From Lentisphaerota bacterium (GTDB lineage: Bacteria; Verrucomicrobiota; Lentisphaeria; Victivallales; Victivallaceae): a DNA stretch of 64,000 nucleotides. The notes beneath the pieces are model-generated. The model did no database searches, was not told the DNA's origin, and saw nothing but the letters and a program-made list of their open reading frames with translations. The stretch spans positions 2,600,001 through 2,664,000 of the forward strand of contig CP071032.1 in the NCBI GenBank assembly GCA_017134815.1. Direction: 5' to 3'. Every line of letters begins with the position of its first letter. The first letter of the stretch is position 1. Positions 1 to 64,000 of the stretch are shown one piece after another. A program made the translations under genes and the position numbers.

Positions 1-803
1 CGTGCGGCGGCCAGCATTTTTAACCCGAGGTTCAGCTGGTCTTTGCGTTTATGTTCAAAATCAGGAAATTCCTGAGCCATCGGGGTGTCAGGATGAACCA
101 GATACGGGCCCATCCCGATCATATCTATATCCATTTTCTTGAAAAACATAAGGTCATCAGCCAGGTCTTCAACAGTCTGCCCGGGTACTCCTATCAATAC
201 TCCGGTACCAGTCTGATAGCCAACCCGTTGCAGGCTGCGCAGGCATTCAAGGCGGCGGTCATATTTATGATCAGCCGGGTGCAGTTTCTTGTACAACTCC
301 GGATTTGAGGCCTCGATTCGCAGCAGGTATCGATGTGCCCCGGCTTCAAACCACCTGCGATAGACAGTTTCATCCTGTTCACCCAGCGACAGGGTAATTC
401 CAAGGCGTCCGTCAGTGCGTTCCTTAACTTCTTTGAGAATTGACTCTATCATTTCAATGAAGTTCTCGTCAGTGCGTTCTCCTCCCTGCATTACCGCGGA
501 ACCGTAGTTAAAGTTAAATGCAGTCAGCAGTCCGTCAACAATCTGCTTTCTGGTTAGTTCAAAACGCTCAACTTTCACATTGCCGCGCCGAATTCCGCAA
601 TAAAAACAGTCTTTACGGCACTTGTTGCTGATTTCAACAATCCCTCTCAGGCTGACACGCTTACCAATATATTTAAGCTTTATCTCATACGCAGCTTTAA
701 AGAGTCTTTTAAGGTCATTTTCGTCAGTAAGGTTTAGAATATCAATCAGATCCTGTCTGGCAAGATCTCTGCCTGATTCAATTGTATCAAAAAGTAATGA
801 CAT
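1..803 (-). CDS. hydE: [FeFe] hydrogenase H-cluster radical SAM maturase HydE (3' end outside window)
   Basis: A reading frame opens at the ATG whose complement is at 801-803 and runs off the left edge without a stop, so only about 267 N-terminal residues are seen. The radical SAM signature is visible as CRKDCFYCG (CxxxCxxC), followed by IRRGN, a combination typical of HydE and distinguishing it from BioB and PylB. Further on come YGSAVMQGGE, a GxGxxIGxPGQT-like stretch (GTGVLIGVPGQT) and YLVHPDTPM, all usual in this family. HydE uses SAM and a [4Fe-4S] cluster in assembling the diiron H-cluster of [FeFe] hydrogenases with HydF and HydG; those partners are not in the window. Its presence implies an anaerobe with a [FeFe] hydrogenase elsewhere. 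Confidence 0.88.
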   Translation of the reverse strand, partial: MSLLFDTIESGRDLARQDLIDILNLTDENDLKRLFKAAYEIKLKYIGKRVSLRGIVEISNKCRKDCFYCGIRRGNVKVERFELTRKQIVDGLLTAFNFNYGSAVMQGGERTDENFIEMIESILKEVKERTDGRLGITLSLGEQDETVYRRWFEAGAHRYLLRIEASNPELYKKLHPADHKYDRRLECLRSLQRVGYQTGTGVLIGVPGQTVEDLADDLMFFKKMDIDMIGMGPYLVHPDTPMAQEFPDFEHKRKDQLNLGLKMLAAA

Positions 804-1118
804 AATAATAATTATTGAATTTTAAGATTATAATTGAAAATAAGTCCTGCCATAAGGGATTGGGCTGCAGTAAAAGTCGAGTTTACCTCAGCTGAATTAA
901 ATCTCAATGACACAACCTCGTTTAAGTTCCTGCATACAATACTCTTTTTGACTGCTAATAAAAACCTGAAGTTCAATTTCAAGTGAATTTTTACAAAAAC
1001 CAGTCAACCAGAGTCTCAAACGACGGTTTGCCGGGTAGCAGCCCCCGGCAGGAGTCAAGATACCTCATAAAAAAAGCTTGTGTTGCTTTGGTAAGCGCTG
1101 TTTGGATTCCGTGGAAAA
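804..1118. other. Intergenic region upstream of hydE
   Basis: No convincing gene is seen on either strand. A 7-bp hairpin (TGCCGGG at 1029-1035 with CCCGGCA at 1044-1050) lies 70-90 bases beyond the stop of the HAD gene. It has no adjacent T run on the minus strand, so it is at best a weak terminator or attenuator. Confidence 0.4.
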
Positions 1119-1700
1119 TTACAGCAGCTCCGCTTCCATCAGGGCTTTACGGAAACTTTCAGTGGTGGTAAATAAATGTGAATTCCAGCCTTTTGCCGTA
1201 CCGGATTCAATATTGTTCAAACGGTCATCAGCATAAATACAGGGACGTCCGAATTTCTCTTCAAATGCCTGATACATTTCCGGTCCGGGCTTTTTAGCTC
1301 CAACTTCAAAGCTGAATATTCCACCGGTAATGAGGTGGGCAAAGCTCAATTTACGGCTCACTTCACGGATATGGATAGTGGAGGTGTCGGAAAAATATAC
1401 AAGTCGATAACCTGCATCAACCAGTTCCCTGGCCAGCTCCGGCATTCCAGGCGTGGTATGACTGATCATGGTATTCCAGGCTTCGCGAATTTCATCGGCT
1501 CCCGGATTACCCGGAGCTATGCCCGAAACCACTTTGATCCATTCCTCTTCAGATATTTTTCCAGTTTCAAGCAGGTCAGATATTCCCCACATTTCCTCGG
1601 TTACTTCTTCCAGGGAGCGTATTCCCAAAGTTCTCAACAGTTGTCTCGGGTCCAGCTGCATACACACTCCGCCAATATCCAGTGCCACAACTTTATTCAT
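1119..1700 (-). CDS. HAD-superfamily hydrolase (YihX-like)
   Basis: This 193-aa soluble protein has all four HAD motifs. Motif I is ALDIGGV with nucleophile Asp8; the second Asp of DxD is replaced by Gly, as in the DxGNV/DxGGV phosphatase subgroup. Motif II is YFSDTS, motif III the Lys of GAKKPGPEMY, and motif IV the acidic pair in YADDRLNNIE. Length and motif spacing fit a HAD-IA haloacid dehalogenase-like phosphatase acting on a small phosphorylated metabolite, possibly a sugar phosphate; the substrate cannot be told from sequence. It starts two bases after the stop of the M24 peptidase gene, so the two are probably co-transcribed. Confidence 0.8.
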   Translation of the reverse strand: MNKVVALDIGGVCMQLDPRQLLRTLGIRSLEEVTEEMWGISDLLETGKISEEEWIKVVSGIAPGNPGADEIREAWNTMISHTTPGMPELARELVDAGYRLVYFSDTSTIHIREVSRKLSFAHLITGGIFSFEVGAKKPGPEMYQAFEEKFGRPCIYADDRLNNIESGTAKGWNSHLFTTTESFRKALMEAELL

Positions 1701-1702
1701 AT

Positions 1703-2818
1703 TTACTTGACCTCCAGAATATTTTCAATTTCCGTCAGACAACGGCAGCCGTTTTCTTCCACGTACACCATGTCTTCAAGTCGGATTCCTCCCCATTCCT
1801 GATAATAGACTCCGGGCTCGACGGTAACAACTTCACCTCCTCGCAGTGGAGTCTTGCTGGCCGGACTCAAGCGGGGAGCCTCATGGATTTCCAGCCCGAC
1901 ACCATGTCCCAGACCGTGAAAAAAACCGTAGTTGCAGTTGTTCTTACGACCTGTTTCGAAGCCGTGCTTATCCAGGATGGATTTTGCCGCATTATGAATT
2001 TCTACTGGTACCGCCCCGGCTTTTATCAAAGGCTTGGCAGATTCTCTGGCGGCATAAACCGCTTCATAAGCGCGCTTAACCTGATCAGGGGCAGTTCCCT
2101 TGACAAATGTTCTGGTCAAGTCACCCCAGTAGCCGGTCGCAGTTACTTTGGGAAATATATCGATGATAATTGGTTTGCCTGATTCAAGCGGACCGGTTCC
2201 TGTATTATGCGGGTCGGCTCCTTGAGTGCCACAGGCAACAATAGTCGCATCAGGCATGGCGCCGCCGCGAATAAGCTCAATATTGATTTCTGCACGCAGG
2301 AGTTCTGATGTCAGGATTTTTGCATTCCAGACCAACTGACCGGTCTGGTTCAGTTCGGCTGTTTCAAGGATGCGATGTGCCCGTCGCATTCCATTTTCAG
2401 TGATACGCAAAGCGGCAGTAATATTGTCAACCTCCTGGGAGTTTTTAAACTCGCGCTCCGGAAAAAACCGCTGCTTTTCAGGGGTTACAGTGAAACCGCG
2501 TGAGCGCAGTTCATCCGCAAGTTTCAGCGGGAATTCTCCCGGGACACGAAAAACCTTGATTTTTTTCTTTTCAGCCAGACCTGAAACCAGGTCAACCGCT
2601 TTGGCGTCCTGACGGTCACAGAATTCTTTATTTGAATAAATATTGATTCCAGGTTTTGCTTCTTTGACAGCCCGATCATGTTCAAGTGCCGACATTACCA
2701 TGCCGGTTTCCGAACTGGTTTTAAAATATATAAAGGCATCGGGCGCCCTGAAACCAGTTGCATAAAGCATATCAGCACAATGTTCGCCATCAGCGTATAT
2801 CAGGTCTGCTTTTTTCAT
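1703..2818 (-). CDS. M24-family metallopeptidase (Xaa-Pro aminopeptidase/dipeptidase type)
   Basis: The 371-aa protein has a creatinase-like N-terminal half and a C-terminal pita-bread peptidase domain. The five dinuclear-metal ligands are recognisable: Asp in IDIFPKV, Asp in WGDLTRTF, His in HGLGHGVGLEIHE, Glu in VTVEPGVYY and Glu in GIRLEDM. Enzymes of this type remove N-terminal residues before proline or split X-Pro dipeptides in the cytoplasm. No signal peptide is visible. It is the upstream member of a two-gene minus-strand unit with the HAD hydrolase and is divergent from plsY. The symbol pepQ or pepP cannot be chosen from sequence alone. Confidence 0.85.
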   Translation of the reverse strand: MKKADLIYADGEHCADMLYATGFRAPDAFIYFKTSSETGMVMSALEHDRAVKEAKPGINIYSNKEFCDRQDAKAVDLVSGLAEKKKIKVFRVPGEFPLKLADELRSRGFTVTPEKQRFFPEREFKNSQEVDNITAALRITENGMRRAHRILETAELNQTGQLVWNAKILTSELLRAEINIELIRGGAMPDATIVACGTQGADPHNTGTGPLESGKPIIIDIFPKVTATGYWGDLTRTFVKGTAPDQVKRAYEAVYAARESAKPLIKAGAVPVEIHNAAKSILDKHGFETGRKNNCNYGFFHGLGHGVGLEIHEAPRLSPASKTPLRGGEVVTVEPGVYYQEWGGIRLEDMVYVEENGCRCLTEIENILEVK

Positions 2819-3032
2819 ATATTACCGCCAAAGTTAAGATTTTATTTGCAAAAACGTCTTCAGGCAAATATCTTTCCTCAGGCAGAGAAATTTGCGCTGT
2901 TCCGGGTTTATTTTGCCGGTGCGGACATTTTCAGCTGCTTGCGACTCCCGTTAATTATGGGCGGTTCGCACAGTTTATTATAGCCTTAAAAATTAAATAA
3001 TCAAAGGCTCAGGCCATTAGGAGTGATTGAGC

Positions 3033-3773
3033 ATGACAACTTCAGTAATAATCTACTTCGTTGCAGTTTTTCTTGGTGCATATCTGATTGGCGCGCTTCC
3101 GTGGGCCTATCTGATCGGCAGATGGAAGGGAATTGATTTACGCGAGTACGGCAGCGGAAATTACGGCGCGACAAATGTGACCCGGGTAATTGGTAAATGG
3201 CATGGAAGACTTTGCTTTATTCTGGACTTTCTAAAAGGGTTTGTCCCGGTATTTGCCGTCTCAATGATGATAAAATACGGCTGGTTTGATGACAAGTACC
3301 AGCTATCACAGATAGTTGCCGCCTTCGGAGCTGTGATCGGACATATTTTTCCGGTTTACACCAGGTTCCGCGGCGGGAAAGGGATGTCTACTTCCGCGGG
3401 CGCAATCCTGGGACTCGCGCCTTATTCAGTGCTGATAGCCGCCGCCGTGTGGGTTGTGGTTTTTCTGGCAAGCCGTTACGTATCGCTGGCCAGTATTGCA
3501 GCTGCGGCAGTGTTGCCGGTATGTGCGACATTTATTTCAATGATGAAGCTCTATGTTCACTCATATTACGTACTTGGATTTCTCTATCTGCTGGCATTGC
3601 TGGCAATTGTCAAGCACAGCAGCAATATAAAACGGCTGATGAACGGCACTGAGAGTCGATTTGAGAAAGACAGCGAGGATGAAGCATCAGAAGCCCAAGC
3701 GGAAACAACAGGCTCCACTCCTGAGCAGAATGGTGAAGTTGGAGCGGAAAAAGAGGATATGGAGCAGAAATAA
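3033..3773 (+). CDS. plsY: Glycerol-3-phosphate acyltransferase PlsY
   Basis: This integral membrane enzyme transfers acyl groups from acyl-phosphate to sn-glycerol 3-phosphate, making lysophosphatidate. Family signatures are GSGNYGATNVTR, the FRGGKGMST loop and several hydrophobic helices over residues 5-190. I chose the ATG at 3033 because the AGGAG at 3019-3023 is nine bases upstream; a TTG at 3027 is too close to it. The C-terminus carries an extra acidic, Glu/Ser/Thr-rich tail of about 40 residues after the last helix, which normal PlsY (about 200 aa) lacks. The stop overlaps the gpsA start (TAATGA), so synthesis of the acceptor and its acylation are translationally coupled. Confidence 0.93.
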   Translation: MTTSVIIYFVAVFLGAYLIGALPWAYLIGRWKGIDLREYGSGNYGATNVTRVIGKWHGRLCFILDFLKGFVPVFAVSMMIKYGWFDDKYQLSQIVAAFGAVIGHIFPVYTRFRGGKGMSTSAGAILGLAPYSVLIAAAVWVVVFLASRYVSLASIAAAAVLPVCATFISMMKLYVHSYYVLGFLYLLALLAIVKHSSNIKRLMNGTESRFEKDSEDEASEAQAETTGSTPEQNGEVGAEKEDMEQK

Positions 3774-4771
3774 TGAGCAAGATAGCCGTACTTAGTGACG
3801 GTTCATGGGGGACTTCCCTGTCAACCGTTTTATGTCGCAATGGTCATGATGTAACCATGTGGGGGCCTTTTCCGGATTATCTTAAGCAAATTGCTGAAAC
3901 CAGGGTCAACAGCCGTTTCCTGCCTGATGTGGAACTGCCGCAGTCGTTAAAGTTTGAAAAGAATATGGATACAGCTGTTGTTGACTGTGATTACTTGTTG
4001 CTGGCTTCTCCGACGCAGTTTGCCCGCAGCGTTATCTGGCAACTGAAAGACCATTTTGATGCGGGCAGACATACACTGGTAAATGTAGCCAAAGGTATTG
4101 AAAATGACAGTTTGCTGCGAATCAGTGAAATTTGCGGCGAGGTGCTTGGCTCGTGTGATTACTGTGCTCTTTCCGGCCCCAGCCATGCGGAAGAAGTAAG
4201 TCGCGGAGTGCCTACCGCCGTAGTAGCAGCTTCAAATACAGCGGGTGTGGCGGAGCAGGTACAGGAACTATTCATGAACGATTTCTTTCGGGTTTACACT
4301 GGATACGACGTTGTCGGTGTGGAGCTTGGGGGTGCTTTGAAAAATGTAATGGCAATTGCTGCCGGTATTATTGATGGTATGCAGCTTGGGGACAACCCTA
4401 AGGCGGCTCTGATAACCCGCGGTATCTCGGAGATGGGGCGCCTGGGAGCGGCACTGGGCGGCGACCCGCTGACCTTCTCCGGCTTAAGCGGCATTGGCGA
4501 CTTGATTGTGACCTGCTGCAGTGGACACAGTCGCAACCGGCATGTGGGTGAAGAGCTTGGGCGGGGTAAAAAACTGCGCTCAATACTTGAGGATATGGGG
4601 ATGGTTGTAGCCGAAGGGGTCAAAACCACTTTGAGTGCTTATCAGCTTGCCCGGCAGGCAGGCGTTGAGTGCCCTATCATAAACGAAATTTATGCGATTC
4701 TTTATGAAAACAAAGCCCCGGCAGAAGCGGTAAATTATCTGATGACCCGCCCCTCCAAGCCGGAGGTGTGA
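3773..4771 (+). CDS. gpsA: NAD(P)H-dependent glycerol-3-phosphate dehydrogenase GpsA
   Basis: The 332-aa cytoplasmic enzyme reduces dihydroxyacetone phosphate to sn-glycerol 3-phosphate, the substrate of the preceding plsY product. Diagnostic blocks are NVAKGIE, SGPSHAEEV, the active-site stretch GVELGGALKNVMAIAAG with its Lys, GLSGIGDLIVTC and SRNR. The N-terminal Rossmann loop reads VLSDGSWGT, so the first Gly of the usual GxGxxG is Ser and the next residue is Asp. Similar variants may exist in this lineage, but the position matters for NAD(P) binding. It overlaps the plsY stop codon. Confidence 0.94.
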   Translation: MSKIAVLSDGSWGTSLSTVLCRNGHDVTMWGPFPDYLKQIAETRVNSRFLPDVELPQSLKFEKNMDTAVVDCDYLLLASPTQFARSVIWQLKDHFDAGRHTLVNVAKGIENDSLLRISEICGEVLGSCDYCALSGPSHAEEVSRGVPTAVVAASNTAGVAEQVQELFMNDFFRVYTGYDVVGVELGGALKNVMAIAAGIIDGMQLGDNPKAALITRGISEMGRLGAALGGDPLTFSGLSGIGDLIVTCCSGHSRNRHVGEELGRGKKLRSILEDMGMVVAEGVKTTLSAYQLARQAGVECPIINEIYAILYENKAPAEAVNYLMTRPSKPEV

Positions 4772-4867
4772 CTGGCTACAGCTGACTAAGTTTGCATCAG
4801 CCGGTCTACCGTGTTCAAGGTTGACATTTTCTGTAAAAGAAAATAACTCAACCAAGGAGCATGGCAC

Positions 4868-6343
4868 ATGCGAATCGTTCATCAGAATAACATTGATTTC
4901 AGTATTGAGGTTGACGGCAGCATCAAACGCCGCAGTGTCTGGCAGATAATGCCGGATGAAAACTTTAATATTGAACAAAACTGGCCTGCTTTCCGGCAGC
5001 AGGCTGAGGCCTGGGCCGGCAGTGTCGGTGATGCCTGGAGGCAGCCGGCGGCTGATTCCCGGGCATTTACTGAAGACCCTGACTTCATTATTTCCTCCAT
5101 TGACTTTAAATCGGTAAATCGTTACATCTATGAAGTAAGCTATTCTGGAGTAAAAAAACATTCCACTGCCGAGATGCTTGGCGGGGTGTCGGTTGCTGTC
5201 AATAATTGTGCTGAAATAGAAAAAAGTGCCAGCTGGCGAATTCATGCAGATAATCTGCAAAACTGGCTGCCGGCAATAGGGGATGTCATAAGCTGGGCAG
5301 GAGAAAACTATCTCTGCAGTGCATTGAAGCTTCAGGAAGCAGCCGGCGGGGAGTGGCAGGTAGCAATTACTGCCAAGGATATGAGCATCCTGCAAACAGG
5401 TAATCCCGGCTTCACAAGGAATCACTTTGGGGAAAGTGTGGCTACCGGCAAGTGGCGGGTAAGCTTAACGCAGCATCAGGATTTTCTTGACAACAACAAC
5501 ATTAATTCTCCTGCGCCGTGGGCTGGCGAGGGGTATTTCGTTTCAAATATCAGCTCGTCACCTGACGGCAAGCTTGGCTATTATGTTTCGCTGGAAGCCA
5601 AGCATGTAAACTTCAAGCTGCTGGACGTCAAACGTTCCGAATCATTCAAAGGCTATGCATCAGCCGGAACTGCCAATCTGGACATTTGCTGGACGGGACG
5701 CTGGCGAATTCATCGCGATAACTTGAGTGATTACGAAAATATAGCCGGCAGTTCCGCCGAAGAATGGGCAGCGCCCGGTGCTATCATTACCAAGATTGAT
5801 CCGATTCGCATAACCGATGTTATGTATGAAGTAGTTCTTGAAGCCAGAGTGCCGGAGGCTTCGAGCGGCTTTGCAGCCATGAACTATAACGGTGATGATC
5901 GTTCCAACCTGCAGTCCAGAACCGATGTCCACGTCGAAAATATTGCTTACCAGCTGACTCATCGTGAGTGCGGATGGAGGGAAGCTCCACGCGGTTATTT
6001 TATAAAACTCGAAGACTGGAACATGCAGCTGGATTGCCCGTTTATAACGTCAGGGCAGCTCCCTGTATCCATGGTGGAGAAATACCCGAAGTGCACGAAG
6101 GTTACCGAAAGCAAATACTTGAAAGGCAGTTCAGTCCGGCACGTCCAGATGACTCTGGACTGGAATAATTCCGGTAAGGTTTTTAACGCTAAAGTTGGTG
6201 GGGTGTACGGGAAATGGCTGAAAGGAAGAATTGATACCGCTGAAGTATTTGATAACCTTGGAGAGCGCTGGACCAAGGTTTCACGCAGCTACCTTTATGC
6301 GCCGGAAAATCTTGAGTGGAATCATAATTACAGAGGTTTCTAA
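4868..6343 (+). CDS. Phage-tail-associated protein of unknown family with four internal repeats
   Basis: I do not recognise a family for this 491-aa protein. It has no signal peptide and is rich in aromatic residues and beta-prone segments. Four imperfect repeats of roughly 75-100 residues each open with a W-x-(I/V) motif (Trp at about residues 25, 123, 196 and 279). Copies two and four share WRIHxDN, and each repeat is followed by a WA or WAGE element and an acidic beta stretch. Such repeats suit a structural virion or adhesin protein. It has an AAGGAG ribosome site and heads the cassette that includes the collagen-like tail fibre. Its stop overlaps the next start (TAATGA). A virion role is inferred from context. 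Confidence 0.65.
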   Translation: MRIVHQNNIDFSIEVDGSIKRRSVWQIMPDENFNIEQNWPAFRQQAEAWAGSVGDAWRQPAADSRAFTEDPDFIISSIDFKSVNRYIYEVSYSGVKKHSTAEMLGGVSVAVNNCAEIEKSASWRIHADNLQNWLPAIGDVISWAGENYLCSALKLQEAAGGEWQVAITAKDMSILQTGNPGFTRNHFGESVATGKWRVSLTQHQDFLDNNNINSPAPWAGEGYFVSNISSSPDGKLGYYVSLEAKHVNFKLLDVKRSESFKGYASAGTANLDICWTGRWRIHRDNLSDYENIAGSSAEEWAAPGAIITKIDPIRITDVMYEVVLEARVPEASSGFAAMNYNGDDRSNLQSRTDVHVENIAYQLTHRECGWREAPRGYFIKLEDWNMQLDCPFITSGQLPVSMVEKYPKCTKVTESKYLKGSSVRHVQMTLDWNNSGKVFNAKVGGVYGKWLKGRIDTAEVFDNLGERWTKVSRSYLYAPENLEWNHNYRGF

Positions 6344-6843
6344 TGAACACGATTTTTCATAAATGGACTGAGGCGGTGAATTTCCTGAACCGTAAAATAA
6401 ACCGAAACCGGCTGCTGCCGGGAAAAAATGTCCGGTTGACAGATACCGGTGACGGAGTAGAAATCGACTTTATACTTAATAGCGGCCCACCAGTATATTC
6501 GGGTGGTTTCAAGTGTCTGGTAATCGGTGACAAATTGAAAGTGATTGACGGGCTGGCCAGGCGAAAGGGGATCTGCGGTTATGCATATGCAGCAGAAAAA
6601 CTAATACATGTACCTGAGGTTGAGCTGCCCATTGCGAAGCTTCCTTCAGGTGTCTGCGTGAATTTAACTTACAACGAAGCTGCCGGTATTTATGAAACCC
6701 AGATCGGATTTTATGATAATTTGCCCAACGGTGCAAAACAATATCTCGGCCAGGTCCATACCAATGACTTGACAGGATCCACTGTTTTTCATCAGGTCTG
6801 GGATGGCGATACTATAAATTTCAACAATTTTTACTGGCTGTAA
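6343..6843 (+). CDS. Hypothetical protein of the phage-tail cassette
   Basis: The 166-aa product has no signal peptide or membrane segment and no family that I recognise. The sequence is mostly beta-prone, with an N-terminal helical stretch (NFLNRKINRNRLLPG) followed by VRLTDTGDGVEIDF, a pattern often seen in small tail or baseplate accessory proteins. It is translationally coupled to the upstream repeat protein (TAATGA) and separated by two bases from the next gene, so it belongs to the same transcript. The tail-related role is inferred only from position. Confidence 0.6.
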   Translation: MNTIFHKWTEAVNFLNRKINRNRLLPGKNVRLTDTGDGVEIDFILNSGPPVYSGGFKCLVIGDKLKVIDGLARRKGICGYAYAAEKLIHVPEVELPIAKLPSGVCVNLTYNEAAGIYETQIGFYDNLPNGAKQYLGQVHTNDLTGSTVFHQVWDGDTINFNNFYWL

Positions 6844-6845
6844 TT

Positions 6846-7640
6846 ATGGGAATAAGACTCAAAACATTTTATGAAGGCCAGAAACAGCTTAAGAACCTGT
6901 ATAATCTGCGGGCCGACATGGTGAATTTTCCCTGGCAATATCATGATTCATCAAACTTTAAATCTTACTCAAACATAAAAAGCTACTGGAAATATCATCT
7001 TGACTGGATTGTCAAACTTGGGTTGTATTATAGAGATCCCGGAAGTGGACTTCCATGGACCAGGCAGAAGATGTTTGGTGCCATTGGGGAAACTGAGTAT
7101 GAGTTGAAGCGTTTCGGACCGCCGCTGCAGGCTGCAATGCTGGAGCAGCGTCTTAAACTGATCAAGCTTTTTACTCATAGCTTGTACACTAAAAAATGTC
7201 ATTGCAAAAGGTACATGAAGAACGCAAAAAATTTGAATGAGTTTATAGCTAAAGATTGTTATACAGAAGAAGGGCTTTGCAGCGGTCTTCCGCATTTTCG
7301 CTTCAGCTATGATTTTTCAAACCAATATAATAATGGCATCGATATTAGTTATTCTGAAATCACTCTGCTGGAACTGCCGGTTGAGGAGAAGATGCATATC
7401 AAGGTTGTCTATAAGAATATCAACTATGATGATAAGCAGCCATTCATACCGCTGGGGATAATGCAGCAGCAGAATTCAGACTATATCTTACTGGACACCG
7501 TAAAGCCCAAAGGAGTAGATAAGCTGAAGATTCCTCTACCCTGGGATCCCGCTTCAGTTGTTTCAACAGTGCTTGACGGTTGCAAAGGAATAAACTACAG
7601 CGGGCTCCGCTATATCATAGCTGATTTAATAAATGATTAA
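6846..7640 (+). CDS. Hypothetical protein of the phage-tail cassette
   Basis: This is a 264-aa soluble protein of unknown family. The N-terminal half is helical and rich in Tyr, Trp and Lys, with cysteines near residues 119 and 121 (KCHCKRYM). The C-terminal half alternates beta-type segments such as ITLLELPVEEKMHIKV. It starts two bases after the preceding stop with no strong ribosome site, suggesting translational coupling. No catalytic motif is evident. It is part of the cassette ending in the tail fibre; nothing more specific can be said. Confidence 0.58.
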   Translation: MGIRLKTFYEGQKQLKNLYNLRADMVNFPWQYHDSSNFKSYSNIKSYWKYHLDWIVKLGLYYRDPGSGLPWTRQKMFGAIGETEYELKRFGPPLQAAMLEQRLKLIKLFTHSLYTKKCHCKRYMKNAKNLNEFIAKDCYTEEGLCSGLPHFRFSYDFSNQYNNGIDISYSEITLLELPVEEKMHIKVVYKNINYDDKQPFIPLGIMQQQNSDYILLDTVKPKGVDKLKIPLPWDPASVVSTVLDGCKGINYSGLRYIIADLIND

Positions 7641-7753
7641 TCCACTATTGTAAATTACCCCGGCCACAACTTGTTTTTGCCCGTAATTATACCCGGAAAA
7701 GAAATTTCTAAATCCAACCATTTTCAAATAACCAATATAATTAAGAGGAAATC

Positions 7754-10006
7754 ATGTCTGATTTTAAAAGAATCCCTGTGCGAATCGACGCTGCCAGCGG
7801 CAAGCAGATCGATGAAGGCGGCAAGCCGGTCAGAGAAGCAGGTCAAATACGGCTGCTTTTTGACGAAACGGTGATACTTTGCTGTGAATTTTTTGATGTA
7901 AAATGGAATGACGGAACGGTCGCGGTTACTCCCCATTTATTGAAACCATCGTTGACAATCAAAGCTTTCGGAGATAATGACTTCAATCCTGAGACCACAT
8001 TCATGTTCCTGACAGAACAGAATAATACTGCTCCGGATTACGGTGGAATTAATAAGCCTGGAGACTGGTTTAACGACAGCACAGCTGACCTGACTCAAGG
8101 GCAGTTGAGTGTGCGTGTCAACACCAACACTGCAAGGTTTTCCGAAGCTGTTAAGACCAGCGGGGCCTGCCGTAAGTTTTACTTTTGCATTACAGGAATT
8201 CCGTCAGGCCAGACGGCAAATACAGTTTTGGCATATTTTCAGTTTAAAGCAGAGAACCGTCCCAGTTCAAGCAGCGGAGCGCCGGTTCCGGCTGATCCGG
8301 ATTATCTGGATGCGCAGGCTGTCAGAGCACTGGTAAAAACAGCCCCGGAATTTCAATTCAGCATTGATGGTTCAACCAGCTGGCACGGGGAACAGTCAAC
8401 CCACGACTGTTACTATCGGGAAAGACGCAACGGCGGCGAGTGGTCGGCGGCAATCCGGCTGATTGAAGGAAAACCCGGGCTTAACGGTGTGGGTATAAAT
8501 TACCTGGCAACTTATAATGGCGATACTGAATACGCGAAAAATGATGCGGTAACTTTTCAGGGCAGTTTGTTTGTTTCGTTGACCGATAACAATTCGGGCA
8601 ATACCCCTGACGCCAGTAGTGCTAATTGGCAGCTGTCCATAGCCAAAGGCAATAAAGGTGACCAAGGGGAGCAGGGACCGAAAGGTGATCAGGGCAATAA
8701 AGGAGAGCAGGGCGACCAGGGCGTCATAGGTGATCAGGGTGATACTGGTAAATCAGCCTTTCAATCCTGGCTGGATGCCGGCAACGCTGGTACCGAAGCT
8801 GATTTTCTCACTGCCTTAAAAGGAGCAAAAGGCGATACCGGAGAGAAAGGTGATGAGGGTAATAAAGGAGAGCAGGGCGATCAGGGCATCAAAGGAGATA
8901 AGGGTGACACCGGTAACCCCGGCAAATCGGCTTATCAGGTCTGGCTGGATGCTGGCAATACTGGCACCGAGGCCGCTTTTCTCGCAGCCTTGAAAGGAGC
9001 AGAAGGAGATAAAGGCAGCAAGGGCGATGCCGGAGAGAAAGGCGATCAGGGCGATATCGGAGAAAAAGGAGATAAGGGTGACACCGGTAACCCCGGCAAA
9101 TCGGCTTATCAGGTCTGGCTGGATGCCGGCAACGCCGGTACCGAGGCCGCTTTTCTCGCAGCCTTGGAAGGAGCAAAAGGCGATACTGGAGAGAAAGGAG
9201 AAAAGGGAGATTCCGGGATGAGCAATCCCAGCCTGTTGACGAACGGCGATTTTCATGTCTGGCAGCGCGGCGAGATGTTCAATGCGGCGGCAGCCGGACA
9301 GTTTACCGCTGACCGCTGGCGGGTTGACAAGCATTCCACTGTCACGGTCAATGTCAGCAGAGCCGGCGACGCATTGAAGTTTGAAAAAGCCAATAGCGTT
9401 AACAGTTTCTGTAATATCCAGCAGCCGGTTGATCTGGAGGTGAATCCGATCAGTAACGGTGAAACTTTTGCGGTTTCTTATGAGGCACGCAGAATTTCCG
9501 GTACCGTCAACATCAATCCGCTGTTTTCCCAAACTGCCGATGGAACAACGACTTTCGTAACCGGTGCCGCTCCGGCCCTGACGGCAAGTTTTCAGCGGTT
9601 TTCTGTGACAATGACCACCAGCTTCAGCGGTTCACTTACCGCGTTTGCGCTTTTGTTTGCGGTAACAACTGACACTTCCGGTGTTGTTGAGATCAGAAAC
9701 GTCAAGCTGGAACGCGGCAACACCGCAACACCTTTTGAGCAATCAGATTACACCAGTGAACTTGTCAGGTGTCGCAGATACTTCAGAAGACAGACACTGC
9801 GCTGGCGGCAGCACCAAAGCGGCGAAGGGTATTCAGTTGTATTTGATCCGCCAATGCGGGCTACTCCGACACTTGCTCAAGTCAGCGGCCCGGCGATCCC
9901 GGCAAACGGTGAGCTAAGTGTGGGACCTGACAGTTTTCACTTCGGTGAATCCGGATCCGATACCGCAATAAAAGTAAGTGTATATGACTTTACAGCAGAA
10001 TTATAG
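7754..10006 (+). CDS. Collagen-like phage tail fibre / receptor-binding protein
   Basis: The 750-aa protein has a modular tail-fibre build. Residues 1 to about 210 form a beta-rich N-terminal domain probably used for attachment. Around residues 250-296 lies a segment resembling a small chitin-binding (CBM5/12-like) module (ATYNGDTEYAKNDAV to W). Residues 297 to about 492 are Gly-X-Y collagen-like triplets, rich in GDKGDxG and GEKG. They are interrupted by three copies of KSA(F/Y)QxWLDAGNxGTEA at residues 333, 391 and 449, exactly 58 residues apart. The C-terminal part (LLTNGDFHVWQRG onward) matches the carbohydrate-binding jelly-roll heads common in phage fibres. Such triple-helical shafts trimerise and display a glycan-binding tip. 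The ribosome site AAGAGGAA lies upstream. Confidence 0.88.
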   Translation: MSDFKRIPVRIDAASGKQIDEGGKPVREAGQIRLLFDETVILCCEFFDVKWNDGTVAVTPHLLKPSLTIKAFGDNDFNPETTFMFLTEQNNTAPDYGGINKPGDWFNDSTADLTQGQLSVRVNTNTARFSEAVKTSGACRKFYFCITGIPSGQTANTVLAYFQFKAENRPSSSSGAPVPADPDYLDAQAVRALVKTAPEFQFSIDGSTSWHGEQSTHDCYYRERRNGGEWSAAIRLIEGKPGLNGVGINYLATYNGDTEYAKNDAVTFQGSLFVSLTDNNSGNTPDASSANWQLSIAKGNKGDQGEQGPKGDQGNKGEQGDQGVIGDQGDTGKSAFQSWLDAGNAGTEADFLTALKGAKGDTGEKGDEGNKGEQGDQGIKGDKGDTGNPGKSAYQVWLDAGNTGTEAAFLAALKGAEGDKGSKGDAGEKGDQGDIGEKGDKGDTGNPGKSAYQVWLDAGNAGTEAAFLAALEGAKGDTGEKGEKGDSGMSNPSLLTNGDFHVWQRGEMFNAAAAGQFTADRWRVDKHSTVTVNVSRAGDALKFEKANSVNSFCNIQQPVDLEVNPISNGETFAVSYEARRISGTVNINPLFSQTADGTTTFVTGAAPALTASFQRFSVTMTTSFSGSLTAFALLFAVTTDTSGVVEIRNVKLERGNTATPFEQSDYTSELVRCRRYFRRQTLRWRQHQSGEGYSVVFDPPMRATPTLAQVSGPAIPANGELSVGPDSFHFGESGSDTAIKVSVYDFTAEL
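8891..8952 (+). repeat. Direct repeat copy 1 inside the collagen-like region
   Basis: This 62-base stretch is identical to 9065-9126, 174 bases downstream (58 codons). It encodes the end of a Gly-X-Y run and the KSAYQVWLDA block. Identity at synonymous positions points to a recent duplication within the shaft. Confidence 0.9.
9065..9126 (+). repeat. Direct repeat copy 2 inside the collagen-like region
   Basis: This is the second perfect copy of the 62-base repeat at 8891-8952. A more diverged third unit lies one period (174 bases) upstream, around 8717-8778, so shaft length probably varies by unequal recombination. Confidence 0.88.
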
Positions 10007-10018
10007 GAGATATTCAAG

Positions 10019-10360
10019 ATGTATAAAAAGATTCAAAATGGTTTTAAGCGGCTTGCTGACGGGGCGATTATTCCGGACGATGCCGACAATAAGGATTATC
10101 AGGAAGTTTTAGAATGGATTGAGGATGGCAACACTCCGCAGCCGGCAGACCCGCCGGCACAGCCGGGTACGGCACACCAGCAGGCTGAAGCCGCGCTGCA
10201 GGCGGAAATTGACGAATTGAACGCAAAATACCCCGGTTTAAGCCTGTCAATAGCTGATGGCTACGCCGGGGCGCTCGGCAAGCTGCTGGCAGCGGAAGTA
10301 ACTAAAGAAGAATGCAACTACCTGAATACGCTCTATCAGGTGTATAACTCAGTCCAGTAA
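10019..10360 (+). CDS. XkdW-like short tail accessory protein
   Basis: The 113-aa protein opens with YKKIQNGFKRLADGAIIPDD followed by NKDYQEVLEWIEDGNTP. This is the layout of short phage proteins (XkdW-like or DUF4376-like N-termini) encoded directly after tail fibre genes. A Pro/Ala/Gln-rich linker (residues 41-58) and a helical C-terminal part with Ala-rich heptads follow. The gene lies 12 bases after the fibre gene and shares its transcript. A chaperone or fibre-assembly role is likely by analogy but not demonstrated by any motif. Confidence 0.7.
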   Translation: MYKKIQNGFKRLADGAIIPDDADNKDYQEVLEWIEDGNTPQPADPPAQPGTAHQQAEAALQAEIDELNAKYPGLSLSIADGYAGALGKLLAAEVTKEECNYLNTLYQVYNSVQ

Positions 10361-10381
10361 ATAATAAAATGGGGGGTATTT

Positions 10382-10804
10382 ATGATAGACAAGCGCAAAT
10401 ACGACGGCCTGATAATTTCAGCGGCCACGCAGGATTTACTCGATAATGACCCGCTCCGCTTCAAGTCACTGTGCAACGGGGTTGGTTCTAAAGTCGGCAG
10501 CTGGTTTGACCGGCTGCTGTACCACCTGACGCCTAACACCATCTGGTTTATGGACATTACGGACGGGGCCGATCTGCATGATGTTGACTATTCAGTGCCG
10601 ACTTTGTTTCACTCTATAGAAGCGGCATTGCAGTACCGGCTCGATGCCGACCAGCGTTTTTTAAACAACCTGGAAATCCGGATTACCGAACGTGGCGGAC
10701 TGTTAAAAGGCCTGCGCCTGCGCCGGGCAAAGAAATACTACTACCTGCTGCGGGGCTTCGGCGAAGAGTCTTTCATGGCCGGTAAAAGAATTTTAGAGTA
10801 CTGA
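10382..10804 (+). CDS. Phage-associated phospholipase-A2-like protein
   Basis: The 140-aa protein resembles a family of small phage proteins with a degenerate phospholipase A2 core. A CNGVGSK block is followed by DLHDVDYSV (compare the Ca-dependent PLA2 His-Asp motif, HDxCY), then ADQRFLNNL, an Arg-rich helix and YYYLLRGFGEESFMAGK near the end. His and Asp of the HD pair are present; the disulphide cysteines of secreted PLA2 are missing. Virion or lysis phospholipases could help membrane entry or release, but enzymatic activity is unproven. It lies in the tail cassette behind a GGGGGG-containing ribosome site. Confidence 0.6.
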   Translation: MIDKRKYDGLIISAATQDLLDNDPLRFKSLCNGVGSKVGSWFDRLLYHLTPNTIWFMDITDGADLHDVDYSVPTLFHSIEAALQYRLDADQRFLNNLEIRITERGGLLKGLRLRRAKKYYYLLRGFGEESFMAGKRILEY

Positions 10805-10838
10805 TAACGTAATAATCCGGGAAAGGACGAAGGAGAAA

Positions 10839-11024
10839 ATGAGCATCAATGAAGAATTTATAACCCTGATTGTCGCGATTGTTGGTGGCTGCGCTTTTCT
10901 GTGGAACAAGCTTGACCAGATAAGGCGTGAACTAGCCACCATTCGTGAGGATTACGTCAAACATTCAGTCTGTGCCGAGCGGCGCAAGGAGTGTCTGACG
11001 TATCTGGTAAAGGAGGAAAAATGA
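10839..11024 (+). CDS. Small membrane-anchored coiled-coil protein
   Basis: The 61-aa protein has one N-terminal membrane helix (about residues 8-24, FITLIVAIVGGCAFLW). A charged amphipathic helix (KLDQIRRELATIREDY) and a cysteine pair (CAERRKEC) follow. Size and layout recall small phage lysis-cassette proteins (holin-like or XhlA-like, or an inner-membrane spanin fragment), but no family assignment is safe. An AAGGAG site precedes it. Its stop overlaps the ATG of the following lipoprotein gene (ATGA), so the two are coupled. Confidence 0.6.
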   Translation: MSINEEFITLIVAIVGGCAFLWNKLDQIRRELATIREDYVKHSVCAERRKECLTYLVKEEK

Positions 11025-11425
11025 AGAAAAAGTTTCTTATAATTATTGCTTCAGCAACTGGTTTTCTAATGACAGGCTGTTCGACACCGCAGGTTGATAC
11101 TTCCGGGAAAGCGGTATTGATTAACGGTTATTCAGCAGTTAACCTGATTGATTCCGGGTTAAATCCGGTCACCGGGACGGTAACCCCTTCGGTTACCTGT
11201 ATCATTTCAAGCGGAATGTATTCAGGCATACCGGTATCTGCGCAAGCCAAGGATTATCTGCATTATTCAGCCACTTCCAGTTCATCGGTGTGGAATACCC
11301 GGAGTATAAGCACTATGCAGACCTTGATTTTTGCTTCTTCAGACCGAAAGCTGATGCGACAGGCGGTTTCAGCCCTGCATCATCACATAACCCACATAAA
11401 TGAAGCCGCAAAATCAGGAAACTGA
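11021..11425 (+). CDS. Hypothetical lipoprotein
   Basis: I chose the ATG at 11021 because AGGAGG at 11011-11016 precedes it and it yields a clean lipoprotein signal with the lipobox MTGC at residues 17-20. The mature part, about 115 residues, is Ser/Thr-rich with beta-prone segments and no recognisable family. The start overlaps the stop of the small coiled-coil membrane protein. An outer-membrane spanin-like partner or a host periplasmic lipoprotein are both possible; neither can be shown here. Confidence 0.65.
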   Translation: MKKKFLIIIASATGFLMTGCSTPQVDTSGKAVLINGYSAVNLIDSGLNPVTGTVTPSVTCIISSGMYSGIPVSAQAKDYLHYSATSSSSVWNTRSISTMQTLIFASSDRKLMRQAVSALHHHITHINEAAKSGN

Positions 11426-11488
11426 GATTTGCTTTGCTGCATTCCCGCCAGTATTATATTACATAATGAAGAAACTCAGGAGGTTTTT

Positions 11489-11887
11489 ATGTTCTTGAAA
11501 AAAGTATTTCCAGGTTTCATGCTTTGCTTAATGGCAGTTGCGTTTGCGGGGTGCAGTACTGAAATGGGCTATCCCAAAACACCGTATACTTCCGGCAACG
11601 TTTCCCTGACTCTGAAAAAAGGTGAAACCACCCAGCAGCAGGTCCTTGAAGCCTTCGGCGCACCCAATATTGTGACTCAGGATGCTGAGGGCAACTCCGT
11701 CTGGACTTACCAGACCAATGCCACCGTGACCAGAGACGCAGCCAACGCCAATTACTGGAATATTATTCTGGCTGGAGGCAGTTACCGGGATAGCGGTTTT
11801 ATGCGTTCACAAAAAACAATGACAATCATAATTACCTTTAAAGATAAAGTCGTTTCCAACTTCAAGTCATTGTCAACAAGTTTCTAA
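11489..11887 (+). CDS. SmpA/OmlA (BamE-like) domain lipoprotein
   Basis: The ATG at 11489 follows AGGAGG and gives a type II signal peptide with lipobox FAGC. The mature region contains LKKGETTQQQVLEAFGAPN followed by WTYQ, the SmpA/OmlA fold signature in which a KGxTxxQVxxxLGxP element precedes an aromatic beta strand. BamE-family lipoproteins support outer-membrane protein assembly, but many small lipoproteins with this fold have other roles. The 132-aa length is normal. It is one of three consecutive lipoprotein genes and is probably host rather than phage. Confidence 0.72.
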   Translation: MFLKKVFPGFMLCLMAVAFAGCSTEMGYPKTPYTSGNVSLTLKKGETTQQQVLEAFGAPNIVTQDAEGNSVWTYQTNATVTRDAANANYWNIILAGGSYRDSGFMRSQKTMTIIITFKDKVVSNFKSLSTSF

Positions 11888-11908
11888 GTTTGTAATTGAG
11901 GTTGCCAA

Positions 11909-12463
11909 ATGAAAGTTAAAAATTGTTTATATATTTGCGCTCTGGGAGCTTTGTTTATGCTGGCGGGTTGTGTAACCGGCCCCCAGGCTCCCGAGATGAC
12001 TCCGCTTCAGATTCAGCTGATGCAGACAAAAGTTTTCAATGTTGATAAGCGGGTGGCATTTGATTCTGTTGTAACTGTATTCCAGAACCTTGGTTACATT
12101 GTAAAAAGTGCCAATTATGATACCGGGTTTATTACAGCTGAAAGCCCGAAAAAGACAAATTTCTGGGGGGAAACCAAATACAATTCATCTACCGCTTTTA
12201 TCACCAGTGTCAAGCCCGGCAAGACCAGTATAAGAATGAATTTTGTCAATCACACAAGTTATTACACCGGCGGGCAGGGAGGCCAGAAACGGGTAGATGA
12301 TGAACCGGTTCTCGATGCCCAGGCTTATGTCAACGCATTTAATAAACTGCAGCAGCAGGTATTTGTCAGCACCGGAATCTCTCCGGTACAAAGCCAGCCA
12401 GTACAAAACCAGCTTGACGTAAAGGAAAATACAAAACCTGAAGCGAAGTCAGTCAGGAATTAA
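11909..12463 (+). CDS. Hypothetical lipoprotein
   Basis: The 184-aa product begins with a lipoprotein signal peptide ending in the lipobox LAGC (Cys21). The mature domain contains VFQNLGYIVKSANYDTGFITAE. This beta-alpha-beta pattern of a short periplasmic domain occurs in several uncharacterised lipoproteins in which a disordered-to-folded segment senses or binds a partner. The Gln-rich C-terminus is probably flexible. No enzyme motif is present. The gene is 21 bases after the BamE-like gene. Confidence 0.68.
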   Translation: MKVKNCLYICALGALFMLAGCVTGPQAPEMTPLQIQLMQTKVFNVDKRVAFDSVVTVFQNLGYIVKSANYDTGFITAESPKKTNFWGETKYNSSTAFITSVKPGKTSIRMNFVNHTSYYTGGQGGQKRVDDEPVLDAQAYVNAFNKLQQQVFVSTGISPVQSQPVQNQLDVKENTKPEAKSVRN

Positions 12464-12509
12464 TCGAAAAAAATATTTGCAACAATTAAATATTTTATTT
12501 TCTGATCAG

Positions 12510-12534
12510 GCCGGAGTCAGTATAAGGCTCCGGC
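12510..12534. terminator. Possible bidirectional terminator between convergent genes
   Basis: GCCGGAG at 12510-12516 can pair with CTCCGGC at 12528-12534. It lies between a plus-strand lipoprotein gene and a minus-strand response regulator that converge. The adjacent T or A runs are short, so termination strength is doubtful. Confidence 0.5.
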
Positions 12535-12542
12535 TTGTGATT

Positions 12543-13640
12543 TCAGCCTTTGCGTTTTGACTTTTCCAAAATTGTATCAACTTTTTCCAGAATAATCTGC
12601 AGAGAATCTTCCTTTTCATATTTTTCTTTGAGCTCTTCTGCAGAACTCCTGATTTCCCGTACGATATTTATCAGGTCCCGAGTGCTGGTGCTGTCAAGTT
12701 TTTGTTTCTCGTCCAGAGTTATTTTCTCGATATTTTCCAAAACCGTCATACTTAAAACATTCATCAATTTATACCACTCGGGGTCGTTTATGGTTCTGGC
12801 GTCATAAATGGCGACAAATGCCGATACTTCACTGTTTTTGAGTGGGATCAGGTAGGTGCCTGCAAAATTATTCTGGTTTGCAGTCGCATTGCGAAGGTCA
12901 GCGGAGTTCTTCTGGAGAAAATAGCTGCTGTCTTCTTCGGAAAGGTTGCGGAAAGCTTTAAGTACCCATTTCCCAACGTTTTCGCTCCATAGTGCCATGA
13001 GTCCTTTAGAAGAGCCGGTAAAAGTTAACAAAGCTTCCAATATCGCCCGGTAGCTGTCATTGCCATCCTCAGAAAATTTGATTTTACGCATACATAATAT
13101 CAGCTTTTCCAGCCAGATACGCCGGTTTCTCTCAAGTTCTTCGAAATTCCATTTCGCGGTCAATGAAAGTGCCAGCTGAAAAATTTCTTCGGCCTGGAAC
13201 GGTTTCTTGATATACAGCAGCTTTTCAGGCGTACCGATCTCATTTGAAATGGTCTCTTGGTCATGGTCGGCAAAAGCAGTCATCACAACAATTTCAATAT
13301 TTTTATCGACTTCCCGGATTTTTTTAGCCGTTTTCAGGCCATCCCAGCCCGGAGGCATGCGCATATCGGTAAATACAACCGCGTACGGAGCTTTGTTCTC
13401 AAGTGCGGCCTTTACCATCTCAAAGGCATCTTCACCCTGAGAAGCGGTGTCAATATCATATTGCGGCAGTCTTTTTGGCTGTTCCCGGCTTTTGTCCTCC
13501 AGCCCCATCAGTCTCGCCCGCATACTTTTCACCAGTGATGCAGTTTTGTTGGGCTGACCTGAATTTACCAGCAGTTTGGCCAGCTGTTCACATAAATCCT
13601 CTTGATCATCCACAATCAGAATACGATTATTTTTTTCCAT
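12543..13640 (-). CDS. Response regulator with N-terminal receiver and C-terminal GAF-like/coiled-coil region
   Basis: The receiver domain has the acidic pair in LIVDDQ, phospho-acceptor Asp92 in FTDMRMP, Thr in VVMTAF and Lys in YIKKPF. The phospho-Asp normally lies near residue 55; here about 35 extra residues sit between the first strand and DIDTASQG, unusual for this fold. Residues 190-300 look like a degenerate GAF sensor (ILEALLTFTGSSKGLMALW). The end (residues 310-365) is a charged coiled coil. No DNA-binding or enzymatic output is seen, so it may act by protein contacts. No histidine kinase is adjacent. Confidence 0.78.
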   Translation of the reverse strand: MEKNNRILIVDDQEDLCEQLAKLLVNSGQPNKTASLVKSMRARLMGLEDKSREQPKRLPQYDIDTASQGEDAFEMVKAALENKAPYAVVFTDMRMPPGWDGLKTAKKIREVDKNIEIVVMTAFADHDQETISNEIGTPEKLLYIKKPFQAEEIFQLALSLTAKWNFEELERNRRIWLEKLILCMRKIKFSEDGNDSYRAILEALLTFTGSSKGLMALWSENVGKWVLKAFRNLSEEDSSYFLQKNSADLRNATANQNNFAGTYLIPLKNSEVSAFVAIYDARTINDPEWYKLMNVLSMTVLENIEKITLDEKQKLDSTSTRDLINIVREIRSSAEELKEKYEKEDSLQIILEKVDTILEKSKRKG

Positions 13641-13945
13641 TCTCAGATCTCCGCTTGCTAAATGATTAGAATGTTGTATTCATTTTTTATATGCAGGATT
13701 CCCTTTGCCGGTCAGAGCCTGGCAGCTTTTATTGATTGCTAATTGTAATATTAAATGATATATCAAATAAAGATACACCGGATTATCTAACTATCAAGCT
13801 GGTGAAGTCAAAAGCTGTTTTTATAAAAAGCAGGAAATTTATCCTTAATGTAAATACTGAAACCAGATCAGTAAATGAATTTGCAAACGAAATTACTATG
13901 GATTACTATTTGGGTTTTAATCAAATAATATTTCAGGCTTTAGTT

Positions 13946-14437
13946 ATGTCTTATATCAGGAAAATCAGGGAAAAGCTCGGACATGAATGCATTTTCATGC
14001 CCGGGGTACGGGCAATAATAATAAACCGCAGCAATGAAGTGTTGCTGCAGTTTCGAACTGATTATAAGTGCTGGGGTTTACCGGCCGGGGCTGTTGAGAT
14101 CGGTGAAACTGCAGTGAATGCATTGAAACGTGAGGTTCATGAGGAAACCGGCCTTGAAGTTATCAGTGCGGAGCCTGTTGCATTGTATTCAGGAAGCAGC
14201 CAGCAGCTGTTGTATCCAAACGGTGATCAGGTTCAGGGCTTTGCCGTGTCATTTCTGGTGAAAGAATGGGCAGGAACTCCAACTCCAGATGGAATAGAAG
14301 GCACGCAACTGCGATTCTGGCCGCTTTCCAATCTGCCAAAAAAACTGCTGCCTATGCACCGGCATACTCTTGAGGATTATATGCATTATCGCGGTAAATT
14401 CATATTGGCGGATGACAGAAATTTTGATGAAAGCTGA
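13946..14437 (+). CDS. Nudix hydrolase
   Basis: The Nudix box is complete: G(x5)E(x7)REV(x)EE(x)GL appears as GAVEIGE, then LKREVHEETGLEV. The N-terminus from the ATG at 13946 (MSYIRKIREKLGHE) matches the usual start of ADP-ribose or NTP pyrophosphatase-type Nudix proteins, whose catalytic domain begins with a PGV or VRAIII strand. An ATG at 13898 and a TTG at 13736 would add 16 and 70 residues of poorer sequence. No start has a strong ribosome site. The enzyme hydrolyses a nucleoside diphosphate linked to another moiety; the substrate is unknown. Confidence 0.78.
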   Translation: MSYIRKIREKLGHECIFMPGVRAIIINRSNEVLLQFRTDYKCWGLPAGAVEIGETAVNALKREVHEETGLEVISAEPVALYSGSSQQLLYPNGDQVQGFAVSFLVKEWAGTPTPDGIEGTQLRFWPLSNLPKKLLPMHRHTLEDYMHYRGKFILADDRNFDES

Positions 14438-14629
14438 CAGTTTTCTATTTAATATTAGCACTATGAAAACATGTTACATTATAAGCTGGTTTTATCCAGC
14501 TCAGACAACACATTTTCAGCTCTTATAATTCTTAGATAATTACAGTTTTTTCATATAAATATGAGGGGAATTGTGCCCTTTGTCTGTAAGTCTCTGATGA
14601 AAAAATAAATAGAGATAATCTTGACAAAA

Positions 14630-14645
14630 ACACAATATATTGTGG
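14630..14645. promoter_or_regulatory. NrdR box 1
   Basis: The core CACAATATATTGTG is a perfect 14-base palindrome and closely fits the NrdR consensus (acaCWATATATWGtgt). It precedes a ribonucleotide reductase gene, the usual target of the repressor NrdR, which senses ATP/dATP. Confidence 0.82.
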
Positions 14646-14660
14646 TTTTGATGTTTGAAT

Positions 14661-14676
14661 TGTCAATATTATGTGG
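14661..14676. promoter_or_regulatory. NrdR box 2 (degenerate)
   Basis: Ten of the fourteen core positions agree with box 1, and the centre-to-centre distance is 31 bases (about three helical turns). This is the tandem spacing typical of NrdR operators. The right half-site TATGTG is best conserved. Confidence 0.7.
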
Positions 14677-14801
14677 TAAGCTATTAACACGGGAAGATCG
14701 GAGTTTCCACCTTTTTTATGAACGAGAAATTCGGGGACACTGTGCCCGGAATCATGACGAAAAAATTTTAAATTCAGCCTGTAAATGAGGAAACAAGGAA
14801 G

Positions 14802-16802
14802 ATGTCCAAAACAGCCACTATTATAACCAGAATTAAGAAGCGCGACGGCCGTATTGTTGATTTTGATATTGACAGAATCAGCATTGCCGCCAGTAAAGCA
14901 TTGAGGGCCTCCGGTACCGCCAATGATAAATTGGCAAAAACAATCTGCAATGATGTTATAAAAGAACTTGAGGAACGCGGTTTTGGTCAGGATAATGTAC
15001 CGGATATCGAACTTGTCCAGGACCTGGTGGAAAGCTCTTTCATCAAGCGCGGCCTGAGTAAAGCAGCCAAATTGTATATCCTGTATCGTGCTCAGCATGA
15101 CAAAATGCGTGAAGGCAAAAAAATGATGATGGATGTCCAGGACCTGGTTGCATCCTATCTTGATCAGCAGGACTGGAGAGTCAATGAAAACTCCAATGCC
15201 GGTTACTCCTATGCCAGTTTGCTCAACCATGTCAGCGGCAGTGTGATTGCAAATTATACTTTGCAGAATATTTACCCGCAGGAAATTGCCGAGGCGCACA
15301 GCAGCGGAGATATTCACCTGCATGACCTTTCCTGCGGAATTGTCGGCTATTGTGCCGGCTGGAGCCTGCGGCAGCTGCTGCAGGAGGGATTCCGCGGTCG
15401 CGGCGGCCGGGCCAGTGCAGCGCCGGCAAAACACTTTGATACGGCTTTGGGCCAGATAGTGAACTTCCTGTCAACGCTGCAGACGGAGTGGGCCGGAGCT
15501 CAGGCGTTTAATTCATTTGATACACTGCTGGCGCCGTTTGTCCGTGAAGATAAGCTGAATTACCGTCAGATAAAACAGAATGTTCAGCAATTTGTATTTG
15601 GTTTAAATATAGCGAGCCGCTGGGGACAAACCCCTTTTACCAACCTGACTTTCGACTGGGTAGTACCGGATGACTTGAAAGACAACCCGGTAATTGTCGG
15701 CGGTAAGCTGCTTGAAGGCAAATACTATCGTGACTATCAGGAAGAAATGAACTTGATAAATCGCGCTTTCCTCGAAGTAATGAGCGAAGGCGACCGGGAT
15801 GGTAGAATTTTCACTTTCCCGATTCCGACTTATAATATCACTGATGACTTTGACTGGGAATCAGATAATGCTAAACTGCTGTTCGAAGTTACCGGAAAAT
15901 ATGGTCTGCCTTATTTTCAGAATTTCATCAAGAGTGACTTGAATCCGGGTGATGTGCGCAGCATGTGCTGCAGGCTGCAGATGGATATTCGTGAGTTGCG
16001 CAATAAGACCGGCGGACTTTTTGGTGCCGGTGAACAGACCGGTTCCATCGGCGTGGTTACAATTAATTTGCCGCGTATCGGCTATATTGCCAATAACGAG
16101 AAAGAATTTCTTGCCCGTCTTGACAACCTCATGACTCTGGGCATGGAGTCGCTGGAGATAAAGCGGAAGGTGGTGCAGCGTCACCTGGACGGAGACCTGC
16201 TGCCTTATACAAAGACTTATCTAGGAACTCTTAAGAATCACTTCAGCACAATTGGCCTGGTCGGCATGAATGAGGCCTGCCTCAACTTCCTCGGCTGTTC
16301 AATCTGCGATCAGGAAGGCAAGGAGTTTGCCGGACGGGTACTTGATTTCATGCGCAAAAGAATTCAGGATTTCCAGGAGGCAACCGATCACATTTATAAT
16401 CTTGAGGCAACCCCGGCGGAAGGCACCAGCTTCAGGCTGGCGCGTCTTGACCGGAAGCGTTTCCCGGATATTATCTGCGCCGGTGACACCAACCCATATT
16501 ATACAAACTCAACTCAGCTGCCGGTAGGCTATACCGATGATCTTTTCGAAGCGTTGGACCTGCAGGAACCGCTGCAGTCAAGGTATACCGGAGGGACTGT
16601 TTTTCACGCGTTTATCGGTGAAAAAATAGACGATGCACAGCAAGTGGCAGCGGTAGTTAAACGGGTGGCGGAAAACTACCGGATCCCGTATTTCACACTG
16701 ACACCGTCGTTCAGTATTTGTCCGGTACATGGGTATATTCCGGGTGAACACCAGGAATGTCCGTTGGAAGTTGAAGAAGGCGAAGAGCTCAAAGTAGTTT
16801 AA
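14802..16802 (+). CDS. nrdD: Class III ribonucleoside-triphosphate reductase, catalytic subunit lacking the glycyl radical domain
   Basis: The 666-aa protein reduces ribonucleotides to deoxyribonucleotides without oxygen. Residues 5-100 are an ATP-cone allosteric domain (IKKRDGRIVDFD). The barrel contains GDIHLHDLS, AGAQAFNSFDTL and the active-site cysteine region MCCRL (Cys389/Cys390). The C-terminal zinc region starts normally with CPVHGYIPGEHQECP (Cys640, His643, Cys653). The protein then diverges into a short acidic tail and stops. Intact NrdD continues directly with a CxxC partner cysteine and the glycyl radical loop; here those are encoded by a separate ORF at 17015. Two NrdR boxes precede the gene. 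No nrdG activase is in the window. Confidence 0.95.
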   Translation: MSKTATIITRIKKRDGRIVDFDIDRISIAASKALRASGTANDKLAKTICNDVIKELEERGFGQDNVPDIELVQDLVESSFIKRGLSKAAKLYILYRAQHDKMREGKKMMMDVQDLVASYLDQQDWRVNENSNAGYSYASLLNHVSGSVIANYTLQNIYPQEIAEAHSSGDIHLHDLSCGIVGYCAGWSLRQLLQEGFRGRGGRASAAPAKHFDTALGQIVNFLSTLQTEWAGAQAFNSFDTLLAPFVREDKLNYRQIKQNVQQFVFGLNIASRWGQTPFTNLTFDWVVPDDLKDNPVIVGGKLLEGKYYRDYQEEMNLINRAFLEVMSEGDRDGRIFTFPIPTYNITDDFDWESDNAKLLFEVTGKYGLPYFQNFIKSDLNPGDVRSMCCRLQMDIRELRNKTGGLFGAGEQTGSIGVVTINLPRIGYIANNEKEFLARLDNLMTLGMESLEIKRKVVQRHLDGDLLPYTKTYLGTLKNHFSTIGLVGMNEACLNFLGCSICDQEGKEFAGRVLDFMRKRIQDFQEATDHIYNLEATPAEGTSFRLARLDRKRFPDIICAGDTNPYYTNSTQLPVGYTDDLFEALDLQEPLQSRYTGGTVFHAFIGEKIDDAQQVAAVVKRVAENYRIPYFTLTPSFSICPVHGYIPGEHQECPLEVEEGEELKVV

Positions 16803-16910
16803 CTTTGAGATTACTGTCCTGTTGCGGCGGGATGGTCTGTTATTCACAGAAAATTATCAGTTGTTGTCTACTTTCCACTACCCCGGGAAAGGAACGAAAA
16901 GAAAACAATT

Positions 16911-16992
16911 GGAAGGTCTGAAGCATAAGTTGATGTTCATGGTTTTATGGGCCGTACAATGTTTGAACAGCAGCAAGTGCGATAAGCCTTCC
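16911..16992 (+). other. Possible structured RNA between the two nrdD parts
   Basis: GGAAGG at 16911-16916 is complementary to CCTTCC at 16987-16992 and encloses about 70 bases with an inner GTTCA/TGAAC pairing. A smaller hairpin (CTTTCC with GGAAAG) precedes it. The fold would end eight bases before the GAGGAGG of the downstream ORF, so it could influence its translation. It matches no riboswitch that I know. Confidence 0.35.
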
Positions 16993-17000
16993 ATAAAACA

Positions 17001-17007
17001 GAGGAGG
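17001..17007 (+). promoter_or_regulatory. Strong ribosome binding site of the separate glycyl radical ORF
   Basis: GAGGAGG lies seven bases before the ATG at 17015. This is one of the best Shine-Dalgarno sequences in the window and argues that the ORF is translated independently rather than by bypass from nrdD. Confidence 0.85.
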
Positions 17008-17014
17008 CATTGAT

Positions 17015-17167
17015 ATGTCTAAATGCGGAGCCAAAACAGAAGTTTACAGTCGGGTATGCGGTTATTTCAGACCGGTATCGAATTGGAACAAAGGCAAAAA
17101 AGAGGAATTCAAAGACAGGAAGACTTACGAACTGGAAACAGCTCAGTCCAAAGAAGCTGTGGCCTGA
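17015..17167 (+). CDS. Free-standing glycyl radical domain of class III ribonucleotide reductase
   Basis: This 50-aa ORF is the missing C-terminus of NrdD. It begins MSKCGAKTEVYSR, supplying the last zinc-knuckle cysteine (Cys4). It continues with RVCGYFRPV, whose Gly16 is the expected radical glycine, then NWNKGKKEEFKDRKTY, the conserved NrdD end. Together with the 666-aa protein the total (716 aa) equals a normal NrdD. The ORF has its own strong ribosome site, lies 212 bases after the nrdD stop and is followed by a strong terminator, so both parts are on one transcript. The layout recalls YfiD/GrcA, the spare glycyl domain for pyruvate formate-lyase. Here, however, the partner enzyme lacks its own copy. 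Confidence 0.9.
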   Translation: MSKCGAKTEVYSRVCGYFRPVSNWNKGKKEEFKDRKTYELETAQSKEAVA

Positions 17168-17193
17168 TCCGGTTATAAATCACAGATTACTTA

Positions 17194-17226
17194 CTCTTCT
17201 CCCGGTTCCGGGAGAAGAGTTTTTTT
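17194..17226 (+). terminator. Rho-independent terminator after the nrdD operon
   Basis: CTCTTCTCCCGG and CCGGGAGAAGAG form a stem of about 11-12 bp with a minimal loop, followed directly by a T6-type run. It closes the nrdD plus glycyl-domain transcript. Confidence 0.92.
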
Positions 17227-17536
17227 ATGCTCAGATTAGAAATGCCTAATTATTATTACATTTTTCATTTTCAGGGGTATTGATTTATCAGAAGCCGTCA
17301 TTTATAATAGGGTTTACTATCTGCTTAATATTAGTTATTTCTCAAAGTGAAATAATAAATGTCAAGTCGATGACAGCTAGACAAGAGGGTTCATAGAAGC
17401 ATATTTTACTTACAGGGATAAATATCATTTATTTATCAAAAGTATTACAAAAAGTATGTTTAATCCGTTGCGATTGTTTTTGTGCAGCTTAGTTGAATTA
17501 AAATAAAATGTATTCAAACTGGAGGAGTTTTTTAAG
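17227..17536. other. Intergenic region upstream of the GH31 gene
   Basis: This is AT-rich sequence with many stops in all frames. The ribosome site GGAGGAG at 17522-17528 belongs to the GH31 gene. I see no other feature. Confidence 0.5.
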
Positions 17537-19723
17537 ATGCAGGAAAATATTTTCAGGATCGGTCTGTTTTTGGTTCTTATGCTGCTTGGAGCGGCGGCAG
17601 CAGCCGGGTTCAATCAGATACAGAAATATAAGATGCATAAGGTCGAACTTGACGCGCAAATGATCGGGAACAGAATTTCCCGGTTTTTTCCGGCTGCAAT
17701 GCAGGAAAAAGATCTGCCTTATTCATTTGCACTGCAGAAGAAATTTTCAGCAGCAGGCCCGCTGCCTGACAACTGGCGGCTGTTTCCTGAAGTAAAAAGA
17801 TCAGCTAAAAAAATTATTGCTGAAGTAAAAATAGCTCGCAGTACTGATCTTTACGGCGGGGGAGAGGTGCTGGGACCTTTAAGGCGAAATGGAACAGTAA
17901 TTGATTTGTGGAATTCAAGTAACTTCAAATATGAAAAGTTTGCCGGTCGCCGTTTGTATCAGTCGCATCCGTGGGTGATGGGAGTCAGAAAGGATGGTTC
18001 GGCCTTTGGCATTTTATTTGACACTACATGGCTTTCAAGGCTTGATCTCAGGCAGCCGGGGATGATTAAATTCACTGCTGCAGGTGAAAATTTTCCAATC
18101 TATATAATTGACCGCAAAAGTCCTCAGGCAGTAATGCGTGGGCTGGCAGAGCTGACTGGCACTATGGAACTGCCGCCGCTCTGGGCTCTGGGATTTCAGC
18201 AATGCCGATACTCATACGCCCCGGCACAGAAAGTAAAAGCGATTGCCAGTAAGTTCAGAAACAAAAAGATTCCCTGTGATGTAATCTGGATGGATATTGA
18301 TTATATGGACGGGTACCGTATTTTCACCTTTGATCCAAAAGGTTTTTCACACCCTGAAAAACTCAGTGCTTATTTGCATGAACACGGTTTTCGTGGTGTC
18401 TGGATGATAGACCCGGGAGTTAAAATAGACCCGGATTACAGGATTTTTCAGGAAGGAACAGTGAAGGATTTATGGGTCAAGGATAAAAACGGTCAGACTT
18501 TTATGGGGGATGTCTGGCCCGGCAAGTGTGTTTTCCCTGATTTTACCATGCTAGAAACCCGCAAATGGTGGAGTGGGCTCTATAAAGATTTCATTTCTCA
18601 CAATGATATAGATGGTGTCTGGAATGATATGAACGAGCCTGAAGTTTTTGACGGTCCTGAGGGATCGATGCCTGGAAGCAACTGGCACCGCGGCGGTGAA
18701 TGGCTGCCGGCGGGACCGCATTTGAAGTACCATAACGTTTATGGTATGCTGATGGTTAAATCCTCGCGCTCCGGTTTGCTTAAAGTGCAGCCGAAGAAAC
18801 GACCGTTTATTTTGAGCAGGTCCAATTTTATTGGCGGGCAGCGTTATGCGGCCTGCTGGACAGGAGATAATTCTTCGAACTGGAACGACTTGAAAGTGTC
18901 AGTCCCAATGAGTTTGACTCTGGGCCTTTCCGGCCAGCCTTTCAGCGGTCCCGACATTGGCGGTTTTGACGGAACTGCAACACCAGAACTCTGGGGAAAC
19001 TGGATTGCACTTGGTGCTTTTTATCCTTTTTCCAGAGCACATGCTGAAAAAAAATCTCCTGCGAAAGAGCCATGGTCCTTTGGCAAAAATATAGAAAACG
19101 TCGCCCGGACTGCAATTGAGTGCCGCTATCGTTTGCTGCCCTATATCTACACCCTTTTTCAGGAAGCGTCGCAAACTGGAATGCCGGTTATGCGCCCGGT
19201 ATTTTTTGCGGATAAAAATGATTTGAAGCTGCGAAGCGAACAGGAGGCTTTTCTGTTGGGCAAAGATTTGCTGATAATCCCCAAATGGAGCAGGAAACCG
19301 GCTTTGCCCAAAGGTATCTGGCGCAAAGTCCACCTGCTGCCGGGAAAACGGGAACATGACGGATATCAGTGTTCTCTGAAAGTCCGGGGCGGGGCAATTC
19401 TCCCGCTGGGCAGAGTCGTACAGCATACTGGTCGCAAAATGTATTCAAAATTGACTATGCTGGTTGTTTTTGATAAAAACGGCAAGGCAGAGGGAAAACT
19501 CTATGAAGATGCCGGTAACGGCTTTGGCTATCGCAAGGGCGAGTTTCTGCTTTCTACCTACCGGGCAAAAATAAAAAACGGCAGCCTGGTATTCTATCTA
19601 AAAGGTTTTGAAGGCAGTATGAAACGTCCGCTTCGTGATATCGAGGTAATTGCCTATGCAGGCGATCGCGTTTTCAAAGGAAAAGGAATTGACGGTAAGG
19701 TTATAGAATTGAACCATAATTAA
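17537..19723 (+). CDS. Glycoside hydrolase family 31 (alpha-glucosidase/alpha-xylosidase type), membrane-anchored or secreted
   Basis: The 728-aa protein starts with a hydrophobic segment (residues 8-27, GLFLVLMLLGAAAAAG) that is either a signal peptide or an N-terminal anchor, so the enzyme faces the periplasm or exterior. The barrel has WALGFQQCRYSY, DVIWMDIDYMDGYRIFTFD and the nucleophile Asp364 in GVWNDMNEP. The acid/base is Asp444 in WTGDNSSNW, followed by GLSGQPFSGPDIGGFDG. These are GH31 hallmarks; aspartates and MNEP fit alpha-glucosidase activity on malto-oligosaccharides, though alpha-xylosidase or transferase activity is possible. The next gene encodes a beta-amylase, which favours a starch or glycogen pathway. 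Confidence 0.92.
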   Translation: MQENIFRIGLFLVLMLLGAAAAAGFNQIQKYKMHKVELDAQMIGNRISRFFPAAMQEKDLPYSFALQKKFSAAGPLPDNWRLFPEVKRSAKKIIAEVKIARSTDLYGGGEVLGPLRRNGTVIDLWNSSNFKYEKFAGRRLYQSHPWVMGVRKDGSAFGILFDTTWLSRLDLRQPGMIKFTAAGENFPIYIIDRKSPQAVMRGLAELTGTMELPPLWALGFQQCRYSYAPAQKVKAIASKFRNKKIPCDVIWMDIDYMDGYRIFTFDPKGFSHPEKLSAYLHEHGFRGVWMIDPGVKIDPDYRIFQEGTVKDLWVKDKNGQTFMGDVWPGKCVFPDFTMLETRKWWSGLYKDFISHNDIDGVWNDMNEPEVFDGPEGSMPGSNWHRGGEWLPAGPHLKYHNVYGMLMVKSSRSGLLKVQPKKRPFILSRSNFIGGQRYAACWTGDNSSNWNDLKVSVPMSLTLGLSGQPFSGPDIGGFDGTATPELWGNWIALGAFYPFSRAHAEKKSPAKEPWSFGKNIENVARTAIECRYRLLPYIYTLFQEASQTGMPVMRPVFFADKNDLKLRSEQEAFLLGKDLLIIPKWSRKPALPKGIWRKVHLLPGKREHDGYQCSLKVRGGAILPLGRVVQHTGRKMYSKLTMLVVFDKNGKAEGKLYEDAGNGFGYRKGEFLLSTYRAKIKNGSLVFYLKGFEGSMKRPLRDIEVIAYAGDRVFKGKGIDGKVIELNHN

Positions 19724-19757
19724 CAGATTTCTGATCAAGCCAAAGGAGGGCCGGCTG

Positions 19758-21329
19758 ATGAAATTATGTGTGATGGCTCCGCTGTTGATGCAAAATGATC
19801 GTGACTGGATGCTCTTTGTAAATTCTCTCAGGACACTGCAACAAGCGATTGCGCTAAAGGTTCGCCGTCCTGGTTCTGTTTCTTTGGGAGTATCAAGCGA
19901 TGTCTGGTGGGGGCTTGTCCAGAGAAGCAATGCCAATGAATGGAACTGGGCATATTATGATCGTCTGGCTTGGACGTTGTTCTGTCTTAATCGTGAAAGA
20001 CCGAACTTACCTGAGTTGCATTGGGCTCCGATAATGTCTTTTCATCAGTGTGGTGGAAATGTCGGGGATTCCGTCAATATTCCGATTCCTGGCTGGGCAG
20101 TTAAAAACCGCGAATACGTCAGCGAGAAAGGTAATGCGTGCCGTGAATATGTCAGCCTCTGGCATGATGAGGCCGTAATTCCATATTATAAAAAGTTTAT
20201 AAACGCATTTGCCAGAAGATACTCAGGTGCATTTTTATCTATGCATAACAATCAAAACTGCCGTGCCCCCGAAATATGCGAGCTCAATATCAGTTGCGGT
20301 CCGGCTGGTGAACTAAGGTTTCCCTCTTATAATTCACATGACAGATGGGCGTATCCACATTATGGCTTCGGGCAAGGCGGCAGTTATGACGCGTGGCTCG
20401 ATTATGAAGCATATTTGTGGAGGAGGTACTCAGGACGCCCGTATTACGGGCCGCGGCAGAGCAGTGCTGGATTGATGTCCGATTCAAGATACTATACATC
20501 TGACGAGGGAAGAGACTTTTTTGAATGGTACAATCACGCCTTGATAAAACATGGTCAGCGTATGATTCAAGCCGGCCTGGACGGTCTGGACGGCACTCCG
20601 CTTTTCAAAGTGAGGATTGGAGTAAAGATCCCTGGCATCCATTGGAATTCGGCTTCGAACCGGGCCAGACCGCGCTCCGGTGAGGTGCTGGCTGGTTTGA
20701 TTGATCCCTCCTGTTCCAGTATGGAATATGGGCAGCCGTATCTGACAGACGGTTACTTGAAAATGTTGTGGGCCCTGGTACGGCCGCAGGATATGAAGTT
20801 GTCCTATAGAGCCAGTTCCGGGCGCAGTCACTCCATAGGTCGCGGCGGCCGGGAGCCCAATGATCTTTATCTTGAAGGCGGTTATAAGTTGCCGGTAATG
20901 GCAGGTGCTGGAAGGCGGGAAAAACTCGATTTGACCATCCATTTTACCTGTGCTGAAATGCCGGAACAGGTCAGATCAGAAAAGCTGCCTTATAATCCTG
21001 AACTGGAACCGTGGAATAAACACGAACCTGCTGGCTGGGGAAAAATGGTTGTCGATCCGTTTTCCAGGCCGCAGGCCCTGGTTACTCATGTTGCCTGGTG
21101 TGGTAATATGCTTCCTGAAGGGGATGGCCTGGAGCTGGGGATTGAGAATGCTCTGGCGCATTTTCCGAGACACTACTGGAATAACATATTCAAGGCAGTG
21201 TCCAAAGAGAACTATGGCAAGACTTTTTATGAAGGGAAAACCGGTATTCCATACCAAAATATAAATATTCTCAGGTTGGACACGGCAGCGGAAAACAGCG
21301 ACTTATTTGCAAGCCTTATCAAAATATGA
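19758..21329 (+). CDS. Beta-amylase (glycoside hydrolase family 14)
   Basis: The 523-aa protein carries GH14 signatures in order: DVWWGLVQ, MSFHQCGGNVGD with the flexible-loop glycines, VNIPIPGWA, GPAGELRFPS with catalytic acid Glu185, GIHW, and FTCAEM with Glu400 in the place of the catalytic base. The family releases beta-maltose from the non-reducing ends of alpha-1,4-glucans. The usual GEFQCYD block is altered to GFGQGGSYDAW, so substrate handling may differ. No signal peptide is evident, which suggests cytoplasmic action unless export is unconventional. An AAGGAGG site precedes the ATG. It lies 34 bases after the GH31 gene, suggesting one operon. Bacterial GH14 enzymes are uncommon. Confidence 0.9.
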   Translation: MKLCVMAPLLMQNDRDWMLFVNSLRTLQQAIALKVRRPGSVSLGVSSDVWWGLVQRSNANEWNWAYYDRLAWTLFCLNRERPNLPELHWAPIMSFHQCGGNVGDSVNIPIPGWAVKNREYVSEKGNACREYVSLWHDEAVIPYYKKFINAFARRYSGAFLSMHNNQNCRAPEICELNISCGPAGELRFPSYNSHDRWAYPHYGFGQGGSYDAWLDYEAYLWRRYSGRPYYGPRQSSAGLMSDSRYYTSDEGRDFFEWYNHALIKHGQRMIQAGLDGLDGTPLFKVRIGVKIPGIHWNSASNRARPRSGEVLAGLIDPSCSSMEYGQPYLTDGYLKMLWALVRPQDMKLSYRASSGRSHSIGRGGREPNDLYLEGGYKLPVMAGAGRREKLDLTIHFTCAEMPEQVRSEKLPYNPELEPWNKHEPAGWGKMVVDPFSRPQALVTHVAWCGNMLPEGDGLELGIENALAHFPRHYWNNIFKAVSKENYGKTFYEGKTGIPYQNINILRLDTAAENSDLFASLIKI

Positions 21330-21491
21330 TTATTACCTGGGCAGACTTAAGTTTTCCTGACAGCCATGCTTATCAGGCCGAGTTTTGACTCTATAACAAA
21401 AAAAAATCCTAATGTGTTTTGCAAGACGGTTTTTTGCTGGTAGATTACAGCTTGATAATCAGTTAATAATAACAATAAAACATTTAAGATT

Positions 21492-22898
21492 ATGACTTTG
21501 AAGTTTTTTAACACACTTGACCGTAAGCTGGAAGAGTTTAAGCCGCTGCATAATAATGAAGTCCGTATGTATACCTGTGGGCCTACGGTTTACAACTTTG
21601 CCCATATCGGAAATTTCCGGGCATACATGTTTGAAGATTTACTGCGCCGGACTTTTAAATATTTCGGCTATAAAGTAACTCAGGTAATGAACCTGACTGA
21701 TGTTGACGACAAGACTATCCGTGATTCCCAGGCTGCCGGGATGAGCCTCGAAAACTTTACCGGGCAGTATAAGCAAGCCTTCTTTGAGGATCTGGAGACT
21801 TTGAATATCGATCCAGCGGAATTTTATCCTGCCGCCACTGATCATATTGCCGAAATGATTGAATTAATCCAGGTGCTGGTTGATAAAGGGTACGGTTATC
21901 AGGCTGAAGACGGTTCTGTTTACTATCGTATTTCCAAATTTCCTGAGTATGGCAAGCTGGCAAAAATAGATATGGAAAATCAGCGTGCCGGCGTAAGGGT
22001 AAAAACTGATGAATACGCCAAGGACTCCGTTGCTGACTTTGCACTCTGGAAAGCCTGGGATCAAAATGACGGGGATGTCTGTTGGGAGAGCCCCTGGGGA
22101 AAAGGCAGGCCGGGCTGGCATATTGAATGCAGTGCAATGGCTATGAAATATCTCGGAAAAACTTTTGATATGCATACCGGGGGCATTGATAATATGTTTC
22201 CGCATCATGAGGACGAGATAGCTCAGAGCGAAGCCGCCAACGGATGCAGATATGTAAACTACTGGCTGCACTGTGCGCACCTTATTGTAAACGGGGATAA
22301 GATGTCCAAGTCTGCGGGTAATTTTTATACCTTGCGTGACTGTGAGAAAAAGGGGTACAGCGGACAGGCACTGCGCTGGGTATTACTGGGGGCACATTAC
22401 CGCAAGAAACTTAACTTTACTTTTGAAGCCTGTGATCAGGCCGAAGCCGCGTTGAAAAAGTTTTCTGACCTGTTTGTCCGCCTGAAAAGCGTAAGTATCG
22501 AAGGTAACGGAGCTGAAGCGGAAACAATTGTTCAGGCGGCAAGAAGCAGTTTCAAAGCCGCTTTGGGAGATGACCTGAATATTTCAGAGGCACTGGCTGC
22601 GGTATATGGCTTGCAGCACGAAGTCAACAAGCTTATGGATGCCGGCAAACTTTCATCCAAAGGAGCTCAGGCAGTACTTGAACAGTTCAGGGATTTCGAC
22701 CGGGTATTCGCTTTATTTAATGTTGACGAAGCCGTAAAAGAGGATATTCCCGATGCCATACTTGAAATGGCCAGGAAGCGCTTTGACGCCCGTAAAAACA
22801 AGGACTTCGCTACCGCTGATGCCATGCGGGACCAGTTAAAAGAAGCCGGCTGGACAGTAGAGGATGCTGCTGACGGCTTCAGGGTAAAACCACTATAA
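21492..22898 (+). CDS. cysS: Cysteinyl-tRNA synthetase
   Basis: The 468-aa class I synthetase charges tRNA-Cys. Visible signatures are YTCGPTVYNFAHIGNFR (zinc cysteine and the HIGH-equivalent HIGN), NLTDVDDKTI, HPGG-type GRPGWHIECSAM, HTGGIDNMFPHHEDE and the KMSKS loop (GDKMSKSAGN). Length is standard. No clear Shine-Dalgarno sequence precedes the ATG. The gene stands alone between the glycoside hydrolases and a terminator. No serine or other anomaly at the zinc or catalytic positions is seen. Confidence 0.97.
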   Translation: MTLKFFNTLDRKLEEFKPLHNNEVRMYTCGPTVYNFAHIGNFRAYMFEDLLRRTFKYFGYKVTQVMNLTDVDDKTIRDSQAAGMSLENFTGQYKQAFFEDLETLNIDPAEFYPAATDHIAEMIELIQVLVDKGYGYQAEDGSVYYRISKFPEYGKLAKIDMENQRAGVRVKTDEYAKDSVADFALWKAWDQNDGDVCWESPWGKGRPGWHIECSAMAMKYLGKTFDMHTGGIDNMFPHHEDEIAQSEAANGCRYVNYWLHCAHLIVNGDKMSKSAGNFYTLRDCEKKGYSGQALRWVLLGAHYRKKLNFTFEACDQAEAALKKFSDLFVRLKSVSIEGNGAEAETIVQAARSSFKAALGDDLNISEALAAVYGLQHEVNKLMDAGKLSSKGAQAVLEQFRDFDRVFALFNVDEAVKEDIPDAILEMARKRFDARKNKDFATADAMRDQLKEAGWTVEDAADGFRVKPL

Positions 22899-22912
22899 AT
22901 AGACAACTATTC

Positions 22913-22940
22913 AGCGGCGATTTATCGCCGCTTTTTTTTA
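22913..22940 (+). terminator. Rho-independent terminator of cysS
   Basis: AGCGGCGA pairs with TCGCCGCT around a TTTA loop, followed by a T8 run. Confidence 0.9.
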
Positions 22941-22947
22941 TACATAT

Positions 22948-22973
22948 AAAGAAAAACCCCGCGACTGCGGGGT
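22948..22973 (-). terminator. Terminator of the STAS/anti-sigma cluster
   Basis: Read on the minus strand, ACCCCGC and GCGGGGT form a 7-bp stem with an AGTC loop followed by TTTTTC. It lies just beyond the stop of the last STAS gene. Confidence 0.75.
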
Positions 22974-22994
22974 GAAAATAACAAGAAAAATAAG

Positions 22995-23333
22995 TCAGCT
23001 TTTGAGGAAAGCTGTTGCATCTGGGGCATTATCAAAAATTTTGAAGATTGAGGAGAAGCCGCTGATTTCAAAAACTTCTTTTACGTTAGGAGTAAGAGCG
23101 CACAGTACTACTTTTCCCCCGTTTTGCTGGATACGTTTGGCGACAACCAGAAGCACTCTGAGCCCGGCACTGCTGATGTAGTCCAGTTCCGAAAGTTCTA
23201 TCAGCAATCGATCATGTCCGGCATCAAGTGCCTTGCCGAATTCTTTATCGGCTTCAACTGCCGAAACTGCATCCAAACGGCCGGCTATTGCCATTTCCAC
23301 CACGCCATTTTGTTCTTGCTGAGTTATGTTCAT
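22995..23333 (-). CDS. STAS-domain anti-sigma factor antagonist
   Basis: The 112-aa protein is a single STAS domain of the SpoIIAA/RsbV type. The phosphorylatable serine lies in DYISSAGLRVLL, preceded by AGRLDAVSAVE. Dephosphorylated STAS proteins capture RsbW-type kinases and release sigma factors or other targets. The RsbW-like gene is immediately upstream and a second STAS protein lies beyond it, so the three probably form one partner-switching module. The target is unknown. Confidence 0.88.
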   Translation of the reverse strand: MNITQQEQNGVVEMAIAGRLDAVSAVEADKEFGKALDAGHDRLLIELSELDYISSAGLRVLLVVAKRIQQNGGKVVLCALTPNVKEVFEISGFSSIFKIFDNAPDATAFLKS

Positions 23334-23451
23334 TTTTTCTAGCTCTCTATATTTTTCTTTCTAAATATTCCTCAATGGTATCCAGTCACCCTGAACATAA
23401 AAATAACCCCCTAAAAACAAAATGCAAAGATTTTTTATGAAAAGGGACACA

Positions 23452-23871
23452 TTAGTTGCTGACTGGTACTACTTCTATTGTTAACACGTTAAAATCATCG
23501 AGCCTGTGATATGAGATATTGCTTGCCATGCTGCGTGTCAGGTGTATTCCCATTCCGCCAATTTTCCGGTGTGAAATATCTGATGTCACATCGGCAGGAG
23601 CGGCCTGCAGGGGGTTGAATTCATGACCGTCATCGAGCAGCTGCAGCCTGGCCAGTTCAGGGTTCAATTCAAGATTGACTTCGATTTCATGCTCCTCATT
23701 ATCGTCATACCCATATTTGATGATATTAGTCCCCATTTCTTCAAGACACAGCGCAACCGTGTATGCAGATTCCTTCGGAAAATCGTTTTCAGACATAAAA
23801 GCATTAGCTTCCATGCAGGCGTTTTCCAGTTCTGAAAAGTTATTCATTATTTTAAATTTGCATCTTTTCAC
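23452..23871 (-). CDS. RsbW/SpoIIAB-like ATP-binding anti-sigma kinase
   Basis: The 139-aa HATPase_c_2 domain protein has the N-box in CLEEMGTNIIKYGYDD, a G1-type LLDDGHEFNP and a G2-like GGMGIHLTRSM. These proteins phosphorylate STAS antagonists and bind a sigma factor or effector. It lies between two STAS genes on the same strand, 20 bases after the upstream one. The first seven residues before MNNFSELE are poorly conserved-looking, so an internal ATG at about residue 9 is a possible start. Confidence 0.87.
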   Translation of the reverse strand: MKRCKFKIMNNFSELENACMEANAFMSENDFPKESAYTVALCLEEMGTNIIKYGYDDNEEHEIEVNLELNPELARLQLLDDGHEFNPLQAAPADVTSDISHRKIGGMGIHLTRSMASNISYHRLDDFNVLTIEVVPVSN

Positions 23872-23890
23872 CGGTGCACCAAATAAGAAA

Positions 23891-24229
23891 TTAACTTTGT
23901 ACCTTCTTCAATGCGGCGTCCAAATCATCAACAATTGGAATAATAGTATCAAGGCCGGCAATATTAAGTACAGATGCAATTGAGTCCTGCGGGTTAAGCA
24001 GAACCATCTTGAAACCTCCCGAATCAAGTCTCTTGGCGGAGCTCAGCAGCATCCGCAGTCCCAGTGACGCAATAAATGAAACATCAGACATATCTATAAT
24101 CACTGATTTATCAGTTGCTGTCATTCTGGTGAATTCCATTTCTATTTCCTGGACCCCTGCAATATCGAGGCTGCCTGAAAAAGAAATGACGTTAGCGAAC
24201 GGGGTGGTTTCAAGAAGTCTAAGATCCAT
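23891..24229 (-). CDS. STAS-domain anti-sigma factor antagonist
   Basis: This is a second 112-aa single-domain STAS protein. The phospho-acceptor serine is in SFIASLGLRMLL, with GSLDIAGVQEIE earlier. It is the first gene of the three-gene switch (STAS, RsbW-like, STAS). The two STAS copies differ throughout, so they may respond to different phosphatases or compete for the same kinase. Confidence 0.88.
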   Translation of the reverse strand: MDLRLLETTPFANVISFSGSLDIAGVQEIEMEFTRMTATDKSVIIDMSDVSFIASLGLRMLLSSAKRLDSGGFKMVLLNPQDSIASVLNIAGLDTIIPIVDDLDAALKKVQS

Positions 24230-24326
24230 TTAATATCTCCTGCCATCTTTTTTAGTACGTACAAATATAATGTATGGTTTTTAAACTTTCAACATTCAAA
24301 TCAAGTATTTTTAGAGATGAAAGCCT

Positions 24327-24857
24327 TTAATCTTCAACATATGCAATAAACGGGAGATTCCGATCGAATTCATCGCGGTCAAGCCCGTATCCATAAACAA
24401 AAAGGTCTTCAATTTCAAAGCCGGCCCAGTCTACAGTTACCTCTTCTTCCCGCTTAGTAATTTTTTTATCGAGCAGAACACATATTTTCACTGATTCTGG
24501 ACTCTGTCGTTTAAGCCATGATGCAACCCCGTGCAGAGTCAGTCCGGTATCCAGTATGTCGTCAACAACAAGAATATTTCTGCCGGAAATACCAAGTTTG
24601 GGCTTGGACCTGAAAGAAAGTTCACCGGTGCTGCGTCGTCCCTTGTAGGATGCAACTCCGAGGGTATCAAGCCGGACGGGGCATTTTATTTGACGAATAA
24701 GGTCGGCGGCAAATACTAACGCGCCGTTGGTAAGGGCCAGAATGGTAATTGGCTCATCTCCATAGGATTCAGTGATCTGTTTACCGATCTCCTTTAAGCG
24801 TTCAGCTATGCCCGACTCGCTTATTAGAATTTTATGGTCGGTTTCAGAATAACTCAT
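24327..24857 (-). CDS. hpt: Hypoxanthine phosphoribosyltransferase
   Basis: The 176-aa enzyme converts hypoxanthine (and usually guanine) with PRPP to the nucleotide in purine salvage. The PRPP loop is ILVVDDILDTGLTL. The early PPi loop is LTNGALVFAADL, the flexible loop includes ASYKGRRSTGE, and VDWAGFEIEDLFVYGYGLD is the purine-binding end. Its start overlaps the stop of the upstream lipoprotein gene (24854-24857), an odd partnership that suggests transcriptional convenience rather than shared function. Confidence 0.93.
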   Translation of the reverse strand: MSYSETDHKILISESGIAERLKEIGKQITESYGDEPITILALTNGALVFAADLIRQIKCPVRLDTLGVASYKGRRSTGELSFRSKPKLGISGRNILVVDDILDTGLTLHGVASWLKRQSPESVKICVLLDKKITKREEEVTVDWAGFEIEDLFVYGYGLDRDEFDRNLPFIAYVED

Positions 24858-25522
24858 TTTGTTTTCCTTGTTTTTTCTGCTTTTGGAACGGGAATTTCTG
24901 CGTTTCTCTGTTGGTTGTTGTGGCCGTTACTCAAAATTTCCTTTTTGCGTAATTCGACAAGATCCTGACTGATCTTGGCCGCCAGTTGTGCCGCACATTT
25001 TGACATGGCATCAGCAAAGCCGGAAGGATTCTCCTGCTCAATAGGTGCTGTGAAAACCAGTGAATTTTGCGACAGGAATTTATCGGCTCCCATCAGTTTA
25101 CGATCAACATTGTAAGTTACCCCAAGCGAAGCTTTACTCTCCCTGAGGTCAATTTTAAACATATAAATAGTACCGCTGACGATAAATTCAATTCTGGGTT
25201 TTTGATCATATTTATTCTGTCTGAAAGCAGCCTGGCAATACCGGGTAATCAGGAAACCGGGAGGCTGCACCCATTTATTGTAATCATCTATCAGAATGCG
25301 GTTGTTTTTATCCCGGTAAACCATTTTATATTTTACCGGTTCAGTGGTACTGAAAAGCATAAATTTTACAAAGACGTTTGCAGGGGCAGTTTGTACAGGA
25401 TTGCCGAGATCGTAATATTGAACCTCACTGTACGGCTGATTCCCGAACAGGCAGCCGGTAAACAGCGGCAGCAGGCTCAGCACAAATAATGGTATTGTGC
25501 ATTTAAGCAAATACTTTTTCAT
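24854..25522 (-). CDS. ABC-type transport auxiliary lipoprotein (PqiC-like)
   Basis: The 222-aa product has a lipoprotein signal with lipobox FTGC (Cys24). The mature part opens with YYDLGNP, typical of the ABC_trans_aux family (PqiC/YmbA and Mla-type accessory lipoproteins). These proteins work with MCE transporters in lipid traffic between membranes. The C-terminal 40 residues are basic and Gln/Asn-rich. No MCE or ABC genes are adjacent. It is followed by hpt with a 4-base overlap and preceded by a LysM lipoprotein gene. Confidence 0.75.
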   Translation of the reverse strand: MKKYLLKCTIPLFVLSLLPLFTGCLFGNQPYSEVQYYDLGNPVQTAPANVFVKFMLFSTTEPVKYKMVYRDKNNRILIDDYNKWVQPPGFLITRYCQAAFRQNKYDQKPRIEFIVSGTIYMFKIDLRESKASLGVTYNVDRKLMGADKFLSQNSLVFTAPIEQENPSGFADAMSKCAAQLAAKISQDLVELRKKEILSNGHNNQQRNAEIPVPKAEKTRKTK

Positions 25523-25540
25523 CAGGATTACTCCGTGTGA

Positions 25541-26722
25541 TTATTTTTTGAGTGGCGGAATTGTTAAGACCTGTCCAGGCCGCAAACTAAACTCTGTCTG
25601 CAAAATATTCCTGTTTGCGTCAAAAATCAATTTATAAAGTCGAGAAGTACCATAAAAACGCCGGGAAATTCCAGTAAGGGTATCTCCATGTTTAACTGTA
25701 TATTTGACCGCATGGGTTAAAGCCGGCGGCTTGGGCTTCTGTGAGTTACTGGTTTTTGCAGAACTTGGAGGTTGAGTTTTAACTTCTTTTTCAGAGATTT
25801 TTTTCTCTGCAGGCTGTTCAGGTGTTTCAAGTTGTGTCGACCCATCAAGCATGGGTTTTTCCATACTTAAAGGTTCTGCAATTGACTTAGTAGGTCTATA
25901 TTCAGTATCAGAGTCTTCATTGCGTTCATAGAACATGCGCCTGAGATTTTCAAAATCAAGTTTGAGGTTCTGCAATTCCTTTTCCTTTTCAAGCAGTTGA
26001 TCCTTGAGTGTATTTCTTGATTCGATTAGGTGCTTTATCTCCTCTTCGGTATTTTTTGTGGAAAGTGCTTTCTGGGAAGCTGCCAGCTCTTCTTTAGCGG
26101 CCTTCAATTCAATATTCTGATCAATTATTTGCTGTTGCTGTTTTTTTAATTTTTCCCGCTGGATTTCAAAGTCGGCCTGAATCCGATCCTTTTCTGTCTG
26201 GAGCCTTGAGCTGTTTTCAGTTATCTCCTTAATGTGTTTTTTCAGCTGTGAAACATAGCGCATCAACAGTTCACTGCGTTTGTCGTAGCGTTTCTGTTTT
26301 TCCAGGGCTGCATCAAGCTCTGTTTTTAATTTCTTTACATCGTCAGGATCATTCAACTTATCTCTGGTTTGCCGGTAGAACTTCATCAAGGCGGCTTTCT
26401 GCCATTTTTTAACATTGGCCGCTTCAGGAGAACTTGGTGCGTATTTCAGGAACTGCCCGTAGTGGTAGTAAGCCAGCAAAGGCTGCTTGAGCTGTTCATC
26501 ATATAACCCGGCCAGCCGCAAATGGGTTTTAGGAGAATCATACCTGACCTGCAGCAGTTTGTTATAGCATTCTGCAGCCAGGTTGAAGTCACCGTTATCT
26601 TTGGCATTGGCCGCTTTTTTGAAAAGCGGATGCTGGGTCTCATCGCCGTTCTGAAGACCGCAGCCTCCAACCAGCAATGCAAAAGCTACAAGTATGGCAC
26701 TCGTGGTATGTTTGAATTTCAA
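25541..26722 (-). CDS. Coiled-coil lipoprotein with C-terminal LysM domain
   Basis: I chose the TTG at 26722 because AGAGGA lies six bases upstream and the product starts with a compact lipoprotein signal ending in VGGC. A longer ATG start would overlap rsmE. The mature protein has a TPR-like N-terminal part (AANAKDNGDFNLAAECYNKL) and a long Glu/Lys/Gln coiled coil over about residues 110-270. A Pro/Ser/Lys linker and a C-terminal LysM domain (YTVKHGDTLTGISRRFYG) follow. LysM binds peptidoglycan, so this probably links the outer membrane to the cell wall. It is the gene right after rsmE. Confidence 0.82.
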   Translation of the reverse strand: MKFKHTTSAILVAFALLVGGCGLQNGDETQHPLFKKAANAKDNGDFNLAAECYNKLLQVRYDSPKTHLRLAGLYDEQLKQPLLAYYHYGQFLKYAPSSPEAANVKKWQKAALMKFYRQTRDKLNDPDDVKKLKTELDAALEKQKRYDKRSELLMRYVSQLKKHIKEITENSSRLQTEKDRIQADFEIQREKLKKQQQQIIDQNIELKAAKEELAASQKALSTKNTEEEIKHLIESRNTLKDQLLEKEKELQNLKLDFENLRRMFYERNEDSDTEYRPTKSIAEPLSMEKPMLDGSTQLETPEQPAEKKISEKEVKTQPPSSAKTSNSQKPKPPALTHAVKYTVKHGDTLTGISRRFYGTSRLYKLIFDANRNILQTEFSLRPGQVLTIPPLKK

Positions 26723-26724
26723 TT

Positions 26725-27420
26725 TTAATCCTCTCTGTTGCTCAGGAAGTTCAAAAGCGTTACCCCGCAAACCGCAGCGGTTTCGACTCTAAGCACGTAA
26801 GAGCCAAGACGCAGTGGTGTTATTCCGGCATCAAGCATTTGTTCTTCTTCGTTTTCGGTAAATCCACCTTCCGGCCCGACGATCCAGCCGATTCTGTTCG
26901 AAATATTTTCCGGAGAAGGATGCGTTCCTTTGACAGCGCCAAAATACGCGGATATGCTGTTCTTTTTTATAAAGTCCACAGCAGCAGGGAATTTAACCGG
27001 AGTGTTTATTTCCGGTAAAAACGGATTGCCTGACTGCTTGCAGCCTTCCTGAAGCAAAGTCAGCCAGCGTTCGCTAACTTTTTCAGGAGCGGATACTGAA
27101 CGCTGGGTAATCATTGGGTGGATATTGGTGATTCCAACTTCAGAACACTGTCTCAGCAACTGATCCATTTTCTGACGCTTCGGCGGTGCCAGAAACAGGT
27201 GCAGCTCATTACGAGGCCGCTGCTGCCGGTTTACAGACAATATTATCAGGTTTTTTGCAGTGCTAATCTCAGCTAAGATCACACTGCCTTTGCCGTCAAG
27301 CAATTTAACCTGTTCTCCAGGGGCGGCACGCAGAGTTTTGAACAGATGTTTTCGTTCAGTTGACTCTAACTCTGCCTCATCTCCCGGACTGCCGGTATTT
27401 TTACAAAAGAAACAATGCAT
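26725..27420 (-). CDS. rsmE: 16S rRNA (uracil-1498-N3)-methyltransferase RsmE
   Basis: The 231-aa SPOUT methyltransferase shows HLFLAPPKRQKMDQLLRQCSEVG, the TQRS block and WIVGPEGGFTENE followed by LRLGSYVLRVETA, the trefoil-knot SAM site. It has the N-terminal PUA-like region (LFKTLRAAPGEQVKLLDG). It modifies 16S rRNA in the assembled 30S subunit. It is likely the first gene of the run rsmE, LysM lipoprotein, auxiliary lipoprotein, hpt. Confidence 0.95.
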   Translation of the reverse strand: MHCFFCKNTGSPGDEAELESTERKHLFKTLRAAPGEQVKLLDGKGSVILAEISTAKNLIILSVNRQQRPRNELHLFLAPPKRQKMDQLLRQCSEVGITNIHPMITQRSVSAPEKVSERWLTLLQEGCKQSGNPFLPEINTPVKFPAAVDFIKKNSISAYFGAVKGTHPSPENISNRIGWIVGPEGGFTENEEEQMLDAGITPLRLGSYVLRVETAAVCGVTLLNFLSNRED

Positions 27421-27664
27421 ATGCGCCTGATGTGGCTATTAATCTCCTGGTGGCATAAGTGCCTTTTTATTAACTGTTTATGCGTGATTGTCGCGCTGGT
27501 TTTGAAAAATATTAATTACTTTATATGACAACGCTTAAAATATCACTTAACAGTTGCGCATTCAATGCCAGAAAGACAATTAGCAGCACCTTAGTTGCAT
27601 TTAAAAAATGACTCAGGTTAAGCCTGTCGCAAAAAAATTGGATCAGCCCTTTTGGGGAACTGAT

Positions 27665-28123
27665 TCAAAAGTCCAGTTTTAAAGTGTCTTTTATGGTCTT
27701 CAACAATAAAATGGTGCGGGTTTGGGTGGCGCCCAGTTCTCCCATCTTGCGAATGAGCTCACTGTGGCTTTCCGGGTCTCTGGTGCGGACTTTTGCCAGA
27801 TAAAAGCTGTCACCGGCAAAAAAGGAGATCTCCTGAACTTCCGGCAGGTCAGAAATTTTCTTGCCGATATTGAGAGAACCTGGTTTTTCATCGGTATCAA
27901 TTTCAACAAGACTGGTCATTCCAAGGTCAAGTTTTGCCGGATTTAACCGGGTTTCATACCCCATAATGACACCTTCTGTTTCAAGAGTGCGAATCCTTTT
28001 TAAGACGGCAGATGGCGCAAGTTCAACTTGACGGGCTATTTCTGCGTTTGAGATGCGCGCGTTGTCCTGCAGGAGATGCAGTATCTTTTTATCTGTTTCA
28101 TCCAACATCATATTTCCATCCAT
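27665..28123 (-). CDS. Lrp/AsnC-family transcriptional regulator
   Basis: The 152-aa protein has the N-terminal winged helix (LDETDKKILHLLQDNARISNAEIAR to LKRIRTLETEGVI) and a C-terminal RAM domain for ligand binding and oligomerisation. Lrp-type regulators respond to amino acids and control their metabolism; the target is not obvious because neighbouring genes are unrelated. The true start may be the MMLDET Met four codons downstream. The AT-rich upstream region is typical for autoregulation. Confidence 0.9.
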   Translation of the reverse strand: MDGNMMLDETDKKILHLLQDNARISNAEIARQVELAPSAVLKRIRTLETEGVIMGYETRLNPAKLDLGMTSLVEIDTDEKPGSLNIGKKISDLPEVQEISFFAGDSFYLAKVRTRDPESHSELIRKMGELGATQTRTILLLKTIKDTLKLDF

Positions 28124-28275
28124 TTATTTTTTAAACATTCAGGACGTTCCAGCAATGCTAAATTATAGAATAATTTTCTAATAAATCAACGTTTTAAGAA
28201 GATAATTCTTTTAAAAAACAAAATAATAGAACACTATCAGAACAATCGTTGCCTGAAACCTGAACTGGGCCGGCA

Positions 28276-30363
28276 TCAGAATTTTACTGAAGTATTGGCT
28301 CCCAGTCGCTCAAGGTCGCTTTGAGATATTTCCTGATAGCCGAAAGGTTCCATGCTGAATGCAGCTCTGCCGCCGGAAAGCTTGGGCAATGCAGAACTGA
28401 AACCAAACATTTCAGCCAGAGGGACTTCACAATGCAGCATTTTTCCTCCCGGAATATTCTCTATTCCGTGAATTATTGCCCGGCGAACCTGCAGGTAGCC
28501 GGTTATCTCACCGATTACTTCCTCAGGCGCGGTAATGTCAAGCTTCATCAGAGGCTCCAGCAGTTTTGTGCCGCTGCAGATAACCTTGTCAACTGCATCC
28601 AGTACCGCTCCGGCAACGGAACCATCAGTGGTTTTTTCCAATGAACCGCGCAATGCTTTGATTACTGCCTTGATATAAATCAGAGAATAGCCGGAATTAC
28701 CGCCGGTCCTTAACCCGCCGTCAAGCGTTTCTGCAGCACTCAGCAGCCAGGAGCCGGGCATGTCGCCTTTGGCAACTTCTGAAATCACTTCGATACCCTG
28801 CGGCATTTTTGCCGGTATAAAGTCAATATCCACCTCAGCATAAAGCTCGCTGTCTCCCACCATCTTATTGAAGATGCCGGTTACCGAGGCCGGACTGGTG
28901 ATGGTTTCGCGGAAAGCAACCCTGGGTTTGCCGTATCTGGCCTCTACATTGAACTCATTTTTAATACGATTGGTATTGATTTCAAGGTGCAGCTCGCCCA
29001 TGCCGGATAAAATCACCTGACCGGTGTTTTCATGGGTTTTCAGTGAAAGAGTCGGGTCTTCCCTGCAAATCATATCCAGGCTGGTTTGCAGCCGGTCCTT
29101 GTCTTTAGCTGATCTCGGTTCAATAGCAATTGAAATAACCGGTTCCGGAAAATCTATTTTCTCAAGCATAACCTGTCGATGCCTGGAGCAGATAGTATCG
29201 CCCGTAAAAGTGTTTGCCGGGCCGATTACCCCGATAATATCCCCAGGACCTGCTTCTTCAATTGCTTCTATGCTTTTGGCATAAAGCCGCAACATACGTT
29301 TGATACGAACCTTTTCCCCGGTTCTGGTATTTATCAGAGTGTCATTAAGTTTTAATTTCCCTGAATAGGTACGTAAATACAACAGATCCGCGCTGCCGCC
29401 TGCTACAAGTTTAAACACCAGACCGCAAAAATGCGGGTCATTTACTGTAATATCCTCAGCTTGTTCATTTTTGACGTTCAGTGCCGGGTACTTGAAGCGT
29501 TCTTCAGGACTTGGAAGATAGTCGAGGATAGCGTTTAAAACCGGTTGAACACCAATGTTTTTCTTGGCCGACCCCAGAAATACCGGGCAGAGCTCGTTGG
29601 CTCCTACCAGACGGCGAATCTCTCTTTTCATAAGTTTAAGCGGTATTTCCTGTTCTTCCAGATATAATTCTGCAATCTCATCTGATAATTCAGCAATATC
29701 CGTGAGTAAATGATCACGAGCAGCCTCAGCTTCCGGCAGCAGTTCCTCCGGAATAGTGCCTGTAGTGAATATTTCACCTTCCTCACCTTCAAATTTCAGC
29801 AGTTTCATTTCAAGCAGGTCAATCACTCCTTCAAAGCCGGACTCTATGCCCACAGGTATCTGAAACGCGGATATTTTCAGCTGGGTAAATTTATTTCGCA
29901 TTTCATCGAGAGTACGGGAAAACGATGCTCCCATACGGTCAAGCTTATTAATAAAGGCGAGCTTTGGGACATTGTAATGGTCAGACTGGCGCCATACTTT
30001 CTCACTTTGAGCCTCAACACCTTCAACACCGCTGAAAATTACCACGGCGCCGTCAGTAACCCGGAGTGAGCGTTCCACCTCAGCTGTAAAGTCAATATGT
30101 CCTGGAGTATCAATTAAGTGAATTAAACTATTGCGTCCTTCACTGGCCCAGTTAAAAGAAGCAGCGGCTGCCACAATAGTAATTCCGCGGTTACGTTCCT
30201 CATCAAGATAATCCATGACAGTATTGCCGCTGTCAATATTTCCAAGGCGGTGGGTTTTTCCGGAATAGTAGAGGAATCTTTCAGTCAGGGTAGTCTTTCC
30301 GGCATCAATATGCGCTATGATGCCAATATTTCTGATTGATTTTAAATCAATTTCTTGAGCCAT
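28276..30363 (-). CDS. Elongation factor G paralogue (EF-G2 type)
   Basis: The 695-aa translational GTPase has HIDAGKTTLTER (P-loop), RGITIV, DTPGHIDF and NKLDRMG, plus the EF-G C-terminal domains. The switch I sequence reads GITIVAAAASFNW, as in the EF-G2 class rather than the standard ITSAATT. The gene stands outside any ribosomal protein operon. EF-G2 proteins may handle translocation or recycling under special conditions; a second, canonical fusA is expected elsewhere. All GTPase residues are intact. Confidence 0.88.
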   Translation of the reverse strand: MAQEIDLKSIRNIGIIAHIDAGKTTLTERFLYYSGKTHRLGNIDSGNTVMDYLDEERNRGITIVAAAASFNWASEGRNSLIHLIDTPGHIDFTAEVERSLRVTDGAVVIFSGVEGVEAQSEKVWRQSDHYNVPKLAFINKLDRMGASFSRTLDEMRNKFTQLKISAFQIPVGIESGFEGVIDLLEMKLLKFEGEEGEIFTTGTIPEELLPEAEAARDHLLTDIAELSDEIAELYLEEQEIPLKLMKREIRRLVGANELCPVFLGSAKKNIGVQPVLNAILDYLPSPEERFKYPALNVKNEQAEDITVNDPHFCGLVFKLVAGGSADLLYLRTYSGKLKLNDTLINTRTGEKVRIKRMLRLYAKSIEAIEEAGPGDIIGVIGPANTFTGDTICSRHRQVMLEKIDFPEPVISIAIEPRSAKDKDRLQTSLDMICREDPTLSLKTHENTGQVILSGMGELHLEINTNRIKNEFNVEARYGKPRVAFRETITSPASVTGIFNKMVGDSELYAEVDIDFIPAKMPQGIEVISEVAKGDMPGSWLLSAAETLDGGLRTGGNSGYSLIYIKAVIKALRGSLEKTTDGSVAGAVLDAVDKVICSGTKLLEPLMKLDITAPEEVIGEITGYLQVRRAIIHGIENIPGGKMLHCEVPLAEMFGFSSALPKLSGGRAAFSMEPFGYQEISQSDLERLGANTSVKF

Positions 30364-30499
30364 ACTGATTTTCTCCGCGGATTTTGAACATTAAAAAATA
30401 TTAAAAATGCCAGGTTAATTGTTATATTGTTTAAAATATAAGATCAAAAATACGGCACGCAATAAAAAAACTGTTCAATGCGTAAAAAAAACAGTAAAG

Positions 30500-31087
30500 T
30501 TATTTCTTCCAGAAGAAAAGGAGTTCCCACCAGCGCTTCTTATTTCTTTTTCTGACGGCTTTTCTGGCCGGCTTAGTCTGGTTTTTTCCAAATTTTTCAA
30601 GCGTCTCGCTGGGGGTTTCAATTTCGTTTTTATCGACTTGAAGAGCAGGGGGGCTGACTTCAACTGTCGAGAATGAAAATGAATCCTCTATCGAAGGCAT
30701 CATCCCGATACTTGACCGTGACAGCTTAACAGTATTAGTCACTCCTGATGCCGGCTTTCTGTCGGCTGAAGTTTCCAGGTTTGGCACCTGTGGTTCTTCT
30801 GGCTGGAGCTGCTCAGACCTTTCCGTACTATTCTGTACGGCTGGATTAAAGTCTTCCTGACTTTCCTGTTTTGCATCTTGGTCAGCCTGATGTTCTTCCC
30901 GAACCTGCTCTTCCTCCACATAAGGTGTAGTGGCGTAAATCTGCCCCTCCATCCCCTCCATCGGGTAAGGCACCATAAAGACAGCTTCGCAGATAGCGCA
31001 TTCAACCAGTTGACCGGACATTTCCGGTTCCACCTCGTATACGGCCTGACAGTTGAAGCACTGTACCTGCATAATATTGTCTGACAT
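30500..31087 (-). CDS. Zinc-ribbon protein with acidic disordered region and basic C-terminus
   Basis: The 195-aa protein begins with a MJ0042-like zinc ribbon (CFNCQAVYEV then CAICEAVF), with no signal peptide. Residues 55-130 are Glu/Gln-rich and probably disordered. The end is strongly basic (KPARKAVRKRNKKRWW) and closes in a Trp/Phe-rich stretch that could touch a membrane. This pattern of ribbon, linker and C-terminal hydrophobic patch occurs in poorly studied proteins of delta-proteobacteria and PVC bacteria. Function is unknown. Confidence 0.72.
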   Translation of the reverse strand: MSDNIMQVQCFNCQAVYEVEPEMSGQLVECAICEAVFMVPYPMEGMEGQIYATTPYVEEEQVREEHQADQDAKQESQEDFNPAVQNSTERSEQLQPEEPQVPNLETSADRKPASGVTNTVKLSRSSIGMMPSIEDSFSFSTVEVSPPALQVDKNEIETPSETLEKFGKNQTKPARKAVRKRNKKRWWELLFFWKK

Positions 31088-31262
31088 AAATCCCCCATGC
31101 TGTCGGGTTGCCTGTTATGAATAATTAAAATATTGAACTATTTAACCTCGATAACCTAGCATGAATTATAAAATATATCAAATTTTTTACAACGTTTTTC
31201 CTTAGTGATTTGTGGAAAAAAGTATTATAAATTTTTAAAGATGTCAGTTATAAAGAAGCGGG

Positions 31263-33074
31263 TCAATATTCCAGTTTTTTGTTTTTCATTCTTTTTCTTT
31301 CAAGTTCAGTTAGATACAGCTTTCTAAGTCTGATGTTTTCCGGGGTGACTTCCACCAGTTCATCGTCCTCAATATACTCCAGAGCCTGTTCAAGGCTTAA
31401 CTTTCTGGGAGGAGCTATCTTCAGTCCACGGTCAGAGCCCGATGCCCTCATATTGGTCAGCTGTTTGGTTTTCTGCAAATTGACCACCAGATCGCTATCC
31501 TTGGCATGTTCACCGACAATCATACCCTCATAGGTATTTTCATTTGGCTCAATGAAGAAGATTCCGCGTTGCTGCAGCGCGTCAATCGCATAGGCCGCGG
31601 CTTTACCCTGGCTCATACTGACTAATGTCCCGACCAGACGATGTGGGATTTCACCTTTAAATGCGGCATAACGAAGAAAACGGTGCGACACTATGGCTTC
31701 GCCGGCACTGGCTGTCAAGGCCTTACTGCGCAGGCCGATTATACCGCGGGTCGGGATTTCAAATTCGATCAGCTGGCGCGGTCCTCTGGATTCCATATGG
31801 GTCATTTCCCCTTTTCGCAAGCCGACCAGCTCAATGATTTTTCCGGCAAATTCTTCAGGAACATCTACCGTTAAGGCTTCAATTGGCTCGCAACGACTGC
31901 CATCAATCTCCTTGAATATGACATGCGGCTTGCTGACGCCCAGTTCATAACCTTCCCGGCGCATGTTTTCAATCAGGATTGCCAGATGCAGGACACCGCG
32001 ACCGCTGACTTTAAAAGCTTCGCCATTCATTTCGCTGACATGCAGAGCCACATCTCTTTCCGCTTCACGAAACAGTCTTTCTCTGAGGTGCCGGCTTGAG
32101 ACAAATTTGCCTTCTTTACCGTAGAAAGGTGAATCGTTAACTCTGAAGAGCATGGATATAGTCGGCTCGTCAATCGCTATTGCCGGCATCTGTTCAGGAT
32201 GCTCAGGGTCGGTAATGGTGTCACTGATATCAATATCCTCAATGCCAACAATAGCGCATAAGTCGCCGCACTTTACAACTTCAGTCTCTTTTCTGTTGAG
32301 CCCCTCAAAGACAAAAAGCTTTTTGATTTGTGCCGGCTTGACAGTGCCGTCACGTTTTATTATGCTGAGCGGAGCATTGATGCTGAGGTCGCCGCGGTAA
32401 ACCCGTCCGATTCCGATACGGCCGACATATTCGGAATAGTCAAGGGTTGCTACCTGCGCCTGTACCGGTCCTTTGCGGTGCTCTGGACCAGGAATGTATT
32501 CAAGAATCGCGTCCATCAGAGGAAGGATTGAGTTTCTGTCGCCGCTATCCAGGTCTTTATCGGCCCAGCCGTCTTTACCACTGGCGTAAAGCAGAGGGAA
32601 CTCAAGCTGTTCTTCATCAGCGTCAAGTTCACAGAAAAGATCAAAAACTTTATCATGGATTACATCAGGACGAGCGTCAGGCTTGTCAATTTTGTTAATA
32701 ACCACAACCGGGCGCAGGCCAAGGCGCAGGGCTTTGTCCAGAACAAAACGGGTTTGTGGCATTGGTCCCTCCGCCGCGTCAACCAGCAGCAATACCCCGT
32801 CGGCCAGTTTCAGGACCCGTTCGACCTGACCGCCGAAGTCGCTGTGTCCCGGGGTGTCAATGATGTTAATTTTGGCGCCTTTGTATTCAACGCTGATGTT
32901 TTTTGACAGGATAGTTATGCCGCGTTCCCGCTCCAGGTCATTACTGTCCAGAAAGCATTCCTGTACGTCCTGATTGTCCCTGAAAATTTTGGCCTGTTTC
33001 AGAATTTCATCCACCAGTGTGGTTTTCCCGTGATCGACATGTGCTATTATAGCAATATTTCTAATTTGAGTCAT
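31263..33074 (-). CDS. typA: Ribosome-associated GTPase TypA/BipA
   Basis: The 603-aa protein has [34 protein letters not shown] and [10 protein letters not shown], then beta-barrel and EF-G-like domains and the BipA C-terminal domain ([13 protein letters not shown]-like ending). BipA assists 50S assembly and stress adaptation. It is a single-gene unit. Confidence 0.96.
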
Positions 33075-33350
33075 ATGGTTCCTGAACTTTAAAGCCCTGA
33101 GGCGTTATAATTTATATCATAAAAAATATGTCAAAGCCGCCAGGTACGCCCTGACGGCAAAAATTCTGCATGAGCAGCAAAAACGTGTAATATAGCATAT
33201 TCTTTTGTAAATTCATGCTGATTAAGGAATTTTGATCAAAGAAACCTGATATTCAGGTGAAGAAGTATTTATGTAAGTGTGAGATAACCATAATCGCATG
33301 GCTATCTCACTTTTCTCGCAGCATTTCTGAGGCGGCTGAGTATAAGCCCT

Positions 33351-34193
33351 TTATTTAATCGCTTTCAGAACTACCCCCATTTCTTCAGAGGCAGAATTAT
33401 ACTCAGTTCCGGCAACATCAGAGAAGACTTCAAAAATCTCAAACCCGCTTGCAGCAGCTTCTGTTTGAATAGAAGCTTGATCGTAATAATGCAGCCAGTT
33501 GTATACGGCACGTGTTCTTGCCTGCTCAATGATTGTGTACTTATCAAGGGTTACTTTCTCCGCTTCATACTTAAAGGAATTCAGGAACCCGTAGTAATCA
33601 TCGGCTGACCAGAATCCGTTAAGCTGATTGTGTTCGTAGGTAGCAGTTTCCTTTTTCTTATTGAAAGCCTGCAGAGTGAACACATCCAGCAGTATGTGAC
33701 CGTTGGGTTTCAGGATGCTTCTGAAGGTGTCGAGCAACTTTGCCCTCTGTTGTGGTGACAGTGCACAGAAATCACAGAAAATCATTGTGATCAGGTCAAA
33801 TTTTTCATCGGATTCAAAATCAAGATAGTTTGCGTGGATATATTCTATATCAAGCTTTTTGGCAGCAGCGGTTCCCATAGCGTAATTAATCGAATTTACG
33901 GAAAAATCCACTCCGGTTACTTGTGCTCCGCTTTCAGCAAAAAGAGTTGTGTACAGACCCGGGCCGCAGCCGAAATCTATTATCTTTGATTTTTTATTTA
34001 CAGCAAAGTGATCAATTATCCAGGCGGCCGATTTTTCAATAAACTTTCGGTTGCGGGAAGACATGTCTACCGATTCGTTCAAATGATACTGCAGCATGCA
34101 CTGAGCGGTGTGTTCATTGGTCCATAGCTCTTCAGCAGTATAAAATTCATAGGGCTCAGGCCTGTGATTAATTTTTTCCAGTTCTTTAAACAT
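33351..34193 (-). CDS. SAM-dependent class I methyltransferase
   Basis: The 280-aa protein has motif I IIDFGCGPGLYT, acidic motif II VTGVDFS and a post-motif LITMIFCDFCAL followed by LKPNGHILLDVFT. It belongs to the broad Methyltransf_25/11 group; the substrate could be a small molecule or a lipid. It is separated by over 100 bases from both neighbours and is probably transcribed alone. Confidence 0.85.
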   Translation of the reverse strand: MFKELEKINHRPEPYEFYTAEELWTNEHTAQCMLQYHLNESVDMSSRNRKFIEKSAAWIIDHFAVNKKSKIIDFGCGPGLYTTLFAESGAQVTGVDFSVNSINYAMGTAAAKKLDIEYIHANYLDFESDEKFDLITMIFCDFCALSPQQRAKLLDTFRSILKPNGHILLDVFTLQAFNKKKETATYEHNQLNGFWSADDYYGFLNSFKYEAEKVTLDKYTIIEQARTRAVYNWLHYYDQASIQTEAAASGFEIFEVFSDVAGTEYNSASEEMGVVLKAIK

Positions 34194-34327
34194 TGAAAGT
34201 CGTCCTGTTAGTAAAAAATATGTTTATGCAAATGCGCTATCATAAATTAGCATGTTACTGGTTTTAAACAAGTACGATAAACTTAACTGTGCAAGAATCC
34301 AGCGAGATTAAATTATCATACAGTTTA

Positions 34328-35467
34328 TCAAAGCTTTTGACTGCCATAGGTCTCTTCATTTTCAGTAAATTTGCGGGATGCAGCGCTGAAAATAATACCA
34401 AAGCCGATAAAGGTTGACAGCATTGAACTGCCGCCGTAACTCAACAGTGGCAGCGTCAGTCCAGTAGGCGGCAGCAGAGCCACGTTGACACTGATGTGAA
34501 TCAGTGCCTGTATCGCAAAAACTGCCAGCATTCCCATAATATATACCTGCCTGAAGTTGTTGCCGGCTTTGAGGCTGATCCTGTAGACCAGAACGGTTAT
34601 GCCGATAATCAGCAGAATAACCGGCATGGCTCCGGCAAAGCCAAGAACTTCGGCAATTGTGGCAAAAACTGAATCACTGTGAGCCAGCGGTAGATAGGAG
34701 TTTGCCCAGGCCGCTTTGCCCATTTTAACTCCAAACATGCCGCCACGGGCCAGTGCAAACTGAAACTGCCTGACATGCCAGCCATTTCCCATGGGATCGA
34801 GTTCCGGATTCAGAAACCCGATAACCCGGTTCATTATATATGGACAACGCCATAGAATAAACGCCCCGGTTGGAACCGCCGCCAGCAGTACCAGCATCAA
34901 ATGCCAGCCTTTGCCGCCAAGCATCCAGTAAACCACAATAAAACCCAGGGAAAAAACAATAGCAGTGCCGATATCCGGCTGCAGCATTATCGGAATCATC
35001 CAGGCTGCGGCAACCAGTGCCAGAAAAATGAAGCTCTTGAAATTGATTTTTCTCGCACAACCAACTTTACATAAAAGCAGAATAAATAATGGCTTGGCAA
35101 ATTCTGACGGTTGGATATATGCGCCGCCGATGGAAAACCAGCCCCGCATACCGTTAATTTTCGTACCTAATATAAGTACTGACAGCAGCATGATATAGGC
35201 AGCTCCGGCCAGCCAGTAGGCATTATCCCGGTAAAAGCCAAACGGTATACGTTGAGCTATGAACATCAGCGCCATGCCCAGAGTCAGCCATAACAGTTGC
35301 TTGCCGGCATAATGCAGCGGGGATTTTCCAAGTACGTCTGAACAGTAAATTGCCATACATCCCCACAGGCCAAGTACAAATATAAGAGCCTGGCAAATCA
35401 TAATTTTATGCATGGCCGGGCTTCTTGAAATCATGCTCTTGAGGCTTTTACGGTAACTATTTTTCAT
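34328..35467 (-). CDS. ftsW: SEDS-family peptidoglycan glycosyltransferase FtsW/RodA
   Basis: The 379-aa protein has about ten membrane helices. SEDS signatures are GMRGWFSIGGAYIQPSEFAK, the QPDIGTA loop, the catalytic Asp265 in LAHSDSVF and the C-terminal PPTGLTLPLLSYGGSS. These enzymes polymerise lipid II into glycan strands and work with a class B penicillin-binding protein. Its start overlaps by 11 bases the preceding gene, which encodes only a PBP-type pedestal. Whether it serves division (FtsW) or elongation (RodA) cannot be settled by sequence alone; the PPTGLTLP ending fits FtsW better. Confidence 0.9.
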   Translation of the reverse strand: MKNSYRKSLKSMISRSPAMHKIMICQALIFVLGLWGCMAIYCSDVLGKSPLHYAGKQLLWLTLGMALMFIAQRIPFGFYRDNAYWLAGAAYIMLLSVLILGTKINGMRGWFSIGGAYIQPSEFAKPLFILLLCKVGCARKINFKSFIFLALVAAAWMIPIMLQPDIGTAIVFSLGFIVVYWMLGGKGWHLMLVLLAAVPTGAFILWRCPYIMNRVIGFLNPELDPMGNGWHVRQFQFALARGGMFGVKMGKAAWANSYLPLAHSDSVFATIAEVLGFAGAMPVILLIIGITVLVYRISLKAGNNFRQVYIMGMLAVFAIQALIHISVNVALLPPTGLTLPLLSYGGSSMLSTFIGFGIIFSAASRKFTENEETYGSQKL

Positions 35468-36161
35468 GACTCATGCCTCGTATTTCTTCAAGTGACAGTT
35501 TAAGTTTTACATTTTTGCCCGGGACCGCCTTCCGGGTCAGTTTCCAGGAGCCCTTAATCCAGTTTTTGTGACGGTCAAGCATTACAGTATATTCGCCGGC
35601 AGCTCCGTTCAGTATGTGATCATATTTTTTCTCAATTCCGCTGATGCCTGTCAGGTGTCCATCGGTCTCCTTTACCTGACCAATATATTTTTTAACTTCC
35701 GGGTAAGCGACAATGCAGCGTTCATGGCGTGGGGTTATTTTCAACTCATGGTAACGCGACAACAGCGGCACCAGGCGGGGAATTACCCGGGGCGGCATTC
35801 CCAGATAAACAAGCCAGACGTTTTCAGAGGTCTGCTCCGGCAGGCTGCCTGGCATTATTTCATTGATGTAGTTAAATATTTTTTGACGACGAGCCTCGCT
35901 GCCGCTTAAGTCAAAATACAGCAGGTCATAATATTTTTCCGTCCAGGCAAGAACAATGCCGTTACAGTCAATGACTTTACCTCGACTCAGGAAAAAAGTA
36001 CCTCTGCGAAACGCAATTCTGTTGCCGAGCCTGATATACTTATCACGTTTCAACAGCGCATAATGCAAAAATGCTCCGGCAGCAGCAGCAGCCCAGAGCA
36101 CTAAAATTATTAATATGGCAAGAGCCCTTTTTTGAAAGATACGGTTATCATCCATTTCCAA
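35457..36161 (-). CDS. Transpeptidase-less class B PBP-like pedestal protein
   Basis: The 234-aa protein has one membrane helix (residues 13-34) and then the N-terminal pedestal of FtsI/PBP2-type proteins. It includes RGKVIDCNGIVLA (the RGxIxDRNGxxLA box), a middle region, and GHLTGISGIEKKYDHILNGAAG with the GxxGxE element. It ends with PGKNVKLKLSLEEI, the point where the transpeptidase domain (LTIDxxLQ, SxxK, SxN, KTG) would start. None of those motifs is present. The reading frame is intact and stops inside the ftsW start. It probably binds and tunes FtsW without crosslinking activity; this is inferred from the pedestal role in SEDS:PBP pairs. Confidence 0.8.
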   Translation of the reverse strand: MEMDDNRIFQKRALAILIILVLWAAAAAGAFLHYALLKRDKYIRLGNRIAFRRGTFFLSRGKVIDCNGIVLAWTEKYYDLLYFDLSGSEARRQKIFNYINEIMPGSLPEQTSENVWLVYLGMPPRVIPRLVPLLSRYHELKITPRHERCIVAYPEVKKYIGQVKETDGHLTGISGIEKKYDHILNGAAGEYTVMLDRHKNWIKGSWKLTRKAVPGKNVKLKLSLEEIRGMSHEK

Positions 36162-36164
36162 ACA

Positions 36165-36929
36165 TCATTTCGAACCGGCCTCTGGTGCCGGTTTCACGGC
36201 TTTTGTGCGACTTGGAGGCGCAACAATTTCAGGGTTTTTATAATCGATCACCTCGGGAGTGGGGACAGTTTCCGGAACTTTCGTTCTTAGTCTTTCGAGC
36301 GCACCAAGCGCGGCGCGGTTAATATTTGCGTCATATATCGGGAAATAGCCGTCCTGGAGGGAAATATTTTCCCCGGTCGGATAAATTACAGCCTGAAACC
36401 GGGATTCAGAAGGCCCGGTCAGACCGCGGATATAGAATTTTCCCAGTCGGCCGTATCGCATGGTTGGAAACCTGATGCTGACCCGGGCTACACAGTCATG
36501 ACTGCCCACGGCTCGAATTATGTGTACCATGCCGTCAATACGATGCGCATAAATCAGAGCTTTCATCCGGTCGAGTTTTTTGGCGAATTTCTGTTGTTCT
36601 TTGTAGAGCTTCAGGTTTCTTTTATGAGCTTCTTCGAAGACCTTATGCAGTTTAGCGACGTATTCTCTGGAAGACTTTTCAAAAGCCTTGGCTTTTTCAG
36701 GGTTGTAATTATATTTCTTTTGAATGCTTTCCGGCAGGTTGGTGAATCTGATCCCCTTTATAACTTCAGTGCCGTCCTTTTTGGTAAAAAAGATGTCGAT
36801 ACTGTTAGGCAGGACATTGGTGACTTTTACATTTTTATAAGTGCGTCCGTCAAGGGTAGTGATGTCAAGAGCAGACAATGATGTTGACAACGCTGCAAAT
36901 GCGGTTAGAGCCATGATAATTTTTTTCAT
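36165..36929 (-). CDS. Secreted or periplasmic hypothetical protein
   Basis: The ATG at 36929 gives a classic signal peptide (MKKIIMALTAFAALSTSLSALD). The 254-aa protein contains DGRTYKNVKVTNVLPNSIDI, a short repeat-type beta element seen in secreted proteins of PVC bacteria. A Lys-rich helical coiled segment (about residues 80-135) and a Pro-rich tail follow. It ends four bases before the PBP-like pedestal gene and may share its transcript, hinting at a cell-envelope role. No catalytic motif is recognised. Confidence 0.68.
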   Translation of the reverse strand: MKKIIMALTAFAALSTSLSALDITTLDGRTYKNVKVTNVLPNSIDIFFTKKDGTEVIKGIRFTNLPESIQKKYNYNPEKAKAFEKSSREYVAKLHKVFEEAHKRNLKLYKEQQKFAKKLDRMKALIYAHRIDGMVHIIRAVGSHDCVARVSIRFPTMRYGRLGKFYIRGLTGPSESRFQAVIYPTGENISLQDGYFPIYDANINRAALGALERLRTKVPETVPTPEVIDYKNPEIVAPPSRTKAVKPAPEAGSK

Positions 36930-37267
36930 GCTGTAATTCCCGTCCTTTTGTTGTATAAGCAAAGCCGATTTTCGATACGCATTCAAATAATACCATGAAA
37001 AAAGGTTAAAATCAAATGTTTTTTTCAGCTTTAAACATACCGCCTGACAGACGAATTATATCTTGCTGCAGAAAGAGGTTTTTAGTATCTGTAAACATTT
37101 CTGCCTTGAAATTTTTCTGAGGGCAGGCTATCTTGCGTGGAAGGCATTTATAATATTAAGTTATTGCTCATAAATAGTTATCTGAGGACCGCACTTATCC
37201 GGGCAGCGGATTTGTGATGTCGGGCATGAATAATAAGCTTGACCGCTTAAACAGAAAAGGGTTAAAC

Positions 37268-37897
37268 ATGCGCAACCTTATTTCGATTACAGCCTTAACT
37301 GCGTTGACTTTATTGACCGGCTGTATGCATTTTGAATATGAGGGCACCAAGTTCGAGGAGTGTACCAAGCCCAGTATTTTTGAAAGCAGGAAGAAGATTC
37401 CCGAGAAAAGGTATCTGGTAATGGGTAAGTGTGTTGCTTATGGCAGATACAATGATTTTACTCGTGAAGAAATATACAAACGCCTGTTGCGTGAAGCAGA
37501 AGGCCGCGGTGCCGACGCTGTGCTGATTGACGCCTATCAGGTGGTTCCGACAGCCCTGGCTGAATCCGGACTGATTCATCAGGATTCAATTAATGTCTGG
37601 TCTGAAGGAAGTTACACAAACTCCGGCTGGAACCAGCTTTACCGGGATTTTGACCAGTATTATGGAAATATCGGAGAGGAAAGAAAGAGCTCTGTGCCGC
37701 TTTCCTATACTAGAATTGTCCGGGCTTCTTTTATCAAGTATGATAAAAATCTGCCCAAGGATTTCAATCGGGAAGCCTTTGAGAAAAAGCTGGCTGAACA
37801 GGAGCAGCGTCTACTGAAAATCAGCCGACCGACTGTCCCGAAAGAACTCAAAGTTCCTAAGAAAGCTCCAGTGGCTGTTTATGGCAGTCAGAACTGA
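37268..37897 (+). CDS. Hypothetical lipoprotein
   Basis: I prefer the ATG at 37268, which gives a signal peptide with lipobox LTGC. An upstream ATG at 37214 adds a charged stretch before the signal and seems unlikely. The 209-aa product has a beta-alpha domain with EEIYKRLLREAEGRGADAVLIDAYQVV, a pattern in uncharacterised lipoproteins where GADAVxI ends a strand. The C-terminal half is basic and Pro-rich. Function is unknown. A strong terminator follows. Confidence 0.7.
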   Translation: MRNLISITALTALTLLTGCMHFEYEGTKFEECTKPSIFESRKKIPEKRYLVMGKCVAYGRYNDFTREEIYKRLLREAEGRGADAVLIDAYQVVPTALAESGLIHQDSINVWSEGSYTNSGWNQLYRDFDQYYGNIGEERKSSVPLSYTRIVRASFIKYDKNLPKDFNREAFEKKLAEQEQRLLKISRPTVPKELKVPKKAPVAVYGSQN

Positions 37898-37923
37898 TGA
37901 TCTTATTCTAAGCTGAAATTCGC

Positions 37924-37959
37924 AGCCGTTTTGATAATTTATCAAAACGGCTTTTTTTT
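37924..37959 (+). terminator. Rho-independent terminator of the lipoprotein gene
   Basis: GCCGTTTTGATAA and TTATCAAAACGGC form a long near-perfect stem followed by a T8 run. It overlaps the 3' end of convergent asnB. Confidence 0.9.
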
Positions 37960-39865
37960 ACTGGGCACTTTCTTTTTCCAGAAACAACTCCAGAACCAAC
38001 AAGCTCCACAGTGGGTAACTGGCGTCTATTCTGCCGAGAGTGTGCTGCTGCAGCAGTGACTTTAGAGGTTTAATCTTGAAGAATCCATCATTGACCAGCC
38101 TGCCTTCCAGCAGGTGTTCATGCAGTTTCTTCTGCCAATGACCTCGGAACCAGTCCGCCAGCGGAACTCCGAAGCCTTTCTTGCGGCGATTGAGAATTTC
38201 CATGGGAATCAGGTCCGCAAAGGCTTTTTTCAGGATATGTTTTCTGGAAATACCGCACATCTTGTATTCAAGCGGCAGTGACGCAGCAAATTCCGCGATT
38301 TCATGGTCCATGAAGGGGCTGCGAATCTCCAGCGCACAGGCCATTGAGGCAATATCCACTTTTGTCAGAATATCACCAGGCAGGTAGGTTTGAATATCAG
38401 TATCCATAATTCTTTCGGTACGGTTCAACGCTCTGGAAGTATCGTATACGGAACTGATGGCTTCATATGTGGGCTGAGCGATAAAGTCACTGAATTTTTC
38501 ACCGTAAACCTGTTTTTTCAGCTTTTCACTGAAACGGCTGATCATATCCAGATAACGCCGGTCCGAATGAGCGGCAGCGGTTCGCAGGAAACGCTTAAGT
38601 CTGCCAGGGACAGTCCGTTCGCCGGCATCCGGTATCAGTTGCGCTGGAAGCCCGAAAATTATCTGCCGTAGAAATGGCGGCAGTATATCTGAACACGCAG
38701 TGTAGCGCATCACCAGATAACGTTCATATCCTGCAAAAAGTTCGTCGGCACCGTCGCCGCTTAACGCAACTGTAACGCTTTCACGGGTGAATTCGCTCAG
38801 CAGGTAGGTCGGCAGCATGGAGGCGTCGCTGTAAGGTTCGCCTAAATGGGTTATCAGTTTTTCGAGGATTTCAAAATCCTGCGGATTAACTACTTTTTCA
38901 TGGTATTCTATCGGGAATTGACCTGTACCTTCAAGAGAAGCCGCTACCTGATGGGCAAAACGCCGTTCATCATAACGGTTTTCCTCAAAACCAATGGTAA
39001 AAGTTTTGACTGGATGATTGCATAACTGGCTCATTATTCCAGCAATAATGCTTGAGTCCATGCCGCCGGAAAGAAACGCCCCATATGGAACGTCGGACAT
39101 CAGCCGGCGCTGCACCGAAGTCTGCAGCATTACCCGCAGGCGTTCACAGGCATCTTCAAACGGCAAGTCACATTTCCGGGTAAAATCCAGCTGCCAGTAC
39201 TGTTCAATCTTTATGCATCCGGTATTTATATCAAATTCCAGGCAGTTTGCCGGCGGCAGTTTATAAACGTCCCGATAAATCGTGTAAGGGCAGGGAATGT
39301 ATTGCAACGACAAGTAGTCATGGATACTTTGAAGGTTCAGTTCACGTGGCAGCAGCGGATGAAGTTTCAGAGCCCCAAGCTCACTGCAGAACAGTAACAT
39401 GCCGCGGCTGTGATCACAGTAATAAAACAGAGGTTTCTGCCCCATGCGGTCACGGGCCAGCAATACTTTATTTTGCCGTTTATCGTAAATGCATAGAGCA
39501 AACATACCGTTCAGCCGCTTAAGAAAATCAATCCCGTATTCTTCATACAGGTGCACCAGAACTTCGGTATCGCAGCTGGTTTTGAATTCATGGCCTTTGG
39601 TGCTGAGTTCATGACGGAAGCTGGCGTGGTTATAAATTTCGCCGTTGAAAACAATATTGATACTGCCGTCTTCATTGCTCATGGGCTGCTGGCCGTTTTC
39701 CAAGTCTATAATGGAAAGGCGCCTATGTCCAAGTGCTGCTCTTTCGTCAATTAGAAAGCCGCTTTCGTCAGGGCCGCGGTGCGAAATTGCATCGGTCATC
39801 AGATGAATAAGGTTTTCGGAATCAGGCTGTTTTCTCTGATTTATTATTCCGGCTATGCCGCACAT
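37958..39865 (-). CDS. asnB: Asparagine synthase (glutamine-hydrolysing)
   Basis: The 635-aa enzyme has Cys2 of the N-terminal glutaminase (MCGIAGI), HRGPDESG, FNGEIYNH and the synthetase PP-loop SGGMDSSIIAGI, followed by SGDGADELFAGY. It makes asparagine from aspartate, glutamine and ATP. Length is typical for the bacterial AsnB type rather than a glycan-modifying paralogue, but exopolysaccharide-cluster AsnB homologues share these motifs. No such cluster is adjacent. Confidence 0.93.
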   Translation of the reverse strand: MCGIAGIINQRKQPDSENLIHLMTDAISHRGPDESGFLIDERAALGHRRLSIIDLENGQQPMSNEDGSINIVFNGEIYNHASFRHELSTKGHEFKTSCDTEVLVHLYEEYGIDFLKRLNGMFALCIYDKRQNKVLLARDRMGQKPLFYYCDHSRGMLLFCSELGALKLHPLLPRELNLQSIHDYLSLQYIPCPYTIYRDVYKLPPANCLEFDINTGCIKIEQYWQLDFTRKCDLPFEDACERLRVMLQTSVQRRLMSDVPYGAFLSGGMDSSIIAGIMSQLCNHPVKTFTIGFEENRYDERRFAHQVAASLEGTGQFPIEYHEKVVNPQDFEILEKLITHLGEPYSDASMLPTYLLSEFTRESVTVALSGDGADELFAGYERYLVMRYTACSDILPPFLRQIIFGLPAQLIPDAGERTVPGRLKRFLRTAAAHSDRRYLDMISRFSEKLKKQVYGEKFSDFIAQPTYEAISSVYDTSRALNRTERIMDTDIQTYLPGDILTKVDIASMACALEIRSPFMDHEIAEFAASLPLEYKMCGISRKHILKKAFADLIPMEILNRRKKGFGVPLADWFRGHWQKKLHEHLLEGRLVNDGFFKIKPLKSLLQQHTLGRIDASYPLWSLLVLELFLEKESAQ

Positions 39866-40080
39866 TTTAAAAAAAGTCCTTTAATTTCTCCAATCAATGG
39901 TGTCTGGAGCAGGTACACACAGTCAGGTAAACCTGCTTGAGTAATGCGAAGGCTAATCTACCTGCTTAATCAGCTAAATCAATAAAAACCGGATAAATTT
40001 GTCCTTAATCAATACTTTTTGAATTGAATCCTGACAAAATTACTATAATTTTACACATAAGCAAAACAGGAGAAAATACA

Positions 40081-40935
40081 GTGGCTTATGATATACTGAC
40101 GGTGATTGCCTTAGGCATTCTGGTTGTAGCATTTATTGCTACGTCCTATATGGTCAAATCCAAACACCGCAGCAAAGTCATGCATCGTCACTTTCCTGAC
40201 AGCTGGCTGCCGTGTCTTGAAAGACTTCCTTTATATAGAGCATTACCGGAAAACCTGCAGGATGAATTACGGGCCAGAATAATGATTTTCCTGGACGAAA
40301 AGGATTTTGAAGGCTGCGGCGGGCTGGAGGTAGACGACAATATGAAAGTGACCATAGCCGCGCTTGCCTGTATGCTGCTTTTGAGGAAAAAACTTGACTA
40401 TTATCCGGAGCTTAATTCTGTGCTGGTTTACCCGGATGCCTATGTAAGTCCCAAAGGGATGTCAAAAATTGGCAGTAATCAGATAATTATCGACACCGAA
40501 AGTGCCCGGCTTGGAGAGTCATGGCTGCACGGAGACCTGATCGTTTCCTGGAAACAGATTGAAAATGAAGCGTTTAATGAAAATTCGCACAGCAATGTGA
40601 TCCTGCATGAATTTGCACACCAGATAGACCAGATGAACGGTGCGGCTGACTGCATGCCTCCACTGAACAACCGCGAGGATTTTGAGGAATGGGAAAGAAC
40701 AGTGCCACGGGAATTCGCGGATTTGCAGCGCAGAACAGAATTTGGAATTCCAGATGTGATTGACCGCTATGGCGCAAGCAATCCGGCTGAGTTTTTTGCC
40801 GTCACTACAGAAACATTTTTCTGCAGGCCGATCGATTTAAGACACCACCGCCCCGAATTATACAGCCAGTTTAGAAACTTCTACAGGCTGGATCCGGGCT
40901 CCTGGATCAAAGAGCGCGGTGAGCAGGCTTCTTAA
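40081..40935 (+). CDS. mtfA: MtfA-type zinc-dependent peptidase
   Basis: The GTG at 40081 is chosen because AGGAGA lies eight bases upstream. The 284-aa protein has an N-terminal membrane helix (about residues 5-24), unlike E. coli MtfA, then the MtfA core. The zinc motif is HEFAHQIDQ, with the third ligand Glu expected in the NPAEFFAVTTETFF segment. MtfA binds the glucose repressor Mlc in enterobacteria and is a gluzincin-like aminopeptidase; the local role is unknown. Its stop overlaps that of the convergent Zn dehydrogenase gene. Confidence 0.87.
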   Translation: MAYDILTVIALGILVVAFIATSYMVKSKHRSKVMHRHFPDSWLPCLERLPLYRALPENLQDELRARIMIFLDEKDFEGCGGLEVDDNMKVTIAALACMLLLRKKLDYYPELNSVLVYPDAYVSPKGMSKIGSNQIIIDTESARLGESWLHGDLIVSWKQIENEAFNENSHSNVILHEFAHQIDQMNGAADCMPPLNNREDFEEWERTVPREFADLQRRTEFGIPDVIDRYGASNPAEFFAVTTETFFCRPIDLRHHRPELYSQFRNFYRLDPGSWIKERGEQAS

Positions 40936-41975
40936 ATATCAATCATGGCTTTAACAACCCCGTCCCGATAGTTGTCAACCATATCAAAAGCAGCTGCACT
41001 GGCTTCCAGCGGGAAGCGATGTGTAGTCATTGCATTCACATCAAAATTCTTTGCGGCAATCATGTCAAGGGCTGGCTGTACACATTGATTCTGGCGACGG
41101 ACATTCTGGACACAGATTTCCCGGCGGCGCATTTCATCCATATTAAATCTTATCCGGGCATCTTCAGGAATGCCGATATACATCAGTTTGCCACCTGGCT
41201 TGAGGAGCTTCAATGCCTGATCTGCCGCATCCTGCTGACCGCAGCACTCAAAAACCGCATCCAGCAGCAACGGTTCCCGGGCGGTAATGTCAGCAACAAT
41301 ATCCTGTTTCAGTGGGTTTCCGGTCCAGTTTGCTCCGGCCCTGGCCGCCAAAGCCAGCCGGTTATCGATTTTATCAGTGACATAAACTTTATCCACCCCC
41401 ATGGTCAAGGCAGGCATCAGTACACTGAGGCCGATCGGGCCGGAGCCGAGGATTGCTATGCGGGCACCTTGCAGCGGAATTGAAAGCTTCAGCCCGTATA
41501 TCCCGATTGACAAGGGCTCAGAAAGCGCAGCTTCATCAAGCGATATCGAGTCTGGAATCGGAAAACATGACCCTTCTTTCATTACCAGATACTCTGAAAG
41601 GCAACCTTCCTGCTGGCCCGGACAGCCAAGGTAAGTCAGGTTGCGGCAGGTGTGTTCCCGTCCAAGCCTGCATTGATCACATGCATGGCACGGCGTGCCC
41701 GGCTCAATGGCAATACGGTCGCCCGGTTTGACCCGGCTCACTGCCGGGCCGACCGCTTCTACGATGCCGGCCCCTTCATGCCCTGCTGTAAATGGGTATT
41801 TGACCACCTGGCAGCCGATTTTGCCACGTGCATAATAGTGAACATCCGAACCGCATAAGCCCACAGTCTGCATTCTGATAAGGACATCATCAGCTGCAGC
41901 AATCCGCGGTTTCGGGACCGTCTGCATTTCAATCCGCCTGATGCCGGTAAGTCGCATGGCCCGCATTGTTTCCAT
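40932..41975 (-). CDS. Zinc-dependent medium-chain dehydrogenase (sorbitol/threonine dehydrogenase-like)
   Basis: I chose the ATG at 41975 because GGAG lies nine bases upstream. The 347-aa protein has catalytic-zinc residues in VGLCGSDVHYY and GHEGAG, four structural-zinc cysteines (CHACDQCRLGREHTC) and a Rossmann motif ILGSGPIGLS. It resembles polyol and threonine dehydrogenases that oxidise secondary alcohols with NAD. It is the last gene of the SorC-regulated operon, so its substrate is probably a polyol or sugar acid handled by the upstream genes. Confidence 0.85.
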   Translation of the reverse strand: METMRAMRLTGIRRIEMQTVPKPRIAAADDVLIRMQTVGLCGSDVHYYARGKIGCQVVKYPFTAGHEGAGIVEAVGPAVSRVKPGDRIAIEPGTPCHACDQCRLGREHTCRNLTYLGCPGQQEGCLSEYLVMKEGSCFPIPDSISLDEAALSEPLSIGIYGLKLSIPLQGARIAILGSGPIGLSVLMPALTMGVDKVYVTDKIDNRLALAARAGANWTGNPLKQDIVADITAREPLLLDAVFECCGQQDAADQALKLLKPGGKLMYIGIPEDARIRFNMDEMRRREICVQNVRRQNQCVQPALDMIAAKNFDVNAMTTHRFPLEASAAAFDMVDNYRDGVVKAMIDI

Positions 41976-42035
41976 ATGCACTGTCTCCAGGTTTTTAATG
42001 GCATGACCGGCCAGTCCGGTCATGCGTTGTTAGAA

Positions 42036-43466
42036 TCACAGGTCAAATATTTTTCCGGGATTCATTATATTTTCAGGATCAAAAGCCAGTTTTATGCCAC
42101 GGAGTAAGTTGAGGTACTCCTGTGAAACAAAGTGGCCCATATATTTTTTACGTTTGTGACCGATTCCGTGTTCTCCTGAAAGTCGACCGCCGCGTGCTGA
42201 AACGTCGGCATAGACTTTTTCCAGAATCTGCGGGAGGGTTTTTTCCCATTTTTCATCACTCCATTCCGGAGGACAGACAATCCTGGCATGGATATTGCCG
42301 TCACCGGCATGACCGAAACATGGGGCCATTACACCAAAATCAGCAGCAGTCTGCTGCAGGTTTTCCAGCATGGCTGGAATTTCAGCCGGGGGTACGACCA
42401 GGTCTTCGCCACTCTGACGTGATGAGAAAATGTTATAGGCTTCGCCGATGTTCCGGCGAATTTTCCAGACCCGTTCAGTCGTTGCCGGGTTGTCCGCAAC
42501 ATATATTTCCTGAGCGCCGTGCTTTTCTATAAACTTCCCAACCAGTTCATAATCATGCTCCACCTGTTCCCTGGTCGGTCCGTCAAAAGTCAGCAGCAGC
42601 ATAGCACCACACTTTTCATAAGGCAGTGATTCATTTAAATAATCACAGGCTGCTTTGACTGAATTTCGGTCCATAAACTCCATTGAAGTCGGGGTTATAC
42701 CGGTCTGAGTCATAATTTTGGGCACGAGCTCAACAGCGTCTTCAATCGTATTAAACAGGCACAACAGATCGGCCTGCGCTTTGGGCAGCGGGGTGAGCTT
42801 CAGCACAATTTTTGAGAAGAAACCGAGGGTCCCTTCAGAGCCTACCATAAGCTGTACCAGGTTATAGCCGGTAACATCTTTAATAAGCTTTCCGCCCATT
42901 TCAACGATTTCACCAGTCGGGGTTACAACTTCCAGCCCCAGAACATAACGTGAGGTAACACCATATTTAACGGCTTTGCCGCCACCGGCATTCTCTGCGA
43001 CGTTTCCGCCGATAAAGCAGGTCTCAAGGCTCATCGGATAACCGGCATAAAACAGGTCGTATTCCTTTAAGTATTCGTTGATCTCATTGGAAACCACCCC
43101 GGGTTCAACCGTGATCATCATGTTTTCGGTATCCAGTTCGAGAATCCGGTTCATACGGTCAACACTTACTACAATACCGCCGTGAGTCGGGACCGCACCG
43201 CCGGACAGTCCGGAACCGGCGCCGCGCGGTGTTACAGGAATCTTTTCACGATTGGCAATTTTCATAATCGCTGCAATTTCCTGGGCGGTGGCGGGACGCA
43301 CTACCGCTTCCGGCATATGGCGGTATTTTGTTCCTGGAATTTCGTCACGTGAAAACGGTTCGAGTTTTTCTTCATCTCTGTAGATAACATATTTTTCGCC
43401 GACAATTTTGCGCAGTTCATCTGCGATCAGCGACGTAACCTGATTGTATTCGTATTGCTTTACCAT
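42036..43466 (-). CDS. FAD-linked oxidase, GlcD/D-lactate dehydrogenase type
   Basis: The 476-aa flavoprotein has the PCMH FAD-binding stretch PRGAGSGLSGGAVP, GGNVAENAGG and KDVTGYNL, and the C-terminal cap with HAGDGNIHA. It oxidises a 2-hydroxy acid such as lactate or glycolate. Its start overlaps the etfA stop by seven bases. EtfB, EtfA and a GlcD-like dehydrogenase in this order match the lctBCD arrangement of electron-bifurcating lactate dehydrogenases such as that of Acetobacterium woodii. The EtfA here lacks a ferredoxin-domain extension, so bifurcation is not assured. Glycolate or another hydroxy acid is an alternative substrate. Confidence 0.9.
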   Translation of the reverse strand: MVKQYEYNQVTSLIADELRKIVGEKYVIYRDEEKLEPFSRDEIPGTKYRHMPEAVVRPATAQEIAAIMKIANREKIPVTPRGAGSGLSGGAVPTHGGIVVSVDRMNRILELDTENMMITVEPGVVSNEINEYLKEYDLFYAGYPMSLETCFIGGNVAENAGGGKAVKYGVTSRYVLGLEVVTPTGEIVEMGGKLIKDVTGYNLVQLMVGSEGTLGFFSKIVLKLTPLPKAQADLLCLFNTIEDAVELVPKIMTQTGITPTSMEFMDRNSVKAACDYLNESLPYEKCGAMLLLTFDGPTREQVEHDYELVGKFIEKHGAQEIYVADNPATTERVWKIRRNIGEAYNIFSSRQSGEDLVVPPAEIPAMLENLQQTAADFGVMAPCFGHAGDGNIHARIVCPPEWSDEKWEKTLPQILEKVYADVSARGGRLSGEHGIGHKRKKYMGHFVSQEYLNLLRGIKLAFDPENIMNPGKIFDL

Positions 43467-44458
43467 GCTTTTTCTCCCCGTTTAATCTTTTCAATCAGCG
43501 GCGGCAGAACCTCAAAGAGATTGCCGACAATACCAAAGTCCGCCACTTGAAAAATCTGAGCTTCAGGATCGCTGTTAACCGCTACAATAGTTTCAGACGT
43601 CTGCATTCCGGCAAGATGCTGGATCGCTCCTGATACTCCGACGGCGAAATAGAACTTAGGCGTAACCGTCTTGCCGCTGAGTCCTATCTGATGCGGGTAA
43701 CTGAGCCAGCCGCGGTCAATAACTTCACGGGTAGCGCCGACAGCGGCACCGAGAGCATCGGCAAGTTCACGAATCAAAGGCAGGTTTTCAGCTTTTTTGA
43801 TACCTCTGCCGACAACGACAATGCGCTCGGCATCCTGCAGGTTGAATTCTTCTTCTTCAGGAATAAAACGGTCAAACCTGACCCGGCTGAATTTTGCTTT
43901 TTCCGGCAGCGGCAGCCGCTCAATTGTACCGGCTCTGCCAGCCAGCCGGGGTGCCTGCGGGGTCGAACGCGGCCTGATGGTGGCCATCTGCGGGCGGAAG
44001 TCAGGACACTTGATTGTTGCCATGATGTTACCGCCGATCGCCGGTCTGGTCTGCAGCAGCAACCCGCTTTCAGGTTCAATATCAAGTTCAGTACAGTCCG
44101 CTGTCAGTCCGGTGTGAGCAGTCATGGCGACATAGGGCAGTACCGTTCTGCCGCTGGAGGTTGCTCCTGCCAGCACAATTTGCGGTTCATACTTGCGCAG
44201 AATTTCCAGCATACACTGAGAATAGGGTTCAACCAGAAAATTTTTCAATTCGGGGGCGTCTATTACCGCCACCATGTCTGCTCCACGATCAATGAGCTCC
44301 TGTAAGCCGGATTCCTCAATATTATGGCCAAAAAGCATGGCGCAAAGTTTCTGTCCGCTCTTGGCGGCAAGTGCCAGCCCGCGGGTGAGCAGTTCAAATG
44401 AGATGCCGGCAACTTTGCCCTGATGCTGCTCAGCAACTATCCAGATATCGTTTTTCAT
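43460..44458 (-). CDS. etfA: Electron transfer flavoprotein alpha subunit
   Basis: The 332-aa subunit binds FAD through its C-terminal domain, visible as RGWLSYPHQIGLSGKTVTPKFYFAVGVSGAIQHLAGM and NSDPEAQIFQVADFGIVG. The N-terminal half is the usual Etf domain with TSSGRTVLPYVA. It overlaps the etfB stop (ATGA) and hands electrons between the dehydrogenase and the electron carrier pool. Confidence 0.94.
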   Translation of the reverse strand: MKNDIWIVAEQHQGKVAGISFELLTRGLALAAKSGQKLCAMLFGHNIEESGLQELIDRGADMVAVIDAPELKNFLVEPYSQCMLEILRKYEPQIVLAGATSSGRTVLPYVAMTAHTGLTADCTELDIEPESGLLLQTRPAIGGNIMATIKCPDFRPQMATIRPRSTPQAPRLAGRAGTIERLPLPEKAKFSRVRFDRFIPEEEEFNLQDAERIVVVGRGIKKAENLPLIRELADALGAAVGATREVIDRGWLSYPHQIGLSGKTVTPKFYFAVGVSGAIQHLAGMQTSETIVAVNSDPEAQIFQVADFGIVGNLFEVLPPLIEKIKRGEKAW

Positions 44459-45258
44459 GATGCGAGTACCTCCCTGGATTTGAGAAATCCGACCAGTTGC
44501 TCAACCGCTTCCTCAACCATGCCTTCATTTTCCGCGTATACTTTGCGGCATTCACGAACCACTTTAGGCTGGAATATTTTGACCACTCTGGTTGGTGAGC
44601 CTTTAAGGCCGATATAGCTGGTGTTCAGCTCCAGGTCTTTCAGTGCCATGCTGGTAATTTCAGTTGATTTGGCTTTCAGCTTGCCGCGCAGAGTCGGCAG
44701 TCGCGGTTCTCCAACTTCCTTGACCACGGTCAGGACTCCGGGCAGCTCCATAGCCACTTCCTCAGCGCCGTCCTCAACCAGCCGTGAAACTTTCACTGCT
44801 TTGGCTTCGGCGGCTATCAGTTTATTGACATAAGTAACGGTAGGCATATCAAGTTCGGCAGCGATTTCCGGACCGATCTGCCCGGTATCCCCGTCAGTAG
44901 CGCGTTCACCGCAGATAATCAGGTCGAAATGTCCAAGCTGCTTAATGGCCGCAGCCAGAATATAAGCAGTTGCCCAGGTGTCAGAGCCGGCAAAAGCCCG
45001 GTCACTGATCAAGGCCCCGCCGTCAATGCCCATGGCAATGGCTTCTTTTACCGCTTCAATGGCCTGGGGCGGCCCCATGCTGACTGCAACGGTTTCCGCT
45101 CCATAAGTCTCCTTCATCTGCAGAGCGGTCTCGAGTGCGTACAGGTCGAGAGGGTTGACAATCGACTGAACGCCTTTTCTGACTACGGTACCGGTTGTCG
45201 GGTCCATTTTGACCGATTTGGTATCCGGTACCTGTTTGATACATACTGCAATACGCAT
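44455..45258 (-). CDS. etfB: Electron transfer flavoprotein beta subunit
   Basis: The 267-aa subunit starts at MRIAVCIKQVPDT, the family's common start; the upstream in-frame ATG extension is rejected because it enters the phosphatase gene. The AMP/FAD-binding beta domain has LDLYALETALQMK, SMGPPQAIEAVKEAIAMG and GERATDGDTGQIGPEIA, the last being a typical Etf-beta signature. It follows the inositol-phosphatase-like gene by one base and precedes etfA with a 4-base overlap. Confidence 0.94.
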   Translation of the reverse strand: MRIAVCIKQVPDTKSVKMDPTTGTVVRKGVQSIVNPLDLYALETALQMKETYGAETVAVSMGPPQAIEAVKEAIAMGIDGGALISDRAFAGSDTWATAYILAAAIKQLGHFDLIICGERATDGDTGQIGPEIAAELDMPTVTYVNKLIAAEAKAVKVSRLVEDGAEEVAMELPGVLTVVKEVGEPRLPTLRGKLKAKSTEITSMALKDLELNTSYIGLKGSPTRVVKIFQPKVVRECRKVYAENEGMVEEAVEQLVGFLKSREVLAS

Positions 45259-45259
45259 T

Positions 45260-46027
45260 CTATTTCCCATGAATTTGTTGTGATAGTTCTGCATGTATAA
45301 TTTTATTTGTTGCAAGGATGCCGTTTGCCGGAAAATCTCTGCCTCCATCAATATCGGTAACGCATCCGCCGGCCATTTCTAGGATAAATGCTCCGGCTGC
45401 AATATCATAAAGTGCCAGGTTCAATTCCCAGAACCCGTCAAAGCGGCCGCAGGCGACGTAACATAAGTCGATCGCGGCCGAACCGCAGCGGCGTATGCCC
45501 CGGATAGCGGGCAGGACTCTGGAAAAATATTTGATATTATTAATGGGCAGTTCGGAACGTACACAGGCAAACCCGGTTGCCAGCAGGCATTCCTCCAGCC
45601 GTGACCTGACTGACACTTTAATTTCCTTGTCATTGAGCCATGCTCCTTCCGCATCAGCCCAGAAAAGTTCTTCCAGGCGCGGGGCGCAGACTGCCGCGGC
45701 AATGGTCCTGCCATGCTGACGCAGCGCTATCGAAACTGAATAGAACTGCAGGTCATGAATAAATGAAGTAGTGCCGTCAATTGGATCAATTACCCAGACG
45801 TATTCAGCATCAGTCCGGCTCTGGCCGGTTTCTTCCCCGAAAACCCCGTGGCTGGGATAGTTTTCGGCTATTCTGTTGATAATGAACGCCTCAACCTGGC
45901 GGTCGGCGGCGGTCACCATATCTTTTACGGTTCCTTTGGAGGAGATATCTTCCTCTTGCAAATCACGGCGTAAATTCAGAGCCAGTCTCCCGGCTTCCAT
46001 AGCTAGATTTTTGATAAATTCTATCAT
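45260..46027 (-). CDS. Inositol monophosphatase family protein
   Basis: The 255-aa protein has the metal-binding motif GEETG, the core WVIDPIDGTTSF and the C-terminal YDIAAGAFILEMAGG (WDxAAG equivalent). Family members dephosphorylate inositol phosphates, 3'-phosphoadenosine phosphate or sugar phosphates. In this operon, between a SorC regulator and an Etf/oxidase pair, a sugar or polyol phosphate is a plausible substrate. Confidence 0.88.
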   Translation of the reverse strand: MIEFIKNLAMEAGRLALNLRRDLQEEDISSKGTVKDMVTAADRQVEAFIINRIAENYPSHGVFGEETGQSRTDAEYVWVIDPIDGTTSFIHDLQFYSVSIALRQHGRTIAAAVCAPRLEELFWADAEGAWLNDKEIKVSVRSRLEECLLATGFACVRSELPINNIKYFSRVLPAIRGIRRCGSAAIDLCYVACGRFDGFWELNLALYDIAAGAFILEMAGGCVTDIDGGRDFPANGILATNKIIHAELSQQIHGK

Positions 46028-46054
46028 TTTAATTCCTCTGCCGGCATTTTCCGG

Positions 46055-47023
46055 TTATACTATTTTGAGTAATGCCGCTGCCGCTGCCTCGTTGGTTAGC
46101 AAGCCGTTAATTATTCCGCCTTTGGCCGCGGCAATTATGGCTGCACTTCTGTCTGTGTCCGACACAATTCCAAGTGAACGCGGGATTTTTCTCAGGGTTT
46201 CAAGTTTGACTGCCATTACACGGTCTTTGAAATCAGTCTGGCATTCGTTGCCTTGACTGTCAAAAAAGCGTCCGCAAATCTCTCCAACCACTCCCTGGGA
46301 TTTCAGTTTCAAAGCGTCTTCTTTCAAAACCACCTTGCCTGCAGAAAAAATAGAATTTTCTGGAATTCCAACTCCTACCAGGGCTATATCCAGATGATTA
46401 TAACATTCTACTACCTGTTTGATCTGCGGGTCACGTCTTAGATTGTCGCGTAATTGCCGATCATAGACAAAAACCGGAGTATTCAACGAGACAAATGAAC
46501 CGGCGGCAGCGGCAAGTTTACGGCCGATTTCAGAAGCATCAGTCGTTTCAGGGCAGGAACCGACATTGCCCATGAGCTGGACATAAGTGATCAGTTTGGG
46601 CATCTCAGATTTCAGCATACCATCCGCCAGCTGCAGTATAGTCCGTCCGCCTGCCAGTCCTATTTTGATGCCGGAAGCTAAAGTATCAGCAAAAATTTCA
46701 CCACCAAAATAACCAGTTCCGCTTTGGCTGCCGCCACCAATTGACTTTATGACATAAACTTCTTTCAGCGCCAGTTCTTTTTCGATTCTTTGCTCAAGCT
46801 CGTAATTACGTGGCTGGTAATCATTAACTTCAATGCGCACAATACCCCGCTCCCGGGCCATAGCCAGCAGCCGGGATATCTTTGCCTGAGAAACCTGCAG
46901 CATCTGTGCAACTTTCTGCTGAGGGATATGGTCTATGTAGCAAAGCCTCGCGGCCAGCGTCAGAAACTCATCACTGTAATTTATTTGTCGCATTTGCTCA
47001 ATCCAAAATGAATAATTATTCAT
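46055..47023 (-). CDS. SorC-family transcriptional regulator
   Basis: The 322-aa protein has an N-terminal HTH (PQQKVAQMLQVSQAKISRLLAMARERGIV) and a SorC/DeoR-type sugar-binding domain (GLAGGRTILQLADGM to LMGNVGSCP). Family members respond to phosphorylated sugars or polyols and usually control adjacent catabolic genes. It is the first gene of the operon with the phosphatase, etfBA, FAD oxidase and Zn dehydrogenase, and it is probably its local regulator. Confidence 0.88.
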   Translation of the reverse strand: MNNYSFWIEQMRQINYSDEFLTLAARLCYIDHIPQQKVAQMLQVSQAKISRLLAMARERGIVRIEVNDYQPRNYELEQRIEKELALKEVYVIKSIGGGSQSGTGYFGGEIFADTLASGIKIGLAGGRTILQLADGMLKSEMPKLITYVQLMGNVGSCPETTDASEIGRKLAAAAGSFVSLNTPVFVYDRQLRDNLRRDPQIKQVVECYNHLDIALVGVGIPENSIFSAGKVVLKEDALKLKSQGVVGEICGRFFDSQGNECQTDFKDRVMAVKLETLRKIPRSLGIVSDTDRSAAIIAAAKGGIINGLLTNEAAAAALLKIV

Positions 47024-47579
47024 GTATATTTATTTACTATGCCGAATATAGCCCTGTTCTGACCATTAATCAAGCTGTATTTCAAAAAATCATGGATTCG
47101 CAATTTTGCTTGAAATTTTGTGCGTTCTGTTAGTAACTTTGCTTTTTACAGACGTCTCAAAGTAGTTGATTTTTCGGCAGTCATTGGATTGTGTGTAAAA
47201 AAATATTACTTTTAGAGGCAATTTCGGGGGCAACATGTCAAAAAAACTTCAACAGATTAGCATTTACAAATAAGCTTTATACTAAACAGAAAGTCAGCAG
47301 CAGTCCATTTTATGCTGCTGTTGTAAAAAGACGATCTCAAAGCTTAAATTGCAATTCGCTGCTATGAGACTGAAATAAAATATCAGAATCCTAGGTTCTT
47401 GCTGGCATCTGAGTGCCGACAGTCTTGACTGAATATCCAAATGGTCCGAGTTGTTATTTGTATAAGAACAGGACACTCTCTGGGCTTATCAATAGCAGGA
47501 ATATCAAAATGCACCGATTGGATTGAGATTTACAGCAGCTTTGTTAAGCCTGATATGGTCAGCCTAAACGTAGGTATTA
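47024..47579. other. Intergenic region upstream of the SorC operon
   Basis: No gene is convincing on either strand. A hairpin (CAGCAGCA with TGCTGCTG, about 47297-47323) is present without a T run nearby. The region next to the SorC start is AT-rich and likely holds the operon promoter, but I cannot assign hexamers or an operator with confidence. Confidence 0.4.
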
Positions 47580-48119
47580 TTAAGACTCTAATTTTTCCTT
47601 TAGACGCTTTCTATATTCTTCCATCTGAGCACGTGTCTGGGCGTCAATAGTTTCCAGATAGCACTGCATCCGTAATTTGATATCTTCAGGTGAGGGTACC
47701 GGTTTTTTCTTGTGCTGTTTATTATGTTTGGCCATCGCACGTATTTTTTTTATTCTTGCAGCCTCTGCCTTAAGAAACCTCTCCTGTTCCGAGTGGCTCA
47801 TTCCGTAGAACTTTTTCATGCGCTTCTTAATTAGTGCATTTTGAAACTTGAGAGAATTGATAAAGAAGGCTTTTTTCTGCTCCTGGCTTAACTGATTTAT
47901 ATTATTTCTTGAAATTTTTGCTTTACTCAAATATTTACTTTTTTCTGAATCTGGAAGTTCTTTGAATTTTTTTGAAGCTACATAAGTTACTTTTGTCATT
48001 CCATCAAGCTTTTCAGGGTTTAACGCTTTCTTTTTACTTAAAAAATATATTGTGACAACAGCGACGATGCTGACTGTGACGCAGATAGTAATTACAGAAC
48101 TTTTGCTTTTTAAATTCAT
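47580..48119 (-). CDS. Lysine-rich membrane-anchored hypothetical protein
   Basis: The 179-aa protein has one N-terminal membrane helix (about residues 9-27, VITICVTVSIVAVVTIYFL). The rest is highly charged, helical and Lys/Gln/Glu-rich, with repeated short motifs such as LPDSEKSKYLSK and MSHSEQERFLKAE. I recognise no family. Such exported helical domains occur in PVC and delta-proteobacterial envelopes. It is isolated from its neighbours. Confidence 0.6.
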   Translation of the reverse strand: MNLKSKSSVITICVTVSIVAVVTIYFLSKKKALNPEKLDGMTKVTYVASKKFKELPDSEKSKYLSKAKISRNNINQLSQEQKKAFFINSLKFQNALIKKRMKKFYGMSHSEQERFLKAEAARIKKIRAMAKHNKQHKKKPVPSPEDIKLRMQCYLETIDAQTRAQMEEYRKRLKEKLES

Positions 48120-48442
48120 TTGAATTTCCTAAATTTATTAAGTAGTGATAATTATTCTTTTGCGTTTAAAATTTTAATTTATATAATTTTTAAAAGAAAA
48201 TACAGTCTTTTCTTTTTTAGCTCATAGAATGAATATAGTCATTTAAACCAAAACCTGGCTGCACAGTATAAGCTGTTTAGCTCTTTGTAATAAATATTTA
48301 TGTTTCATTCAAATATATTATTAATAAATTTTTTGCAAGTTATGTTCGTTAAATGTTGAAATATTTTTGGAGTCAATAAAATTATAGTTAATGCAAAAAA
48401 AAGAGCCCGGAAAGGGCTCTTTCAAATTTTGCTGTTACTGCG
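48120..48442. other. AT-rich intergenic region
   Basis: Apart from the terminator hairpin at 48395-48422 nothing is supported. Stops are frequent in all frames. Confidence 0.5.
48395..48422 (-). terminator. Terminator of the 34-aa basic protein gene
   Basis: AAAGAGCCC and GGGCTCTTT form a symmetric stem with a GGAAA-type loop. On the minus strand it is followed by a T8 run. Confidence 0.88.
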
Positions 48443-48547
48443 TTATTTTTTTGCAGCCTTGATGGCCTCACGCACTTTAAGCTTACAGCGCTCGATATAA
48501 GCTTTGCGGCGGCGTCTTTTCTGAATTTTGTTGAGTTGCTGACCCAT
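48443..48547 (-). CDS. Very small, highly basic protein (34 aa)
   Basis: The ORF reads MGQQLNKIQKRRRRKAYIER onward to a stop and has an AGGAG site eight bases before its ATG, with a strong terminator after it. The sequence is a single basic helix rich in Arg and Lys. As far as I recall, similar MGQxxNKxxKRRRR proteins are found as single genes in PVC bacteria. It may bind rRNA or another nucleic acid; this is inference. The ribosome site and terminator together support that it is real. Confidence 0.75.
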   Translation of the reverse strand: MGQQLNKIQKRRRRKAYIERCKLKVREAIKAAKK

Positions 48548-48828
48548 CTATAAAACTCCTGTTTGAATTTGAGCAGTGAATAAAATTATCTGTCTGTTAA
48601 TTACAAACGGCTTTCAGCACTGCACTTATGTTAATAGTTTTTTACAATCATGTCTCAACTGACAGCAGGACTTTATAATCCTGATACTGCCAAAAATAAA
48701 AATCTAGCCGATAAAATTGTAAAATCAAATAAATTAACTCAAATTCAGCGTTAAAACTGCTTTGTATTTTCTGAAACAGCAGTAATTTAAGGAGGAGATT
48801 GATAATAATAATCACAGGAGATTATTCC

Positions 48829-51800
48829 ATGAGAAGAGCCGGATTGAGATGGTGCAGTCGCTATCTGTTTGTAATAACTGCCGCAATGTTTATTTTTGCC
48901 GGCAGTCTTGCTGCCAAAGAAGTTAAACCACTGCTTGACCGCAAGCTTGTGCTGTCGGAAGCAGCACAAGTTGACCTCAAAAAATACCCCGACGCTGACA
49001 CCGTTCTGATTTCAGATTATGAGAAGGTTAAATACAATCCGGACGGGACATACACTTCCGTGGATGAGTTTTATGAAAAGATCCTGACTGAGAAGGGCAG
49101 ACGTGAATCTCGAGTCGCCAATCTGTATTTTGATTTACCGTACACCAAGGTTATTCCATATAAAATAGGCATCATCAAGCCGGACGGCAGGTATATAGCT
49201 ATTGATATCAAGGCAAATTCAAAGGAAATGGTCAACCCTTCTCAGATGAGTGCCAATATTTACGATCCAAACAGCAAAATACTTAAAATAACCATACCTG
49301 ATCTGGAAATCGGTGACGTATTGTATAAGTATGTCCGACGCGATGGTGTAGTACCGCGAATCAAAGATGTATGGTGTGACTTTTACTTGCTTGAATATAC
49401 TTCGCCGATTTTGAAGTATGTCATTGAAATAAACGGTCCGAAGTCCCGTCCTCTGAAAAAGTTTATGATTAAAGATCCGGTGAAAGGCACAGTTAAATTC
49501 TCTCAGAAAGCTGCCGGTGACAGGATTATTTACAAATGGACAGCCGCCAATGTCCCGCAGTCATTTCCTGAGCCTCAAATGCCGCCATTTTATATGTATT
49601 CACAACGTTTACTGGTGAGCACTGCCGCTGACTGGCAGGAAATTTCCAGATGGTACTGGTACTTGTGCAAACCCCATCTGGAAAAAACCAACCAGGCAAT
49701 GCGCGAGAAAGTCAAAGAGTTGACTGCCGGCTTGAAGACCGATATGGAGAAGATCAAGGCAATTTACCGGTTTGTGTCCACCAAAATTCGCTACATGGGC
49801 ATTATCGATGAAAAAACCGCTCCCGGATATGAACCACACGACGTTGATATAACTTTCAATAATCGGTATGGAGTCTGCCGGGATAAGGCTGCTCTGCTGG
49901 TTGCTATGCTGCAAATGGCTGGTTTCAAAGCATATCCAGTGCTTTTTTATGTGGGGCCGAAAAAAGATGCAGAAGTGCCTAATAATATGTTTAATCACGC
50001 TATCAGCTGTGTAATCCTTAAAGATGGCAAACACATGCTGATGGATCCGACTGATGAAAGTACTTATGATGTTTTACCGTCATACCTGTCTGATAAAAGC
50101 TACCTGCTGGCAAAGCCGGAAGGGGACACACTGTTTACCTCTCCTGTGACTCCGGTGTCAGAAAACCTGGTCAAAATCAAGACAACCGGAGAAATTTCCC
50201 GTGACGGAAAGCTCAAGGCAGAAAGCAGAATGCTGTTTGACGGGATAAACGATACTACCTTCCGCGGAGCTTTTTCACAATGGCGCCCGGAGCAGATAAA
50301 ACAGTATTTTACTTTTGTGTTGAAGCAGTCTCTGCCCGACGCCAGGGTAACTTCATTTGAGGTGCTGCCAAAAAATCTTAGAGACTTCAAAAAACCGCTT
50401 AAAGTCAATATTGCATTTGAATCCTCAAGTATACTGGTCAAGGGAAGAAATATAATTCTTGTACAGCTTCCCTGGTTTTCCGGAAAAATAGGGGCCGTCT
50501 CTTTTGCCTTGAGCGGGTTGGGCCTTGAAAAGCGAAAATATCCGCTTAAAATATTCTCAACCTGCGGTACTGTAGGAGAGTTTTCATTTAAACTTCCACT
50601 GGGGATGCAGGTCGTTAAACTGCCTGAATATAAAAAGGTTGACTGGGATAAATTCTCCTGGAAGCGTAAGCTGAGCTTTAAGAATCACACTTTGGCCGGC
50701 CGGAGCTCTTTTCTGATTAACACGATGGAGTTTTTGCCGAAAGATTATCTGCGGCTAAAGTCAGATCTGAAAGTAATTGAAACTGAAGCCAAAAAACTGC
50801 CGTTGCTGCAGAAAAAATGTGCCAGCACTGATTTAAAATACCTCAAAAAGCTTTATCCGGGCTCCAAATCCGTTATTCTCGCTAAAAATGTTGATATAGA
50901 CTTCAAAGACGCCAGCACTTACTCAATGCGCACTGTGATCAAACGCAAGGTGCTGAACTATGGTGGTGTTAAAAGCTTTTCTGAGCTGAAGTTTTTCTAC
51001 AATTCGGCCTGGCAGCAGGTTAAGATAAATTATGCCAAAGTAAAAGATCCTGACGGCAGCGTAAAAAATATCAGCAAGAAAGAAACCAACCTGATGGATC
51101 AAAGCTGGACAGGCAGCGCGCCGCGTTACCCTGGCGGTAAGATTCTGGTCCTGAATCTGCCTGGCGTCAAAGTCGGCAGTGAAATAGAGTACGATGTCGT
51201 CATTGAAAACAGCAGTGTGCCGCTGGCCGGTATTATGTGCCTGTTCAAAGAATACGATCCAATACTGAGTAAAAAGATAAGCATTACCGCTCCTGAAAAA
51301 CTGGCGCTGAAGTTTTCGAAAACTCCTGATGTGGTTGAAAGCAGTGTTAATCGTGCAAAAGGTCTGGTTTCGCACGTTTTCAAAGTCAGTAATGTTTCAC
51401 CAATAGCGGCAGAATCTTCCACTCCTCCTGTCTGGGCGTTTACACCTGTTATTTATGTCAGTGCCGGCAACTGGAAAGAATTTTCAAAATCGGTCCTGAC
51501 GGCTTTAACAGGGGCTGCTGACAAACAGGAAAAAACCAAAGAGCAGGCGGTTAAGCTGGCGATGATGCGAAAACCGCTTGAGGCTATGCGCAGCATCAGG
51601 GATTTTATTGCGATTCAGGTCCGCGATGCCGGTCCCGGGTTCAGCTCCATGCCTTTGAGCACAATAACTCCTGCTGATAAAACGCTGAAAGACGGTTACG
51701 GCAATTCTACTGACCGTGCGGTTTTGACTTACGCCATGTTGCAAGCTGTCGGTTTTAAGCCGGAGTTTGTTATGGTTGCAGATATTTTTCCGATTCCCCG

Positions 51801-52635
51801 CGCAATGCAGGCGCTGAAGGCCTTCCCAAGAGGACAATTTGACGATATTCTGGTCAAGGTCAGGTATCAGGGCAAGGATTATTATTTTAACGATACCAGC
51901 CAATACGCCATGACAGGCGCTACTGACAGCGAGAGCATGATTGTTTACAGTCCGGCAAAGGATAAGCTTGAGTATCTTTATGCGCAGCCTGAGTTGAACA
52001 GTCTTTACAAAGAGGATTACAATATTCAGATCAGTAGAGACGGCTCTGCTGAAATTACTAAAACAAAGGCTTTCTACGGAGAATCATTTGAAAACGCAAA
52101 CCGGTTGTACAGTGAATTTACTCCTGAAGAAAGACGTCGCCATTTTCAGGAGCTGGTTTCGGGTGTAGCTCAGGCTGCAACGGCCGCCGGCAAACTTGTG
52201 ACAAACTTTGAGAAGTATCCGGGAGTTGAAGAGTTCAGAGTTAAAATCCCGGCGTTTGCGGTTGTTGATAATGGCTATATGTACTTCAAGCTGCCTGGTC
52301 TGATGATCAGCGAAATTTTCAAAACTGCGTCAAATGAGCGCAGTAACCCGGTTATGCTGGGCAGTTATAATAATTATGAACAGCATTACAGAATTAAACT
52401 GCCTGCGGAAATGACTGAATTTGATATCCGGCCTGTTTCAAGAGTCTTGAAGGTAGGCCCTTGTGTGGTGAGAATAAAGGTCTCAAAATCTGCAGACAAT
52501 GAACTTCTGATGAAGTGTTCAGTCAAATTGCGCCCGGGAATAATTTCAGCCGCTGAGTTCGGTATTCTTGAAGATGCTCAGTCGGTTTTGAGTAATCCGG
52601 CAATGGGAACAGTTATGATCAAACTTAAGAAGTAG
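48829..52635 (+). CDS. DUF3857/transglutaminase-like secreted protein with two halves
   Basis: The ATG at 48829 gives a signal peptide ending near SLAAKE (about residue 31) and 1268 residues; a TTG at 48799 is possible but poorly spaced. Each half has a DUF3857 beta domain followed by a transglutaminase-like domain. The first half keeps the cysteine (YGVCRDKAALL, Cys350), the His of NMFNHAISC and the Asp of MLMDPTDE. In the second half the matching sites read YGNSTDRAVL and FDDILV, so Cys and His are gone; it is probably a binding or structural copy. Proteins of this type are periplasmic and poorly understood; protein crosslinking or proteolysis is possible. Confidence 0.88.
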   Translation: MRRAGLRWCSRYLFVITAAMFIFAGSLAAKEVKPLLDRKLVLSEAAQVDLKKYPDADTVLISDYEKVKYNPDGTYTSVDEFYEKILTEKGRRESRVANLYFDLPYTKVIPYKIGIIKPDGRYIAIDIKANSKEMVNPSQMSANIYDPNSKILKITIPDLEIGDVLYKYVRRDGVVPRIKDVWCDFYLLEYTSPILKYVIEINGPKSRPLKKFMIKDPVKGTVKFSQKAAGDRIIYKWTAANVPQSFPEPQMPPFYMYSQRLLVSTAADWQEISRWYWYLCKPHLEKTNQAMREKVKELTAGLKTDMEKIKAIYRFVSTKIRYMGIIDEKTAPGYEPHDVDITFNNRYGVCRDKAALLVAMLQMAGFKAYPVLFYVGPKKDAEVPNNMFNHAISCVILKDGKHMLMDPTDESTYDVLPSYLSDKSYLLAKPEGDTLFTSPVTPVSENLVKIKTTGEISRDGKLKAESRMLFDGINDTTFRGAFSQWRPEQIKQYFTFVLKQSLPDARVTSFEVLPKNLRDFKKPLKVNIAFESSSILVKGRNIILVQLPWFSGKIGAVSFALSGLGLEKRKYPLKIFSTCGTVGEFSFKLPLGMQVVKLPEYKKVDWDKFSWKRKLSFKNHTLAGRSSFLINTMEFLPKDYLRLKSDLKVIETEAKKLPLLQKKCASTDLKYLKKLYPGSKSVILAKNVDIDFKDASTYSMRTVIKRKVLNYGGVKSFSELKFFYNSAWQQVKINYAKVKDPDGSVKNISKKETNLMDQSWTGSAPRYPGGKILVLNLPGVKVGSEIEYDVVIENSSVPLAGIMCLFKEYDPILSKKISITAPEKLALKFSKTPDVVESSVNRAKGLVSHVFKVSNVSPIAAESSTPPVWAFTPVIYVSAGNWKEFSKSVLTALTGAADKQEKTKEQAVKLAMMRKPLEAMRSIRDFIAIQVRDAGPGFSSMPLSTITPADKTLKDGYGNSTDRAVLTYAMLQAVGFKPEFVMVADIFPIPRAMQALKAFPRGQFDDILVKVRYQGKDYYFNDTSQYAMTGATDSESMIVYSPAKDKLEYLYAQPELNSLYKEDYNIQISRDGSAEITKTKAFYGESFENANRLYSEFTPEERRRHFQELVSGVAQAATAAGKLVTNFEKYPGVEEFRVKIPAFAVVDNGYMYFKLPGLMISEIFKTASNERSNPVMLGSYNNYEQHYRIKLPAEMTEFDIRPVSRVLKVGPCVVRIKVSKSADNELLMKCSVKLRPGIISAAEFGILEDAQSVLSNPAMGTVMIKLKK

Positions 52636-52653
52636 CTGGCTGGACTGGTTTAT

Positions 52654-52683
52654 AAGCTCCGCATTTTAAGCGGAGCTTTTTTT
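52654..52683 (+). terminator. Rho-independent terminator of the DUF3857 gene
   Basis: AAGCTCCGC and GCGGAGCTT form a 9-bp stem followed by a T7 run. Confidence 0.9.
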
Positions 52684-52685
52684 AT

Positions 52686-53405
52686 TCAGCACTGAAGCGC
52701 TTTTTTTACGGCAGCCTGAGCAAGAATGTCAGTCGGGTCAAGCAGAGGAACATCAACATCCTCCTGCCGCAATGCCAGCGGTATCTCGGTACAGGCCATC
52801 AGTAAGGCCTCTGCTCCTTCTTTCTCAAGAATTCTGGCAGCTTTTGCGAGTTTTTTACGGGGCTTTCTGATATTGCCGGCTTTGATGCCGTCGGGACCGT
52901 AAATCGCTCCCATTACCAATTCTTCCTGCTGCTCAGGGGAAGGGGCCGATACATCAATGCCCTTTTCCTGGAAGACCTTGTTATACACACCAGCAATAAT
53001 GGTCCCTGAAGTGGCAAGGAGGCCGACTTTTTTCACCTTCGGAAAGTGTTCACTGACGTAGTCTGCCGTGGTCTTGATCATGCTCAAAACCGGGACATTA
53101 AACTCTTTTGCAAGTGGATGCACAAAATAGTGGGCGGTGTTGCATGGTACAATAATAAAGTCTGCTCCTGATTGGATAAGACCTTCTGCCGTTTTGTGCA
53201 GTTCAGGAGCAGGGCTGGGGCCGCTGCCGTTCAGGGCTGCAGTGCGGTCGGGAATCTGCGGGTTATTGTCTATAAGGATACGCAAGTGATCCTGGTCGCG
53301 GGTGGCCGGGGTATGATTTATGATTTTCTGAAATAAATCAGCGGTAGCCATAGGGCCCATGCCGCCAAGAATTCCAATAGTCAGCTGTTTCCTGGACATT
53401 TTCAA
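52686..53405 (-). CDS. Aspartate/glutamate racemase family protein
   Basis: The 239-aa protein has GILGGMGPMATADL, the first catalytic cysteine in VPCNTAHYF and the second in LLMACTEIPLAL. The family includes aspartate and glutamate racemases and the broad-specificity YgeA; D-amino acids may feed peptidoglycan. Both cysteines are intact. It is transcribed alone, divergent from the tRNA. Confidence 0.88.
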   Translation of the reverse strand: MKMSRKQLTIGILGGMGPMATADLFQKIINHTPATRDQDHLRILIDNNPQIPDRTAALNGSGPSPAPELHKTAEGLIQSGADFIIVPCNTAHYFVHPLAKEFNVPVLSMIKTTADYVSEHFPKVKKVGLLATSGTIIAGVYNKVFQEKGIDVSAPSPEQQEELVMGAIYGPDGIKAGNIRKPRKKLAKAARILEKEGAEALLMACTEIPLALRQEDVDVPLLDPTDILAQAAVKKALQC

Positions 53406-53713
53406 ATCCTGTTGAGTATGTTAAGAGATAAATTTATAGTTTTAATACAGAATTATTATTGATTCGAAACCGGTTTTTTGCAAGTTGGAAAGGCAAAATA
53501 TAAATCTTTATGCCTCAGTGCCTGGAAGGGGTTATCTTACAAGGTATTACATCTTTGAAGCTTGGTGTTATAAGCGTTATTCCCTCAAAAATTTATTGAA
53601 GTTCAGTTATGCTGACAAAAATATTTCGAAAAAAGTCAATTGTTCAGATTGATTTTTATTTTTAAAGAAGCATATTTTCATCCTGTTGAAATTAGCCAAC
53701 GGATCATGGATGT
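53406..53713. other. Intergenic region before tRNA-Lys
   Basis: AT-rich with no gene. It must contain the promoters of the racemase gene and of the tRNA, but no hexamer pair is clear enough to report. Confidence 0.4.
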
Positions 53714-53789
53714 GCGCTCATAGCTCAGTTGGTAGAGCAGATGACTCTTAATCATCGGGTCGAAGGTTCGAGTCCTTCTGGGCGTACCA
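53714..53789 (+). tRNA. tRNA-Lys (anticodon CTT)
   Basis: The acceptor GCGCTCA pairs with TGGGCGT (with G-T pairs), discriminator A and encoded CCA follow. The D-arm is GCTCAGTTGGTAGAGC, the anticodon stem GATGA/TCATC encloses CTCTTAA with CTT, and the T-loop is GGTTCGAGTCC. The cloverleaf is complete. The 3' end of this tRNA borders an AT-rich accessory stretch, a common insertion site, but no integrase or duplicated tRNA end is visible. Confidence 0.97.
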
Positions 53790-54151
53790 TTTTATACCTT
53801 TAGTCGAACTTTTTCCTATCGCAGGGTAAATCAGGAACCTCCCATTCAACAAAGCCTCAATCTTAATGATGCTGGCAACCCAGATCTATAATTTGTGGAA
53901 GATTATATAAATTCGCTCCCTTACTGCTCTAATTTGTAATTTTCTAATGCCCTTACTTTTTAATCTTATTAATTTAGGTGGAAAAGTTTTGCAGTAAAAT
54001 GTAGAACAGTTTCGTTTTGTGTGATTTTGCATTATTTTTAATTTTTTCACAACTTGTTTGTTTTGTCTATTGAATTAGGCTGCCATGCAGTATGTAATAT
54101 GCTTACGGAAAACAATATAAGGAGATTTACTTACTAGTTAATGTAATCAAA
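53790..54151. other. AT-rich region downstream of tRNA-Lys
   Basis: No gene is supported. An AAGGAGA at about 54118-54124 lies too far (27 bases) from the ATG at 54152 to serve it directly. Confidence 0.4.
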
Positions 54152-54334
54152 ATGATTAAAAAATTTCTTAAAAAACACAAAATATCCGCATCAGAACTGG
54201 CGCAGATTGCGAGATTCACCCGGTCTTCAGTGTCGCGCTGGATTTCCGGAGAAAGGCAGATGCCGGAGCATGCAGAACTGTTACTCGAACTACTCGAATA
54301 TTACAAAAGCAAAGAAGGAGACTGGCCTAAATGA
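54152..54334 (+). CDS. Small XRE-type helix-turn-helix protein
   Basis: The 60-aa protein is a single Cro/CI-like HTH (ISASELAQIARFTRSSVSRWISGERQMP) followed by a leucine-rich helix. It probably binds DNA, as a repressor of nearby accessory genes. No close ribosome site is present. Its TGA overlaps an ATG that opens only 14 codons before a stop; a one-base shift would continue into a further stretch ending at 54424, so the following sequence may be a decayed gene. Confidence 0.65.
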   Translation: MIKKFLKKHKISASELAQIARFTRSSVSRWISGERQMPEHAELLLELLEYYKSKEGDWPK

Positions 54335-54474
54335 ACAAACTTAAGATATCATGTTGGACATCGCCAGCCAGGTAAAAGAGAAGCCTGACATCCCAGCAGC
54401 TGCACCGGGACCGCTGATTCCATGATAAACATTTGCTATCCCCCGCTTATTATGGTTGGTTTTTTGTGTAAAGG

Positions 54475-54504
54475 TTGACAAGAAATGTAACAATATAGTA
54501 TACA
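54475..54504 (+). promoter_or_regulatory. Predicted promoter of the toxin-antitoxin-like pair
   Basis: TTGACA at 54475-54480 and TATACA at 54499-54504 are 18 bases apart, a good sigma-70-type pair. Two dyad operators lie directly downstream. Confidence 0.7.
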
Positions 54505-54529
54505 AATGTGAGTTCTAATAAACTAAAAC

Positions 54530-54544
54530 TTGCATTTTATGCAA
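54530..54544. promoter_or_regulatory. Dyad operator 1 (TTGCAT-N3-ATGCAA)
   Basis: Perfect 6-bp inverted repeat around a TTT spacer, 25 bases downstream of the -10 element. It is suited to a dimeric HTH repressor such as the product of the gene at 54983 or 54152. Confidence 0.68.
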
Positions 54545-54559
54545 TATAAGTGTATATTT

Positions 54560-54576
54560 ATTGCAAATGATGCAAT
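54560..54576. promoter_or_regulatory. Dyad operator 2 (ATTGCA-N5-TGCAAT)
   Basis: A second perfect inverted repeat sharing the TTGCA/TGCAA half-site with the first, centred about 31 bases downstream of it and ending just before the AAGGAGG. Confidence 0.68.
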
Positions 54577-54605
54577 AAGGAGGGTTCAAAGAAAGGGAAC
54601 TTGTC

Positions 54606-54962
54606 GTGGATGAATGGTATGTGAATGACAACAATATAACCCCAAGTAAAGTAAAAAAATATTTTAAAAACTACAAGGAAGAAGCAGAAAGCACTTTCGC
54701 CAATTTAGAAAAATTGCGGGATGCATTAAGCAGCGGAGTCAGCTTCTCACAAGCTGTTCAGAATTATTCTTTCCTGAGAAGTGAGAAAAAACATGTCTAC
54801 CGAATAGGAAATCAAAGTAGCGACAATGCTCACGAAACACGTTTGTATATTTGTGTTGAAGAAGAGCAGAAAATTATTTATCTATTGGATCTGGGAGATA
54901 AAAATACTCAAAAAATAGATATAAACAACTCACACAAGAAAGCTGGTAAAATACTTGCTTAA
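54606..54962 (+). CDS. Putative toxin-like protein of a two-gene toxin-antitoxin-type unit
   Basis: The 118-aa protein starts with GTG at 54606. The C-terminal half (ETRLYICVEEEQKIIYLLDLGDKNTQKIDI) resembles the beta-sheet end of RelE/HigB-like toxins, in which a strand pair ending in a GDKxxQ turn precedes a short helix. The N-terminal half is helical. It is followed 20 bases later by an HTH gene of antitoxin type and preceded by a promoter with two dyads. No invariant catalytic residue can be asserted, so the assignment is tentative. Confidence 0.5.
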   Translation: MDEWYVNDNNITPSKVKKYFKNYKEEAESTFANLEKLRDALSSGVSFSQAVQNYSFLRSEKKHVYRIGNQSSDNAHETRLYICVEEEQKIIYLLDLGDKNTQKIDINNSHKKAGKILA

Positions 54963-54982
54963 ATTATTCGAGGATATGGATA

Positions 54983-55531
54983 ATGGGTAATCATAAATCT
55001 GTAAGCAGTATGCTGGATAATATGCTTGGAGATTCCAAGATCACTGAAGGTGTACAGAAAAAAGTCGAAGAGACAAAAATAGTTCATGAATTAGTTAAAC
55101 AAAGAATTAGAGCTGGAAAAACCCAAGCTGACATAGCTGAATCATGGGGTTGTGATCCTGCGACTATATCAAGATTTGAAGATAAAAAAGATGATGATAT
55201 AAAACTTGGTGATCTGGCAAGATACTGTAATGCTATTGGTACCGGTGTCGGAGTACATATTGCTCCACCTGTTCACAGTCGTGCCGCTGCACTGGTTAGC
55301 TGTGTTAAAGAAATTGACATTCACCTTAAAGAACTGACAAAGCTTGCTAAAGAATATAGTGATGATGAGATCATTGTTGACGGAATAACAAAGTTTCAAG
55401 CTAATGTGTTGCTTGATATTTTAAAAAACGCAAGTTCTCATACGGATGATTTAATTGAACGCATAGAGCTGGTAAAACCTGCAGACGATTGCATCGAAAC
55501 AAGTTGTGAAGCCGAACTTTTAAAGGTATAA
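54983..55531 (+). CDS. XRE-family HTH protein, putative antitoxin or repressor
   Basis: The 182-aa protein has an HTH around residues 37-75 (IRAGKTQADIAESWGCDPATISRFED) and a longer acidic helical C-terminal region, as in HigA-like antitoxins and phage-type repressors. It lies directly after the toxin-like gene under the same promoter. The dyads upstream of the pair are probably its binding sites. Confidence 0.72.
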   Translation: MGNHKSVSSMLDNMLGDSKITEGVQKKVEETKIVHELVKQRIRAGKTQADIAESWGCDPATISRFEDKKDDDIKLGDLARYCNAIGTGVGVHIAPPVHSRAAALVSCVKEIDIHLKELTKLAKEYSDDEIIVDGITKFQANVLLDILKNASSHTDDLIERIELVKPADDCIETSCEAELLKV

Positions 55532-55548
55532 TTCTTCTTCTAAAAGGG

Positions 55549-55575
55549 CTCTGCCACAGCGCAGGGTCTTTTTTT
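55549..55575 (+). terminator. Weak terminator after the HTH gene
   Basis: CTCTGC and GCAGGG (one G-T pair) form a short stem followed by TCT7. Confidence 0.6.
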
Positions 55576-55676
55576 GGGGTTTTGTAAATTGTAATGCAAT
55601 ATAAAGATGTCCCGGAATATATGGAGGTGGTGATATTGTTAAAAAGCATGTTACAACATTTTTTACAGGAGCGGTA

Positions 55677-56186
55677 TTGTTTTGCTCATTGGACGCGTTT
55701 TCACAAAAGACGACAACAAAGCTAATGTTTGAAATGCCTCAGGCAAAGCCTGGTTTTATAGCTTATGCAAACAGTGATTTTCTTAAGACACTAGTTGCTG
55801 TAATTTTTGGAGGAATCATTACACTTTTTGTAAATTGGTTAAAAATGCAACATGATAAGAGGAAGGAAATTCAAGTTTGGTATGAAGATTATGTAATTAG
55901 TACATTTTCTGAATGTCTTCGTTACTATAGTGAAGTTCATAATATGTACTTGACAAAAGATTTTAATAAACTTAAAGAACTCAAACCATGTCTTGAATCC
56001 TTGTCTAGGTTATCTATTTTAACGGGAACAAACAGTAACAATTATAAATTTTATTCTCAAGTTTATTATGCGCTTCAAGGTGATTATGAAATTAGTCAAT
56101 ACAATAAGCCTATCCTATGTACCATTTTTTGCGTCGGCCGAAGAGGCAGTATGGGCTTATCCGGTTGTCGGCTGGTTGATCTCTGA
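55677..56186 (+). pseudogene. Membrane protein ORF, probably frameshifted or with an unusual start
   Basis: The frame encodes a membrane helix (DFLKTLVAVIFGGIITLFV) and a Lys/Tyr-rich region. Upstream of the TTG at 55677 the same frame continues as a signal-like sequence (KKHVTTFFTGAVLFCS) back to an ATT at 55635, seven bases after GGAGG, so an AUU start or a lost start codon is likely. Near the end the frame becomes Cys/Gly-rich and unlike the rest. In the +1 frame, SYVPFFASAEEAVWAYPVVGW continues to a stop at 56199. A frameshift near 56103 would explain this. No family is recognised. Confidence 0.5.
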
Positions 56187-56971
56187 AAAATCAGGATAGA
56201 GGGGGAAATGTTTTTTTATTAGATATCCCTAGTTAAATAATGTTCTTCTTCTGTTATATTAAAACCTTTTCTGATTGAAAGTCAATTTTTCTTAAAGAGC
56301 GATTTACAATAAAATATTGTATTATTTTTGATATAATATTGACAAGCATCAATAACTTTAACGTAATAATTATTTATGCTTTAAATGGCATTTTTCTTAG
56401 TAGTAAGTAGGTGTTGCAAATCAGTTTAAAAGACCTGGCTCAGGTAAGGCGGCCCAGCGGCAATCATAGTCGCTGGCCGGTTAAGTTTTCCTGTCAAATT
56501 TTTAATGATGTATTTCAAAAATGTAAGATTTGCTCCAGTACCTTTGGCTTTCCCAGCTATAACGTATTTCTTTTTAAGCAGAATGAGTGCTAAACTGTCT
56601 ACCTCTATTTAGTATTTATAAATATTTCTTGCTAATTTATACTATTACCTATTGACAAAATCATTAGTTCTACTTATAATCGAATTTACCCCCATACTAT
56701 TACCCTATGCATAAGGAGGTAGAGAAGAGGAAATAGTCTTTGAATGAGCCCCGTGTCCAGTTCTTCTACATTGGAATACTGCCACTGGCTTATACTGCAC
56801 CGTGTGTATGATTTATTTGAGAGATTCCATCAGCAACCTGATCGCCAGTGTCAGTGGCCTGTATATTGACTGTGGTATCTCAATTAATGGAGATACCACT
56901 GTCCGTCCCTAAAAGCGTGAAACTCTGTGACTGAAACTAGAAAACTTTATTCTAAAAATCTGAGACAATTT
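56187..56971. other. Long noncoding AT-rich region
   Basis: A 60-codon ORF at 56411-56593 has no supporting motif. A perfect 10-bp hairpin GTGGTATCTC/GAGATACCAC lies at 56872-56899 without a T run. Nothing else is supported. Confidence 0.45.
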
Positions 56972-58417
56972 TCAATATTTTAAAAAAACAGATCTTATTG
57001 GATAAAATCCCATCACATAATTCAATGATAACAGCTCTAAAGTTGGATTATTTTTGAGTTCAAAAAAGCGCGGTACACCAAACAGAGTTCCAATTGCTGT
57101 GACTCTTACACTATTGGTGTTTATTTCATCAAGTTTTTCTTTTATGAGTTTTTGAATGCGCTTTGTTTCTTCAGCTATTACAGTTGTCCCACTCTCACTT
57201 CTTGAAAGTAAAAGCTTTTCATTCATAATTAAAATCAAAGGAATTCTTGAGCCTTTTCTTCTAAATTGCGTGAAATAACTACAGGCCTTTTGGGCAACCT
57301 CTTTTCTATACAGATTGGTGCGTTGCAGGTTCGGAATAATTTTTTTTGCAATGGCAGTTAAAATACTGGAGTCATTCAGTATCTCATCTAGAGAAGGTAC
57401 TGGAATAGCCAGTTCTTCACACATTATTTTCAGCACATCATAATAATATTCAGGAGCCAGATGAAAATATTCTGGAACCATGAATCTTCCAGAGGAAACT
57501 AAAGTTTCAAAATTGAAGCAAAAAGCGTTTTTACACCGGCACTCAATAAAAGTCAATAAATTGAACAGATCTGCATTCCTTTTTTGTATTGATGTACAAC
57601 TTTTTGAGCTGCAGGTTGAAAGTCCATATTTAGTAATCATATCTGGTATGTCATGTGGACAAAGGTCATTTGCAGTTTCATTTATGATATCTCTTTGCAG
57701 ATGACTTTTCATTAAATCCGGACTAATTAACTCAAAAGGATCTTTCTCATTGAATCCCTCAATTCCAACAATTGCTTTCTTATTGCTGAATACCTTAAAA
57801 TAGTACAGTAAAAACCTGGTTGCCAAACGATATTGCGCATCTTGTTTTGAGAAAAATATAACGATATCAGAATTATCTAAAATACGATCAAACTGGAGTG
57901 TCAGTTTAATATTTATTGGAGTAGCAGCTCTTCGATGAAATTGATTAGAAATAAATATACAGCCTGTACAGCAATCACATAATTTGGCAACTTTTCTGTT
58001 CAAAGCAGAAAAAATGCGAAAACCATATCTAGTAAATACTAAGCCGCTGGCAAAGTCAGCAATACCACTGCAATAACATGAAAGCTTTTCGCCAATTGAT
58101 TTTTCCAATAATCCATTGTAGAAAAGTTCATCTTCAACATTTTTCCCTGATTTACAGGGAACCAGATATGACTCATAGAGTTGCTCGTCTGTTAAATGAT
58201 CTAAGCTGTTGAGCTTTTTACGAACATTTTTTATGTGATTAATCAGCTCTTCATAAAATAGCTTTCTAAGCTTGATATCCTCAATATCCAGTCGCGTAAA
58301 TCCCATCTCATGACCGTTGAATTCTCTATTGCATTCTTGACACCTGAAAGCCAATGTGTTAGAGCTCAGCAGTAAAATTAAAGCAAAAAAGAAAAACCGT
58401 AAAAATAATAATCTCAA
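56972..58417 (-). CDS. Secreted cysteine-rich protein, paralogue 1 of an unknown family
   Basis: The 481-aa protein has a signal peptide (MRLLFLRFFFFALILLLSSNTLA) followed immediately by a CxxC zinc-ribbon-like motif (FRCQECNREF). Further cysteine pairs occur around residues 113-155. A central segment, FDRILDNSDIVIFF, then a helix and NKKAIVGIEGF, resembles the strand-helix-strand order of a GTPase-like fold, but P-loop and DxxG motifs are absent. The end (NSVRVTAIGTLFG, then NPTLELLSLNYVMGF) is shared with the gene at 58580. I recognise no named family. Codon use is AT-rich compared with core genes. Confidence 0.7.
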   Translation of the reverse strand: MRLLFLRFFFFALILLLSSNTLAFRCQECNREFNGHEMGFTRLDIEDIKLRKLFYEELINHIKNVRKKLNSLDHLTDEQLYESYLVPCKSGKNVEDELFYNGLLEKSIGEKLSCYCSGIADFASGLVFTRYGFRIFSALNRKVAKLCDCCTGCIFISNQFHRRAATPINIKLTLQFDRILDNSDIVIFFSKQDAQYRLATRFLLYYFKVFSNKKAIVGIEGFNEKDPFELISPDLMKSHLQRDIINETANDLCPHDIPDMITKYGLSTCSSKSCTSIQKRNADLFNLLTFIECRCKNAFCFNFETLVSSGRFMVPEYFHLAPEYYYDVLKIMCEELAIPVPSLDEILNDSSILTAIAKKIIPNLQRTNLYRKEVAQKACSYFTQFRRKGSRIPLILIMNEKLLLSRSESGTTVIAEETKRIQKLIKEKLDEINTNSVRVTAIGTLFGVPRFFELKNNPTLELLSLNYVMGFYPIRSVFLKY

Positions 58418-58579
58418 AACTCGCCTCTCTCTTTTTATAAAATATTTTCATTGATTTGATCTTAAGAAATTCTAAAATAGAAATTTGAAATGTCGGTGTA
58501 AATACTTCTTGTTGGTAAATCAGTTAATTTGTCACACTTTAGGTATTGCGCGAGTGATCTTTTTTTGAATCTGCGGTGC

Positions 58580-60058
58580 TCAAAGAGTATGGCAGGGAAA
58601 AAATAGATAATCAATGCAAAGTTCTTCCAGAACCGGGTTATATAATTTTGAATACAGCATTGATTTATCGGTTAAAGATTTTTTTATTGCTACTGTGGTT
58701 ACTCTGACACTATTGAGTTCTAAGCCTAAGAGGTTTGCTTGTAAAATGTTCTGTATCAAATTAGAGCTTTTCAGGCCATCAGATTTCAAGCCATGACAGG
58801 AGTCTAATACTATTAAAAAAGGAATTCTGTCACTTTTCATTCTACTTCGGTTTACAGCGGCAAAGTAACTGGCTATTTTTTTTGCGACTTCTTGTCGATA
58901 GGTTAGACTGTGTTTATATCGAGAGCTGAACTTTTTACCAAATATGATTTTGCGTTGCAACAAACCAAGATCTAAAAAATTCTGACCTTTCATGTTTAGC
59001 TCTTTAAAAGCAGCGTTTAGCGTTGAAAGATATTTTTTGACAGTCTCACGGTAGTTTTTGTCACCTAAAGACCCTAAGTATGCCAATGGCGATTCCATTG
59101 CAAAACCTACAGCGTTAAGACACCATTTCCCAACCATGCAGCTTAAAGCTATATCAGAAAGCATCACACTTTCCAGTTCCCTGGTCAGATAAATATCAAG
59201 GTTAAATAATGGAAGGTTATATTCAACAACAACACGAGCCAGTTTTTTATCAACTGAGTTACAGGCATCCCATTCAATAAATTGATCATCTATCACTTTT
59301 TCTACACGTCTGAGTTCTGCCTGGGTCATATCAGGTGTATCATAAGTTCTCAGACCAACAACCAGCTTTTTGTTTCTAAACAGTTGCAGGTATGTGATGA
59401 CGGTATCGTGAATAGACTCATGAGAATCTTTTAAAATAATGACAATGTCTGACCTGTCGATTATTTGGTCAATTTTCATCGCTAACTGGAAATTCGCAGG
59501 GGCTAGATGCTTTGGCAGCCCGAGGCATTTATAACAGACATATTCACAATGATTTTTGTGACTGCCAAAATCAGTAAACTGAAACCCGCAGTGCAGGCTT
59601 AAGCCTGATGGGAAAAGCTTGAGCCCTGAGGAGGTTTCATTGAGGATGTCTGGCCGCATTTTTTTTGAATAAAGTCTGGTGCCTATTGAATATTGAAGTG
59701 GCTTTGAAGTCACAGCTCTTTCGACTTCCTCTTGAAGTTGATCATTGGTTTGAAGAACTTGGCTGAAATTAAGTTTTGCTACGAGTGGATTATTGTAATA
59801 TTCAAAAAACTCTCTAGTGGTCAATACTTTTCCTGTATTGCTGCTTTTCTTAAAAAGTTTTTTATGATTATTGTTTGCATATTCATAAATATGTTGCTGG
59901 TATGATTCTCTGAAACTTTCCTCAAAAGGATCTATTGTTTTGCATTCCCCCAATTCAAATGTCTGACCACATTTAGAACATTGCACTCTGGCATTTAAAA
60001 AGAAGCATGACACAAAAAGCATCAGGAATGTCGCAATTTTAGTAAATAAACACTTCAT
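58580..60058 (-). CDS. Secreted cysteine-rich protein, paralogue 2 of an unknown family
   Basis: The 492-aa protein is homologous in layout to the gene at 56972. It has a signal peptide, a CSKCGQTFELGEC ribbon right after cleavage, a second cysteine cluster (CEYVCYKCLG) and IDQIIDRSDIVIILKDS followed by NKKLVVGLRTYD. A helical middle and RVTTVAIKKS near the end, then NPVLEELCIDYLFF, complete the match. Side by side the two share perhaps a quarter of residues by eye. They are in tandem and separated by 160 bases, so they arose by an old duplication. Function is unknown. Confidence 0.7.
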   Translation of the reverse strand: MKCLFTKIATFLMLFVSCFFLNARVQCSKCGQTFELGECKTIDPFEESFRESYQQHIYEYANNNHKKLFKKSSNTGKVLTTREFFEYYNNPLVAKLNFSQVLQTNDQLQEEVERAVTSKPLQYSIGTRLYSKKMRPDILNETSSGLKLFPSGLSLHCGFQFTDFGSHKNHCEYVCYKCLGLPKHLAPANFQLAMKIDQIIDRSDIVIILKDSHESIHDTVITYLQLFRNKKLVVGLRTYDTPDMTQAELRRVEKVIDDQFIEWDACNSVDKKLARVVVEYNLPLFNLDIYLTRELESVMLSDIALSCMVGKWCLNAVGFAMESPLAYLGSLGDKNYRETVKKYLSTLNAAFKELNMKGQNFLDLGLLQRKIIFGKKFSSRYKHSLTYRQEVAKKIASYFAAVNRSRMKSDRIPFLIVLDSCHGLKSDGLKSSNLIQNILQANLLGLELNSVRVTTVAIKKSLTDKSMLYSKLYNPVLEELCIDYLFFPCHTL

Positions 60059-60952
60059 AAAAATCCCCCTTTAATAATTAAACATAAAATAATCCCTCAA
60101 TATTGATCAGCAGGATAATAAAATACAAATTACACCTCTAATTACAAGTAAACTGGTGCAGAAAAGCTATTTAAAAGTCCTTTTAACTTATATCCATTAT
60201 TTCTTGCTTTAAATAATAAATAATTAAGCAAGAAGATAAGTTTTTTTATTAAAATAAGGTTTAAGCATATGTTTATACTCTCTCTATTAGAACCATTTGA
60301 TTAATTTTAAGTAGCCTGGCTTATTCTGGAAGCTGCACATTAAGAAGTGAAGTTTAGAAAATGTTTCTTTCTTGTGGTCATATAAAGATTTCAGTATGGG
60401 CTGTTATAGATTTGAGTTTTTTCTATTATGTTGGAGAAATGGACAAAGTTTTATATTTGAAAATCCTACAATATACTTTAACTGTTGGCACAGCTTTAAT
60501 CTTTCCATTAACTATATTTTAATGATACTATTTATTATAAGAGCGTTTATATTATGGTTATTTAAAAATAGAAACCATATTTGTTCTGTAAAATATGGAT
60601 GTGCATTTTTTTAATAATTAAATAGTCTGTTTTCTGGTTGTAGATCAGTGGCTTTTTCTAGCAGAAAAAACGCTAACTTATGGAACAAAACCGTATGCTG
60701 CTGTACTATCTATTTAGTGGAGTTCTCTTTAGGATGAAATTGTCTTGAGATTTACTGATTTTTCTATTCAGTTTAGAGGCATCGGAGTAATTATACTAAT
60801 AACTATAAGGAGCTATGCTTATGGTCAGTTGAGTAAATAAATTTATTTAATTATTAACCTTTCCTTTTCATTCCAGCCTGGATCACCTTTGATCTTTTTT
60901 GAATTCTAATAAATTCACCATTCAAACAACTCACAGGATACTTACACAGAAA
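60059..60952. other. Long AT-rich noncoding region
   Basis: Nearly 900 bases contain only short chance ORFs. An 80-codon ORF at 60372-60614 starts with TTG and is full of Phe, Trp and Cys in a way that does not resemble a protein. The region separates divergent genes and may hold their promoters. Confidence 0.5.
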
Positions 60953-62128
60953 ATGAAAAAAAATCTTTTGAATGCTGCCTTGCTGCTTGCTTTATTCTTT
61001 CCATTGGCCTCTTTCTCTGCTGAAAAGTATGAATTTAATGATTCACATATACATCTAACTAACTATATTCAAACGGGACCAAGCCTGAAATACTTTCTGA
61101 ATAGAATGAATAAAAACGGCGTAAAACGCAGTGCAATCTGCGGTTTACCATTACAGTTAGAATGGAATGTTGACATGGATGGTGATAAGCAGCCTTCCTA
61201 CTACCTTGACACTAATGCCAAACTGTACTACTACAGCGCTGTTGATTCAATTATAGCCAGAGAATATCTGGCACTTCCCAGAAAAGACCAGAAACGGTTC
61301 GATCCTATGATCTGCGGCTTTAACCCGGCAGATGCCAACAGCGTAAATCATATAAAACAGATTATTTCCATGTATCCGGGAGTTTTTTCCGGTATTGGAG
61401 AATTCAGCATATATAAGGAAAACGTTTCTGGAAAGATAGCCGGAAATAGTGCAACCTTAAGCAGTCCTGCACTTGGACGACTGTTTAAACTTGCCGCAGA
61501 AATAGGTTTAGTTGTGACCATTCATTGTGACATTGACAGCCCTAATGAAGGAAAGACAGCCCAGCGAATGCCGCGTTATTTTACGGCAATGTACAAGCTT
61601 TTAAAGAAATACCCTGATACCACAGTAATTTGGGCGCACACTGGTCTGGGAAGGAATGTGTACCCAACATCACATCACTTTGAGTGCCTTAAAATGATCC
61701 TGGATAACTGCCCCAATGTAATGTTTGACATATCATGGGATGAAGTCGCTGAAAAAGTTACCAGAGATGAACAGACTATTAATAAATGGGCACAGCTGTT
61801 GAAAGATTACCCGGATAGATTTCTATTTGGAACTGATTCTGTCGCTCCATCATCAAACAAGTACAGTCGTGAAATACACATGTATGACAAGCTGTGGAAT
61901 GTATTGCCCAAAAATGTTCAAGTACAGGTCAAATTTCAAAATTATGAACGCGTTTTTAACCAAGCCAATCTAAGGGTTAGAGCTTGGGAACAGAAGCACC
62001 TCGCTAATTTGAGTCCGAAGATTAATTGGCCTCATCAGAATGACGACAGCAGCTTAAAAAAACAGGTTTATTCTGAAAAGATCAAGTTTGCCAAACCAGA
62101 TAGTTCAGAGAATAAAGTTTCTTTATAA
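60953..62128 (+). CDS. Secreted amidohydrolase-type metal-dependent hydrolase
   Basis: The ATG at 60953 gives a signal peptide (MKKNLLNAALLLALFFPLASFSAE). The 391-aa protein has the TIM-barrel amidohydrolase pattern: DSHIHLT with the HxH pair, VVTIHCDID, VIWAHTGLG and RFLFGTDSV with the late aspartate. This fits the Amidohydro_2 (decarboxylase or lactonase-like) group rather than classical amidases. Periplasmic localisation is less usual for this family. Its gene follows a noncoding region and no partner gene is adjacent. Confidence 0.82.
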   Translation: MKKNLLNAALLLALFFPLASFSAEKYEFNDSHIHLTNYIQTGPSLKYFLNRMNKNGVKRSAICGLPLQLEWNVDMDGDKQPSYYLDTNAKLYYYSAVDSIIAREYLALPRKDQKRFDPMICGFNPADANSVNHIKQIISMYPGVFSGIGEFSIYKENVSGKIAGNSATLSSPALGRLFKLAAEIGLVVTIHCDIDSPNEGKTAQRMPRYFTAMYKLLKKYPDTTVIWAHTGLGRNVYPTSHHFECLKMILDNCPNVMFDISWDEVAEKVTRDEQTINKWAQLLKDYPDRFLFGTDSVAPSSNKYSREIHMYDKLWNVLPKNVQVQVKFQNYERVFNQANLRVRAWEQKHLANLSPKINWPHQNDDSSLKKQVYSEKIKFAKPDSSENKVSL

Positions 62129-62575
62129 TCAGGCAGAATGCATTGCCGGCGCAATGGATAGAAATATACTCTGTATGGCTGGCTCTTGATAGCCGTATAC
62201 AGCCTGTCACAATGCCTGCTGGCGTCCTCTGAAACTCCTTTTAAAAAGTAAAGCCTTCCGACTGGGTAATCGGAAGGCCTCAGCAAAAGAAGAAGAGAAG
62301 AAACACTCTTGATATTCAGGTAGGACCTGCGATGTTCTCTTTCTATAAAATTCGATTGTCTTTACCGCATCAAAATCCAGGACTTTACAGGCAAAGGAAT
62401 GATGCGTTGAATTTGAGGGCTGCAAAAGTTTTGATTATTCATACAAAACTTCTTTCAACCTGTTTGGCACTTCGATGCGAAAATAAAAAAATTATTCAAA
62501 ATTTCTTGATGAAAATCAGTACGGCCTGAATTCAGAGACGAATAACATCTCTGAACCTTCTTGCCTCATGCAATG
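62129..62575. other. Intergenic region between amidohydrolase and bdhA
   Basis: It contains a 9-bp hairpin (GCCTTCCGA/TCGGAAGGC at 62253-62278). On the minus strand the hairpin is followed by a T-rich stretch and may terminate bdhA transcripts, although it lies about 300 bases beyond the stop. Short ORFs here look random. Confidence 0.45.
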
Positions 62576-63367
62576 TCACTGCATATTCCAGCCGTGTGAA
62601 ACTATTAGTGACTGACCTGTCAAGGCATTGGTCTCAAATGAAGCAAAGAACAAAGCAACATTTGCAACATCTTCCTGGGACGAGAATTCGTTATCGACAG
62701 TGTTTTTAAGCATTGATTTTTTAACTTCCTCTTCGGATATGCCTTCAACCGCCGCTCGCTCAGGAATCTGTTTTTCAACTAAATGCGACCATACAAATCC
62801 AGGACAGATAAGATTAGCGGTTATGTTGTGATCGCCGCCTTCTACCGCAATGGACTTGTTTAAGCCAACCAGACCATGCTTAGCTGCAACATAGGCAGCC
62901 TTGTTTGGTGAGGCGCATACGGAATGAGTTGAGCCCACAGTAATAATTTTACCGCCGGTTCCCTGTTTAATCATTTGCTTCATACATTCACGGGCCGCAA
63001 TAAAACCGCCAGTCAAGTGAATGTTTAGAAGTTTGGTAAAGTCTTCCGTATTGAATTCAACAATCGGGTGAATCGTCTGGATACCTGCATTATTAATCAG
63101 TATATCGACTTTGCCAAAAGTTTTTACTGTATCCGCAACACATTGCTTAATCTGATCCTCATACAAAACGTTCAAGCCACATCCAAGAGCTTCAGCACCT
63201 GTTTCAGCAGCTATTTCCTGGGCAGCTTTCTGAGCATCTTCCTGCTTGCGACCGGTAACAACCACCTTTGCGCCGCTGGCAGCCAGTTTTTCAGCAATAG
63301 CCCTGCCGATTCCCATAGTTGAACCAGTTATAATTGCAACTTTATTTTCTAGGTTCATAAAACTCAT
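62576..63367 (-). CDS. bdhA: D-3-hydroxybutyrate dehydrogenase (SDR family)
   Basis: The 263-aa short-chain dehydrogenase has TGSTMGIGRAIAE, NNAGIQ, catalytic Ser in VGSTHS and YVAAKHG. The C-terminal block (EKQIPERAAVEGISEEEVKK, then FETNALTGQSLIVSHGW) is characteristic of 3-hydroxybutyrate dehydrogenases. It interconverts 3-hydroxybutyrate and acetoacetate with NAD. The upstream neighbour is acetoacetate decarboxylase, so the two form an acetoacetate module, 16 bases apart. Confidence 0.92.
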   Translation of the reverse strand: MSFMNLENKVAIITGSTMGIGRAIAEKLAASGAKVVVTGRKQEDAQKAAQEIAAETGAEALGCGLNVLYEDQIKQCVADTVKTFGKVDILINNAGIQTIHPIVEFNTEDFTKLLNIHLTGGFIAARECMKQMIKQGTGGKIITVGSTHSVCASPNKAAYVAAKHGLVGLNKSIAVEGGDHNITANLICPGFVWSHLVEKQIPERAAVEGISEEEVKKSMLKNTVDNEFSSQEDVANVALFFASFETNALTGQSLIVSHGWNMQ

Positions 63368-63383
63368 GATAGTACTCCAAAGT

Positions 63384-64000
63384 TTATTTCAGATAGTCAA
63401 TTGCTACTTCAGCGTAGGGGAGAGTCAAGTCTGCTAAAAAATGAGAGGCTGAAAGAACCTCACGAATCGGAAGTTCATTGACTGGAGCCATGGCGTGTGA
63501 GTGCAGCTCGAGCGCGCATGGACCTGTAAATGCCCATTTAACATCAATTTCAGTCATATAATAGCGAACCAGTTGACAAATTGCCGGAGTCCCGTCAACA
63601 GAAGGAATACTCTTTACCAGGAAATTCTGACCGCCAAGGGCTTCCTGCAGCTTCAGTTTGTCGAGCTCTTTAAATTTATATCCCATGGTTCCTGTGGCAA
63701 CCCGGACTTTTCCATAATCAAGGGTTCCGAGCAGCGTGTCACAGTCGATCTCCAGCTTTGGAGCCGCTGTTTTTTTCGGGAACCCCCAGATTTCTCTACC
63801 GCCGGCAATAGGAGGATGGCAGTTCAGGAACATTGAGTGAACATAACTGCCTGGTTTTCCTTCATAAGTAACCGGGATAACTTGTCCAGATTCGCAAAAA
63901 TCCCCAAACCCGTATGAGTCAGGCATTTTCATGAATTCATACTTTACGATGGGCTCTGGAGCCTCAAGTCCCTTAGGAAGAATGCGTTTTATGGCATCTT
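63384..64000 (-). CDS. adc: Acetoacetate decarboxylase (5' end outside window)
   Basis: The frame enters from the right edge and ends at 63384; about 204 residues are seen. Family motifs include [27 protein letters not shown] with the Schiff-base lysine, and a conserved C-terminus with [16 protein letters not shown]. The enzyme decarboxylates acetoacetate to acetone and CO2. Together with bdhA it could consume or make C4 keto acids. The upstream start lies beyond the window. Confidence 0.92.

Follow-up and report, generated by a model that had tools for sequence, protein, structure and literature searches.

A genus-restricted family of exported two-CxxC proteins with a predicted TIKI/EreA-ChaN-like domain in a Lentisphaerota bacterium

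Introduction

The fold of EreC is also found in BcR135, BcR136, ChaN, HopBA1 and PMT, and ChaN binds haem (PMC7979712). RRSP has been classed as a TIKI protein, and metal-independent 2His/2Glu chemistry is documented for the TIKI fold (PMC6254334). In EreC, H50 and E78 lie 28 residues apart (PMC7979712), as do H85 and E113 of BcR135 and H3902 and E3930 of RRSP (PMC6254334). PMT does not carry the 2His/2Glu set and is reported to be non-catalytic (PMC6254334).

We analysed a window of 64,000 nucleotides, positions 2600001–2664000 of the single 3,198,720-base contig that makes up the 3.2 Mb genome of a Lentisphaerota bacterium. A preliminary description of this DNA had singled out two tandem genes for secreted, cysteine-rich proteins of no known family, and had taken each product for an exported protein that combines a zinc ribbon with a degenerate nucleotide-binding, GTPase-like domain. 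Here we report that both genes belong to a multigene family that our searches detected only within the genus, and we argue that the second domain is likely to have a TIKI/EreA-ChaN fold in worn-down form. If so, this would be the first expansion of this kind on the fold that is known to us.

Results

Two divergent tandem genes in the window

Copies 1 and 2 (Table 1) are real open reading frames, arranged head to tail with a gap of 162 bp. Their alignment spans the whole length of both products (24% identity, E 8e-19), which confirms them as tandem paralogues. As the preliminary description had it, both have a hydrophobic N-terminus followed at once by a CxxC pair (residue 26 or 27), a second cysteine cluster with a CxxC pair at residue 175 or 147, the stretches D-x-SDIVI and NKK(A/L)(I/V)VG, and a similar C-terminal end. 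Among the matches listed, the nearest paralogue of copy 1 is L021:8616-10049 (53% identical) and that of copy 2 is L031:2381-3826 (~49% identical).

The AT-richness ascribed to this stretch is borne out by a GC content of 0.34–0.38 around the two genes, against mostly 0.40–0.53 in the rest of the window. The long noncoding regions said to surround the pair proved roughly right: the 840 bp upstream are free of long ORFs, and small ORFs are present below 56.6 kb. No convincing direct repeats and no convincing island boundary were found near the two copies. No Pfam family reaches its cut-off in either copy or in any other family member, in keeping with the claim of no known family, and a sequence search of solved structures with the 30-row family profile found no match.

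Elsewhere in the window, positions 7754–10006 hold a 750-aa ORF with collagen-like G-x-y repeats (GDKGDQG...), like those of phage tail-fibre or surface proteins, and positions 48799–52635 encode a secreted protein of 1278 aa that combines a transglutaminase-like core with two DUF3857 stretches.

Table 1. Features of the two family genes, in positions of the 64,000-nucleotide window.
Feature	Position	Strand	Remarks
Copy 1	58580..60058	-	492 aa; exported CxxC + TIKI/ChaN-like-fold protein (fold predicted)
Copy 1 signal-peptide-like N-terminus, residues 1-24	59987..60058	-	from hydropathy alone; cleavage site is a guess
Copy 1 first CxxC (C27, C30)	59969..59980	-	invariant in 30/30 members
Copy 1 second CxxC (C175, C178)	59525..59536	-	invariant in 30/30 members; proposed zinc-site partner of the first CxxC
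Copy 1 core strand 1, SDIVIIL	59429..59449	-	from the AlphaFold model; H-x-H of early-branching copies missing at the strand end
Copy 1 late strand, IPFLIVLDSCHG	58790..58825	-	corresponds to the early-branching G-x-x-H; retains the His but not the Gly
Copy 2	56972..58417	-	481 aa; TTG start
Copy 2 signal-peptide-like N-terminus, residues 1-23	58349..58417	-	from hydropathy alone
Copy 2 first CxxC	58331..58342	-	residue 26; from alignment and N-terminus scan
Copy 2 second CxxC	57968..57979	-	residue 147; from alignment

A multigene family confined to the genus

A survey of the genome for further copies, which had been suggested, uncovered a scattered multigene family with at least 27 full-length members. 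Profile searches gave, among the matches listed, at least 26 full-length copies and a 157-aa fragment, and in addition a divergent 27th copy (485 aa, ~1,438.6–1,440.0 kb). Some copies are clustered, for example five at 181–197 kb and four at 654–664 kb, and others stand singly; together the full-length family genes make up ~1.3% of the genome. Median pairwise identity among them is 32%. In the 14 closest pairs dN/dS is 0.17–0.59, and we therefore conclude that close copies are under purifying selection and are maintained genes. The new envelope or effector system that had been proposed is possible, although its unit would be a dispersed multigene family and not a pair of genes.

Three divergent relatives were found, among the matches listed, in G001, a Lentisphaerae MAG and the one further genome found for this genus. 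Profile searches of 78 genomes of the family, 137 of the order and 388 of the phylum detected no other credible full-length relative among the matches listed; one match in G087, to a different protein, is limited to its N-terminal CxxC part. Degenerate-pattern scans of genome contigs returned no relatives when made with a copy from this genome and only its own contig when made with a G001 copy, and a scan of viral contigs gave no match for the copy tried. Within the genomes searched, the family is thus restricted to the genus. The 27 full-length copies and the three G001 relatives were aligned as a set of 30 sequences. One well-supported clade of the tree (support 100/98) comprises 23 copies from this genome, both window genes included.

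Cysteine pairs and export signal

Five residues, C27, C30, C175, C178 and P187 in copy 1 numbering, are invariant across the 30 aligned sequences. A stretch of ~120–150 residues that includes a helical insert separates the two CxxC pairs, and the model of copy 1 (see below) has a strand-knuckle-strand element at the first pair, a helical stretch, and then a strand followed by a helix at the second. The presence of the two pairs in 30/30 sequences and the modelled secondary structure would be compatible with a zinc ribbon or treble clef, in which two CxxC pairs each sit in a knuckle, one of them at a helix start. The strand-knuckle and knuckle-helix pattern suggests that the two pairs may come together as one zinc site.

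Basic-hydrophobic N-termini that resemble signal peptides are present in all 27 copies from this genome, with a maximum 12-residue hydropathy of 2.3–3.6, a measure of composition. None of the three G001 relatives has such an N-terminus (maximum hydropathy 0.4–0.7), and their in-frame upstream sequence contains no missed signal peptide. The FYVE-bearing relative described below also starts without one. Since the export signal goes with the expanding lineage, comparison of the two genomes suggests that export may have been gained there. Of the exported zinc ribbon in the preliminary description, sequence thus supports an export-type N-terminus and an N-terminal CxxC element that is zinc-finger-like.

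A relative with a FYVE zinc finger

A more distant relative (the FYVE-TIKI protein, 462 aa) is encoded in the same genome at L138:1318-2706 (-), G000:C1 ~861–863 kb. Against the family alignment it scores E 2e-5 across 267 columns, and it matches Pfam FYVE (PF01363) with 46.9 bits against a cut-off of 27.8; its best match to FYVE chains in the PDB has E 3e-6. Fused to the finger is a TIKI/ChaN-like domain with LLGHVH...VVAIEGS...VPVGRKH, in which the motif is largely kept. FYVE domains that bind PI3P carry the signature WxxD, R(R/K)HHCR and RVC. The corresponding stretches here are WIKN, GIHHCR and IVC; because the signature is only partly kept, we do not claim PI3P binding for this protein. 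Searches of plasmids and phages gave no match to it, and its gene adjoins a fructokinase-like gene of the bacterial chromosome.

At ~190 kb, in the 181–197 kb cluster, L021:11768-12901 (-) encodes a 377-aa protein with no signal peptide and the motifs GQKHT...AMENS...GRMH. It matches the FYVE-TIKI protein with E 9e-7 and is probably, from these sequence features, another TIKI-type protein.

Predicted fold of the C-terminal domain

An AlphaFold (AF2) model of copy 1, built from a 26-row alignment, had a pTM of 0.83 and a mean pLDDT of 79.8. After the second CxxC pair it shows a domain of alternating strands and helices that runs to the C-terminus. When this model was compared with the PDB by Foldseek, ranks 1–4 were taken by EreC, HopBA1, EreC and BcR135, with PMT at rank 9. 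A second model, of another copy, returned BcR135 at rank 1 (E 0.019), HopBA1 at rank 2 and RRSP at ranks 9 and 13. Individually these matches are weak, with E of 0.02–0.13 and none below 0.001, query-normalised TM-scores of 0.21–0.26 and large rmsd. Nevertheless, the same small superfamily stands at the top for two models, an agreement that is unlikely to have arisen by chance. Neither model placed a GTPase at the top, so that the structure prediction proposed as a check of the GTPase-like fold came out against it; a viral fold library gave nothing usable.

Before the fold results were obtained, we had noted that the G001 relatives, with LFHDH...FMELF...CNLNMARNV...VVIIGAGHHG, recall the motif order of TIKI, ChaN and EreA proteins. 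We then compared profiles, using a set drawn from the phylum of 21 proteins of Ere type and 13 of ChaN type. A profile of the early-branching family members aligned with PF04187 (ChaN) over 184 columns with all motifs in register, at a score of 25.0. This score was reached by 1/200 block-shuffled nulls, and the best of 42 unrelated window proteins scored 23.7, barely below it. Adding the FYVE-TIKI sequence to the early-branching set raised the score to 35.8 (E 6e-4, 0/101 nulls), and the top-scoring stretch then ran from strand 1 to strand 2. The full 30-member profile gave no match above the nulls to ChaN or Ere, and the Ere profiles (PF05139) were unmatched by every query set. In direct Pfam searches, this genome has no match to PF05139 (Erythro_esteras), and no family member exceeds the curated cut-off of PF04187; the similarity to ChaN is one between profiles and belongs to the early-branching set alone.

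On the combined evidence of the fold searches, the motif order, the His-to-Glu spacing (see below) and the ChaN profile match, we think it quite likely that the C-terminal domain has a worn-down TIKI/EreA-ChaN-like fold and not that of a GTPase.

Active-site motifs

The motifs H-x-H, E and G-x-x-H occur together in six early-branching members, three from this genome and the three of G001. These relatives retain three of the four 2His/2Glu positions and carry a His where GExH has its first Glu, and therefore even the early-branching copies may not be Ere-like hydrolases. Their spacing from the second His of H-x-H to the Glu, counted in the two copies L030:8610 and L071:3646, is 27 residues, compared with 28 in 19/19 Ere proteins of the phylum set.

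In the expansion clade H-x-H is absent from all 23 copies and the other positions are partly kept. In copy 1 the H-x-H site is without His, the Glu is replaced by Arg and the late His is retained; copy 2 retains the Glu and has lost both His positions. Neither copy thus carries the 2His/2Glu set (GE-x(1,2)-H, a Glu after strand 2 and a late His). PMT provides a precedent for a member of the fold that lacks this set, and we do not claim catalytic membership for the window proteins. From these residues, the expansion copies, including both window genes, are likely to be non-catalytic.

Leaders and neighbouring genes

A 65-nt leader lies upstream of 12 family genes (for example at 660173–660237 (-) of this genome) and of nothing else in the genome. 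It forms a short hairpin (GATTGTT/AACAATC) with a G-rich loop directly before the ribosome-binding site, and in the leader of L021:8616 one stem pair is altered on both sides. The hairpin is clear in about 10 leaders, and RNAalifold found no common RNA structure over 14 of them. We considered a regulatory RNA and rejected it, given the lack of a common structure and the limitation of the leader to 12 family genes; inheritance together with the gene explains its sharing.

Other families recur beside the copies. One is a second secreted paralogous family of ~260–580 aa, with eight ORFs in the loci read (L021, L022, L025, L031 and L032, all in this genome), one of them with a Metallophos domain. 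A family of small secreted proteins, matched by tRNA_anti-like (PF12869), lies near family copies at L024:1263-1757, L027:16353-16871, L033:2040-2555 and L072:6430-6948, and another recurrent family is found at L024:2153, L026:423 and L072:7268.

Discussion

On balance we favour the view that these proteins are a genus-restricted exported family, composed of a zinc finger and a mostly non-catalytic TIKI-fold domain, which grew by duplication and probably acts by binding outside the cytoplasm. The ancestor would probably have been an unexported zinc-finger–TIKI enzyme, like the FYVE-TIKI gene of this genome and the relatives in the sister species. It would then have gained a signal peptide and multiplied, and most copies, both window genes included, would have lost the 2His/2Glu-type active site while being kept by purifying selection. 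Because the active site appears lost yet selection persists, the most likely activity would be the binding of a protein, glycan or small ligand outside the cytoplasm, rather than hydrolysis, and the diversifying repertoire would face a host or competitors. What the sequences show directly is the copy number, the restriction to the genus within the searches made, purifying selection, the loss of motifs and, by composition, export-type N-termini. The fold is supported by prediction, whereas zinc binding, the loss of catalysis, the target, the place of action and a binding or effector role are inferred.

Action directed at a host is suggested by the pattern of expansion, the FYVE link and the use of the fold by HopBA1, RRSP and PMT; we regard it as possible, at rather less than an even chance. 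We are more doubtful still of the fuller scenario, in which a zinc-finger–TIKI enzyme akin to the FYVE-bearing one gave rise to ~27 diversified exported pseudoenzymes that form an effector or receptor family aimed at a host or at neighbours. Were the proteins to act on a host, they would represent an expanded exported repertoire of a new type within the poorly known Lentisphaerae lineage. The analysis provides a named fold hypothesis for a multigene family that occupies ~1.3% of a genome and has no Pfam match. The family would also offer a natural series from a zinc-finger–TIKI protein that retains most of its active-site motif to exported copies without the motif, and so a model for how enzyme folds become binding proteins.

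The copies might instead be active exported hydrolases that have rebuilt an active site on a TIKI-like fold, each with a different substrate (peptide, ester or glycan). In favour of this are purifying selection, the Glu or Asp that many copies still have at the second-strand position, the late His retained in some of them, and the 2His/2Glu chemistry documented for the fold, which needs no metal (PMC6254334). We nevertheless judge this unlikely, as the H-x-H that ends strand 1 is missing throughout the expansion clade, copy 1 has Arg for Glu and copy 2 has no late His. A similarly low probability attaches to the proposal that the proteins are ChaN-like carriers, located in the periplasm or at the surface, whose ligand is haem, a different tetrapyrrole or a metal. 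No profile other than that of the ChaN family (PF04187) gives a significant match, and ChaN itself binds haem (PMC7979712), but the expansion clade gave no evidence of conserved haem ligands, 27 copies would be a large number for a carrier, and the neighbouring genes are unlike an uptake operon.

The original reading, in which an exported zinc ribbon is followed by a degenerate nucleotide-binding domain of GTPase type, is now highly improbable. The second domain is indeed alpha/beta, D-x-SDIVI and NKK(A/L)(I/V)VG superficially resemble GTPase core strands, and a few P-loop ATPases appear among the weak fold matches of the second model. However, a Walker A or G1 P-loop motif is present in none of the 30 family sequences, NKxD-like tetrapeptides occur in just 3/30, at no conserved position, so that NKK does not represent a conserved NKxD, and TIKI/EreA/ChaN-superfamily structures head both fold searches. 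The missing P-loop and the lack of any GTPase leading these searches argue strongly against the P-loop GTPase fold. Equally hard to sustain is a selfish or mobile family, spread by an element and with no cellular role: the copies are scattered and clustered, one is truncated and 12 share a leader found nowhere else in the genome, but dN/dS stays below 1 even at high divergence, descent with the gene explains the leader, and there are neither convincing repeats at the window copies nor, for the copy tried, a match among viral contigs.

The family can be set beside several known systems. With ChaN (Cofac_haem_bdg, PF04187) it shares a strand 1 that ends in a His motif, a helix, a strand 2 that ends in Glu, a later (R/C)N..(M/I)A helix followed by a G-x-x-H strand, and the significant profile match of the early-branching set plus the FYVE-TIKI relative; it differs in that GExH is H-x-H or lost, in its lack of a Pfam match, and in its additional zinc-finger-like element and helical insert. 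The erythromycin esterases and BcR135/BcR136 (PF05139) give the best Foldseek matches for both models and a His-Glu spacing within one residue, whereas no sequence-profile match links them to the family and the expansion copies have lost the catalytic residues. The C-terminal domains of HopBA1, RRSP and PMT, TIKI-fold effectors or toxins of other bacteria, match at the level of the fold, and PMT, like the window proteins, is without the 2His/2Glu set (PMC6254334); they differ from the family, which has a plain N-terminal export signal and shows no sequence similarity to them. One relative carries a FYVE zinc finger (PF01363) above the Pfam cut-off, whereas the window proteins have no FYVE match and two CxxC pairs alone. 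On the fuller scenario, the logic of its ~27-copy repertoire would resemble that of expanded effector families.
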